In this document: positions 1 through 44,326 of the stretch, one piece after another
Layout: every line of letters starts with the position of its first letter
How positions within the stretch are numbered: the first letter of the stretch is position 1
Origin: Methanosarcina sp. DH2
GTDB lineage: Archaea; Halobacteriota; Methanosarcinia; Methanosarcinales; Methanosarcinaceae
Reading direction: 5' to 3'
Length of the DNA: 44,326 nt
Assembly (NCBI RefSeq): GCF_020804225.1
Contig: NZ_WJBI01000004.1
Span: 243,175 to 287,500, forward strand
Translations under genes and position numbers: made by a program
Notes under the pieces: model-generated
What the model saw: the letters and a program-made list of their open reading frames with translations, nothing else
What the model was told of the DNA's origin: nothing
The model's database searches: none

Positions 1-330
1 GGGAATAGCCGGAACTGTCAGGTACAAACTTTCTGAACTTAGACTATAAGGTTCTTCGAAGAAGTTTCGAAGGTAAAAGTTTGAACGGTGAACAGTAGAG
101 CTTGACTGAGTATCTCGCAACTGAAGGTTGTGAAACCTATTGCAAAATGCTCTGTAGACGAGCTTTCGGTAGCTTGCTACTGGAAATCTACGATAAACAG
201 GCTTATTGAGGAATTGAGGATCTTTGAGATCCGAAGCCATATGAGATAATGTACTCGTAGGAAGCTTATCCCTCGAAACTGAGCCGGAAGGCGAAGAATT
301 CAGGGAGGAGTAGTTCACTAGTATTGCGAT
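1..330 (+). ncRNA. Structured RNA-like segment, possibly 5' part of a group II intron
   Basis: There is no convincing ORF here, but there are several close-set perfect hairpins. GGATCT/AGATCC pairs at 218-232. GTAGC/GCTAC at 169-180 is nested inside GTAGA/TCTAC (154-158 with 187-191). A GCC-GGAA-GGC stem capped by a GNRA-type tetraloop (283-292) is enclosed by CTGA/TCAG (279-282 with 300-303). The base composition is more even than in the AT-rich DNA that follows from about 350. Methanosarcina genomes are known to carry group II introns, and the string of small helices resembles domain I of such a ribozyme. I see no domain V and no reverse transcriptase, so this would be a truncated copy or one cut by the window edge. 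The strand is assumed. Another structured RNA is equally possible. Confidence 0.35.
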
Positions 331-665
331 TCCGAAGTATGTTCACAAAAGTTGAAGTTTGAATATATACAATGGTCACCCATTTTCCCACTAAATAAGG
401 GATTTATTTTGGAATCGAAGCACTAGTATTTCCTAATTCCATCTTAAAGTCTCGATATTTACCTCTTTTAATGATATTCTCATTTTATCTCCAGAGTTTA
501 TACTGTTAAGGACCTAACCCATTACATATTTAGAGAAAACAATAGTCTCGGAAGTAAACACTTTCATCCAGCTCCCCCAATGGTTAATACCTTCAAAGTA
601 TAATCTTCTTCTAAGATTCAATCTTCCATATTCGCTATATCCATTTAAACGACCGAGGTTCTCCT
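331..665. other. AT-rich intergenic stretch with a 10-bp direct repeat
   Basis: No gene is visible. The 10-mer CACTAGTATT occurs at 316-325 and again at 421-430, each followed within a few bases by ATTCC. This could be a short duplication left by an insertion or excision, but no element end is recognisable. The last part carries the ribosome binding site of the next gene (GAGGTT at 655-660). Confidence 0.4.
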
Positions 666-1478
666 TTGAGACGAGAAAAAGAAAAAATTGCAATCCTTGT
701 CAGAGCTACCCCGGAGAAAAGCAAACGGGATGGGGACGGGCATGCTGTGGGAGTGACCGGCATCAACAAAGATGGAGAACTCCTCAGGCTTTATCCCCTC
801 AGGTTCAGGTACGGCGAAGGACTGGTGGATTTCAGGAGGAATGACCTGCTTGAGGTTACGGTTACAAAGCCTGAGAATGACCCGAGGCTGGAAAGCAGGA
901 AAGTCCTTGATTACGTTAACCTGAAACAGCCCGCAAAAGATAGGGGGATAAAAGAGCTTATCCTGCCACTGGTAACTTCTTTAGAAAGACTGAATATTGA
1001 AGGGGTAAGTCTGGGAGTGATAAAGCCGGAGCTTCTGAATATTGAGGTTAAAGTAAACAGCATCGAAACCTATGACCGGCAGCAGTACTTTAATATGATG
1101 GGAGATTTCCTGGAAAAAGGGGAAAAATCCAGAATGCCTGTAGAGGTTAAGTACACTTTCAGGTGCGAGGGGGAAGAAGCTTGCAGGGGGCATAAAATTG
1201 TCCTGCTTGACTGGGAACTCAATGAAACCGTACGGAATATTGTAAGGCAAGAAAGGAAACCCGGAGCTGTGGAAAAGAAAATAAAAGAACAGCTCTTTGA
1301 ACGTTTGAAAGAAAGAGAACTTTACTTTATAATGGGAACCCATTTCATATCTGGAACCTGGATGATTACAGGGATTTTCTGTCCTGAAAAAGAGGGAGGA
1401 CAGAGCAGAATCTTTGATTTTAAGCGGGAGAAAACAGTTAATGAAATGGAAACAGAGCAACCTGCATTAAACAGATAA
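666..1478 (+). CDS. Uncharacterised conserved protein (270 aa)
   Basis: The start is TTG at 666, chosen because GAGGTT lies 5 bases upstream. The protein is soluble, with no signal peptide or membrane segment. The N-terminal third reads like a small beta-rich domain, including 'GVTGINKDGELLRLYPLRFR'. The middle is helical. Near the C-terminus are Cys-x4-Cys-x2-His (about residues 166-175), then 'LLDWELNE', and finally 'YFIMGTHFISGTWMITGIF'. From memory, this order (an '..RLYP..FR' start, a Cys/His-DWE stretch, then a GT-H...W-I-G-F ending) matches a family of uncharacterised bacterial and archaeal proteins of similar length. I know no function for it. The Cys/His set could bind a metal. It stands alone, with a purine-rich spacer behind it. 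Confidence 0.75.
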   Translation: MRREKEKIAILVRATPEKSKRDGDGHAVGVTGINKDGELLRLYPLRFRYGEGLVDFRRNDLLEVTVTKPENDPRLESRKVLDYVNLKQPAKDRGIKELILPLVTSLERLNIEGVSLGVIKPELLNIEVKVNSIETYDRQQYFNMMGDFLEKGEKSRMPVEVKYTFRCEGEEACRGHKIVLLDWELNETVRNIVRQERKPGAVEKKIKEQLFERLKERELYFIMGTHFISGTWMITGIFCPEKEGGQSRIFDFKREKTVNEMETEQPALNR

Positions 1479-1506
1479 AAAAGAAAATTAAAAGGAAGTT
1501 TAAAAC

Positions 1507-1542
1507 CTGAAAGGAAACTGAAAGGAAACTGAAAGGAAACTG
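1507..1542. repeat. Short tandem repeat, 11-bp unit x3
   Basis: The unit TGAAAGGAAAC is repeated head to tail three times in the gap between the first two genes. It is a simple purine-rich repeat with no sign of coding function. Confidence 0.8.
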
Positions 1543-1588
1543 AGAGAAATTAAAAGGTTCTGCTCAATTCTGCAAACGGGAGTGAGGA

Positions 1589-1599
1589 GTTATAAATAC
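1589..1599 (+). promoter_or_regulatory. TATA-type promoter element of the PEGA gene
   Basis: TATAAATA at 1591-1598 matches the archaeal TATA box. Transcription would start near 1617-1625. That places the only usable initiation region downstream, around 1647, and excludes any in-frame codon before it. Confidence 0.5.
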
Positions 1600-1646
1600 C
1601 AGTTGCTAGAAACAAAGACCCATCATTTAAAACGAAGGGATTCCCT

Positions 1647-2666
1647 ATAAAAAGTAAACCTGATATTAAACCAAGACTTAAACAGAAAGACTTCAGAAAA
1701 GCCCCTATCTACATAGTTATTTCCTTACTGATACTTACCTTAGCTATCAGCCCCGTATTTGCGAATACATCAACCGTAGGTCCCGGACAGAACAATTCCG
1801 CAGGTATAGAGACTGAAAACCCAGCTGCAGAGGAAAAAGGGAGTTTCGGGAAAATCAAAATCATAACAATTCCAAACGGCTCTGAGATCTACATAAATGA
1901 AAAGGCTGCGGGAAAAACACCTGCCCTTATAGAAGGAGTACCGCCTGGTTTTTACGAGGTGGTGCTGAGGCAGGAGGGATATGATGATGTTTTTGCGCGG
2001 GTGTTTGTTAAAGCCGGGGAGACAACTTCAATCTCAAAAAAACTCCGTGTAAACGAGAGAGTATACAGCATTTCTTCAAGCCCCTCCGGAGCAAGTGTCT
2101 ACCTCGACGGAAAGTATAAAGGAGTGACTCCTGTCGTATTTCACGCAGCCGAAGGACAGTATAAACTAACTATAAAGAAGACCGGATACAGCGTGGTTTC
2201 AAAAGAGGTCGATGCCTCTGGGGAGACAGCAATTGTGCTGGAGGAAAAACTTCACCTCAGTCTCTTTACCTACTTTGTTGCAAGCCTGGTTCTGCTGGCT
2301 TCAGGCATTGTTATAAAAAGAAACCCCGAAAAGCTAAAGTTTAAATCCCCGAGAAAAACTCCGGCAGGCGGCAGGGGACTGGAAAAATTTCAGAGAGGAT
2401 CAGGGGAAAAAGATGAAAATTTGATGGTGAGGGAAGAAACCTCTTTTGCTGGCGAAAAAAAGAGTAAAACAGAAATCAGAAAAGAGAAAGCCGGAGATAA
2501 ATTAGAAGAAACAATCAGTGAAACAGACATAAAAGAAGATAAAAAACCAGTTTGGGAAAATGAAAAATTGCATGGGAAATCGTCAGTACCTGATAATCTG
2601 GTAGAACTGGAAAGCTTTTCGGAATCAAGTTTAGAGTACACACTAAAAAAGAAAAAGAAAGACTGA
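1647..2666 (+). CDS. PEGA-domain membrane protein with non-canonical or damaged start
   Basis: An open frame runs from a stop at 1593 to 2666. From the first possible residues it encodes a basic stretch, a hydrophobic segment (about residues 20-39, ending 'SPVFA', signal-peptide or anchor like), and a Thr/Asn-rich linker. Two PEGA repeats follow (about 63-110 and 130-180, with 'IPNGSEIYINEKAAGKTP' and 'SSPSGASVYLDGKYKGVTP'). A second membrane span (about 201-222) leads into a Lys/Glu-rich tail of about 110 residues. PEGA domains are surface beta modules, so the repeats should face outward and the tail the cytoplasm. There is no ATG, GTG or TTG between 1593 and the signal sequence. ATA at 1647, seven bases after AAGGGA, is my best guess at the start; the alternative is a frameshift. 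The first GTG (1959) would cut the first PEGA repeat. Confidence 0.7.
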   Translation: MKSKPDIKPRLKQKDFRKAPIYIVISLLILTLAISPVFANTSTVGPGQNNSAGIETENPAAEEKGSFGKIKIITIPNGSEIYINEKAAGKTPALIEGVPPGFYEVVLRQEGYDDVFARVFVKAGETTSISKKLRVNERVYSISSSPSGASVYLDGKYKGVTPVVFHAAEGQYKLTIKKTGYSVVSKEVDASGETAIVLEEKLHLSLFTYFVASLVLLASGIVIKRNPEKLKFKSPRKTPAGGRGLEKFQRGSGEKDENLMVREETSFAGEKKSKTEIRKEKAGDKLEETISETDIKEDKKPVWENEKLHGKSSVPDNLVELESFSESSLEYTLKKKKKD

Positions 2667-2778
2667 TTAGAAATAATTATTGGGGAAGGTTGATTAGAAA
2701 CTTGCCAAAAAATTAGTTAGAAAAATAATTGGAAAGGTTGATAATCATAGGTTGCCTGATTTATGGTTCAGGAAGCCC

Positions 2779-3963
2779 TCACCCATCAAGTTCTTTTACC
2801 AGAAAAGCTTCCAGGCGGTCCATACCTTCTGCAATATTTTCCAGGCTGTTGGCATAGGAAAAACGCAGATAGCCTTCTGCTCCGTTTCCGAAGTCTATGC
2901 CAGGAGTTACCGCCACACCTGCCTCGTTGAGAATCCGGCGGCTCAGTTCAAGAGAATCGTTGCTGAACTTGCGGGCATCAGCAAGGACATAAAAAGCTCC
3001 CAGTGGCTCTCTGCGAACTTCGAGCCCCATGCCAAGAAGTCTTTTAAGCATGTACTGGCGGCGTATATTGTAGGTCTGAACCATCTCGACAACGTGTTCC
3101 TGGGAACCTTTCAGGGCTGCAATACCTGCCTCCTGCACAAAAGAGTTAGCGCAGATAAAGAAGTTCTGGTGAATTTTCTGGATCGCGCGTACACATTCAG
3201 TGGGGCAGATAATATAGCCGAGCCTCCAGCCAGTCATTGCATACAGTTTGGAAAAGCCGTTCAGAACAAAGGCATTTTTAGTATATTCCAGAATACTGTG
3301 TTCCTCTCCGCTATAGATTAAACCCTGGTAGATTTCGTCCGAAACAACAGGAATGCCTCTTTCATCCGCTATAGCGGCAAGACCCTGCAGGCTTTCAGGA
3401 GACATAACATGTCCTCCGGGATTTGAAGGACTGTTAATAAGGATGGCTTTCGTATTCGGGCTCAGACACTGCCTTACTGTTTCCGGTTCAAGAGCAAAGC
3501 CGTTTGTCTCGCTCGTATAGACAAAAACAGGGGTCCCGCCCAGATACTTTACGAAATTCGGATAGCAGGCATAATGGGGGTTAGACATAATTACTTCGTC
3601 CCTCTTTTCAAGCAGAGCCATAAAAACCATCAGGAGACCAGGGCTTGTTCCGGAAGTGACAACAATCTGATTCGGATTCAGGTCAACTCCAAACTTCCGG
3701 TAATAAGACTCAACTATTGCCTCTCTCAGGGCAGGGAGTCCCTGGCTGTGAGTGTATTTTGTAAGCCCCTGGCCAATCGCAGCACAGGCAGCCTCACATA
3801 TATGGGGGGCGGTAGGAAAATCAGGCTCTCCGACCTCGAGGTGGATTATATGCCTGCCCTGAGCTTCCAGGGCCTTGGCACTTTCCAGTACTTCCATCAC
3901 ATAGAAAGGAGGGATATCTTCTGATTTTTTTGATAGGATGCATTCGGAATTCATTGAAAACAT
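2779..3963 (-). CDS. Class I/II pyridoxal-phosphate aminotransferase
   Basis: The protein has 394 residues, the usual length of class I aminotransferases. Landmarks appear in family order: 'EVGEPDFPT' near residue 43, 'TSGTSPGL' (103-110, phosphate-binding turn), 'NSPSNPGG' (177-184), 'VSDEIY' (207-212), the PLP lysine in 'NGFSKLYAMTGWR' (Lys239), and a C-terminal arginine region ('YLRFSYANS') expected to bind the substrate carboxylate. It should transfer an amino group between an amino acid and a 2-oxo acid. Aspartate, alanine or aromatic substrates are all possible and the sequence does not decide. The ATG at 3963 follows AAGG, and TTTTTATAG upstream could be its TATA box. It is transcribed convergently with the PEGA gene and is not obviously in an operon. 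Confidence 0.92.
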   Translation of the reverse strand: MFSMNSECILSKKSEDIPPFYVMEVLESAKALEAQGRHIIHLEVGEPDFPTAPHICEAACAAIGQGLTKYTHSQGLPALREAIVESYYRKFGVDLNPNQIVVTSGTSPGLLMVFMALLEKRDEVIMSNPHYACYPNFVKYLGGTPVFVYTSETNGFALEPETVRQCLSPNTKAILINSPSNPGGHVMSPESLQGLAAIADERGIPVVSDEIYQGLIYSGEEHSILEYTKNAFVLNGFSKLYAMTGWRLGYIICPTECVRAIQKIHQNFFICANSFVQEAGIAALKGSQEHVVEMVQTYNIRRQYMLKRLLGMGLEVRREPLGAFYVLADARKFSNDSLELSRRILNEAGVAVTPGIDFGNGAEGYLRFSYANSLENIAEGMDRLEAFLVKELDG

Positions 3964-4193
3964 AAAAGACCTTCTGAAAAGCGATTACTATAAAAACCAC
4001 GGGTAGAAGCAAGTAATATCACTAAGTATGTACCTAAAACTGCGTATGCTTTCAATATTTAAATATTCTGTGGGAAAAATAAAGAGTCAGAACTGAGGAA
4101 ATATAAAGAAAAAAATCCCGGAATGAGTTTACAAGAAAAAAGCTAACTCCCTCAACTGGATAGATCTATAGAAACTTAATCCTCCATAGCAAC

Positions 4194-4838
4194 TTAATCT
4201 TCAGGCATTATTTTTTCAACTACCTCCACATCAGGCCCATCCCAGCCCTGATCTTCAAGTTTTTTTGCAAAATCACGCTGAAAGGCCTGGAATTTTTCAA
4301 CGCTTTCAGGGACAATATTGAGGAAATCGTAGTCTCCATAAGCTCCCGTAAAGAAGGAGGCAACTGTTTCTTCAAATTTTTCCTCTATCCTCTGCGGGTA
4401 CCAGAACCCGTATTGAGAAAGCAAAACAAAGTTAGGGTCAGGTACAGGAGCTTCTTCCGGATAGATATAGAAACCTATAAAGATTTCTTCTCCGGACTTT
4501 GCAAGGACCAGTTTCTTTTCGAACTCCGGTTTCTGAAGTTTGAGAAACCATTCTCCCTTTAAAAGTTCTTCAGGCGCGTTAATAACACCATGAGCTTTCA
4601 GAATTCTTTCAGCTATTTGCTGGATCTCCAGGATCATGCTCTTACGCTGTTCCTCAGGCATATTCAGGCAGGATGTACAGAATTCTTCTGAGAGAATTCC
4701 TGTGTATTGAGTACCAGTTTCTTTTTCCCGCCTCTTACCCTCGTCAGCCTCTTTTTCGTAAGCTTTTTCAGGATTTTTCGCATTCCTCTTTGTTTCAGCC
4801 CTGACAGGCAGTATCTCGGCATCAGGATATTCTACCAT
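4194..4838 (-). CDS. Hypothetical protein (214 aa)
   Basis: I do not recognise the family. The start at 4838 is preferred over the upstream ATGs because GGGGGTG sits six bases before it; those earlier codons lie in the promoter/leader. The N-terminal 45 residues are Lys/Glu-rich and probably disordered. Then comes a Cys-x2-Cys pair ('EEFCTSCLN') and a folded, acidic C-terminal half rich in aromatics ('FIGFYIYPEE', 'QYGFWYPQRIEEKFEE'). There is no signal peptide or membrane segment. The transporter gene downstream shares its strand but starts about 750 bases away, so co-transcription is not implied. Confidence 0.7.
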   Translation of the reverse strand: MVEYPDAEILPVRAETKRNAKNPEKAYEKEADEGKRREKETGTQYTGILSEEFCTSCLNMPEEQRKSMILEIQQIAERILKAHGVINAPEELLKGEWFLKLQKPEFEKKLVLAKSGEEIFIGFYIYPEEAPVPDPNFVLLSQYGFWYPQRIEEKFEETVASFFTGAYGDYDFLNIVPESVEKFQAFQRDFAKKLEDQGWDGPDVEVVEKIMPED

Positions 4839-4955
4839 GATTAGCACCCCCGTTAATGTATATAGGACGGAGATGCCCATAAGCATTGGTATTCAGTTTC
4901 CAAACATAATCCGGAGCAACTCCTGAACCAAACATGATTCAGGAACTGTACCACT

Positions 4956-5639
4956 TTAACCTTTAACCGGGCCCGCCTCCCTGCTTTCCCCATGACAGGG
5001 GACGTCATCTATGTTTTCAGAAGCAAGCCACCTGACTCCAAGATATACAAACGGAGTATCAAGAAGAGCGAAAGTTACCTTAAGAGCCCAGAGCGGTAAA
5101 ACCATATAAAATACTGAAATGGCATTCATCTCAGGAGTGGAGTGATAGAAAGCAATAAAAATAAAAACGAGAGAATCGAGCAGCTGAGAGACAATTGTAG
5201 AAAGGTTATTTCTGAGCCACAAATACCTGCCATTTGTTTTTTGCTTCCAGAAATTAAAAGCCCAGAGGTCGTGATACTGGCTTATAATAAAAGCGATCAT
5301 ACTTGCCAGGATAAGTCGCATGGAGTTTGAAAAAACACTATTATAAGCCTCACTGTGCAAGTATAGGGATGAAGGGGGCAGCCCTGTACTTACAAACACG
5401 AAAATTACCGCAATACAGAGTGAAAGGAAACCTGCATGTACGAAAACCTTTGTCACTTCTCTCCCCCTCACCTCTTCTACTATATCAGTAATAAGAAAGG
5501 TAGGCGGATATCCGAAAAGGCCGACCGAGGTCACAATGCCGAAAATATCAATTATCTTGCTCCCTAGAAGATTCCCAAGGAGCAGGGAGCTAACGAAAAT
5601 TGTTAGCAAAAGCTGTATTTTATAATCTATGGGTTTCAT
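4956..5639 (-). CDS. yhhQ: YhhQ-family 7-deazapurine (queuosine/archaeosine) precursor transporter
   Basis: The integral membrane protein has 227 residues and about six helices. Its family features are the N-terminal 'LLGNLLGSKIIDIFG', the conserved 'PPTFLITDIVEEVRGRE' with the acidic D-x2-E-E motif after the second helix, and 'QLLDSLVFIFIAF' later on. This is the VUT (DUF165) family. Bacterial YhhQ imports preQ0/preQ1 for queuosine. In an archaeon the likely cargo is a 7-cyano- or 7-aminomethyl-7-deazaguanine used for archaeosine at tRNA position 15; that assignment is inferred. It lies between a hypothetical protein and an RNase H-like gene, all on one strand, with gaps over 100 bases. No strong ribosome binding site precedes the ATG. 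Confidence 0.88.
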   Translation of the reverse strand: MKPIDYKIQLLLTIFVSSLLLGNLLGSKIIDIFGIVTSVGLFGYPPTFLITDIVEEVRGREVTKVFVHAGFLSLCIAVIFVFVSTGLPPSSLYLHSEAYNSVFSNSMRLILASMIAFIISQYHDLWAFNFWKQKTNGRYLWLRNNLSTIVSQLLDSLVFIFIAFYHSTPEMNAISVFYMVLPLWALKVTFALLDTPFVYLGVRWLASENIDDVPCHGESREAGPVKG

Positions 5640-5777
5640 GGATTCTCAGGGTTTTAAATTGGGTTTAAGGGTTGAATATAACAGTATAAGTGGAATAACT
5701 TGATTTCCACAATGCCGACTACTTTAATTTCTACAATACCGTCGCCAAGTTCCGGAAAGATGGAAGTAAAGTATGGG

Positions 5778-5807
5778 CTGCGGGACGCAGAGGGCTGCGA
5801 GGCGCAG
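5778..5807. repeat. Two tandem GC-rich hairpins behind the RNase H-like gene
   Basis: CTGCG-GGA-CGCAG (5778-5790) and CTGCG-AGG-CGCAG (5795-5807) are two perfect 5-bp stems with 3-base loops, four bases apart in an AT-rich gap. They begin five bases beyond the stop codon of the minus-strand gene, so they could end or stabilise its transcript. Confidence 0.65.
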
Positions 5808-5811
5808 AAAA

Positions 5812-6639
5812 TTATTTGAAACGTTCTGCTCTTCTGAAAAGGTTTTGAGGTGACCTGTCCACCTCATCACATATGACTTTATGGGGAATGGAAGAGGGCA
5901 GGATGGAGTATGCCTGGCTATCCGTACCTCGAAGCCCCCATGTCTCGTCTGTGAGCAGGAAGTAGGAGTTTTCAAGCCTGACACCCTTTGATTTAAGGGA
6001 AGAAATGATCTCGGGGTTTGAGAGGTCTTTTCTAATTTCTTCCGCAGCTTTTACCTGAGTGCCAGGACCTCCCTTTTTTACTGGATAAGTACGGTCATCA
6101 GAAAGGGTTTTTTTCATTGTGCGGACTATCAGCCTGTAGCAGGTTTTTTTATTTGAAGACATTTCCGGAACTTTTTCCAGATAAAAAACGCTACTTTCAT
6201 TATGGGCAATATCAGAGAGAATGTCTTCCCTTCTCGAGAAAGATTCCACATCACACGTAGATGTACTCGAGAAAAAAACCGGAAACTTTTTAGACAGGCT
6301 GTCTGCTGCTGCCTGGTTCATCTTCTCGCGGGGGATATACTCGAAGTTAACTCTGGACCCTGACAACTCCTTTTCGATTTCCTTAACCCTTCCCTGAAAG
6401 GCTTTTACGGCTTCAGTAGAATCATTATAAATAATTATTTCCTTATCGCCTTTGGAAAAAATCCTGACAAGTAAGATAGCAAAATTAAGGGCTGCAAGTT
6501 CGCAATCAAGATTATTTTGAGGATCGCCCGGGATTTTAGTTGTTGACTGGTGAACCTGCCTGCCGCTCCGGAGCACCACGCAGCCGATATAGGAATTTTC
6601 ACCTTCATTATAAGACGAGTCACAGTAGACTTCAAGCAT
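5812..6639 (-). CDS. RNase H-like protein with extra C-terminal domain
   Basis: The N-terminal 120 residues show the RNase HI/integrase fold with all four acidic positions in order: Asp7 in 'YCDSSYNEG', Glu47 in 'DCELAAL', Asp73 in 'YNDSTEA' and Asp113 in 'QAAADSLSKK'. It should therefore be able to cleave RNA in RNA:DNA hybrids by two-metal catalysis. It is longer than plain RNase HI, however (275 residues). Residues about 130-275 form a second domain with no family I recognise, ending basic ('RSPQNLFRRAERFK'). The ATG at 6639 is chosen because GGTG lies ten bases upstream; a GTG four codons earlier overlaps that site. It may act on reverse-transcription or R-loop substrates, or be specialised; the sequence alone does not say. 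Confidence 0.78.
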   Translation of the reverse strand: MLEVYCDSSYNEGENSYIGCVVLRSGRQVHQSTTKIPGDPQNNLDCELAALNFAILLVRIFSKGDKEIIIYNDSTEAVKAFQGRVKEIEKELSGSRVNFEYIPREKMNQAAADSLSKKFPVFFSSTSTCDVESFSRREDILSDIAHNESSVFYLEKVPEMSSNKKTCYRLIVRTMKKTLSDDRTYPVKKGGPGTQVKAAEEIRKDLSNPEIISSLKSKGVRLENSYFLLTDETWGLRGTDSQAYSILPSSIPHKVICDEVDRSPQNLFRRAERFK

Positions 6640-7099
6640 TTTTATTTTCACCTTTCTGATAGGAGGAATCTGCAGTAAAATAAAATTGGAGGATTATAAC
6701 AGATAGACTATAGATTAACAGTTATAAATATCGATAGTTACGCTCTTACAAAAATAATGTACTTATGAGAGAAAAAGGTTTTCAGCCTTTACCGGAGTGA
6801 AGAAAACATGAAAAAATAGGATGATAAAGAGAGAAGAGAAAAGAAAAGAAAAGAAGAGAAAAGAAAAAATGAGAGTCTACGGTTCGATTGATGTTAATAT
6901 TAATACAGAGTAGCCTGAATGAAGTATTTTTAGTTAACTTTACTCCGCATCCTGGCGCCGCTTGAGCCGGCGGTTTTTGAGATAGTTAAAGTAAATCTCA
7001 GCAGTACCGTGAAATAGAGCATGAAAATACTGATCATTCAATAGTAGATAGCAAAAAGAAAAAAGAAAAAAAGATGAGAAGAGGAAGAAAAAAGCTGCA
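6640..7099. other. Gene-free spacer with homopurine runs and one hairpin
   Basis: No ORF is credible. Two purine-only runs (about 6820-6873 and 7050-7092, A/G) could form unusual DNA structure. CGCCG/CGGCG at 6956-6972 with loop CTTGAGC, followed by TTTTT at 6974-6978, is an isolated GC-rich stem-loop. It reads as a terminator on the plus strand, where no gene precedes it, so its role is unclear. Confidence 0.5.
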
Positions 7100-8716
<1,617 letters not shown>

Positions 8717-8751
8717 TCACCTGAATTAGGATCAAATATTCTTACTGAGTT

Positions 8752-8783
8752 AAGTCATGATTTATCCAAGTCATGATTTATCT
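8752..8783. repeat. 16-bp direct repeat between groES and groEL
   Basis: AAGTCATGATTTATCC is followed directly by a second copy that differs only in its last base. It lies in the leader of groEL, some 45 bases before its start codon. It could be a pair of binding sites or a chance duplication. Confidence 0.7.
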
Positions 8784-8834
8784 GACATTTTCATATTCCG
8801 GATATAGTACGTTCAGAAGAGGCCTCATTCAATA

Positions 8835-9113
8835 TTATTCTTCAACAACTGTTGCCAGGATATCCTTGAAGTCAACGAAGATGTATTTTTCGTCATCGAG
8901 CTCAACTTCATCGGCCTGGTATCCCCCATAAATTACATGGTCACCCTTTTTCAAAGGGAGTTCTTTCCCGTCTTCGAAGGTCCCCACTGCTATAACGACT
9001 CCTTCTTTCTTCTCCTGCCGTGCAGAGTCCGGGATATAGATCCCGCCTTTAGTCACTTCTTCTTTCTTCTGGTGCTTGAGTAATACTCGTTCGCCAATAG
9101 GTCTGATAATCAC
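8835..9113 (-). CDS. groES: Group I co-chaperonin GroES
   Basis: The protein has 92 residues, the typical length. It starts 'MIIRPIGERVLLK' and carries the mobile-loop region after 'EEVTKGGIYIPDSA', then 'GDHVIYGGYQADEVELDDEKYIFV' (quoted in part) and the closing 'ILATVVEE'. It caps the GroEL chamber. The start is GTG at 9113, placed seven bases after a strong GGAGGA. It is the first gene of the chaperonin unit and is transcribed away from a winged-helix gene. A TATA-like TTTTTAAATAC (minus strand, about 9245-9257) would give a leader near 100 bases, and closer AT-rich boxes exist. Confidence 0.95.
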   Translation of the reverse strand: MIIRPIGERVLLKHQKKEEVTKGGIYIPDSARQEKKEGVVIAVGTFEDGKELPLKKGDHVIYGGYQADEVELDDEKYIFVDFKDILATVVEE

Positions 9114-9336
9114 TCTTTGTTCCTCCTTGTATGTAAGTGACCTCTATATTAGCTGAACATCCACTGGTTACTATAAGTCAGCATGGGATAGATGAATGTA
9201 TTGAGCTGTAAAACGCCCAACTATTTGCATATAGTGTGAAACTTGTATTTAAAAATTACCAGCAAAACGGAAAGAGTTTATTAGCAAAATAAGTATAATT
9301 GCAAAAAAATCGAGATGATATCTACAAATTAAAATA

Positions 9337-9350
9337 AAATATATATACCT
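9337..9350 (+). promoter_or_regulatory. TATA box of the winged-helix gene; probable leaderless transcript
   Basis: An AAATATATATA element lies 23-35 bases before the ATG at 9373. At the normal archaeal spacing, transcription would begin at or very close to the start codon. No Shine-Dalgarno motif is present, so a leaderless mRNA is likely. Confidence 0.55.
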
Positions 9351-9372
9351 GAATCTCTAAAATAGTACACAG

Positions 9373-9780
9373 ATGGTTCAGCAGATTATCCTCAGAAATT
9401 TAGAAAAACCCCGGATAAAGAGCCTTGAAGAAGACCTTTTATGGTTATGTGACAGCTTTGGCTTCTCTTCAGGAAGGGATACAGAAAATACAGCTAACAG
9501 GATAATCTTCAGTCTACTTGAAAACCTCTCAAACGACGAGATAAGTTCATCTGAAGTTCTGGCTGAAGACCTCGATATGAAGATCTCAAGAATAAACCAT
9601 CATCTCCGAAACCTCAATGACTCCGGGCTTCTTTACAGGAAAAAACGCCTGATCTATCTGAGAGGAGGCAGTCTGAAAGCTGCAGTAAGGGAGATGAGGA
9701 AGGATTCGGAAAGGATACTGGATGAACTGGAAAGTATAGCCGAAGAAATAGACTTAATAATGGGCCTCAAAAACAGGTGA
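9373..9780 (+). CDS. Winged-helix transcriptional regulator divergent from groES
   Basis: The protein has 135 residues. An acidic and helical N-terminus leads into a winged helix (about residues 45-100: 'SSEVLAEDLDMKISRINHHLRNLNDSGLLYRKKRLIYLRG', quoted in parts), with recognition-helix and wing features of ArsR/MarR-like archaeal regulators. A C-terminal amphipathic helix (about 103-132) probably forms the dimer interface. It is transcribed divergently from groES across a 259-bp gap, so it may control the chaperonin genes. That is inference from position only, as for the heat-shock regulators Phr and HSR1 of other archaea. I see no ligand-binding cysteines. Confidence 0.85.
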   Translation: MVQQIILRNLEKPRIKSLEEDLLWLCDSFGFSSGRDTENTANRIIFSLLENLSNDEISSSEVLAEDLDMKISRINHHLRNLNDSGLLYRKKRLIYLRGGSLKAAVREMRKDSERILDELESIAEEIDLIMGLKNR

Positions 9781-9910
9781 AGATCAGGATATAAGAAGTA
9801 CTTAAGAAAGACTGCAAACTAATAACAGATTGAAACAAAAGACTGAACAGATTGAAACAAAAGACTGAAACCGGAAAGGAATTCAATAACTATTCCGATT
9901 TACTTTTAGC

Positions 9911-11032
9911 ATGAATAAAGTCTCCATAGTTCCCTGCCCTGATTATTCTGAAACAAAAGAAGCAATAGCCAGGACTCTTGACCTGCTGGGCGGCATTGAA
10001 AATATAATTGAACCGGGAAACAGTGTACTTCTCAAACCCAATATTCTTTCGGCAAGCCCGCCGGAAACTGCCACAACTACCCATCCTTCCGTGGTAGCAG
10101 CAATGTGCGAATTTGTGCTCAGTGCAGGAGGAAAGCCAGTTGTCGGAGACGGAGCCGGAATCTCAAGACCTGGAGCTACAGCAACAGCCCTGAGGGCTTC
10201 AGGCATAGAAGAGGCTGCCCGAAAAGCCGGAGCAAGAGTTGTGAACTTTGAAACTGCAGGCTTTACCCTGGTAGAAGTCCCTGAGCCCCTTCAGTTCCGA
10301 AAACTATACATTGCAAACCCTGTCCTTGAAGCCGATGTTATAATATCCCTTCCGAAACTGAAAACCCATGAGCTTACATATTATACAGGCGCGGTCAAGA
10401 ACTTCTTTGGAGCCCTTCCTCTGAAGTGCCGAAAAGAGATACACCTTCTTGGAAAAAGAAACCTCTTTGGCGAAGCTGTTGCCGATGTATATTCTGTTGT
10501 CAGGCCCGGTTTTGCGGTCATGGACGGAGTTGTGGGTATGGAAGGAAACGGGCCTTCTCACGGAAAACCTGTAAATTCAGGAGTAATTCTGGCAAGCCGG
10601 GACTGTGTTTCCCTGGATATTGTTGCGGCAGAACTGATAGGCTTTGATCCTTTGAAAATTCCCACGACCGCAGGTGCTCTCAAGAAAGGTTTCGGAAACC
10701 AGTGCCCTGTCGTGGTCGGAACGCCGTTAAAAGAGGTCAAAAAGAAATTCAAACCATCAAGCGGCGGAGTCAGCACAGCCCCACCTTTTCTTACACGCAG
10801 TCTTGGCAAGTATTACACAATATATCCCCGGATCAATCAAAGAAAATGCACTCACTGCGGAGCTTGTTACAATAATTGTTCTCCGCAGGCTGTAGAACAA
10901 CTGGAAGACGGGAGTTTCAGGATCAACCAGGAGAAATGTATTTTATGCTACTGTTGCCGTGAACTCTGCCCAAGTAACGCAGTAGAAATTAAAAAATCGC
11001 TACTGGCAACTCTTCTGACAGCAAAAAAGTAA
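9911..11032 (+). CDS. DUF362 protein with C-terminal 2[4Fe-4S] ferredoxin domain
   Basis: The protein has 373 residues. Residues 1 to about 270 are the DUF362 domain ('SVLLKPNILSASPP', 'KPVVGDGAG', 'LPKLKTHELTYYTGAVKNFFG', 'VMDGVVGMEGNGPSHGKP'). A linker follows, then two cluster-binding motifs, 'CTHCGACYNNC-SP' and 'CILCYCCRELCPSN', each with the C-x2-C-x2-C-x3-C-P spacing of bacterial ferredoxins. The protein should carry two [4Fe-4S] clusters in the cytoplasm. The DUF362 reaction is not established. Such proteins are usually annotated as iron-sulfur or electron-transfer proteins and are common in methanogens. A cluster of purine-rich sequence but no clear ribosome binding site precedes the ATG. 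It ends facing the PRC-barrel cluster. Confidence 0.88.
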   Translation: MNKVSIVPCPDYSETKEAIARTLDLLGGIENIIEPGNSVLLKPNILSASPPETATTTHPSVVAAMCEFVLSAGGKPVVGDGAGISRPGATATALRASGIEEAARKAGARVVNFETAGFTLVEVPEPLQFRKLYIANPVLEADVIISLPKLKTHELTYYTGAVKNFFGALPLKCRKEIHLLGKRNLFGEAVADVYSVVRPGFAVMDGVVGMEGNGPSHGKPVNSGVILASRDCVSLDIVAAELIGFDPLKIPTTAGALKKGFGNQCPVVVGTPLKEVKKKFKPSSGGVSTAPPFLTRSLGKYYTIYPRINQRKCTHCGACYNNCSPQAVEQLEDGSFRINQEKCILCYCCRELCPSNAVEIKKSLLATLLTAKK

Positions 11033-11265
11033 TTTAGTTCGTAAAACGTGGCCAGTATATTTAAAAATTGGAGAAAGTTGAAAAAAGTTGAAAAAAAATA
11101 TTAAAAGGAAATTAAATAATTGAAAGTAAACTAAAAATTGAGAATAAGAACTTGAGTGCTTTCTTATCTGTTTGAAGCCGGCTTAAATAAGAACTTACAC
11201 TGTTACCAGAAATACAATATAGTTAAGGGAGACAGAATAATGCCTCCCTGATGTGCTAAATAAAA

Positions 11266-13806
11266 TTACTGGTATTTGTGTTCCCGCCTCTCTGCTACCA
11301 TGCGCTCTCTTTCTAGTCGTTCCCGCTTCTCTTTATCTGTCTCTGTCCTCTCCATCCTTTCTATTCGTTCTTTATCCTGCTGAGCCATTTTCTCTTCCGC
11401 AGTTTTTAGCTGTTCATGTTTCTCTCTTTCTGTCCGGGCCATTCTTTCTGGTTCTGTCTCAGCCTGCACCCCTGTCGAAATTTCTGCCTGCTCCACGACT
11501 ACTATCTGCCAGTAGGGCTGATATCCATAGTAAGTGTAGGTTCTGGAGAGTTCTTCACGGGTTAAAGGCCAGTTGCCCTTATCAAAGCCCTCTGCGTTTT
11601 CCAGGACATCCTTGGGAATATTAAGTACGAAAGCATGTTCGTGTACTCTCAATGAAAGGGACTGCCAGGGAATAGCAAACAGCTTATCGCTCATACCCAG
11701 GAATCCTCCAAATGAAAGTACAGCATATGCTACTCTTCCATCATGAAGGTCAATCATTAATTCTTCAATCTTCCCAAGATCCTCTCCAGCTGTATTGATA
11801 ACTTTGTCCCCTTTCATAGTGCCTGCTGACAAAAAGTCAGGACTTTCTCTGCTCGCCAGACCTTCTCTTCCGGATACTCTTTCTGATCCTATCTCTCCAG
11901 GCAATCCGGTTCGTTCGGTCACTTCTCTCTGCCAGTAAGGCTCGTATCCATAGTAAGTGTAGGTTCTGGAAAGCCACTCATGAGAAGTTACAGGCCAGTT
12001 ATCTTTATCAAAGCCCTCTGCCTTTTCAAGAGTTTCTTTAGGAATATCAAGCACGAAGGCATGATCATGAAGTTTCAGTCTAAGAGACTGCCAGGGAATA
12101 GCAAATAGTTTGTCTCCCATACCCAGGAATCCGCCAAAAGACAGTACTGCATATGCTATTCTTCCATCACGGAGGTCAATCATTAATTCTTCAATCTTCC
12201 CAAGATCCTCTCCAGATGTATTGACAACTTTATCCCCTTTTATCGTGGTTGCTGACAGAAAATCTGGGTTTTCTCTGCTTGCCATACCTCCCATCCGGGC
12301 CATCCTTGCCGATTCCGTCTCTTGCCACTTTTCTGCTTCCATACGCTCTCTTTCAAGCCGGGAAAGCCTTTCTTGCTCGGTCTCTACTTTCCTCTCAGCT
12401 TCCATACGCTCTCTTTCCAGCCGGGCAAGCCTCTCCTGTTCAGTCTCTACTTTCCTCTCAGCTTCCATACGCTCTCTTCCAAGCCCGGCAAGCTTCTCTT
12501 TCTCGGATTCTTCCCGTTTTTCAGCTTCCATACGCTCTCTTTCAAGCCGGGAAAGCTTCTCTTTCTCGACATCTTCTTGCCTTCCTACTCTTTCCCGTTC
12601 ACTTTCCAGCTGTGCCAGTCTCTCTCTCCGGGCCTCTTCCTGCATCTTTACTACATTCACCTCTTTTTCGAGCCTGGACACTTTTTCGGTCTCTTCTAGT
12701 CTAATGGCCTCCTGAAGCTCTTTCTCTAACCCTACCAGCTTCCCTCTCTCAATTTCCGCCTGCTTCTCTAATTCCATCTGCTCTCTTTCCAGCCTGGCCA
12801 ATCTCTCCCTCTCGGTTTCGGTCTGCCTCTCTCTCTGAATCCGTTGTTCTTCTAGATGGGATACCTTTTCTTCCTGTGTTTCTCTTAGCCCTTCAAGCCT
12901 TTCTCTTTCCATCCGGGCCTTTCTCTCTTCTTCAGTTCCTACCATTCCTGATTTTTCTCTTTCCAGCCGGGCCATTCTTTCTGCTTCTGTCTCACCCATG
13001 ATTCCTGTCGAAACTCCTGCCGCTGCCGCCGGTAGTGCCTGCCAGTAAGGCTCGTATCCATAGTAAGTGTAGGTTCTGGAGAGTTCCTCACGAGTTAAAG
13101 GCCAGTTGCCCTTATCAAAACCTTCTGCCTTATCAAAAGTTTCTTTAGGAATATTAAGTACGAAGGCGTGATCATGCACTCTCAAAGTAAGAGCCTGCCA
13201 GGGAATAGCAAACAATTTGCTACCTATACCCAGTATCCCACCATGTGAAAGTACAGCATATGCTACTTTTCCGTTTTCGAGATCAATCATTAATTCGTCA
13301 ATTTTCCCAACGTCATCTCCAGATGTATTGACAACTTTATCCCCTTTCATAGTGTCTGCTGACAAAAAGTCAGGATTTTCTCTGCTCGCCCGGGATACTC
13401 TTTTTGCTTCTGTCTCACCCCGTATTACAGTTTGTCCCGCCACTTCTGTCTGCCAGTAAGGCTGGTATCCATAATAAGTATAGTTTCTGGAAAGCCATTC
13501 ACGGCTGGTTACAGGCCAGTTATCCTTATCAAAGCCTTCTGCATTTTCAAGAGTTTCTTTAGGAACATCAAGTAAGAAGGCATGATCATGCAGTTTCAGT
13601 CTGAAAGCCTGCCAGGGAATAGCAAATAGTTTGTCCCCCATACCCAGGAATCCGCCAAAAGACAGTACTGCATATGCTATTCTTCCGTCATCGACGTCAA
13701 CCATTAATTCTTCAATCTTTCCAAGGTCCTCCCCAGCTGTATTGACGACCTTATCCCCTTTTATAGTGCTTGCTGATAAAAAATCTGGATTATTTTTATG
13801 TGCCAT
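11266..13806 (-). CDS. PRC-barrel / coiled-coil polyprotein
   Basis: The protein has 846 residues and four PRC-barrel domains in two types. Domains 1 (residues 6-119) and 3 (511-626) share 'KLHDHAF' and 'NWPVTS-x-EWLS'. Domains 2 (143-256) and 4 (653-767) share 'RVH-x-HAFVLNIPK' and 'NWPLTREELSRTYTYYGY'. Charged coiled coils follow each pair (about 272-505 and 783-846). The protein is thus two copies of an A-B-coil module. The first coil ends in four 21-residue repeats, which is three heptads each. There is no signal peptide or membrane span. PRC barrels bind partners in RNA maturation, photosystems and, in haloarchaea, FtsZ-associated division proteins. A cytoplasmic scaffold is a fair guess but unproven. 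GGGAG stands before the ATG at 13806. Repeat-rich length may vary between strains. Confidence 0.9.
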   Translation of the reverse strand: MAHKNNPDFLSASTIKGDKVVNTAGEDLGKIEELMVDVDDGRIAYAVLSFGGFLGMGDKLFAIPWQAFRLKLHDHAFLLDVPKETLENAEGFDKDNWPVTSREWLSRNYTYYGYQPYWQTEVAGQTVIRGETEAKRVSRASRENPDFLSADTMKGDKVVNTSGDDVGKIDELMIDLENGKVAYAVLSHGGILGIGSKLFAIPWQALTLRVHDHAFVLNIPKETFDKAEGFDKGNWPLTREELSRTYTYYGYEPYWQALPAAAAGVSTGIMGETEAERMARLEREKSGMVGTEEERKARMERERLEGLRETQEEKVSHLEEQRIQRERQTETERERLARLEREQMELEKQAEIERGKLVGLEKELQEAIRLEETEKVSRLEKEVNVVKMQEEARRERLAQLESERERVGRQEDVEKEKLSRLERERMEAEKREESEKEKLAGLGRERMEAERKVETEQERLARLERERMEAERKVETEQERLSRLERERMEAEKWQETESARMARMGGMASRENPDFLSATTIKGDKVVNTSGEDLGKIEELMIDLRDGRIAYAVLSFGGFLGMGDKLFAIPWQSLRLKLHDHAFVLDIPKETLEKAEGFDKDNWPVTSHEWLSRTYTYYGYEPYWQREVTERTGLPGEIGSERVSGREGLASRESPDFLSAGTMKGDKVINTAGEDLGKIEELMIDLHDGRVAYAVLSFGGFLGMSDKLFAIPWQSLSLRVHEHAFVLNIPKDVLENAEGFDKGNWPLTREELSRTYTYYGYQPYWQIVVVEQAEISTGVQAETEPERMARTEREKHEQLKTAEEKMAQQDKERIERMERTETDKEKRERLERERMVAERREHKYQ
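12304..12555 (-). repeat. Four 63-bp in-frame tandem repeats coding for coiled coil
   Basis: Each unit encodes 21 residues around 'LERERMEAE' (protein residues 418-501). The two middle units are nearly identical at the DNA level. Since 63 bp is three heptads, copy-number change would lengthen the coil without breaking frame or register. Confidence 0.85.
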
Positions 13807-13877
13807 AGTTCCAACTCCCTAAAGTAAGAAGATATCTTAAAGTCCGTGTTCCCCAGGACACAACTTCAAAACTAATC

Positions 13878-13935
13878 TCCTGATTAAGTTTATTCCAAAC
13901 CCTACATGCCAGTAAGGTTGACATCTGTATTTGCT
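13878..13935 (-). pseudogene. Remnant of a PRC-barrel gene 3' end
   Basis: On the minus strand one frame reads 'KYRCQPYWHV', which lines up with the C-terminal 'YYGYQPYWQTEV' of the neighbouring PRC domains, but no open domain precedes it. It sits between the two intact genes. The leader sequences of those genes (GGGAGTTGG and about 60 further bases) are also related. A third copy probably decayed here. Confidence 0.4.
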
Positions 13936-13952
13936 TGCTCAGCTACAAAGGC

Positions 13953-14345
13953 TTAAATGTTACCTGGTCGGTTTTCCAGTACTTCTGTCTGCCAGTAGGG
14001 CTGATATCCATAGTAGCTGTACATAGAGGAAAGCCATTCACGGCTGGTTACAGGCCAGTTATCCTTATCGAAGCCTTCTGCTTTTTCGAGAGTTTCTTTA
14101 GGAATATCAAGTACGAAGGCGTGTTCGTGCACTCTTAACGAAAGGGCATTCCATGGAATAGCAAATAACTTGTTGCCTAGACCCAGGAATCCACCAAAAG
14201 AGAGTACTGCATATGCTACTCTTCCATCACGAAGGTCAATCATTAATTCTTCAATCTTCCCAAGATCTTCTCCAGCTGTATTGATGACTTTATCTCCTTT
14301 TATAGTGCTTGCTGACAAAAATTCCGGATTATCTCTATGTACCAT
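13953..14345 (-). CDS. Single-domain PRC-barrel protein
   Basis: The protein has 130 residues. The ATG at 14345 is chosen because GGGAG lies eight bases upstream; an earlier in-frame ATG lies in the leader. It is one complete PRC-barrel ('NPEFLSASTIKGDKVINTAG', 'LSFGGFLGLGNKLFAIPW', 'GFDKDNWPVTSREWLSS', 'YYGYQPYWQ'), nearly identical to the domains of the 846-residue neighbour and without any coiled coil. It mixes features of both domain types: 'RVHEHAF' like type B and 'VTSREWLS' like type A. Its leader resembles that of the neighbour, which points to tandem gene duplication. It could cap or compete with the long protein in a shared assembly; that is inference. Confidence 0.9.
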   Translation of the reverse strand: MVHRDNPEFLSASTIKGDKVINTAGEDLGKIEELMIDLRDGRVAYAVLSFGGFLGLGNKLFAIPWNALSLRVHEHAFVLDIPKETLEKAEGFDKDNWPVTSREWLSSMYSYYGYQPYWQTEVLENRPGNI

Positions 14346-14912
14346 AATTCCAACTCCCTGAGGTAAAGAAATATATTTTAAAGTCCGCGTCCCCCAAGAC
14401 ATAACTTTAAAATCTCTCCCCCAATGATTATTATTTTTTTGATGTTACTTAAAACTACCGGAATCATTAAAAATAATATTTTATGTTACTAAGAGAGAAA
14501 GTTATGAATAAATTTTAGTAAGAAATTACAGAAAAGACTGATTTTTATTTAAGAGTTTTCTTTGAGCTCCAGAAATATCTGGCTGGCAAGCGGCATCAGA
14601 TATGTCGAAAATAACCTCCTTTGGTTTAATGTTTCCCTCAAACAAGCAAATTAAAAGGTTAAAGTCAGGGGCAAAATTATTAATCAAGCTTCAGGACTAA
14701 ACTTTTACATATTTCTAAAATATTCTCAAGAACACTTTAGAAAGATACATAAAAAAGGATGATAAATATAAAAAAATCCGGCAATTACATTATAACACTT
14801 TCTTTTTTATCTTTTTGCAAGATCTTTTAATCCAGAACGCCTAGAATATGTATTAAAAGAATCTTTTGCTTGGGAAAATACCCCTGTGCTCGTACATGAA
14901 GAAGGTGATGGG
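14346..14912. other. 567-bp gap, mostly AT-rich
   Basis: No firm gene. One minus-strand open frame (14526-14687) is listed separately. Words such as ATGTTACT recur near 14440 and 14485. The last 60 bases lead into the small zinc-finger gene. Confidence 0.4.
14526..14687 (-). CDS. Possible short ORF or gene remnant (53 aa)
   Basis: An open frame from TTG at 14687 has protein-like composition ('GNIKPKEVIFDISDAACQP' inside it) in an otherwise non-coding gap, but no ribosome binding site and no family I know. It may be the decayed end of a gene. Weak call. Confidence 0.25.
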   Translation of the reverse strand: MINNFAPDFNLLICLFEGNIKPKEVIFDISDAACQPDISGAQRKLLNKNQSFL

Positions 14913-15131
14913 ATGCTTTATACCTATAAAGATACAGAGTATGCTCCGGAAAAATGTTCTCTTTGCAACGGAACCGGGCATGCTGAAGGTGGAATCTGTG
15001 AAGCCTGTGGAGGACAGGGGAACGTGCTCGTTGCCCAGCCTGCAATAACATGTCCACTTTGCAGCGGATCCGGAAATCTGGAAAACGGAACCTGCAGAGC
15101 CTGTGGAGGGGGTGGCTGGGCTCTTCTCTAA
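14913..15131 (+). CDS. Small DnaJ-type zinc-finger protein (72 aa)
   Basis: Four C-x2-C-x-G-x-G motifs follow one another: 'CSLCNGTG', 'CEACGGQG', 'CPLCSGSG', 'CRACGGGG'. This is the DnaJ central zinc-binding module, here without J or substrate domains. The four motifs would bind two zinc ions. Free-standing modules of this sort act in thiol chemistry or protein contacts in other organisms; the role here is unknown. The ATG at 14913 is preferred since GGTG lies five bases before it. A GTG at 14886 would add nine residues. The gene is convergent with the HNH-like gene, with only 66 bases between them. Confidence 0.8.
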   Translation: MLYTYKDTEYAPEKCSLCNGTGHAEGGICEACGGQGNVLVAQPAITCPLCSGSGNLENGTCRACGGGGWALL

Positions 15132-15180
15132 GAAGGACTATACTTTCCGGGTCATATATTCATATAGTCAGAAAGTAAAA

Positions 15181-15214
15181 CTATGGCTCTTCAGTAACTA
15201 TGGCTCTTCAGTAA
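15181..15214. repeat. 17-bp tandem duplication across a stop codon
   Basis: CTATGGCTCTTCAGTAA occurs twice, back to back. The second copy holds the stop codon and last residues of the minus-strand gene ending at 15198; the first copy lies just beyond it. Confidence 0.9.
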
Positions 15215-15860
15215 CTGATTTATCAAAAGATTGCTCTGAATTCCCCGGAAAATTCTCTTTTTCCTTTTGCCTTTCCAGAACTTCGTTCTTTTTTATATCG
15301 GGCAGACAGTCAAAGCAGGTCTCATATCTTGGAGGCTTATACTTTTTTCTGCATACAGGGCAGAGTTCCATGCCTTTCAAGCTTGCAAAATGACAGCGCT
15401 TGCAGAGCACAATTGCATGCTCCAGAGACGAATATTCTTCCTCTGCTTTTCTGGTTTCTTCTTCAATTAGCTCTTCAATCCCGCTTTCTTCAAGCCATTC
15501 GTGATAAAGTCTTTTGAAGTTTCCTTCTCCTGCGTCTTCAACAAGCTCCTCGATGCGCTGTTCTTCAAGGTCAGTATGGTCAGGCTCGATTTTATGTATG
15601 GTCGAGGCTTTGTGCCAGGCAGGATGGCTTTTATGGCGGTGTTTACCGGTCAGGAAGTACTTGAATTTCTGGTACTTCTGTCTGTATACTTCCCTGAACC
15701 TGGCATAAGCGAGACTGTAAATCCCGGAACGGATCTCTGCCGGGGAAAAGGCTCCGGGAGTGTGGATACACAGGCAGTCAGAAGAGCCGCACCAGGCACA
15801 TGCCTTGCCTTTAATGAATTCAGCTCTTTTTTCTTTCCATTCCTTAGAGTTGCGTTTCAT
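15198..15860 (-). CDS. Cys/His-rich HNH-like protein
   Basis: The protein has 220 residues. A basic N-terminus runs into 'CAWCGSSDCLCIH', reminiscent of the first half of an HNH nuclease (C-x2-C...L-x-x-H). A helical, highly charged middle (about residues 90-145) separates it from 'LCKRCHFASLKGMELCPVC' and 'CFDCLP', two further C-x2-C pairs. The spacing C-x2-C / C-x2-C-H fits HNH-type zinc binding, but I cannot place the catalytic histidine and asparagine with confidence, so nuclease activity is only possible. The ATG at 15860 is chosen because a TATA box at 15886-15897 would start transcription after the upstream GTG. The C-terminal end lies in a 17-bp duplication. Confidence 0.7.
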   Translation of the reverse strand: MKRNSKEWKEKRAEFIKGKACAWCGSSDCLCIHTPGAFSPAEIRSGIYSLAYARFREVYRQKYQKFKYFLTGKHRHKSHPAWHKASTIHKIEPDHTDLEEQRIEELVEDAGEGNFKRLYHEWLEESGIEELIEEETRKAEEEYSSLEHAIVLCKRCHFASLKGMELCPVCRKKYKPPRYETCFDCLPDIKKNEVLERQKEKENFPGNSEQSFDKSVTEEP

Positions 15861-15885
15861 CGAGATACCTGTAGGACTTTTCACA

Positions 15886-15897
15886 ATAAAATATACT
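15886..15897 (-). promoter_or_regulatory. TATA box of the HNH-like gene
   Basis: TATATTTTA on the minus strand lies 25-35 bases before the ATG at 15860, predicting a very short leader. Confidence 0.5.
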
Positions 15898-15969
15898 TAA
15901 AACCGGAGATCTCATCTTCCTAATTTAAATTCTAATTTAAAGACATATTCGGATACACATATTCTGATT

Positions 15970-16812
15970 TTACTGCAGGTCATCGGAAGTTTTCTGAATA
16001 TCAGAGCTGGTATACGGGTAATACATTGAACATACATTCTCTGACCTTTTCATATAATATTCGAAGAGTTCTCTACCCCATACCAGGGCGCGGGGTTCAA
16101 AACTAAGAAGATACTGCCCTTCAAACCTTCCTTTCTTATTAAAAAATCCTAACAATAACGCTTTTTTCGAAATAGCGATAAGTGCAGGAATTTCAAGCGG
16201 TGTTCCTGCATGCATAAAAATAGAGGCATTTTCCTTCGCCAGGATCTTCTCTCCCGCATCACGAAAATCCATTGAAAACCTATCAAATGAATCTTTGCTA
16301 AGGATGAGCTGCATCTTAACGCCTTTTTTTACGAGCTCAAGGGAAAAAGAAGGAATCTGAGGATGAAAATAAGAAAAAAGGAGCATAACCTGTGAGGATC
16401 CGGCAAGATGATTAATCAGCTCAGGAAACAGATCAAATCCATGAGAAAGCCCAGGTTCGGTAAGCTGACTTACTTTAAGGTCACCGATCCGTTTTAATAA
16501 ATGAAAAGGAATAGAGTCCAGTTTCCTGTGGCTCCAGAAATAACTGTTGTCTTCAAATGTACTGGCCGCATCAAGTAAGGGTCTGGCTTTTTTGACTAAT
16601 ATATCACCTATTATAGAAAGATGATATACATTTTCTTTCTGAACAATTAGACCTTCTTCTTTTAATTTTTTGATCTGGGGAAGCATGGAAATTCTGGGGA
16701 CCTGAAGAAGATCAAGAATTTCATCAATGTTTCTGGGCCCTTCTGACAGCACTAACAGTAAATTTTTCCTTTTGTCGGAAAATAAAAGAAGATTAACAAG
16801 CTGCAGTTTCAT
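15970..16812 (-). CDS. Methanogen winged-helix regulator with DUF1724 domain
   Basis: The protein has 280 residues. Residues about 10-80 form a winged helix ('NIDEILDLLQVPRISMLPQIKKLKEEGLIV' in parts). The rest is the DUF1724 (FilR1-type) domain characteristic of methanogens, with 'LLFSYFHPQIPSF', 'GVKMQLILSKDSF' and 'LLGFFNKKGRFEGQYLLSFEPRALVWGRELFEYY' (quoted in parts). Family members in Methanosarcina include the Msr proteins that control methyltransferase genes. The target here is unknown, and no such genes lie in the window. The ATG at 16812 opens into an AT-rich divergent promoter region shared with the lipoprotein gene. Confidence 0.88.
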   Translation of the reverse strand: MKLQLVNLLLFSDKRKNLLLVLSEGPRNIDEILDLLQVPRISMLPQIKKLKEEGLIVQKENVYHLSIIGDILVKKARPLLDAASTFEDNSYFWSHRKLDSIPFHLLKRIGDLKVSQLTEPGLSHGFDLFPELINHLAGSSQVMLLFSYFHPQIPSFSLELVKKGVKMQLILSKDSFDRFSMDFRDAGEKILAKENASIFMHAGTPLEIPALIAISKKALLLGFFNKKGRFEGQYLLSFEPRALVWGRELFEYYMKRSENVCSMYYPYTSSDIQKTSDDLQ

Positions 16813-17158
16813 CTGGTTTGTGCCTTCTCACTTAAATCAGCATTTTTTAGGAAATGCAATAATATGAAGATTTCAAATAATTATAGTACTGATATAATCA
16901 TTAGTGTACAGATATAAATGTTATCTTGAATTTGGGGAATCCAAAAAATTAAGAAATTAAACCAGAAAAGAGGATAAATTAATTACAAATTATCATTAAT
17001 TAGCTCAAATCTTAACAAAAATACATATTTAAAAAAAATACAATATTAAAGGAAAGGTTTTATACTATAATTAAAGAAAAATTTTCAGTTAAAAATATCT
17101 TTAAGTCAGTTAAAAAGCATCCTTAGGTAGAACTTTGAGGGAAAGTAAGGAGGAGATT
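16813..17158. other. AT-rich divergent promoter region
   Basis: About 345 bases separate the DUF1724 regulator and the lipoprotein gene. Several TATA-like runs occur (for example near 17025-17055). The arrangement would allow the regulator to act on both sides. No ORF is seen. Confidence 0.45.
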
Positions 17159-18232
17159 TTGATTAACAAAACAATTTCTGTACTATTGATATTGTTATTA
17201 ACTTTTGTAGCCGGATGTACTGAAAAACAAACAGAAGAAATCTCAGAAAATGCAACCATAACCCACATGACATACGGAGCCTTCACACTCCCGGAGATGC
17301 AGTTGCAAGAGTTAACCGTAAACAGCACATCGGTTGTATTTACAACTTCGGATAATGAAGGAAGATTCATGAAAATACACGAAAAGCCTTTCAACGAAAG
17401 TGCTTTCAGAGATCTTATCAGCCTGTTTGAAGAAAACGAGTTTCTTCAGATGGAAGAGCGGTATGTTCCGCAGGAAGGGCAGCCTCTTGTTACAGATGTG
17501 GGAACACTCGAAATTAGCCTGATCGGGGAAACCCAAGAAAAAACCGTAACTGTGGACCCTTACTATTCAGAATATATGCCTGAAGGTCTCCAGGAAATCG
17601 ATTCTGCACTGGTTGAACTGAGGGCTTATGCCCTGTCTACCTCTCCGGAAGAAGCTGAAAGGATAGCCAGGGCCTGGATAGAAACCGCACCCACATACGG
17701 TTTTGATGGCTTTGACCTCGAGCTGGAAAGTCACGAGGTGCTTGAGACGTTCCCGGAGCAGCATATTTTAAATTATACATTTACAAGCAGGCACGGAGGC
17801 TATGGAAACCGGACAGACCAGATCGTAACCCAAGCCCTTACTCCTCACAGTATAGAAGTTACCGTTTTTGAGGGAGATGTGAGGTCTGCTGTAATCGATG
17901 GGGAGTGGGACGAAGTCTCCCAACAGCCCTTTGAACAGGAGTCTGAGAATACTGACAATGAGCCTGAGAACAACGGCAATACCACAGGAGCAGAAGGAAA
18001 TACTTTAGAAATGAAATACCGCATATCCGAAGATAAAACTCCCTGGGATCGGTGGTATGAAGAAGGGAACATCCAGTTTATTAAAGCCCCAACCCAGTCA
18101 GAGCTGATAACCGCTTATTATGGAACCGTGTACGGCATAGAGTTCTTCGACATACGAAGTGACGAGTTTTTTCACACCGCTAAGGTAAAAGAAAGTGATT
18201 CTGCACAGATGAAAGACCTCGGATGGACATAA
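17159..18232 (+). CDS. Secreted lipoprotein of unknown function
   Basis: The protein has 357 residues. It starts at TTG 17159, directly behind the Shine-Dalgarno GGAGGAG; the upstream TTG at 17135 would put that site inside the gene. The signal peptide is classical for a lipoprotein: 'MINKTISVLLILLLTFVAGC' with the lipobox ending in Cys. The mature part begins with a charged/Thr-rich linker, continues with a beta-rich domain (residues about 35-150) and 'EEAERIARAWIETAPTYGFDG', and then has an Asn/Glu-rich linker (about 250-275). It should be anchored on the outer face of the membrane. I recognise no enzyme motif. A strong stem-loop follows at 18323-18356. Confidence 0.85.
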   Translation: MINKTISVLLILLLTFVAGCTEKQTEEISENATITHMTYGAFTLPEMQLQELTVNSTSVVFTTSDNEGRFMKIHEKPFNESAFRDLISLFEENEFLQMEERYVPQEGQPLVTDVGTLEISLIGETQEKTVTVDPYYSEYMPEGLQEIDSALVELRAYALSTSPEEAERIARAWIETAPTYGFDGFDLELESHEVLETFPEQHILNYTFTSRHGGYGNRTDQIVTQALTPHSIEVTVFEGDVRSAVIDGEWDEVSQQPFEQESENTDNEPENNGNTTGAEGNTLEMKYRISEDKTPWDRWYEEGNIQFIKAPTQSELITAYYGTVYGIEFFDIRSDEFFHTAKVKESDSAQMKDLGWT

Positions 18233-18424
18233 GTAGGTAGAGTATTAAAGCCCTTAGGGAAGGAAATAAACCCTTAGCTTGAAGAAAATAGCGGAGAAGA
18301 AAATTCATAGAAAAAATAAGAAAAAAGCACCTTTTATTTTTATTTCAGGTGCTTTTCATATCTAAGTTTTCATCCCAGCAGATTGATGCCCCAGTTATCC
18401 CAAAATAAGAAATCACGCCTTCTG
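18233..18424. other. Convergent spacer
   Basis: This is the space between the lipoprotein gene and the minus-strand ectodomain gene. Its only marked feature is the terminator-like stem-loop at 18323-18356. Confidence 0.4.
18323..18356. terminator. Bidirectional terminator-like stem-loop
   Basis: AAAAGCACCT (18323-18332) pairs perfectly with AGGTGCTTTT (18347-18356) across a 14-base T-rich loop. It lies between two convergent genes and carries A/T tracts on both arms, so it could serve both. Confidence 0.6.
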
Positions 18425-19693
18425 TTATCTATTGTTGCCTGTATTTATTAAACTGCTGTTATTTCCTGCTGTTAAACCGCTGCGGTTCCCGTTATCAGGG
18501 GAAGACACTTTAAGGAGCCCATCAAGCTCTCTAACCGTTTCATTGCTAACATCCCTGCCAAGAATCCATGCGAAGTTGAACACCTGCTGGCTGGGATATA
18601 TAGGTTCAGGTTGAATGACCTGCAGGTAAAAACGTGCAACATCAGGCAGCTCGCCATCAGGTTCGGTCAGGATAAGGAAACCATGCTTTCCCATATGTGA
18701 CAGCACTCCGCTTGGGACTACAACTCTCCAGTCTTCAGGGTTTGCCAGAAGAAGGTTATGCCCGGGCTCCGCATAGCCCCATCCAACGCTTCGAGGCCTG
18801 TAACCAACAAGCCATGAGGTTTTGTGCCCGCTGTCCTTATATCCGGCCCACCTTACTGCCATTTCCTGGGGGGTATTTCCCGGGATGCGTTGAACGTGCC
18901 CATACTGAGAAAGTTCTGCCATTATCTCGCTGTCAACAACAGAAGCTGGAGCAAATACATATATGTAAGGATAATACGGCCAGCGCCTTTCAAGGATTCT
19001 TCTTGTTTCTTCGGGCACCCCTTCAGGAGTTACATAAGCAAAGCTGTCCCCCATATGCGCATTCCAGTTGGCTGCAGGATATGAGTACTCAAGCGCATCG
19101 GTAGAAGCTATAAAAACAATCTGCCTGTGATTGGACTCCAGGACTGAAATGTACTCATCCAGAACTTCGGCAAACTTAATCGGATTTGATGCATATATTG
19201 TACGGGTTTTCAGTTTGAGTTTTTCGACCTCATCGACCACACTTCGGTCAATATCCCCGAGAATATATACCTGCACGTTATTGTCCATCATAACCCCCTC
19301 CGGTCCGAGCCTTTCGAGCTCTTTCCGGGTTTCTTCCGGCAGTACGGTTCCGTTTTCAGTAACAAAGAGCATGGGTGCATTAACTGGCATGTGTTGCAAG
19401 CGTGTCGTAGCGATTGCAGTTGCGGGGTCATCGTCCCTCACAAGAACAACCGCTCCGGGTCTATCTTTATCCTGGGCAGCCGCATAGATTGTCTGGGAAT
19501 AAGCAATGGCTGTTTGAATATGGTCTTCACCGGAAAGCCGGGCAGTGCTGCCCGTTAACTCAAGCAGTTCTTTATTTTGCATAGTGCTGATATCAAGAGG
19601 CTTTCCCTGAGGGTCCCACGCTGATACATATCCAAGGATTAAAAGAACCGTAAGAACGGCAACTGCAAGAAGAGTATAAACGGGCTTTATCAC
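18425..19693 (-). CDS. Membrane-anchored ectodomain protein (cell-wall-binding-repeat-like)
   Basis: The protein has 422 residues. GTG at 19693 is the start: the GGAGGGAG site lies just upstream and the GTG overlaps the TGA of the preceding gene, which means translational coupling. An N-terminal anchor (about residues 4-25) is followed by a large external domain. The segment with 'RLSGEDHIQTAIAYSQ', 'ATTRLQHMPVNAPMLFV' and 'VQVYILGDIDRSVVDEVEKL' resembles cell-wall-binding repeat 2. A second unit holds 'QRIPGNTPQEMAVRWA' and 'GHNLLLANPEDWRVVVPSG'. The tail is Asn/Ser/Gly-rich. The upstream partner has a related ectodomain. The two probably assemble at the cell surface; ligand and function are unknown. 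Confidence 0.8.
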   Translation of the reverse strand: MIKPVYTLLAVAVLTVLLILGYVSAWDPQGKPLDISTMQNKELLELTGSTARLSGEDHIQTAIAYSQTIYAAAQDKDRPGAVVLVRDDDPATAIATTRLQHMPVNAPMLFVTENGTVLPEETRKELERLGPEGVMMDNNVQVYILGDIDRSVVDEVEKLKLKTRTIYASNPIKFAEVLDEYISVLESNHRQIVFIASTDALEYSYPAANWNAHMGDSFAYVTPEGVPEETRRILERRWPYYPYIYVFAPASVVDSEIMAELSQYGHVQRIPGNTPQEMAVRWAGYKDSGHKTSWLVGYRPRSVGWGYAEPGHNLLLANPEDWRVVVPSGVLSHMGKHGFLILTEPDGELPDVARFYLQVIQPEPIYPSQQVFNFAWILGRDVSNETVRELDGLLKVSSPDNGNRSGLTAGNNSSLINTGNNR

Positions 19694-21759
19694 ATCTCTC
19701 CCTCCTTCCACCCGGCTTTAACCATAAAATAATTCGGAATAAGGGCAACAAAAAAACCTGCAGATGCGGAAATCCATAAAGGAGTTACCCAGAGCCAGAG
19801 GTCTTCCCCGCTCATCCACCCCCTCCAGTTCATAACATACCATGCAGTCACAAACATCCCTATAGAAGCACTGACCATGGAAAGGGTGACTACTGGAAAA
19901 GCCTTCTTTACCCCTCCCCAGTACTTCATTTCACGCATATCAGCCATCATCGGTCCCATGTAAAATAAAGAAGAGACGATAACGGCAGGGATAACCATTA
20001 TCAGCCACATAATTGTCGTCATCGGGGAGCCTAACCAGTACAGCGATGTGAATTCAAAAGTCCGTAAGAGAGGCAATCCAAAAAACTGAAACAGGTACAT
20101 GGAGGCTATCATGAGGGCCATCCCGATTCCTGAACTCATAATCGTAGCTGATAGAGCCCTAGCCCAGGGAGGACGCAGGAATTTTGCCATATGACCCGTG
20201 GATATCACAGGCCTTTCATGGTAGGCCAGAAGGAAAGCCAGAACGCCTACAGGCCCGAATACCAGCATTGCCATAGGCCAGTAAATCCGGGAATAAAAAG
20301 AGCTGTAAGGCAGGCGTTTTGGCATAATAAAAAGAGCCCAGATGGCTCCGAAGAAGCCTATGAAAAACCAGGACCACCCGAGTAAGGCAAGCCCGCTTGC
20401 TCCGGCTGCCTGATTTTTGAAAGAGCGTACTTCCAGAGCAAGGTCAGCCCTTGCCTGGGCGTTATAACTCACACTCTCCGGATTTCCTGCAACCTTCACG
20501 TTCATGAAAGGCCCGTCTGAAGGGAAATCAAAGAAATCAGGAGAAAGCCTCCAGAAATACTGGTCAACGTAATCATTCAGGTCTCCACTCTGTGTGTAAA
20601 GCAACGGCCCGTAATTGCCCTGGTAAGCCAAAGGCAGAGCAGCTGCAGCAAACTCCGGGGTCTCAGGGTTTGCAAGTACGAAGTTGTAGTACGCGTCGAA
20701 ATGGAAATTTTCATCCATGCCCCACCCGAAATTGCCCCAGCGGCTTCTCGCCCACAACAGAGCATGCCTGTAAATGTTCTCGTCTGCCACGCGGTTTACC
20801 TCTCCAAAGGCTTCCAGTTCTTCAAGAAACTGGTCTGAAAGGAGCCTCTCCGGGGCAGCCACAAAAATAACCTTTTCCTCTCCTTTTTCGAGTGAGTTTT
20901 GCAAACTCTGAGGGATGGACCCTTCTTCAACAGGGACTACAGGTGCCCTGAAATATGCTGCAGTATATGCTGCAGGCAGGGCATAGGCAGGTTCTTCTGC
21001 CGAAATAATTACAATGACAGAGCTTTCTCCCAGAAGAGATAAGGATTCCTCAACAAGGGTATCCATATTCCCCTGACCACCTCCTTCCGCACCGTAAACA
21101 AGGGTCTGGTTTCTTGCGGAAGCCACAGGTGCCATTACTGCGGCTGCAACCGGGTCAGCAGGAATTTCAAGAGGCTCGGTTGCATATATCTCAACCATCG
21201 AATCCCCGACCTGAGCAGGCGTATCCCCGGGGATCCTCTGTACGTTTTTCATAGTATACCCTATGCGGGGGTCCTGATCAGATCCGTTTCCGTAAGCAGC
21301 TGAAAGAATCCAGATATATCCCACAGCACTGAGAATTATTGCAGCAGTCAGGACCGCAATCCCCCATGTAAACCATTTGTTAAGGTTCATCCCGGCTCCG
21401 GTTTCTTCAGCTCCTTCATCCCTGTGGAGCTTGCCTGCAGAAGCCAGAGAGGCGATTAACGAACCAAGGCTTGCACCAAAAATAATAAGAAAAATAGTAA
21501 CCGAACCGTAAGGCGCTGCAAAGAGTGGTTCAAGCCTGGGTATTGCAAGGCTTCCACTTTCCGCAAAATAACCCACAAGCCCGAAAACAAGCCCTCCCAG
21601 AAGGGTTCCGATTAGAGTGATAAGAAGAGATTTTGAAGTAAAAATCCTGCTTTTTCCAAGATTTTTTGAGCTGTCATCCCCATTATGATTACTCCCTTCA
21701 GCTATAGTAACCCCTCCCCAGAGTATCAGCTTCTTATGCCTGATGTTGTCAGTAAGCAT
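19690..21759 (-). CDS. Polytopic membrane protein with large ectodomain
   Basis: The protein has 689 residues. Three helices at the N-terminus (about 45-155) lead to an external domain of some 300 residues, followed by about six more helices with 'PWARALSATIMSSGIGMAL' and 'MYLFQFFGLPLLRTFEF'. The ectodomain has 'VQRIPGDTPAQ' and 'YYNFVLANPETPEFAAAALP', which parallel 'VQRIPGNTPQEM' and 'HNLLLANPEDW' in the downstream protein. I cannot name the transmembrane family. The ATG at 21759 has no ribosome binding site. An ATA 18 codons later (21705) sits five bases after GGGGAGGGG, so the true start may be there. Confidence 0.8.
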   Translation of the reverse strand: MLTDNIRHKKLILWGGVTIAEGSNHNGDDSSKNLGKSRIFTSKSLLITLIGTLLGGLVFGLVGYFAESGSLAIPRLEPLFAAPYGSVTIFLIIFGASLGSLIASLASAGKLHRDEGAEETGAGMNLNKWFTWGIAVLTAAIILSAVGYIWILSAAYGNGSDQDPRIGYTMKNVQRIPGDTPAQVGDSMVEIYATEPLEIPADPVAAAVMAPVASARNQTLVYGAEGGGQGNMDTLVEESLSLLGESSVIVIISAEEPAYALPAAYTAAYFRAPVVPVEEGSIPQSLQNSLEKGEEKVIFVAAPERLLSDQFLEELEAFGEVNRVADENIYRHALLWARSRWGNFGWGMDENFHFDAYYNFVLANPETPEFAAAALPLAYQGNYGPLLYTQSGDLNDYVDQYFWRLSPDFFDFPSDGPFMNVKVAGNPESVSYNAQARADLALEVRSFKNQAAGASGLALLGWSWFFIGFFGAIWALFIMPKRLPYSSFYSRIYWPMAMLVFGPVGVLAFLLAYHERPVISTGHMAKFLRPPWARALSATIMSSGIGMALMIASMYLFQFFGLPLLRTFEFTSLYWLGSPMTTIMWLIMVIPAVIVSSLFYMGPMMADMREMKYWGGVKKAFPVVTLSMVSASIGMFVTAWYVMNWRGWMSGEDLWLWVTPLWISASAGFFVALIPNYFMVKAGWKEGEM

Positions 21760-21905
21760 GTCTACAAATAACGATTTATTAATAATTAGGTTTAGATATT
21801 ATAAAACCCGAACGTTTTTAAAAAACATGTAAGCTTCAGCATTATAACTGGTGAAAGAGAATCAATTAAATGGGTAAAGTACAAAAACGGGTAGAATAGA
21901 ATCCA

Positions 21906-23345
21906 TTATTTTCGGCCAAAATATAAAAGTCCCATTCCTATCCAGAAAAGCATCACAATAGTTGTCAGGATAAGCACGGGAATCGGGCCAAAATTGAATA
22001 TTAGGGGGACTGACATAGCTGTAAACAGGCCTCCTCCTACGATTGGCTCAAACATGAGCTGTTTGTACCCAAAGCTCTCAAGAGCAGGAGATTTGTTATC
22101 AGGGTCTGCAATTTTCATCAGCAGGAGTCCACTTGCAGTCATACCCATAGACTGCCCGAAATCTCCGATGCCTCTTTCAAACCAGTATGAGGGTATCATT
22201 CTGGGCGCGAACAAAAGAAAGGCTGCTACGTTCCAGACAATACCGACAATACTCAGGATAATAAAGGGAGCGAGATTGCCGCTTATGGCATCAAGAGAAA
22301 GAGTTGCAATAGCGCTAACTATCAGGATATCCAGGGAAAGGCCCTGTATTCTCATCATCAGGTTTCTATCAAGCGTTTTATACTTATCATATCTATCAAG
22401 GAACAGCTCGAGAATAATTCCACCGACCATTGCAAGCGGAAAAAGAGGTATATGTTCAAGAAGATATACGCCTGTTATCCTGCCCCATGTAAGTTCCTCT
22501 ATCAGCTGGAGGGCCTGAAGAATAATATAGCCTATTCCGATAGCAACTCCAACATAAGCAAAATGAAGGGAGAGAGGTTCGATAGATTCGGGTTTCGTTG
22601 TAATTTTGCCTGCTGACTCCCTTGAATCGAAATCAACAATTCCTGCCTGCTCGCTTTTTTTAAGAGATATTTCGCCAGGATCCTGCAAAACAGTGGTTTT
22701 CCCGGTTCTTACACCATAGTTTAAAAGTATAATTCCGAAAATTACACTGAAGAGCAGACCTATAGTGGCAAGGCCGAGTGACAGGTCTGTCCCTTCAGGG
22801 AATCCGACTTCTTGAAAGGTAGAAGCCAGACCTGCAGAAGTCCCGTGGCCCCCCTCAAATCCAATCTCAATAAGTGCGCCTGCCATCGGATCAATGCCAA
22901 AGAAAGGAGTCAGTATAAGAATAGCTATCAATATTCCGAAAACATACTGGCCCCAGGCTACGGTCTGTCCAAAGGCTACCTGGGGCCCGGCTATGTTCCA
23001 GACCTCTCGAATCCCGGGGAGTTTTTTCCCGAGAAAAAGTGTGGCAAAAATAATGTTTATGAAAAGCCCGGGAAGAGCAGCCCATACGGTCAGCATATCT
23101 TCAGGAAATATCCCGCCGGCGAGCAGGGCAAGTGTAGTGTCCTCATATTCAGACCATTCAACCAGGTTGCCCAGGACCTGCGGCCCGAGAACTAGGCCCA
23201 GAAACCCGCCGATCAAAGAGCTGGGGATAAAGAGCTTCTGGAGGCCGGGGGTAATTACCCTTATCCACTTTCCAAAGAGCAGGATTATACCCAGAACCAG
23301 AAAACTCATTCCTACCATGGAAGGCGACATCTTGGTCATCTCCAT
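21906..23345 (-). CDS. gltS: GltS-family sodium/glutamate-type symporter
   Basis: The protein has 479 residues and about ten to twelve helices. The two pseudo-symmetric re-entrant motifs of the ESS family are visible: 'GFEGGHGTSAGLASTF' in the first half (about residue 163) and 'GDFGQSMGMTASGLLLMKI' in the second (about 390). A hydrophilic loop of some 40 residues (about 225-260) joins the halves. Bacterial GltS imports glutamate with sodium; the archaeal substrate is not certain. The ATG at 23345 has no Shine-Dalgarno motif, and an ATG five codons on has GGAG nine bases before it. It lies between the ectodomain pair and the kinases, with its own AT-rich leader. Confidence 0.88.
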   Translation of the reverse strand: MEMTKMSPSMVGMSFLVLGIILLFGKWIRVITPGLQKLFIPSSLIGGFLGLVLGPQVLGNLVEWSEYEDTTLALLAGGIFPEDMLTVWAALPGLFINIIFATLFLGKKLPGIREVWNIAGPQVAFGQTVAWGQYVFGILIAILILTPFFGIDPMAGALIEIGFEGGHGTSAGLASTFQEVGFPEGTDLSLGLATIGLLFSVIFGIILLNYGVRTGKTTVLQDPGEISLKKSEQAGIVDFDSRESAGKITTKPESIEPLSLHFAYVGVAIGIGYIILQALQLIEELTWGRITGVYLLEHIPLFPLAMVGGIILELFLDRYDKYKTLDRNLMMRIQGLSLDILIVSAIATLSLDAISGNLAPFIILSIVGIVWNVAAFLLFAPRMIPSYWFERGIGDFGQSMGMTASGLLLMKIADPDNKSPALESFGYKQLMFEPIVGGGLFTAMSVPLIFNFGPIPVLILTTIVMLFWIGMGLLYFGRK

Positions 23346-23534
23346 ATCCGTTATGAGACTGATTATACGCAGTCCATTGGCATATTTTGATTCTCCGAAT
23401 TATATAAATCTTTATTCAACTGTAAATAACAGCATTTCAACTTAATTCGGGAAAATTTAAGAAATTAAGGGCTCCGAAATTCTTGTCTCCCGTACCCTGA
23501 ACTAATAGGTCTTAATTTCCCGCACTTTTCAGTC

Positions 23535-25574
23535 TTACTTTTCTTCACCATTGAACCAGATAGTGAACTCAGTTCCCTGACCCCTATTAAGTTTGATGCA
23601 GCCGTCTATCTGTTCAACAAGAATTGTTATGAGCTGAAGCCCCAGAGAATCAGCGGTTCGAAAATCTATTTCTTCAGGAATTCCTTTTCCATTATCTGCA
23701 ACGGTCAATATATAATGTGAATCATTATTCTCCAGGCATTCCCGGTCTGAATTCCGATCTGAATTCCGATCTGAACCGGAAATCTCATCTATGGAGGCAG
23801 GTCTTTTTGCGTTTAGCAGGCTTATGCGGATTTCCCCCTCGTTTTTACCTTTAAAAGCGTGTTTCAGGGCATTTGAGACCAGTTCATTTACAATAATTCC
23901 GAGGGGAATTGCAATATCCATGCCAAGCCAGACCTTTTCAAGATCAAGTTTAAGGCTTACACCGTCTTTGCCCACACGATATGAATTAAAAAGGTCTGCA
24001 GTCAGTTTCTGCAGATAGTCTGCGAAATCAAGGGCATCCAGGCTTTCCCCTCCATGAAGCTCTTCATGGATCATGGCTATGGATGCGACACGGTTCTGGC
24101 TTTCCCTGAAAGCTTCAATGACTTCCTTATCTTCGAATTTCTCAGCCTGCAGACTGAGAAGGGACGAGATAACCTGAAGGTTATTTTTTATCCTGTGGTG
24201 GACCTCTTTTACTCGAATTCGGTCTATTTTTTCGAGGGCTTCTTCAGCCATTTTACGTTCAGTGATATCATAAACCAGACCCTGGAATTTTCCTAAGCCT
24301 TCAGACCCACCCTGGATTCTCTGGGTAATTTCCCTGACCCATTTTGTCTCTCCGCTTTTTTTACGGATTCTAAATTCATCTTCAATTACAAGTTTAGGAT
24401 TTGATTTCAATTTCTGCCGGTTTTCAAAAATTAAAGGTTGATCTTCAGGTACAATTATTTCTATCAAATCCACTTTTCCTGAAAGGATGTCTTCCTTTCT
24501 ATAACCTGTCATTTCCTCAACAGGCCCCTGCATGGATACAGGTGTAAAGTCCCAGTTAAGCTGGAACCCGATCCCGGGAAAATGTTCTGAAAAAGAATGG
24601 TAACCTTCCTGATCTTTATCCTCATTTTTTTCTTTCTGCTCAAGATCCCTGTTTACTCCTATAATTCTGCATATGTGATTATACTCGTCCCCGAGGAAGA
24701 TCGCTTTTTGCCTGAAGCCTTCTTCCCTGTGCTTGAGCTCTCTGAAAAGAAGGCTGCACGGCTCTTCAAATCCGACATCTACGACTGCCTGGTAAATAAG
24801 GTAAAAAGACAGCAGCTTAAAATAGTGGCCTATAAGGTTTGGGAATTCATCTACATGAGAGTGCATGGTAAAAGATAGCTCTCCAAGGGCCGTAAGAATT
24901 ATTGAAGCTGCGAGCAGGCTGAAAACTTTGTTTTCAAATCTATCCCGTTTTGCATAAAGAGTTATCAGAGAGCAAAAAAGAACAAAAGAAATTATGTACT
25001 CGCTCAGAACTTTGAAGGGAGTGAGCCCTGAACCTTCAATATAAGCAACCGGAAAATTTCTGAAAAAAAAGATAGAGAGCAGGCAAGAGATAGTAATTGC
25101 TGCATATATAAGGAAAACTTTCCAGGCAAACGTAGAATCATCAAGAGATTCTCTAGATCTGCCCTCAACTTCTTTATTTCCATTCTCTCTGTTGTGTACC
25201 AAAAACAGCGGGGCAACCAGGAAGGAAATGCTTTCCAGGTATCTTGCAACTATCCAGAGCTGGACAGTCAGGTTAGTTCCAAAACCCGGGAACATCCCCA
25301 TTTCCCTGAATGTAAGGGTGTGAAGGAAATCAACGCTTCCTATGAAAAAAAAAGCAACCCCTATCAGTATAAGATACCTGTTTTCCAGGCGAGCTCTTGA
25401 CTTCCACACTATAAGAAATACTACGTATGCAACATAAACACTGAAGAGTTCTACCAGAGTATGGAAGAGAAGATAGTTACCAAGGCTGATTAAATAAAGC
25501 AGACCCAATATCGCTATCCAGACCGCTGCCTCATAAAGCCCTACTTTAAATGAACTTCCATTAAGGTATGATAT
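23535..25574 (-). CDS. MASE3-PAS-HisKA_2 sensor histidine kinase (paralogue 1), start unclear
   Basis: The domains, in order, are a seven-helix MASE3 membrane sensor (to about residue 270), a PAS/PAC domain ('SKVDLIEIIVPED' region to 'GLVYDITERK'), HisKA_2 with the phospho-acceptor 'EVHHRIKNNLQVISSLLSLQ', and an ATPase domain with the N box 'IVNELVSNALKHAF' and 'ADNGKGIPEE'. It should autophosphorylate on histidine in response to a membrane or PAS signal. The frame upstream of the first standard start (TTG 25508) still matches its paralogue ('VGLYEAAVW' against 'VEPYEVLLW'), so the gene begins further up. No ATG, GTG or TTG occurs there. ATA at 25574, nine bases after AGGGGG, is used here. 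An ATG at 25563 is one frame off, which suggests a frameshift as the alternative. No response regulator is nearby. Confidence 0.82.
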   Translation of the reverse strand: MSYLNGSSFKVGLYEAAVWIAILGLLYLISLGNYLLFHTLVELFSVYVAYVVFLIVWKSRARLENRYLILIGVAFFFIGSVDFLHTLTFREMGMFPGFGTNLTVQLWIVARYLESISFLVAPLFLVHNRENGNKEVEGRSRESLDDSTFAWKVFLIYAAITISCLLSIFFFRNFPVAYIEGSGLTPFKVLSEYIISFVLFCSLITLYAKRDRFENKVFSLLAASIILTALGELSFTMHSHVDEFPNLIGHYFKLLSFYLIYQAVVDVGFEEPCSLLFRELKHREEGFRQKAIFLGDEYNHICRIIGVNRDLEQKEKNEDKDQEGYHSFSEHFPGIGFQLNWDFTPVSMQGPVEEMTGYRKEDILSGKVDLIEIIVPEDQPLIFENRQKLKSNPKLVIEDEFRIRKKSGETKWVREITQRIQGGSEGLGKFQGLVYDITERKMAEEALEKIDRIRVKEVHHRIKNNLQVISSLLSLQAEKFEDKEVIEAFRESQNRVASIAMIHEELHGGESLDALDFADYLQKLTADLFNSYRVGKDGVSLKLDLEKVWLGMDIAIPLGIIVNELVSNALKHAFKGKNEGEIRISLLNAKRPASIDEISGSDRNSDRNSDRECLENNDSHYILTVADNGKGIPEEIDFRTADSLGLQLITILVEQIDGCIKLNRGQGTEFTIWFNGEEK

Positions 25575-26101
25575 TTGCAGTTGCCCCCTTAAGAATACTC
25601 CCTGAGAGTATTAATTGACCTGATATAATAAAACTACATTGAATTATATCTATTAAATATCAGAAGTCTGGCAACCTCTGAATCAAGCATTAGAATACAA
25701 AATAATGGAAAAATAAAAGAATAGTAAAAACAGAGTAAGAAGAAGCCCGGAGGCGCTACACCCTTTTACTGGATTCCCCAATACAGCAGCCTCGAAAATA
25801 TACTCCCCCAAGTATATTGATCCGAAGCAGGATCAATGGCCTCCAGGCAGTTCTTTACTTTTTTTTCATACCCACTAACTTCCTAACTCCATGAATATAA
25901 CATTATATCATTAACTATTTTAAATTAATTACCTAAAAAATTCTTTTCAACCAAAAAATAATTTCGTATGGAAAATTTCAAAGTAAGCATAAAATTAGAC
26001 AAGGATTATGGATCTAGTCCGGTTGAAAATGCATCATATTGAAAATCTCCTGCAGATTTCCGATTCACCCAAATCTCATTATCATTCCTGCCGTCCAGAT
26101 C
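25575..26101. other. Gap between the two kinase genes
   Basis: It contains the leader of paralogue 1 (TATA-like TTATTATATC on the minus strand near 25622-25632), a short coding remnant (25766-25882) and a hairpin (25816-25837). The remainder, from 25890, is AT-rich with nothing recognisable. Confidence 0.4.
25766..25882 (-). pseudogene. Short protein-like remnant (38 codons)
   Basis: After a TAG, an open frame of 38 codons has clearly protein-like content, including 'CLEAIDPASDQYTWGSIFS' and 'RLLYWGIQ' before a stop, but there is no start codon or leader. It looks like the C-terminal end of a lost gene. I cannot name the family. The ATTGATCC/GGATCAAT inverted repeat (25816-25837) lies within it. 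Confidence 0.3.
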
Positions 26102-28141
26102 TTATTGATTTTCCTTTTCATCTTCGGGATTATTAAACCAGATAGTGAATTCAGTCCCGTTGTCCCTTTTAAGTTCAATGCAGCCGTCTATCTGTTCAAC
26201 AAGAATATTTACGAGCTGGAGCCCGAGGGACTCAGGGTTCCGGAAATCTATCTCTTCAGGAAAGCCTGTCCCATTATCTGCTACTATAACCATGTAATGG
26301 AAACCTATACCATTCGGGCAGCCACGATCTTTACCTGAGCCGCCTGTTTTTGAAGTATAATCTCCCTTTATGCTCAGGCTAATTCTGATTTCACCTTCTC
26401 TGTCTGAAGAAAAGGCATGCTTTAAAGAATTTGAAACAAGCTCATTGACAATAATTCCAAGAGGGATTGCAGTGTCCATACCAAGATGAACCTGCCCAAG
26501 GTCCAGTTTGAGGCTGATTTTTTCGATTTCTACGAGATATGAACTGAAAAGGTCAAGGGTTAATTTCCTGAGGTAAACCGCAAAATCGATTGTGTCCATG
26601 CCTTTACCTTCGTAAAGTTCCTCATGGATGAGAGCCATTGAGATAACCCGGTTCTGGCTTTCCCTGAAGGCTTCAAGCGTTTTTTCATCAGCAAATTTTT
26701 CAGCCTCAAGGCTGAGAAGAGAAGAGATAACCTGTAAATTGTTTTTAATTCGATGGTGAATTTCCTTTATCCGGGCTTCCTGTATTTTTGTCAGAGTTTC
26801 TTCTGCAATTTTACGTCTGGTAATATCACGGACAAGACCCTGTATCTGTCCTGGCGCTCCAGAGCGCTCCGGAAGTTTCTGAAGAATTTCTCTGACCCAT
26901 CTAGTTTCTCCATCTTTTCTGCGTATTTTATACTCCAACTCCCTTGAAAGGTCCGGGGTAGAGATTGCTTTTTTCATATTATCAAAAAACAGAGGCAGGT
27001 ATTCGGGCATAACCAGTTCAGTCCATTTGACTTTATGAGAAAGGAAATCTTCCTTACTGTACCCTGTAACCTCTTCAATAGACCCGTCCATGAGTACAGG
27101 TTCAAGATTCTCGTAAAGCCGAAAGCCGATAAGTCCCTCTATGTTTTGCACAAATGAATAGTACTCTTTCTCATATATCGGAACTTTTTCCACTTCTGGT
27201 TCTCTCTCAAACTGGTTTTCCTTTAAACCGAGTAATCTGTAAAGATAACCCTGATCATCCTTGAGGAAAATTGTTTCCTGCCTCAAAGCCTCTTCTCTAT
27301 ACTTAAGTTCTCTGAAAAGAAGGCTGAAAGGGTCTTCAAATCCGGTCTCAACTATTGCTTTATAGATCAGGTAGAAAGAAAAAATCTTGAGATAATGTCC
27401 CGTCAGGTTAAAAAATCCATTTGCTCCCGCATAAATCGATAAACTCAGCTCTCCCAGGGCTGTCAGGATAATCGACGCTGCGAGTAACCTGAAGACGTGG
27501 TTCTCAAATCTATCCCTCTTTACATAAAGGGCTATCAGTGAACAAAGAAGAATAGAAGAGATTACATATTCACTTATTATTTTAAAAGGAGTGAAACCTG
27601 AGCCTTCAATATAGGAATCCGGGAAGTTCCTGAAAACGAAAATAGAGAGCAGGCAAATAATAGTAATTCCAGCGTACGCTAGAAAGGCTTCCCAGGCAAA
27701 CCTGGTTCTTTCAATATACCTGTCGCTCTTTTTAAGGTACTCTGTACTGTAACCTGTTAAAAACAGAGGAGCCAGCAGAAGGGAGATACTCTCCATATAC
27801 CTCGCAGCAATCCAGAACTGAGTATGCATATTTGGACCAAGTTCAGGGAATATACCCATTCCTTCATAGGAAAGCGTGTATAATAGATCCAGACCGCCGA
27901 TAAAAAAGTAAGCTATCCCTATAAACATAAGGTATCGGTTTTCTAAATGTTCTCTTGATTTCCACACTACGAGAAATATCACATATGCGACATACACGCT
28001 GAAGAGTTCTACCAGAGTATGGAAAAGCAGGAAGTTACTCAGGCTAATCACGTAGAGTACACTGATTATAGCTGCCCAGAGTAGCACTTCATAGGGCTCG
28101 ACTACTACTTTTTTCCCCTTAAAATTTGCTATTTTCCCCAC
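26102..28141 (-). CDS. MASE3-PAS-HisKA_2 sensor histidine kinase (paralogue 2)
   Basis: The protein has 679 residues and the same architecture as its neighbour downstream: seven-helix MASE3 (to about 270), a PAS/PAC segment ending 'GLVRDITRRK', HisKA_2 with 'EIHHRIKNNLQVISSLLSLE', and an ATPase domain with 'IVNELVSNSLKHAF' and 'ADNGTGFPEE'. The two proteins agree along most of their length, least in the PAS linker, so they are tandem duplicates that may sense different cues. It is called from GTG at 28141, which lies inside a GGGGTGGGG run that could itself be the ribosome binding site; ATA three codons later is a possible real start. No receiver-domain protein is encoded in the window. Confidence 0.9.
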   Translation of the reverse strand: MGKIANFKGKKVVVEPYEVLLWAAIISVLYVISLSNFLLFHTLVELFSVYVAYVIFLVVWKSREHLENRYLMFIGIAYFFIGGLDLLYTLSYEGMGIFPELGPNMHTQFWIAARYMESISLLLAPLFLTGYSTEYLKKSDRYIERTRFAWEAFLAYAGITIICLLSIFVFRNFPDSYIEGSGFTPFKIISEYVISSILLCSLIALYVKRDRFENHVFRLLAASIILTALGELSLSIYAGANGFFNLTGHYLKIFSFYLIYKAIVETGFEDPFSLLFRELKYREEALRQETIFLKDDQGYLYRLLGLKENQFEREPEVEKVPIYEKEYYSFVQNIEGLIGFRLYENLEPVLMDGSIEEVTGYSKEDFLSHKVKWTELVMPEYLPLFFDNMKKAISTPDLSRELEYKIRRKDGETRWVREILQKLPERSGAPGQIQGLVRDITRRKIAEETLTKIQEARIKEIHHRIKNNLQVISSLLSLEAEKFADEKTLEAFRESQNRVISMALIHEELYEGKGMDTIDFAVYLRKLTLDLFSSYLVEIEKISLKLDLGQVHLGMDTAIPLGIIVNELVSNSLKHAFSSDREGEIRISLSIKGDYTSKTGGSGKDRGCPNGIGFHYMVIVADNGTGFPEEIDFRNPESLGLQLVNILVEQIDGCIELKRDNGTEFTIWFNNPEDEKENQ

Positions 28142-28484
28142 CCCTGTTACAGTTAGATCTAAAAGGATGTATCAGATATTAAAAACAATATCAGCTTCAT
28201 ATAAAATAATATTCAATCATTATTTAAAACAAACTTAATTTAAAGCCCAGTTCTTCATAGATAAAAAAGCATACGAAACTAAAGGATACTCCAAACATTC
28301 TGCTTTCGTCAGCTATACTTCTACCAGTTATTCTTCTACCAGCATCTATTGTTTTTAAAGTAACAGCTATAAGAGGTTTAATTAAATTTATAATAATCTA
28401 TACATTTAAGGATTTAAACATAGATACTATAAGCAATGTAACGCGTTTCAGGAATTAATCTGATTCAACTGGGGGTTGAAGGGA
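28142..28484. other. Divergent promoter region
   Basis: An AT-rich gap between kinase 2 and the phosphoribosyltransferase. TTATAATAATC near 28388-28398 is a candidate TATA element for the plus-strand gene. A 12-bp repeat with TTCTACCAG occurs twice around 28320-28345. No gene is seen. Confidence 0.4.
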
Positions 28485-29153
28485 ATGATGGCAATCTTTA
28501 AAGATAGAGTAGATGCAGGGAAAAGGCTGGCAAAAGAACTTTCAAAATATTCAAACCGTCCAGATGTGCTGATACTGGCTCTCCCGCGGGGTGGAGTCCC
28601 GGTAGCTTTTGAAGTTGCAAGAGAACTGAACGTAAAAATGGACGTTTTCATAGTACGGAAGCTGGGAGTTCCAGGCAATGAAGAACTGGCAATGGGAGCA
28701 ATTGCGTCTGATGATATCCGTGTATTGAACGAAGACGTTGTAAGGTCTTATCAGATACCTGACAGAGTAATTGCTACGGTAGCTGCAAATGAATTTAGGG
28801 AACTGGAACGCCGGGAGCGCAAATATCGTGGAGACCATCCCAAGCCGGATATAACTGGTATTACTGTAATCCTTATAGATGATGGGCTTGCAACCGGCGC
28901 AACAATGCATGCAGCAGTTGAAGCCATTAAAACTAAAAACCCGGCTAAACTGGTCGTTGCAGTCCCTACGGCTTCCCCGGACATGTGCAGGTTCTTTGAG
29001 GATAAAGTAGATGAAATAATCTGTGCTACCACGCCGGAGCCCTTTTATGCGGTAGGGGCCTGGTATGGGGACTTTAGCCAGACCACGGATGAAGAAGTAT
29101 GCGAACTACTGAAACAAGCAAGGAATCTTCCATCAAGGAAAGCTCAAAGTTAA
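28485..29153 (+). CDS. Phosphoribosyltransferase-family protein
   Basis: The protein has 222 residues. The type I PRTase fold shows an N-terminal 'ALPRGGVPVAFEVA' (residues 32-45) and the PRPP loop 'VILIDDGLATGATM' (128-141), with the two acidic residues that hold the ribose hydroxyls. The substrate is unknown; the family is usually listed as predicted phosphoribosyltransferase. The ATG at 28485 lies behind a GGGGG-containing site. In several bacteria this domain is fused to a dienelactone-hydrolase-like domain, and here such a gene follows at 29310 on the same strand, so the two probably act together. About 150 bases of short repeats separate them. Confidence 0.88.
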   Translation: MMAIFKDRVDAGKRLAKELSKYSNRPDVLILALPRGGVPVAFEVARELNVKMDVFIVRKLGVPGNEELAMGAIASDDIRVLNEDVVRSYQIPDRVIATVAANEFRELERRERKYRGDHPKPDITGITVILIDDGLATGATMHAAVEAIKTKNPAKLVVAVPTASPDMCRFFEDKVDEIICATTPEPFYAVGAWYGDFSQTTDEEVCELLKQARNLPSRKAQS

Positions 29154-29309
29154 ATCTGCTAAAAGGTAAATCTGCTTAAAGGCAAATCTACTACTAACTC
29201 ATAGTCAAATGGCAGGTAAATCTATTATTTATGCTAACTCAGAAGTAAGTTTGCTATTTACGCACCTTTATACCTGTAAATTCTAAAGCAAATCTTTTTG
29301 GGGGGCAGT

Positions 29310-29984
29310 ATGAAAGAATCGTTGAGTAGGGGGAAAAAGAGTATCGAAGTCCACATTCCAATTAACTCAATTCATCTTGAAGGAAATCTGGATATTCCTG
29401 AAGGAGCCAGGGGAATTGTTGTTTTTGTGCATGGAAGCGGAAGCAGCCGCCACAGCCCACGCAACCAGTACGTTGCAAAGGAAATGCAGAGAGGCGGTCT
29501 TGGAACCCTTTTATTTGATCTCCTGACGGTCGAGGAAGAGAGAGTCGATATGATGACGCGCCATCTCCGTTTTGATATCGACCTGCTTTCAAAACGCCTT
29601 ATCGATGTGACAAGATGGCTTTTAAATCGACCGGATACTAAAGATCTCAACATAGGCTACTTTGGAGCCAGTACAGGTGCTGCAGCCGCACTCATGGCTG
29701 CAAAAGAACATGCAGACACAGTAAAAGCCGTCGTTTCGAGAGGAGGGCGACCTGACCTCGCTGAAACTGCCCTGATGTATGTAAAAGCACCAACGCTGCT
29801 TATTGTAGGTGGAAGAGATACTCAGGTAATAGATATGAACCAGTGGGCTTTAGACAGGATAGTCATAACGGAAAAGGAACTTAAGATTGTTCCGGGTGCT
29901 ACACATCTTTTTGAAGAACCGGGAACATTAGAAGAAGTTGCTCGTTTAGCCGGGGAATGGTTTAAAAGATATCTTTCAGAGTAA
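29310..29984 (+). CDS. Alpha/beta hydrolase (dienelactone hydrolase-like)
   Basis: The protein has 224 residues. The oxyanion strand 'VVFVHGSGSSRHSPRN' is followed by the nucleophile elbow 'GYFGASTGAAAAL' (Ser121), the acid in 'LLIVGGRDTQV' (about Asp176) and the base in 'GATHLFEEPG' (about His203), so the catalytic triad is complete. It should hydrolyse an ester or similar bond in the cytoplasm; the substrate is unknown. GGGGGG precedes the ATG at 29310, and the in-frame TTG four codons earlier overlaps that site. It pairs with the upstream phosphoribosyltransferase; elsewhere the two occur as one fused protein. Confidence 0.88.
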   Translation: MKESLSRGKKSIEVHIPINSIHLEGNLDIPEGARGIVVFVHGSGSSRHSPRNQYVAKEMQRGGLGTLLFDLLTVEEERVDMMTRHLRFDIDLLSKRLIDVTRWLLNRPDTKDLNIGYFGASTGAAAALMAAKEHADTVKAVVSRGGRPDLAETALMYVKAPTLLIVGGRDTQVIDMNQWALDRIVITEKELKIVPGATHLFEEPGTLEEVARLAGEWFKRYLSE

Positions 29985-30347
29985 GGAAAAAAGCCCTGAA
30001 AGAACTTTAGAAACAGGGCAGCAGACACAAAAATCAAGACTCGGACCTGCGGTAATAGACTTGAAAAATCAAACCTGATAATCAAATCTGAGAATTAAAC
30101 CTTAAAATGAACCTTAAAGAAAATTTTTGAGGAGGAATCATTCGGAAAAATAAGAAAAAAATATTACTCAGGGTCATATGGTGAAAACTTGATAGAAAAC
30201 GGCATCTAATGACGTGAATAAATTAAGAGCAGGCGAGAGAGAATATTTATATCTGTTGATCGCTTATCTATATGTTCCCGTTTAAGATATATAATACAGG
30301 TATGAATTTAAGATTTATTCAAATATATCTGGCTGTTCTGAGAAACC
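29985..30347. other. Gap with a TATA element before the CDF gene
   Basis: ATATATAATA at 30287-30296 would start transcription near 30318, about 30 bases before the next ATG. The rest is AT-rich, with no ORF or repeat of note. Confidence 0.45.
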
Positions 30348-31343
30348 ATGAAAGTAACTAATAGTGCAGATAGTGGAATTCTCTCTCGCTCTGAGGAGAC
30401 TGAAAATAACCGGTATTCCCAGGCAATTTATGTAACAAAAGTTGCAATGGCTTCAAATGCTTTGCTGACAGGTTTTAAGTTTTTTGCAGGGATAATGGGC
30501 AACAGTTCAGCAATGATTGCTGATGCCGCCCATTCCACTTCAGACTTCATGACCGACATCGCAGTAATAGCAGGTTTAAAAGTTGCCAGAAAACCCGGAG
30601 ATAGCACGCATAATTACGGGCACGGGAAAATCGAGACACTATCTGCTGCGTTTATAGGACTGGTACTTGTTGCAGTGGCTTTCGGGATTTTCTGGGGTGG
30701 CCTCCAGAAGGTTATTGCTTTTTTTCAGGGGGAGGTACTGCCAGCTCCGGGCGGGATCGCTCTTGCCGCAGCAGTCTTTTCTATTGTTATAAAAGAGTGG
30801 CTGTATCGTTATACAATGATATATGCCCGAAAGCTCAGGAGTGATGCTCTGACTGCAAACGCCTGGCACCATCGTTCCGATGCTTTCTCATCTATAGGGA
30901 CCATGATAGGGATTGGGAGCGCAATCCTGCTTGGAGGCAGGTGGGTAGTGCTCGATCCCATAGCTGCCGTTATATTAAGTTTCTTCATTTTCAAAGTGGC
31001 ATTTGAGATCTCGTATAAAAATCTGAATGAACTGCTGGAAGCCTCACTGGACTCGGAAACCTATAGAAATATTGAAGAGATTTTGATTTCCACAGATGGA
31101 GTGCTGGGTTTCCATGAATTAAAAACCCGGAAGATAGGAAATGCAATGGCTGCAGATGTCCATATTGAGGTAGACAGAAACCTCAACATCGTAGATGCAC
31201 ATGAAATTTCAACGCAGGTTGAAGACAGATTAAAAGAAATCTGCGGCAAAAACGGGTACTTCTCAATTCACGTAGAGCCCTGTTCTGATCCTAAAGATTA
31301 TTCGGGATACGAAAGAACAAATAAAGGTCACAGGTCCTCTTGA
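30348..31343 (+). CDS. Cation diffusion facilitator (metal exporter)
   Basis: The protein has 331 residues and six membrane helices. The transport-site motifs are intact: 'MIADAAHSTSDFMTD' in helix 2 and 'AWHHRSDAFSS' in helix 5, giving the H-x3-D/H-x3-D pair typical of zinc, iron or manganese exporters. 'HNYGHGKIETL' follows helix 2 as in the family. The C-terminal 90 residues form the cytoplasmic ferredoxin-like dimer domain ('MAADVHIEVDRNLNIVDAHE'). It exports divalent metal in exchange for protons; which metal is not decided by the sequence. It is a single-gene unit with its own TATA box at 30287-30296. Confidence 0.93.
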   Translation: MKVTNSADSGILSRSEETENNRYSQAIYVTKVAMASNALLTGFKFFAGIMGNSSAMIADAAHSTSDFMTDIAVIAGLKVARKPGDSTHNYGHGKIETLSAAFIGLVLVAVAFGIFWGGLQKVIAFFQGEVLPAPGGIALAAAVFSIVIKEWLYRYTMIYARKLRSDALTANAWHHRSDAFSSIGTMIGIGSAILLGGRWVVLDPIAAVILSFFIFKVAFEISYKNLNELLEASLDSETYRNIEEILISTDGVLGFHELKTRKIGNAMAADVHIEVDRNLNIVDAHEISTQVEDRLKEICGKNGYFSIHVEPCSDPKDYSGYERTNKGHRSS

Positions 31344-31505
31344 TTTCGTTAATATCCAGAACTGCTCCCTGATATTTATCGAGCTTTCCATCTGTACCCG
31401 GAATTTTCGGATATAGTTCATTTACCCATTTTATTTTTCCATCTTTCTGTTTTTAGTCTGTACTAAAGTCTGGTTTACGAGCTATGAGTTCAGAAGCACA
31501 GGCAA
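31344..31505 (-). pseudogene. Decayed PAS/PAC-domain fragment of a sensor kinase
   Basis: The minus strand reads 'SELIARKPDFSTD', a TAA stop (31453-31455), then 'KQKDGKIKWVNELYPKI', a short linker and 'YQGAVLDINE'. This is the PAC half of a PAS domain, comparable to 'RKDGETRWVREI...GLVRDITRRK' in the kinases of this window. There is no start and no kinase domain. The CDF gene ends at one side and the peroxiredoxin gene begins at the other, so only a stub of a former gene survives. Confidence 0.6.
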
Positions 31506-31549
31506 TTAATAACTTAAATAGAGAAACAAATATTAAATTGGGGAAATTT

Positions 31550-32011
31550 ATGACAACCGAGATAAAAATAGGGGAAACACTACAGGACTTCCGGTTAAGA
31601 GACCAGAAGAGGGAAGAATTGCATCTTTATGACCTGAAAGGAAAAAAGGTACTCCTGTCCTTCCACCCGCTTGCCTGGACGCAGGTCTGCGCAGCACAGA
31701 TGAAATCACTTGAAGAAAACCATGAGCTTTTTGTCGAACTAAACACGGTACCTCTTGGTATAAGTGTAGATCCCATGCCTTCGAAGAAAGCCTGGGCAAG
31801 GGAACTAGGGGTTACTCATATCAAATTCCTTTCGGATTTCTGGCCGCATGGGGAAATCGCCAGAACATACGGAATATTCAAGGAAAAGGAAGGCGTCTCT
31901 GAAAGAGCGAATATAATCATTGATGAAAATCAGAAAGTGATATTCTTTAAGAAATATCCGGGACACGAGCTTCCTGATATAAAAGAGATCATGGAGATTC
32001 TGAAAAAATGA
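31550..32011 (+). CDS. Peroxiredoxin (AhpC/TSA family), apparently 1-Cys type
   Basis: The protein has 153 residues. It begins 'MTTEIKIGETLQDFRL' as the family does. The peroxidatic cysteine is Cys47 in 'SFHPLAWTQVCAAQMKSLEE', with the Thr two turns before it. It is the only cysteine, so recycling must use an outside thiol. It reduces peroxides in the cytoplasm. The ATG at 31550 is chosen since GGGG lies before it and a TATA-like TTAAATA (about 31512-31518) would start transcription after the earlier ATG at 31484. The usual Pro of the P-x3-T/S-x2-C motif is present as 'HPLAWTQVC', with slightly altered spacing. Confidence 0.85.
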   Translation: MTTEIKIGETLQDFRLRDQKREELHLYDLKGKKVLLSFHPLAWTQVCAAQMKSLEENHELFVELNTVPLGISVDPMPSKKAWARELGVTHIKFLSDFWPHGEIARTYGIFKEKEGVSERANIIIDENQKVIFFKKYPGHELPDIKEIMEILKK

Positions 32012-32131
32012 AGATCAGCCCTCAGGCTAGCAGTGAAAAATATCCAGATTTATTACAAAAGAGAAGTTTAAAAAGAAGATTTCCATTTCCTCATAGTTCC
32101 AGAAAGTAGGCTCTGAACCCTAAAAACAAAT

Positions 32132-32203
32132 AGCCGCCGGAGGGATTTGAACCCTCGGCCTGCTGATTACGAATCAGCCGCTATACCGCTAAGCCACGAC
32201 GGC
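32132..32203 (-). tRNA. tRNA-Thr (anticodon CGU)
   Basis: A 72-base cloverleaf. The acceptor stem GCCGTCG/CGGCGGC has seven pairs including one G-U. The D arm is AGCGGTATAGC-like, the anticodon stem GCTGA/TCAGC holds the loop TTCGTAA, and the T arm GAGGG/CCCTC has loop TTCAAAT. Anticodon CGT reads the Thr codon ACG. CCA is not encoded. No intron. Confidence 0.97.
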
Positions 32204-32355
32204 ACATGGATTGGGATAAGCAGACTTAAAAGAGCGATTAAGAATTTAACTATTTCGCTCGTAAGGGCTGTTTCCTTCCTGCAAAGCGTGAGATAAAAGA
32301 GAAGGAAAAAATAAACTGCCAGTAAATTTCTTACTCTTCAGTTTTATTTAACTTA

Positions 32356-32454
32356 TTATTTCTCTCTTTTCTTAAAGTATCTGAGGTAGAACCATATAAA
32401 TATGAGAGCAATCAAAATTGAGAAGCCTATCATGAAATAGGTAAGTGTGGACAT
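32356..32454 (-). CDS. 32-residue single-span membrane protein
   Basis: The frame begins with ATG at 32454, ten bases after GGAG, and reads 'MSTLTYFMIGFSILIALIFI' (residues 1-20) then 'WFYLRYFKKREK'. One helix of about 20 hydrophobic residues is followed by a short positively charged end, predicting N-out/C-in orientation by the positive-inside rule. TTATAATT about 25 bases before the ATG could be its TATA box. It stands between the tRNA and trm5 genes. Such bitopic miniproteins often stabilise or regulate larger membrane complexes; no partner is evident here. Confidence 0.65.
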   Translation of the reverse strand: MSTLTYFMIGFSILIALIFIWFYLRYFKKREK

Positions 32455-32771
32455 CTGAAATCAGCTCCTTGCAGAATTATAACTAATAACCTGTAATTAA
32501 GCAGTTTTAAGCTTCTTTTAACCCCAGTATTACAATTCCTACATCATAAATTCAAGAGCATTACTTCAACCATCAGCCCTTTACAGAAATTAACCTGCAA
32601 ATGTTTAAACATTTTCTTTTACGCAGGCCTCTGATTTTTTGATCATATTATTCTCTCTCTTCGTCTGCAGAGGAGTTTTTTACTGGCACACCCTGGCTGC
32701 CCTTATAGGTCAGCTGGCAGAGAGATTTCCATATTCCGAACCTTCACAGGAGCTTGCGGCAGACAGAAGCC
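32455..32771. other. Gap between small membrane protein and trm5
   Basis: AT-rich spacer. An open frame on the plus strand across this gap overlaps the 3' end of trm5 on the other strand and has no ribosome binding site, so I do not accept it. Confidence 0.4.
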
Positions 32772-33782
32772 TCAAATTACCTTTGCCTCGATACATATGT
32801 TATATTGATGAGGAGCATATGAACGGACTACCCTTTTCTCCAGAATTTCGACTTGCTTTCCTGCTTTTCCTGCAGCTTTTCGGATAAGTTCGACGGAACT
32901 TTTGAAGAGGTCATCCTCATGAGTCATTCCGTAATAGTGGATTATTCCACCCGGTTTTGTAAGGAGGACAGCAGAGTCAAGGAATTCGTGGGCACTGTGA
33001 GGGAGGTTCATGATCACATGGTCGGCAGTTCCTGCAAACCTTTTTGCTTCTTCCCTGGCATCGCCTTCGATTGCTTCAATGTTTTTTGCGGAATTAAGGG
33101 AAATGTTTTCTCTCAGGTAATGCACTGCGTCAGGGTTTTTGTCGATTGCTATAACCCTTGAAGGTTTTTTGCTCTTTGCAAGCAGGATACTGTAAGGACC
33201 GACACCGGCAAACATATCGACAACAGTATCACCTTCCTTAACCCAGGAGAGAATTCTTGAGCGTTCCGTAGAGAGGCGGGGGGTAAAATAAGCTCTTGCA
33301 AGGTCAACTTTGTAGCGGCAGCCGTACTCCCTGTGGACCGTTTCTGTTCTGGGCTCGCCTGCAATTATCTCGAATTCCCTTATCCTGAATTCTCCTATGA
33401 CAGGAGTAAGAGGTTTGACCACGGATTTTATATTTGGCTGGGTCCGGAGGAGGACGTCGGCGATCTTTAAGGCTGTTTGCGCATCCAGGTTCTCGTCTTC
33501 CAGAAGGGCGATGTCTCCTATGACTTCGTATGCAGGGCTGAAACCTAGCAGGTCTTCAGGAACAGGCTTTTTTTCCATGGGCTCGAAATCAAAATCCGTA
33601 AGTTCGGAACCTTCCGGTAGGCTCTCGAACTCCTCAGGGACGAGCTCCCTGGAGAGGGGAAGATAAAGGAAGATTTCATCCGAACCTATCTTCAAGGAAT
33701 TATCAAGAATTTCAAGACCAAGGAGAACTCTTCTTGCAGGTTCTCCTTTCTTTTTAGGTACTTTTATGCACTGCCTTCTCAT
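32772..33782 (-). CDS. trm5: tRNA (guanine-37-N1)-methyltransferase Trm5
   Basis: The protein has 336 residues. An N-terminal domain (about 1-80) and a tRNA-binding middle ('YKVDLARAYFTPRLSTERSR') precede the Rossmann methyltransferase with 'VVDMFAGVGPYSILLA' for S-adenosylmethionine, 'VIAIDKNPDAVHYLRENI' and the catalytic 'NLPHSAHEFLD'. It makes m1G37 next to the anticodon, which prevents +1 frameshifting, and is a precursor step to wyosine in archaea. Length and the compact N-terminus fit the archaeal Trm5 form, probably aTrm5b. AAGG lies before the ATG at 33782. The C-terminal end 'SYAPHQYNICIEAKVI' is typical. Confidence 0.94.
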   Translation of the reverse strand: MRRQCIKVPKKKGEPARRVLLGLEILDNSLKIGSDEIFLYLPLSRELVPEEFESLPEGSELTDFDFEPMEKKPVPEDLLGFSPAYEVIGDIALLEDENLDAQTALKIADVLLRTQPNIKSVVKPLTPVIGEFRIREFEIIAGEPRTETVHREYGCRYKVDLARAYFTPRLSTERSRILSWVKEGDTVVDMFAGVGPYSILLAKSKKPSRVIAIDKNPDAVHYLRENISLNSAKNIEAIEGDAREEAKRFAGTADHVIMNLPHSAHEFLDSAVLLTKPGGIIHYYGMTHEDDLFKSSVELIRKAAGKAGKQVEILEKRVVRSYAPHQYNICIEAKVI

Positions 33783-34018
33783 AGAAAATCGACCTTTCGG
33801 AATCCTAAGGTTATCCTTTTGTTATTAAGCTATCCCAATTTATCCAGTTATATTAACGAGCCCAAATTTTCCAGTCCACATGATTCTGGAAAAGATTTTC
33901 GGCAGAGAAAATATTTCAGTAACTTTGTTTCCAAAGAGATCTTTAATTCTGAGCCTTATCTTCAATCAAAGATCATTAACTAAAGCCAGAAAGCAACATT
34001 GTAAAAGGGGTGCTAAAA

Positions 34019-34450
34019 TTGGGAATGGGCTCGCGTATCAAACATATCAGGAAAATCTCACTTGGACTACAGGTCTCAACCCTGCTGACTTATATAATCG
34101 GAATTACTGCACTGAAGAAAAGCCGATCAAAAAAAGTGGGAATTCCAAAGCACGGAAAGATAAATACCGCAGGATACATGATGGGATCCTTATCTTTACT
34201 ATATATGGCATACTCCGCACTCAAGCTTATAACTGCCAGAAAGGCTCCTGCAGTTGTATATCTTCACGGCCCGTCTGGGCTTGTCACTCTGTCTCTTAGT
34301 TCCCTGTTCGTAGCTAACAGGTGGAGATGGAAAACCGTCAAAAACATGAGAATTCTCGTAGGCTTATTTTTGCTGACTTTCAGCGGAGGAGTCTACCTGT
34401 TCTCAACACTGAATAAGCGAGCGATGGCTCTAAAGAATGTATATAAGTAA
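34019..34450 (+). CDS. Small polytopic membrane protein of unknown function
   Basis: The protein has 143 residues and about four helices with basic loops ('LKKSRSKKVGIPKHGKINTAG', quoted in part; 'NRWRWKTVKNMR'). A single His in 'VYLHGPSGLV' and another in 'KHGKINTAGYMMG' recall small b-type-cytochrome-like families with H-G motifs, but this is only a resemblance. TTG at 34019 has GGGGTG six bases before it; ATG at 34025 is the alternative. The GTG at 34010 lies inside that site. It stands alone between trm5 and the LysE-type gene. Confidence 0.65.
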   Translation: MGMGSRIKHIRKISLGLQVSTLLTYIIGITALKKSRSKKVGIPKHGKINTAGYMMGSLSLLYMAYSALKLITARKAPAVVYLHGPSGLVTLSLSSLFVANRWRWKTVKNMRILVGLFLLTFSGGVYLFSTLNKRAMALKNVYK

Positions 34451-34478
34451 AGAATATTTATCAGGTAAATTTCAGGGA

Positions 34479-34550
34479 AATTATTAGAGAAATTATCAGG
34501 AAAATTATCAGAGAAACTATCAGGAAAATTATCAGAGAAACTATCAGGAA
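34479..34550. repeat. 24-bp tandem repeat x3
   Basis: The unit ATTATCAGAGAAACTATCAGGAAA is present about three times (the first copy with substitutions) in the gap between two convergent genes. Confidence 0.8.
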
Positions 34551-34559
34551 AAATACTTA

Positions 34560-35213
34560 TCAGAACAGTTGAGCTGGGTTGTTATAGTTAAGCATGAAAT
34601 AGAACCCGAAAATTATCAGAAATATCCCGCAAGCGTAGAGGATATGTCTGTGCATTTTTTGAGAAAGCAGGGCTTTTCCCCGGCTGAAAGACCCGGATAC
34701 TGCAGTGAACCAGCTAAGGTCTGCCGCCCAGTGACCCAGGATAAAGGCTACTGAGATAAGGATTCCCAGTTCGTGTGCTTTCAGCACAAGCGCACTACCC
34801 GCAGTTAGCCACCAGATCCAGAAGTAAGGATTGGAAACGGAGGTTATCAGGCCCAATGTCACGGGATTTGAAGCAAATTTCAGGCCTGAAGCGTCCCAAG
34901 AGACTCTTGCAGAGGCAGCAGCTTTTGCATCCCTTACCGTAAGCAGTCCGAAGACCATAAGTGCAAGCCCGCCAATAACGGAGATAGCTGAGATTGCACC
35001 GCTGCCGACAAGTGAAGCAGCTCCAAAGATAATTAGAATAGAGAGCATAAGCTCAACCAGAATATGTCCGATCACAACTTCAGGGCCTGCAAGCCAGCCT
35101 TTTCTGAGAGAAACCTCTATGGTTGCAAAAAGCATCGGTCCCGGGACCAGGGCACCTGTAAGCCCGACAGTGAAGCCCAGGAGAAGGGCTCTGAAGATCT
35201 CAATTGTCAGCAT
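34560..35213 (-). CDS. LysE/RhtB-family amino-acid exporter
   Basis: The protein has 217 residues and six helices. The family signature appears at the start, 'GFTVGLTGALVPGPMLFATIEVSLRKGWLAGPEVVIGH' (quoted in parts: GPM-x(8)-S-x3-G with a downstream G-H). A second conserved region is 'NPVTLGLITSVSNPYFWIWW', the N-P...F-W element of LysE proteins. It should export a small amino acid or similar solute; the substrate is not known. The ATG at 35213 is the last of three identical ATG-containing 16-bp repeats. There is no Shine-Dalgarno motif. Confidence 0.88.
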   Translation of the reverse strand: MLTIEIFRALLLGFTVGLTGALVPGPMLFATIEVSLRKGWLAGPEVVIGHILVELMLSILIIFGAASLVGSGAISAISVIGGLALMVFGLLTVRDAKAAASARVSWDASGLKFASNPVTLGLITSVSNPYFWIWWLTAGSALVLKAHELGILISVAFILGHWAADLSWFTAVSGSFSRGKALLSQKMHRHILYACGIFLIIFGFYFMLNYNNPAQLF

Positions 35214-35247
35214 TATCGGTTGTCAGCATTATCGGTTGTCAGCATTT
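35197..35247 (-). repeat. 16-bp tandem repeat triplicating the start codon of the LysE-type gene
   Basis: ATGCTGACA with the surrounding 16-bp unit occurs at minus-strand ATGs 35245, 35229 and 35213. Because 16 is not a multiple of three, the first two ATGs open other frames and stop after 10 and 9 codons. Only the third begins the transporter. Confidence 0.85.
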
Positions 35248-35470
35248 TATCGATCTGGAAGTTTTTAGAAAAATTAGATAGATATTTTAGTAAATGTATA
35301 CTTTTGAAAAGTAAACGATTTCGGAAAGCAGATTCGAGCACAGCTAAAAAGGACAGCTCTGAAGAAAAGGAAATGAAAAAAAGGGCACATTCGTACCCTC
35401 CACACACCTGGAAAAAACTTTTCCCGGAAAAACTTTTAATCAGGCTGGCTAAATAAAAAAGAAGAAGAGT

Positions 35471-36484
35471 TTAGAGAATGATCTCGATATCCAGTTCTTC
35501 TGCAAGCTCCTTATACCTATTCCTGATGGTAACTTCCGTAACCCCGGCAACGTCTGCAACTTCCCGCTGAGTCCTCCGCTCCCCGCAGAGAATGGATGCA
35601 ATATAAATTGCAGCTGCGGCAACTCCTGTGGGGCCCCTTCCGCTTGTGAGTTCTTTTTCTGAGGCCTGCCTGAGGATCTCAACACTCTTTGACTGGACTT
35701 CTCCTTTCAGGTTAAGCCCGGAGCAGAACCTCGGGACATAGTCGATAGGGGAAGTTGGCATGAGCTTTAAGGCAAGTTCTCTGGAAATGAAACGGTAAGT
35801 CCTTCCGATTTCTTTCCTGCTTACCCTGGAAACCTCTTCGATCTCATCAAGTGTCCTCGGGACACTGCACTGGCGGCAGGCTGCATACAGGGCTGCTGCG
35901 GCTACGCCTTCAATGCTCCGGCCGCGGATGAGGTTCTTGTCCACAGCTTTTCTGTAGACGACTGCTGCGGTTTCCCTGACAGTTCTCGGGAGACCGAGAG
36001 CTGAAGCCATTCTATCCAGTTCGGAAAGAGCAAAAGCCAGGTTTCTTTCAGTTGCGTTGCTTACACGGATTCTACGCTGCCATTTTCTTAAACGGTAGAG
36101 CTGAGCACGGTTTTTGGAAGAGATAGACTTTCCGTAAGAATCACGGTTTCTCCAGTCAATCATTGTGGAAAGCCCTTTGTCGTGGATTGTATACGTCATT
36201 GGCGCACCCACACGGGAACGCTTCATGCGTTGATCGTGATCGAAAGCTCGCCATTCCGGCCCTTCATCCACAAAGTCGGCGTCAATGACAAGTCCGCAGT
36301 CCCCACACACGAGCTCTGCTCTCTCATAGTCGTGAACTAGGTTTCTGCTACCGCATTCTGGACACACGGCCTTTTCGTTCTCAAAACTTTGCTCCTTTTG
36401 TTTTTCTTTGCGAGCTTTAATCATGGCACGTATTTTTTCTCTTTCAAGAGTGTCCGAATAGCGAACCCTTTCGACTTCTACCAT
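35471..36484 (-). CDS. tfb: Transcription initiation factor B (TFB)
   Basis: The protein has 337 residues. The N-terminal zinc ribbon 'CPECGSRNL...CGDCGLV' (residues about 41-64) is followed by the B-reader/linker with '[10 protein letters not shown]', then two cyclin-fold repeats (about 145-230 and 240-325), the second ending in a helix-turn-helix '[20 protein letters not shown]' that contacts the BRE. It bridges TBP, promoter and RNA polymerase. A long charged N-terminal extension (about 40 residues) precedes the ribbon. AAGGTGAT sits five bases before the ATG. TATA-like boxes at 36543-36568 suggest its own promoter in addition to read-through from gar1. Confidence 0.97.
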
Positions 36485-36673
36485 ATTATATCACCTTACA
36501 AATTAATATGACCTATCTCTATTCCTGAATCTCAAACCTGCACTTTATAAATTACAGTATATATATAAAAGAAGGGAGAAGAAAACTTGCGGCTATAACT
36601 AGCAAAAAGATTATAAACCGGTTAAAGCTAAACCATAATAAAGGATTAAAACCTTCATCGAATGTCAGAGATC

Positions 36674-36943
36674 TCACCGAATATAGACTCTTTCATTGAC
36701 GAGAGCCCGAGTTTCCGAACCAGGAATTTGCTTAAAGCCCTTCACTAAAAAATATGGATGGTTTACAGGTCCAAAGACACTGGCAATTGTACCAATCCGG
36801 TTCAGAGCCTTGTCAACGACAACCGAATTCAGCTTTGGAACACTACCTGAGACGTTATCGGGTTTTACCTCATCCCCTCTAATTATCAGGTTTCTTAGAC
36901 CTGACCTGTGCAGCACGGTACCGAGTCGTTTCATATCAGCCAC
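36674..36943 (-). CDS. gar1: H/ACA ribonucleoprotein subunit Gar1
   Basis: The protein has 89 residues. The six-stranded barrel is seen in 'KLNSVVVDKALNRIGTIASV' and 'FGPVNHPYFLVKGF', the core Gar1 motif for binding Cbf5. It helps Cbf5 release product during RNA-guided pseudouridylation. The eukaryotic Gly/Arg-rich ends are absent, as in archaea. GTG at 36943 is used (GAGG about 11 bases upstream); ATG three codons later is possible. tfb follows after 189 bases, an arrangement common in euryarchaea. Confidence 0.93.
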   Translation of the reverse strand: MADMKRLGTVLHRSGLRNLIIRGDEVKPDNVSGSVPKLNSVVVDKALNRIGTIASVFGPVNHPYFLVKGFKQIPGSETRALVNERVYIR

Positions 36944-37027
36944 GAATAGTTATTCCTCTATGCACAGGGCAGAAATACCCCGGCTTCGAGTGGATTAAAC
37001 TGTCAGTCCCGAATAAGAATATATATT

Positions 37028-37054
37028 GTAGACTGAAAAGCATATGTAGTCTAC
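37028..37054. promoter_or_regulatory. 7-bp inverted repeat in the gar1/ppdK divergent region
   Basis: GTAGACT (37028-37034) and AGTCTAC (37048-37054) are perfect inverted repeats 13 bases apart. The repeat is next to an AATATATATT box (37018-37027) serving gar1. It is a candidate operator, or a hairpin if transcription starts upstream of it. Confidence 0.4.
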
Positions 37055-37154
37055 GTTCATCATATATAAGTATATCGCAAGACCTATATTATACATTGAT
37101 CCCAACTAAATTGAAAGAGTAAAGTATAAGATACAGGAGGGGAGAACCACAAGC

Positions 37155-37166
37155 TTATATATTAAA
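37155..37166 (+). promoter_or_regulatory. TATA box of ppdK
   Basis: TTATATATTAAAT centres near 37160 and predicts a transcription start near 37185, hence a leader of about 210 bases before the TTG start of ppdK. Confidence 0.55.
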
Positions 37167-37171
37167 TAGAC

Positions 37172-37186
37172 ATTGTTGGCAACAAT
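37172..37186. promoter_or_regulatory. 15-bp palindrome at the predicted ppdK transcription start
   Basis: ATTGTTG-G-CAACAAT is a perfect palindrome with 7-bp arms. It begins six bases after the TATA box and reaches the predicted start point, the usual place for an archaeal repressor site. Confidence 0.5.
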
Positions 37187-37194
37187 CAGACCCT

Positions 37195-37370
37195 AAGTCT
37201 AGGAATATTCAGAACTTTAACTCCGAATAATGAAGACTATAGGTCTGGGAAATATCCAGACTCTAACTCCGATTAATGAAGACTATAAGTCTGGGAAATA
37301 TCCAGACTCTAACTCCGATTAATGAAGATCATAGGTCTGGAAAATATCCAGACTCTAACTCCGATTAATG
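37195..37370 (+). repeat. 46-bp tandem repeats x4 in the ppdK leader, each with a hairpin
   Basis: The copies start at 37195 (diverged), 37241, 37287 and 37333 (last one 38 bp). In the three good copies GTCTGG pairs with CCAGAC across a 7-base A/T loop (7 bp in the third copy). Each copy also ends in AATGA and so carries an ATG; those at 37230 and 37276 open 30-codon frames that stop within the leader. The array ends 25 bases before the ppdK start codon. Confidence 0.9.
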
Positions 37371-37394
37371 ATCTCGTTCCAGGGAGGAGAATCA

Positions 37395-40049
37395 TTGTCC
37401 AAGTTCGTATATTTTTTTGGAAAGGATGTAACTGATGGTAAGAGTAGTATGAAAGACCTGCTTGGAGGTAAGGGTGCAAACCTTGCCGAGATGGCAAATC
37501 TCGGAGTTCCCGTACCACCTGGCTTTACAATAACAACCGAAGTTTGTGTACTTTATCTTAAGGAAAATAAATATCCAGAAGAAGTACTCAGGCAGGAAAA
37601 AGAAGCAATCGATAAGCTGGAAGCCTTAAATGGCAAAAGGCTGGGAGATCCCGAAGATCCGTTGCTAGTCTCTGTAAGATCTGGAGCCAGAGTGTCCATG
37701 CCGGGGATGATGGACACAGTTCTGAATCTTGGACTTACGGACAAATCAGTTATAGGACTCGCAAAAAAAGTCAATGATGAAAGGTTCGCTTATGACTGCT
37801 ACCGAAGATTTATCGCCATGTTTGGGGACGTGGTTCTTGGAGTTGAATTCAGAAAATTCGATTCCTTAATCGAGGACAAGAAGAAAGAACTGGGGGTTAA
37901 GTCCGACACCGACCTCGATTCAAAAGCATTGAAAGAATTGGCAGAAAGATTTAAAGGAGTAATCAAACTCGAAAAAGGATTTGAGTTCCCTCAGGATCCT
38001 AAAGTTCAGCTTCAGATGGCAATTAACGCTGTTTTTGATTCATGGAATAACCAGAGAGCCATTACCTACAGGAAGCTCAACGACATTGATGACAGCTGGG
38101 GCACAGCTGTTAATGTGCAGACCATGGTCTACGGGAACAGAGGAAACACTTCAGGTACAGGTGTTGCTTTTACAAGAAATCCTTCTACAGGCGAAAAAAA
38201 GTTCTTTGGGGAATACCTCATCAACGCACAGGGCGAAGATGTTGTTGCCGGGATAAGGACACCAGACTTTATTAATACACTCGGAGACAAAATCCCGGAA
38301 GCCTATGCCCAGCTTGTGGACATCTGCCAGAGACTTGAATCCCACTTTACAGACATGCAGGATATAGAGTTTACTATTCAGGAAGGAAAACTTTACATGC
38401 TGCAGACCAGGACCGGAAAGCGCACAGCTGCCGCAGCTGTGAAGATCGCAACCGATATGGTGGCAGAAGGGCTCATAGATAAAGAAACCGCAGTAAACAG
38501 AGTTAAAGCAGAACACATTGACCTGCTCCTGCACCCGAGGATTGACCCGGAAGCAAAGCTTGAAGTGATTGCAAAGGGGCTTCCAGCATCACCCGGAGCC
38601 GCTGTCGGAAAGGTGGTCTTTACTGCCGAAGCTGCTGAAGAGATGGCAGAGATAGGCGAAAAGACAATTCTTGTCCGTACCGAGACCTCACCTGAAGACA
38701 TCGGAGGCATGGCAGCTGCACAGGGAGTCCTTACCGTGCGCGGAGGGATGACCTCTCATGCTGCAGTGGTTGGAAGAGGCATGGGCAAACCCTGTGTCGT
38801 TGGTTGCGGAGAAATCTCAATCGATATGAAGAACGCCCATTTTATGGTAAATGGCTTCACCATTAAAGAGCATGACTTTATCACGATTGATGGAAGCATC
38901 GGAAGCGTCATTATCGGGAAAGTAGACCTGATTGATGCAGAGATAAATTACGACCTGAGAAAGCTTCTCATCTGGGCTGACGAAATAAGGACTCTCGGAG
39001 TAAGGACAAACGCCGATAACCCGGCTGATGCAGCCCTTGCCCGCGAACTCGGTGCAGAAGGTATCGGGCTTTGCAGGACAGAACACATGTTCTTCGGTGA
39101 AGACAGGATCCCCGCAGTCAGGGAAATGATCATGGCCGAAGATGAAAAGACAAGGAAGAAAGCCCTTAAAAGGTTGCTCCCCATGCAGAAAGAAGACTTC
39201 ATAGGAATCTTCCGCAGCATGGAAGGCCTTCCTGTAACCATCAGGCTCCTTGACCCTCCTCTGCACGAGTTCCTTCCTGATAAAGAAGAGCTCGACGAAA
39301 AACTCAGGGAACTCGAAACCTCCGGGGACTGCGGGAAGATTGATGAGGTTAAAAAAATCATCCAGCGCGTAGTTTCTCTTAAGGAACTCAACCCCATGCT
39401 CGGGCACAGGGGCTGCAGGCTCGGTATTACCTATCCTGAAATTTACAACATGCAGGTGCGGGCAATAATGGAAGCAGCCTGTGAGCTTACAGCTGAAGGA
39501 ATGGAAATTGTTCCTGAAATCATGATCCCGCTTGTGGGCCTCGTAAAAGAACTCTCCCTTTCTAAAGAGGAAGTTTGCAAGACGGCAGAAACAGTAATGG
39601 CTGAAAAAGGCATGAAGATCGACTACAAAGTAGGAACCATGATAGAATTGCCCAGAGCCACAATTGTCGCAGACCAGATTGCAAAGGAAGCTGACTTTTT
39701 CTCCTTCGGGACAAACGACCTTACCCAGACAACCTTCGGGTTCAGCAGGGACGACGTATCCAAATTCGTGCCCATCTACCAGAAGGCAGGCATCCTTGAA
39801 CATGATCCCTTCGCAGTCCTGGACCAGGAAGGCGTTGGCGAGCTGATGAAGATCGGAATCGGAAAAGGACGCTCCGTCAAACCCGAGCTTAAGATAGGAA
39901 TCTGCGGAGAACATGGCGGCGAACCGAAATCCATTACCTTCGCGCATCAGATAGGCATCGATTATGTAAGCTGCTCCCCTTACAGAGTTCCTATCGCAAG
40001 GCTTGTAGCTGCGCAGAGCACAATGGAAATCAGAGACGCAAAAAAATAA
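37395..40049 (+). CDS. ppdK: Pyruvate, phosphate dikinase
   Basis: The protein has 884 residues. The ATP-grasp N-terminal domain ('LLGGKGANLAEMANLGVPVPPGF', quoted in part) is followed by the phosphohistidine domain 'VRGGMTSHAAVVGRGMGKPC' and the PEP/pyruvate-binding barrel with 'GLCRTEHMFF', 'LDPPLHEFLP', 'LGHRGCRLGI' and 'FSFGTNDLTQTTFGFSRDD'. It interconverts pyruvate + ATP + Pi and PEP + AMP + PPi, feeding gluconeogenesis in a methanogen that makes pyruvate from acetyl-CoA. TTG at 37395 is the start: GGGAGGAG is five bases before it, inside the longer frame from ATG 37368. The leader has a palindrome and four hairpin repeats, so the gene is probably regulated. Confidence 0.97.
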   Translation: MSKFVYFFGKDVTDGKSSMKDLLGGKGANLAEMANLGVPVPPGFTITTEVCVLYLKENKYPEEVLRQEKEAIDKLEALNGKRLGDPEDPLLVSVRSGARVSMPGMMDTVLNLGLTDKSVIGLAKKVNDERFAYDCYRRFIAMFGDVVLGVEFRKFDSLIEDKKKELGVKSDTDLDSKALKELAERFKGVIKLEKGFEFPQDPKVQLQMAINAVFDSWNNQRAITYRKLNDIDDSWGTAVNVQTMVYGNRGNTSGTGVAFTRNPSTGEKKFFGEYLINAQGEDVVAGIRTPDFINTLGDKIPEAYAQLVDICQRLESHFTDMQDIEFTIQEGKLYMLQTRTGKRTAAAAVKIATDMVAEGLIDKETAVNRVKAEHIDLLLHPRIDPEAKLEVIAKGLPASPGAAVGKVVFTAEAAEEMAEIGEKTILVRTETSPEDIGGMAAAQGVLTVRGGMTSHAAVVGRGMGKPCVVGCGEISIDMKNAHFMVNGFTIKEHDFITIDGSIGSVIIGKVDLIDAEINYDLRKLLIWADEIRTLGVRTNADNPADAALARELGAEGIGLCRTEHMFFGEDRIPAVREMIMAEDEKTRKKALKRLLPMQKEDFIGIFRSMEGLPVTIRLLDPPLHEFLPDKEELDEKLRELETSGDCGKIDEVKKIIQRVVSLKELNPMLGHRGCRLGITYPEIYNMQVRAIMEAACELTAEGMEIVPEIMIPLVGLVKELSLSKEEVCKTAETVMAEKGMKIDYKVGTMIELPRATIVADQIAKEADFFSFGTNDLTQTTFGFSRDDVSKFVPIYQKAGILEHDPFAVLDQEGVGELMKIGIGKGRSVKPELKIGICGEHGGEPKSITFAHQIGIDYVSCSPYRVPIARLVAAQSTMEIRDAKK

Positions 40050-40409
40050 AAGAACCTGAAATTTGAATTCTGGCAGGACCACATCCTGCCTCCAACCTTC
40101 TTTTTTGAAAAATTACTCCCAAAGAGCGTAGAAAATCTACCCGTTTCCAATCTTTCAAACCCGAAAGATGTTTTATTTTCACATAAAACAAACACAATAT
40201 TCTAAGAATTACAGGAACAAAAATGAAAGTACTGCATACTTTTTTTGCCATATGCTCATTAAAAGGTATTTGAATTAATCAAAAAGTATATGCACCGACC
40301 AAAAGAAAAACAGGGAAAAAAAAACACCAGGAAAAAACAAAACATCAGGAAAAAAACAAACCAAGAAATCTGGAAATGGAAAATTTGATGAGCCAGAATC
40401 AGCTCATCT
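40050..40409. other. Convergent gap between ppdK and idsA
   Basis: It starts with the ppdK terminator. About 40309-40360 holds imperfect copies of CAGGAAAAAACAAA. No gene is seen. Confidence 0.45.
40072..40106 (+). terminator. Stem-loop and T-tract terminator of ppdK
   Basis: GGCAGGA-CCACA-TCCTGCC (40072-40090) is a perfect 7-bp GC-rich stem, followed by a pyrimidine-rich stretch ending in TTTTTT (40101-40106), 23 bases after the stop codon. Confidence 0.7.
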
Positions 40410-41375
40410 TCAGTATTCCCTTGCGATCATATAATCGGCAATCTGGAGAAGAAGGTCCTTTTCGGGACAGTCTTTGAGGACATCCAGTTTTGCCTTGCCT
40501 TCATTGATGTATGAGATTGCAAGGTTCCTTACGTAATCAAGGGACCCACACTCTGTAAGAGTTAGGACGGCAGCCTCAGTTTCTTTGAGAGTGGCTTCCC
40601 CTCTCCCGAAGATATCCAGTTTCACGCCTTTCCCGAAAGCATCAATAACAATAAGTGTATGCTTCCCTTCCATGAGGTCGCTTCCCCTTACTTTTCCGAG
40701 CACTTCCTCGGGGGAGATCATGTCAAGGACGTCATCGTACATCTGGAAACCGATCCCTATAAGGCGTCCATACTCGGATAAAGCCTCGGCAGTTTCGTCA
40801 GATGCCCCTCCTAAAAGGGCTCCGATTTTGGCTGCGGCTGCATAAAGGACAGAGGTCTTTTTTTCCACCATCTCGATATACTCAAGTTCCGTAACCCTTT
40901 CCCTTGTTTCGAAGTCCATATCAAGCCACTGGCCTTCACAGATTTCGGTACAGGTCTTTGAGAGGACATCCATACACTTTAAAATCCTGACAGGCTCATT
41001 TTCGACTTTTGACAGAATTTCGAAGGCTTTAGAATAAAGAGTGTCGCCGGCAAGAATTGCTCCGGCTTCACCCCATTTCACATGGACTGCAGGCATTCCT
41101 CTGCGGATATCATCTTTGTCCATTATGTCATCATGGATCAGGGTAAAATTATGTACAAGTTCCACGGCCACTGCTGCAGGCAAAACGGACTTGAGATCGG
41201 AGCCGACAGCTTCTGCTGCCAGAATGAGGACTGCCGGACGAAGGCGCTTTCCACCGGCGTCCACCAGATAACGAGAAGCTTTGTACAGCTCCTCCGGGCG
41301 GGTTATTGGAAGCAGTTCGTCAATTGCAGCATCAACATGGGAACTTCTTTTTTTGATCTCATCAATAAGCGTCAT
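40410..41375 (-). CDS. idsA: Bifunctional short-chain isoprenyl diphosphate synthase (geranylgeranyl-PP type)
   Basis: The protein has 321 residues. 'GGKRLRP' (residues 41-47) binds diphosphate. The first Asp-rich motif is 'DDIMD' (82-86) and the second 'YDDVLD' follows 'GIGFQM'. The residues before the first motif ('HNFTLIH') are small/aromatic as in archaeal C15/C20 synthases. It condenses isopentenyl diphosphate onto allylic diphosphates to make farnesyl- and geranylgeranyl-PP for archaeal membrane lipids. ATG at 41375 is chosen because GTGAT lies just before it; ATG 41381 and GTG 41384 are alternatives. It follows the RNase J gene by 36 bases, so they are likely co-transcribed, as in other methanogens. 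Confidence 0.94.
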   Translation of the reverse strand: MTLIDEIKKRSSHVDAAIDELLPITRPEELYKASRYLVDAGGKRLRPAVLILAAEAVGSDLKSVLPAAVAVELVHNFTLIHDDIMDKDDIRRGMPAVHVKWGEAGAILAGDTLYSKAFEILSKVENEPVRILKCMDVLSKTCTEICEGQWLDMDFETRERVTELEYIEMVEKKTSVLYAAAAKIGALLGGASDETAEALSEYGRLIGIGFQMYDDVLDMISPEEVLGKVRGSDLMEGKHTLIVIDAFGKGVKLDIFGRGEATLKETEAAVLTLTECGSLDYVRNLAISYINEGKAKLDVLKDCPEKDLLLQIADYMIAREY

Positions 41376-41411
41376 AGGCATCACGAAAATACGGGGTTTT
41401 TCATAATAGAG

Positions 41412-42755
41412 TTACTCTTCTATATATAACACTTCGCCGTTTCTCAGAAGGTGTACGGTATCTCCGAGTACATACCCCGCATCTTCCGCCATCTCTATGT
41501 AATGTCCGTGCATTTCCATATTCCCATGGGCAGGAATTACATGCTCGGGATTTACCATGCGCAGAAGTTCCCAGTGATCTTCTCTGTACGCGTGCCCTGA
41601 TACGTGGACATCGTCATAGATCCTCCCGCCCTTCATCCTGAGTTTGGTCTCAAGGGCGTAGCGGTTTGCCTGAGTTAACGGGCTCGGGATCACATTTGCT
41701 GAGAAAATGATCTTGTCTCCGGGCTCAATTGCGTAAGGAGTTTCCCCATTTGCAATCCGCACGAGAATGGAACCTGGCTCTCCCTGATGCCCTGTAACAA
41801 TAGGCAGATATTTATTCTTGCCTTCCTGCATTATGCGCTTGAATGCCCTGTCGACATCTTTTCTCATGCCATAAATCTCTACATTGGAGGGCAGTTCAAG
41901 ATAACCGACATCCCTGGCTGCAGTCACGTAACGTTCCATGGACCGCCCCAGAAGCACAGGAATTCTGCCCATTTCCTCGGCAGCCTCGATAATCGCTTTG
42001 AGCCTGGCAATGTGAGAGGCAAAAGTCGTAACGATCATGCCCACATCGGACTCTTCTGTCCCGAGCAATACATCCCTAACCATATCCTTTGCGATCTGTT
42101 CTGAAGGAGTCTTTCCTGAGCGCCCTGAATTCGTGCTTTCTGTAATCATTGCAATGACCCCTTCCTTTCCGAGGGATTTGAAGCGCTCAAAGTCAGGAGC
42201 CTCACCCATTGTCGGAGTCCTGTCCAGCTTGAAGTCACAGGCATAGAGGACCGCTCCTGCAGGAGTGTGCACAGCTGCAAGTACACAATCAATGATACTG
42301 TGCTGAACCCTTATGAATTCTATAGAAATGTCTTCAGTAACCTGGTAGGTCCCGCCTGCCTGCAAAGGAATAACTCTGTTGCAGACCTCGAACTTGCGCT
42401 CGGACTCTATCTGCTGTTTGATAATAGCTGCGGTATAGGGAGTGGCAAGTATAGGAGCATTGTACCTGTGGGCGAGTTTTGGAATCGCACCAATGTGGTC
42501 AAGGTGTCCGTGAGTACAGACAATTGCCCTGACAGTCCCGTTGATTTCTTTCATAATAGTATCATCAGGAATTGCACCCATCTCGATCAGTTCAAGAGAA
42601 TGCATCTTATCAATTTCAACATCTTCATGAATTTGAACCCGGTCAAGCCTGAGCCCCATATCCAGAATAACAATATCTTCACCTATAATAACGGCAGTCA
42701 TATTGCGGCCCATTTCGTTATATCCGCCGACTGCAACAATGCCTATTTCAGTCAT
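41412..42755 (-). CDS. rnj: Archaeal RNase J (metallo-beta-lactamase/beta-CASP ribonuclease)
   Basis: The protein has 447 residues. The metal-binding motif is 'THGHLDH' (residues 81-87), with a later 'FIRVQHSIIDC' and 'LYACDFKLD' for the remaining ligands. The beta-CASP insertion and 'IVTGHQGEPGSILVRIANGE' follow, and the C-terminal 'VHVSGHAYREDHWELLRM' and 'VIPAHGNMEMHGHY' complete the site. It degrades or trims RNA in the 5' to 3' direction in euryarchaea. It lacks the long C-terminal domain of bacterial RNase J, as expected. AGAGGTT precedes the ATG. Pairing with the prenyl synthase gene is a recurring archaeal arrangement, though the two have no direct biochemical link. Confidence 0.94.
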   Translation of the reverse strand: MTEIGIVAVGGYNEMGRNMTAVIIGEDIVILDMGLRLDRVQIHEDVEIDKMHSLELIEMGAIPDDTIMKEINGTVRAIVCTHGHLDHIGAIPKLAHRYNAPILATPYTAAIIKQQIESERKFEVCNRVIPLQAGGTYQVTEDISIEFIRVQHSIIDCVLAAVHTPAGAVLYACDFKLDRTPTMGEAPDFERFKSLGKEGVIAMITESTNSGRSGKTPSEQIAKDMVRDVLLGTEESDVGMIVTTFASHIARLKAIIEAAEEMGRIPVLLGRSMERYVTAARDVGYLELPSNVEIYGMRKDVDRAFKRIMQEGKNKYLPIVTGHQGEPGSILVRIANGETPYAIEPGDKIIFSANVIPSPLTQANRYALETKLRMKGGRIYDDVHVSGHAYREDHWELLRMVNPEHVIPAHGNMEMHGHYIEMAEDAGYVLGDTVHLLRNGEVLYIEE

Positions 42756-44246
42756 ATTTTTTAACCTCTTATTTAGTTTTTTACTTTTTTATCCTTGTGA
42801 AACCGAAACCTCAAAAAGAATCAGGTGACGGTCTTGAATCAATGACCATGAATGTGAAAGTATAATAGAGAACTATAGAATCGTCTTTAGAAAAGCCACT
42901 TCTAAAAGCTAGTTCTTACACCCTGAAAGAAGTCCCCTCCTGGATGAAATGCACCAGGCTGCAGTTCCTGGAAGAAGAATACAACTTTAAATATATATTT
43001 GTTTCATTATACAAATATTTTGACCTGCCGAAATTTCCGGAAACTAACTCTAACCCTGTTTTCATATAATATAGATTTCCAAAGGGCTCTCCGACCTATC
43101 TAGAGAATTCCGGAACCGAGCTTGATCTACAGACACTTTCAGTATTCTTCCTTAGTCACAGCTATTTCTCAAAAAGCCTGCTTCCAAACAGATTTTAAAT
43201 TCGGGTAAGCTTCTACTTTTAAATGACTTAACTAAACTCTTTCCTATATTTCAGTAAACTATTCTAACCTGTTTCCTATTCCAGTAACCTATTTTTCCAT
43301 ATTTTAATGATTTATCTTCATACTCCATGCCTTGACTTATTCCTTTATTCCAGTGTTTTCCGTTCTAGCTGATTCAGCATGGAACCTACTTCAATACTTA
43401 CCGGAATAATTTATGATTGGTCCCTTATTCCAGTTGATCTTATAAACAATTCCTGATTTAATGAACCTGATCAGTAATTTTTAATTTAACAATTACATAA
43501 ATGACTTAAATATCACATAAATAACTTAAATAAATGATTTAAAGAAGCTGATCTTAAATAAAGATTTTAAATAACCAATCTCTGGGATTGTTCCTGAATT
43601 GAAGATTTTAAGGAGTGAATTCCAGGGGATACTAACTCCAATTAACGTTTAGGTTGTCTTTATCCCGGGAAATTGATCTCTAAACTGATAATTTCATGAG
43701 TAATTCAAAGAATTGATTCCTGAATTAATGATCTTAAGTTGCTAATTCCTTCTATGATTATAAAGATAATTAGATATCGAGTTCTATTCTACTAAATCCT
43801 ATTCTGGTAGTTATACTTATCTGAATTACCGGAAAAATTAACTCTCTATTTCACGGTGTTACAGTGAACTGATAACCAGCAAGATTGATAGCCAGCAGGC
43901 TGAGAGCCAGAAACTGATAGTTTCTCTGCCAATTTGTCACTTAAGATATTTGTTTGTGAAAGCTGTTTTGTGAAGGTTGTCCTGTTAAGGGACATGTATT
44001 ACGACTCTGTAAATCCCGGTTAAACTGCTTCCTGTGTTCCAGATCTACTCATAATAACTCTGGAATTCTATGCAGTTTATTAATAAACGGTATCTTTTAC
44101 TCTTACAGTACACCTAAAGGGAAACATAGATAATTACTTTTTCCCTGATTAAGAGTTCAGAGATACAACATTTTTCAGATTAGTATTAACTAACATTAAC
44201 TATTTTCTTTTGAGACATTACTTCCGTTTTACGTATAAATATTGTC
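42756..44246. other. Long gene-free AT-rich region with degenerate repeats
   Basis: No credible ORF in about 1.5 kb. RNase J promoter elements lie near 42984-42996 (minus-strand ATATATTTAAA). A 35-37 bp imperfect direct repeat, built on TTCCTGAATT and TTAAG, occurs near 43588-43623 and 43712-43748, and a partial form near 43447. TTATTCCAGT-type words recur between 43255 and 43435. Three degenerate 16-bp units with AGCCAG lie near 43868-43915. This may be decayed sequence, or hold a replication or structural element; nothing identifies it. Confidence 0.5.
44234..44241 (+). promoter_or_regulatory. TATA box near the right edge
   Basis: TATAAATA predicts transcription starting near 44260 and running out of the window, so a plus-strand gene probably lies just beyond 44326. 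Confidence 0.45.
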
Positions 44247-44315
44247 ATGGAAAAAATTCGTAGTCTAATAGATCTGGAATCAAGTGAACTGCCCCTCCCT
44301 AAAGCTCTGGCCTAA
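44247..44315 (+). CDS. Short ORF at the window edge, possibly a broken gene start
   Basis: ATG 44247 opens a 22-residue frame ('MEKIRSLIDLESSELPLPKA' begins it) ended by TAA, after which the same frame continues 'WLK'. The peptide looks like a real N-terminus, so a gene interrupted by a stop is possible. No ribosome binding site is present, and the ATG is only six bases from the TATA box, which argues against it. Confidence 0.2.
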   Translation: MEKIRSLIDLESSELPLPKALA

Positions 44316-44326
44316 TGGCTCAAGCT

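Follow-up and report, generated by a model that had tools for sequence, protein, structure and literature searches.

The 44,326-bp stretch of the Methanosarcina sp. DH2 genome analyzed here (referred to as the window) carries, on the minus strand at positions 32356 to 32454, an open reading frame (ORF) for a 32-residue single-span membrane protein (MSTLTYFMIGFSILIALIFIWFYLRYFKKREK, followed by the stop codon), here called the miniprotein and recognized by its orthologs, its dN/dS ratio, and helix prediction. The ORF begins with an ATG at 32454 to 32452 and ends with a TAA at 32358 to 32356. A preliminary description of this DNA had given exactly these coordinates and left the strand unstated. 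It had also reported an ATG preceded by GGAG at good spacing, and this motif is indeed found at 32468 to 32465 (−14 to −11). GGAG lies within the ribosome-binding site AGGAGCTGAT (32460 to 32469, minus strand), 5 nt ahead of the ATG, which matches the full archaeal Shine-Dalgarno core, AGGAGGTGAT (the sequence that usually complements the 3′ end of 16S rRNA), at all but one position; in six other Methanosarcina, the site reads GGGAGCTG(A/G)TTT. The TATA-like box noted in front of the gene exists as well (TATAATT, 32475 to 32481, minus strand) and is variable in relatives. Under archaeal promoter rules, however, transcription directed by a box only 21 to 27 nt from the ATG would begin close to that codon and leave out the ribosome-binding site, which makes this box an improbable promoter. 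A putative upstream element (GCTTAAAACTGCTTAATTAC, 32493 to 32512, minus strand), partly conserved in close relatives, is tentatively a better candidate. Two constant synteny markers, both on the minus strand, flank the gene: upstream, a trm5-type tRNA (guanine37) methyltransferase gene (32772 to 33782), named from reading its sequence, and downstream, a tRNA-Thr(CGT) gene (32132 to 32203). The ~46 bp upstream of the tRNA gene (32216 to 32261), which contain GAGCGA-N17-TCGCTC, are 76 to 94% conserved across nearly all Methanosarcina, with or without the miniprotein; this block is probably the tRNA promoter, though longer than the usual one.

The miniprotein consists of a single hydrophobic helix, with a Kyte-Doolittle 17-residue maximum of 2.5, and AlphaFold2 predicts one helix spanning residues 3 to 31 (mean pLDDT, 88). 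The N terminus is uncharged, while the C-terminal tail, RYFKKREK, is basic. The clean hydrophobic helix and basic C-terminal end described earlier are thus borne out, and the prediction is that of a bitopic miniprotein, with one membrane-spanning helix and a charged flank, which by the positive-inside rule would sit with its N terminus outside and its C terminus inside the cell (N-out/C-in). As a control for chance, we counted hydrophobic ORFs of 20 to 60 aa with a Shine-Dalgarno sequence. The whole window contains 2, compared with a mean of 0.7 in shuffled sequences, and the second of them belongs to a larger gene, as its C-terminal tail. Judged by form alone, the ORF stands only modestly above shuffled sequence and could have arisen by chance.

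Searching 238 genomes of the class with a profile identified 14 clear orthologs, 8 in Methanosarcina, 2 in genus g2, and 4 in genus g21. Named public records with an ortholog include Methanosarcina sp. 2.H.T.1A.6, Methanosarcina sp. KYL-1, and Methanosarcinaceae metagenome-assembled genomes, and M. acetivorans appears to carry one (genome G014). By its mmcA-rnf gene order, G014 is probably strain C2A; its ortholog, on contig 1 at about 719310 to 719402, starts with GTG and is 29 aa long. Orthologs in the three genera keep the frame, the start, a strong ribosome-binding site, and the membrane helix, and their length is nearly constant (29 to 32 residues). Every ortholog with visible flanks lies between the trm5-type methyltransferase and tRNA-Thr(CGT) genes, two contigs being cut or masked on one side. 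Across 13 sequences, residues M1, Y6, F19, W21, and K29 are invariant, and S2, T3, L17, I18, Y23, and Y26 are nearly so. In comparisons with six close relatives, DNA identity is 76 to 90% in the ORF versus 45 to 66% in the region 20 to 300 bp upstream, and it ranges from 40 to 79% in the 60 bp downstream. Codon changes are more frequent at third than at second positions, and dN/dS is ~0.2 to 0.4 in most close pairs, a rough estimate from few sites. Both comparative checks suggested in the preliminary description, frame conservation in related genomes and the synonymous/nonsynonymous ratio, therefore came out in favor of the gene. Frame, start, and stop are conserved and purifying selection is evident, as in protein-coding small ORFs, and together with the cross-genus conservation and synteny this strongly supports a genuine short gene, probably overlooked by gene calling, that encodes a bitopic membrane protein; we are nearly certain that the gene is real. 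The contrary reading, that the frame is open by chance or only incidentally within a conserved RNA or promoter, could appeal to the very short ORF and to a form not far above chance, but it is highly improbable. Conservation in three genera excludes a chance ORF, and the same start, near-constant length, and codon-pattern conservation, the dN/dS well below 1, and the conserved Shine-Dalgarno sequence amid less conserved flanks all argue for coding. In an Rfam search, the neighboring tRNA was the sole match, with no RNA family at the ORF.

Searches of Pfam and NCBIfam returned no family above the cutoff for the miniprotein, no PDB chain matched it convincingly, and a text search of the literature with the peptide sequence found no paper. 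A match to Photosystem I subunit IX (E value, 0.016) covered the helix only and was rejected. The resemblance to FixS/CcoS (PF03597) was likewise confined to the helix (3 of 4 members scanned; E values, 0.02 to 0.07), with a score of 15.1 bits against a curated cutoff of 23.1 bits. The small membrane-linked Methanosarcina proteins MtrI, MtrR, and sORF_05 were also set aside, as their sizes or contexts differ. MtrI and MtrR of Methanosarcina mazei are small ORF products that act on a membrane energy-conserving complex, but they are 68 and 49 aa long, both act on Mtr, and MtrI, a helical protein with a zinc ribbon, lies on the cytosolic face; the miniprotein differs from them in length, fold, and sequence. 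sORF_05 of M. mazei is an unannotated hydrophobic helical small membrane protein, but it sits in a methylamine permease operon and not beside tRNA-Thr.

We compared the distribution of the gene with that of membrane energy systems across 34 genomes; G009, G011, and G017 were excluded because of their low completeness (60 to 75%). MmcA, the heptaheme cytochrome whose gene heads the rnf operon, was found in all 14 genomes with the miniprotein and in 0 of the 20 without it. MrpE (PF01899) of the Mrp multisubunit Na+/H+ antiporter shows exactly the same pattern (14/34). CcmC/CcmF (PF01578) is present in 14/14 genomes with the miniprotein and in 1/20 without it; the exception, G008, has retained its cytochrome c maturation genes without MmcA, Mrp, or the miniprotein. 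The excluded genome G011 (60% complete, trm5 not found) contains MrpE and neither MmcA nor the miniprotein, and it is uninformative. On a trm5 tree, the miniprotein occurs in deep branches (g2, g21, and G026) and is absent at three places in Methanosarcina, namely, G008, the pair G005/G006, and a clade of 17 genomes; no gene remnants were detectable in the intergenic regions of genomes lacking it. The gene was therefore present in the ancestor of the three Methanosarcinaceae genera and was lost at least three times within Methanosarcina, each time coinciding with the absence of MmcA and the Mrp antiporter. By tree-aware pair tests there are only 2 to 3 independent losses or contrasts, a number with which a sign test cannot reach significance. 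As a control, 25 window genes of ≥150 aa (window positions 1 to 40000) were followed by two DNA searches in eight genomes, half of them carrying the miniprotein. None of the 25 was present in all four carriers and absent from all four noncarriers, so the pattern is uncommon, although the control is small and significance cannot be claimed from it. The nearest to this pattern was the gene at 1959 to 2666 (plus strand) for a PEGA-like repeat membrane protein, which is found at least in part in 3/4 Type II and 0/4 Type I genomes and is possibly a further Type II-biased gene.

The Type II/Type I division is known from the literature. MmcA is found in every Type II species but in none of Type I (PMC12369344), and Rnf occurs in 8 of 31 Methanosarcina (PMC12918732), the same number as the Methanosarcina with a miniprotein here. 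In our genomes, the Mrp antiporter (G000:C31:34904-35362) and MmcA (G000:C28:220828-222327) are missing from an identical set of Methanosarcina, which separates Type I cleanly from Type II. M. mazei Go1 has one multiheme cytochrome and no MmcA (PMC12369344), and we infer that G008 is M. mazei-like, which fits Go1 in lacking MmcA. Because Go1 is listed without MmcA and the Ccm-only genome G008 also lacks the ORF, M. mazei, the species with Ribo-seq data, probably does not have the miniprotein gene.

Beyond this clade the association does not extend. MmcA is present in 91/238 genomes of the class, in 16 genera, versus three genera for the miniprotein, which is therefore not generally required; MrpE is present in 129/238, mostly without a recognizable miniprotein, and no miniprotein homolog was found beside mmcA-rnf in ten genomes of other genera. 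The miniprotein is a clade-specific addition and not a universal part.

The earlier remark that transporters or respiratory complexes are often regulated by bitopic miniproteins was a general one, but the phylogenetic profile leads in the same direction, toward MmcA-Rnf and Mrp. The profile suggests that the miniprotein may help this cytochrome-linked, sodium-pumping machinery work, and given the observed co-inheritance, its function probably lies within the Type II (MmcA-Rnf/Mrp) energy module, though by no wide margin of confidence. Our preferred reading, to which we assign a probability of roughly 0.4, is that the sodium-translocating MmcA-Rnf complex contains it as a small accessory subunit. 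Although no transmembrane domain can be identified in MmcA, it fractionates with the membrane, and membrane proteins of Rnf have been proposed as its tether (PMC11024163). A protein that spans the membrane once, is oriented N-out/C-in, and is strictly co-inherited with MmcA-Rnf makes a natural candidate for a docking or stabilizing subunit. The miniprotein would sit N-out/C-in as a small accessory subunit or tether, its conserved aromatic residues (Y6, F19, W21, F22/Y, and Y23) could pack against Rnf membrane helices, and it may thereby help dock or stabilize the extracytoplasmic cytochrome. We propose that such docking would resemble the anchoring of cytochromes by TorE/NapE or the service of CcmD to CcmABC. 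TorE and NapE are bitopic small proteins that strengthen the membrane anchoring of a c-type cytochrome (PMC6134056), but they are bacterial and belong to other respiratory systems, the miniprotein has no Pfam match to them, and its anchoring of MmcA is putative. Within the clade, inheritance with MmcA is strict in our data (14/14 versus 0/20), the Rnf distribution being taken from the literature. The gene is not part of the rnf operon, from which it lies ~53 kb away in this genome, and database searches gave no match of its product to an Rnf subunit. The fullest version of the proposal, in which a pump subunit encoded far from its operon tethers the heptaheme cytochrome and marks all Rnf-type (Type II) Methanosarcina, is more doubtful. 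A search of the PDB with the MmcA sequence returned no MmcA structure. We also asked whether the miniprotein replaces a C-terminal MmcA helix of other genera and rejected this idea, as 15/15 MmcA proteins have only an N-terminal signal-like helix.

The main rival assigns the miniprotein, as a small accessory subunit or regulator, to the Mrp antiporter or another Type II Methanosarcina membrane enzyme. Several very small membrane subunits are already part of Mrp complexes, and because the MrpE pattern is identical (14/34), the profile does not single out MmcA-Rnf; Mrp, tried as a discriminating control, gave no discrimination. We nevertheless consider this role unlikely, since Mrp occurs so widely in the class, mostly without the miniprotein, and the gene shows no linkage to mrp (G000:C31 versus C28). 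A role unrelated to either complex (stress, lipid, or transporter regulation) is less probable than the MmcA-Rnf subunit but better placed than an Mrp partner. On this account, a genuine small membrane protein was lost along with MmcA and Mrp as Type I lineages shed many genes. The gene stands alone with no operon context, the independent losses are few, and Type I and Type II lineages also differ in surface and ecology (PMC12369344), but the distributions agree exactly in all 34 genomes, three separate losses included, and no window gene shows the same pattern.

The least probable of these roles is that of an archaeal substitute for CcmD, assisting the heme-handling complex CcmABC as a single-span N-out/C-in protein. 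CcmD is missing from archaea, an acknowledged puzzle, and whether a nonorthologous protein replaced it has been left open (PMC9084895). CcmD has one helix, an outside N terminus, and a cytoplasmic tail (PMC10457321), which is the small, N-out/C-in form that the positive-inside rule would give the miniprotein, and the two-way association with CcmC/F described above has a single exception. At the ccmABC and ccmF loci, moreover, no other small ORF is both conserved and hydrophobic, except for a low-complexity antisense frame. However, the miniprotein is half the length of CcmD, is not encoded with or near ccmC, and with four members searched at E values up to 10 does not match the CcmD Pfam model. 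In M. barkeri, which has no ccm genes, the M. acetivorans genes ccmABCEF1F2 together with mmcA suffice to yield holo-MmcA (PMC9084895). Among the genomes compared here, no Methanosarcina lacking ccm has the miniprotein, so the host was of a type without the gene, and heme attachment there did not need it. Because G008 also keeps Ccm without the miniprotein, a CcmD-like role would be auxiliary at most.

Type II Methanosarcina use MmcA-Rnf to live on acetate and to exchange electrons with minerals and partner cells. What is new here is that the distribution of the miniprotein tracks MmcA and Mrp. If the MmcA-Rnf subunit reading is true, a missing 32-residue component would explain a gene kept and lost with the MmcA-Rnf module, and the miniprotein would need to be included in reconstitution and structural work on the complex. 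Its role is easy to test in M. acetivorans, which is genetically tractable. More broadly, tiny ORFs can be assigned to energy modules by phylogenetic profiling.

Three other features of the window were recorded. A GroEL-type chaperonin is encoded in this archaeal genome at 7100 to 8710 (minus strand) and is conserved in 8/8 Methanosarcina tested. The gene at 11266 to 13806 (minus strand) encodes an 846-aa protein that, from its sequence, has four PRC-barrel-like repeats around a Glu/Arg-rich coiled region. Positions 137 to 432 contain dispersed repeats (~50 to 180 bp) that occur in many copies in several Methanosarcina genomes, with the most in G028.
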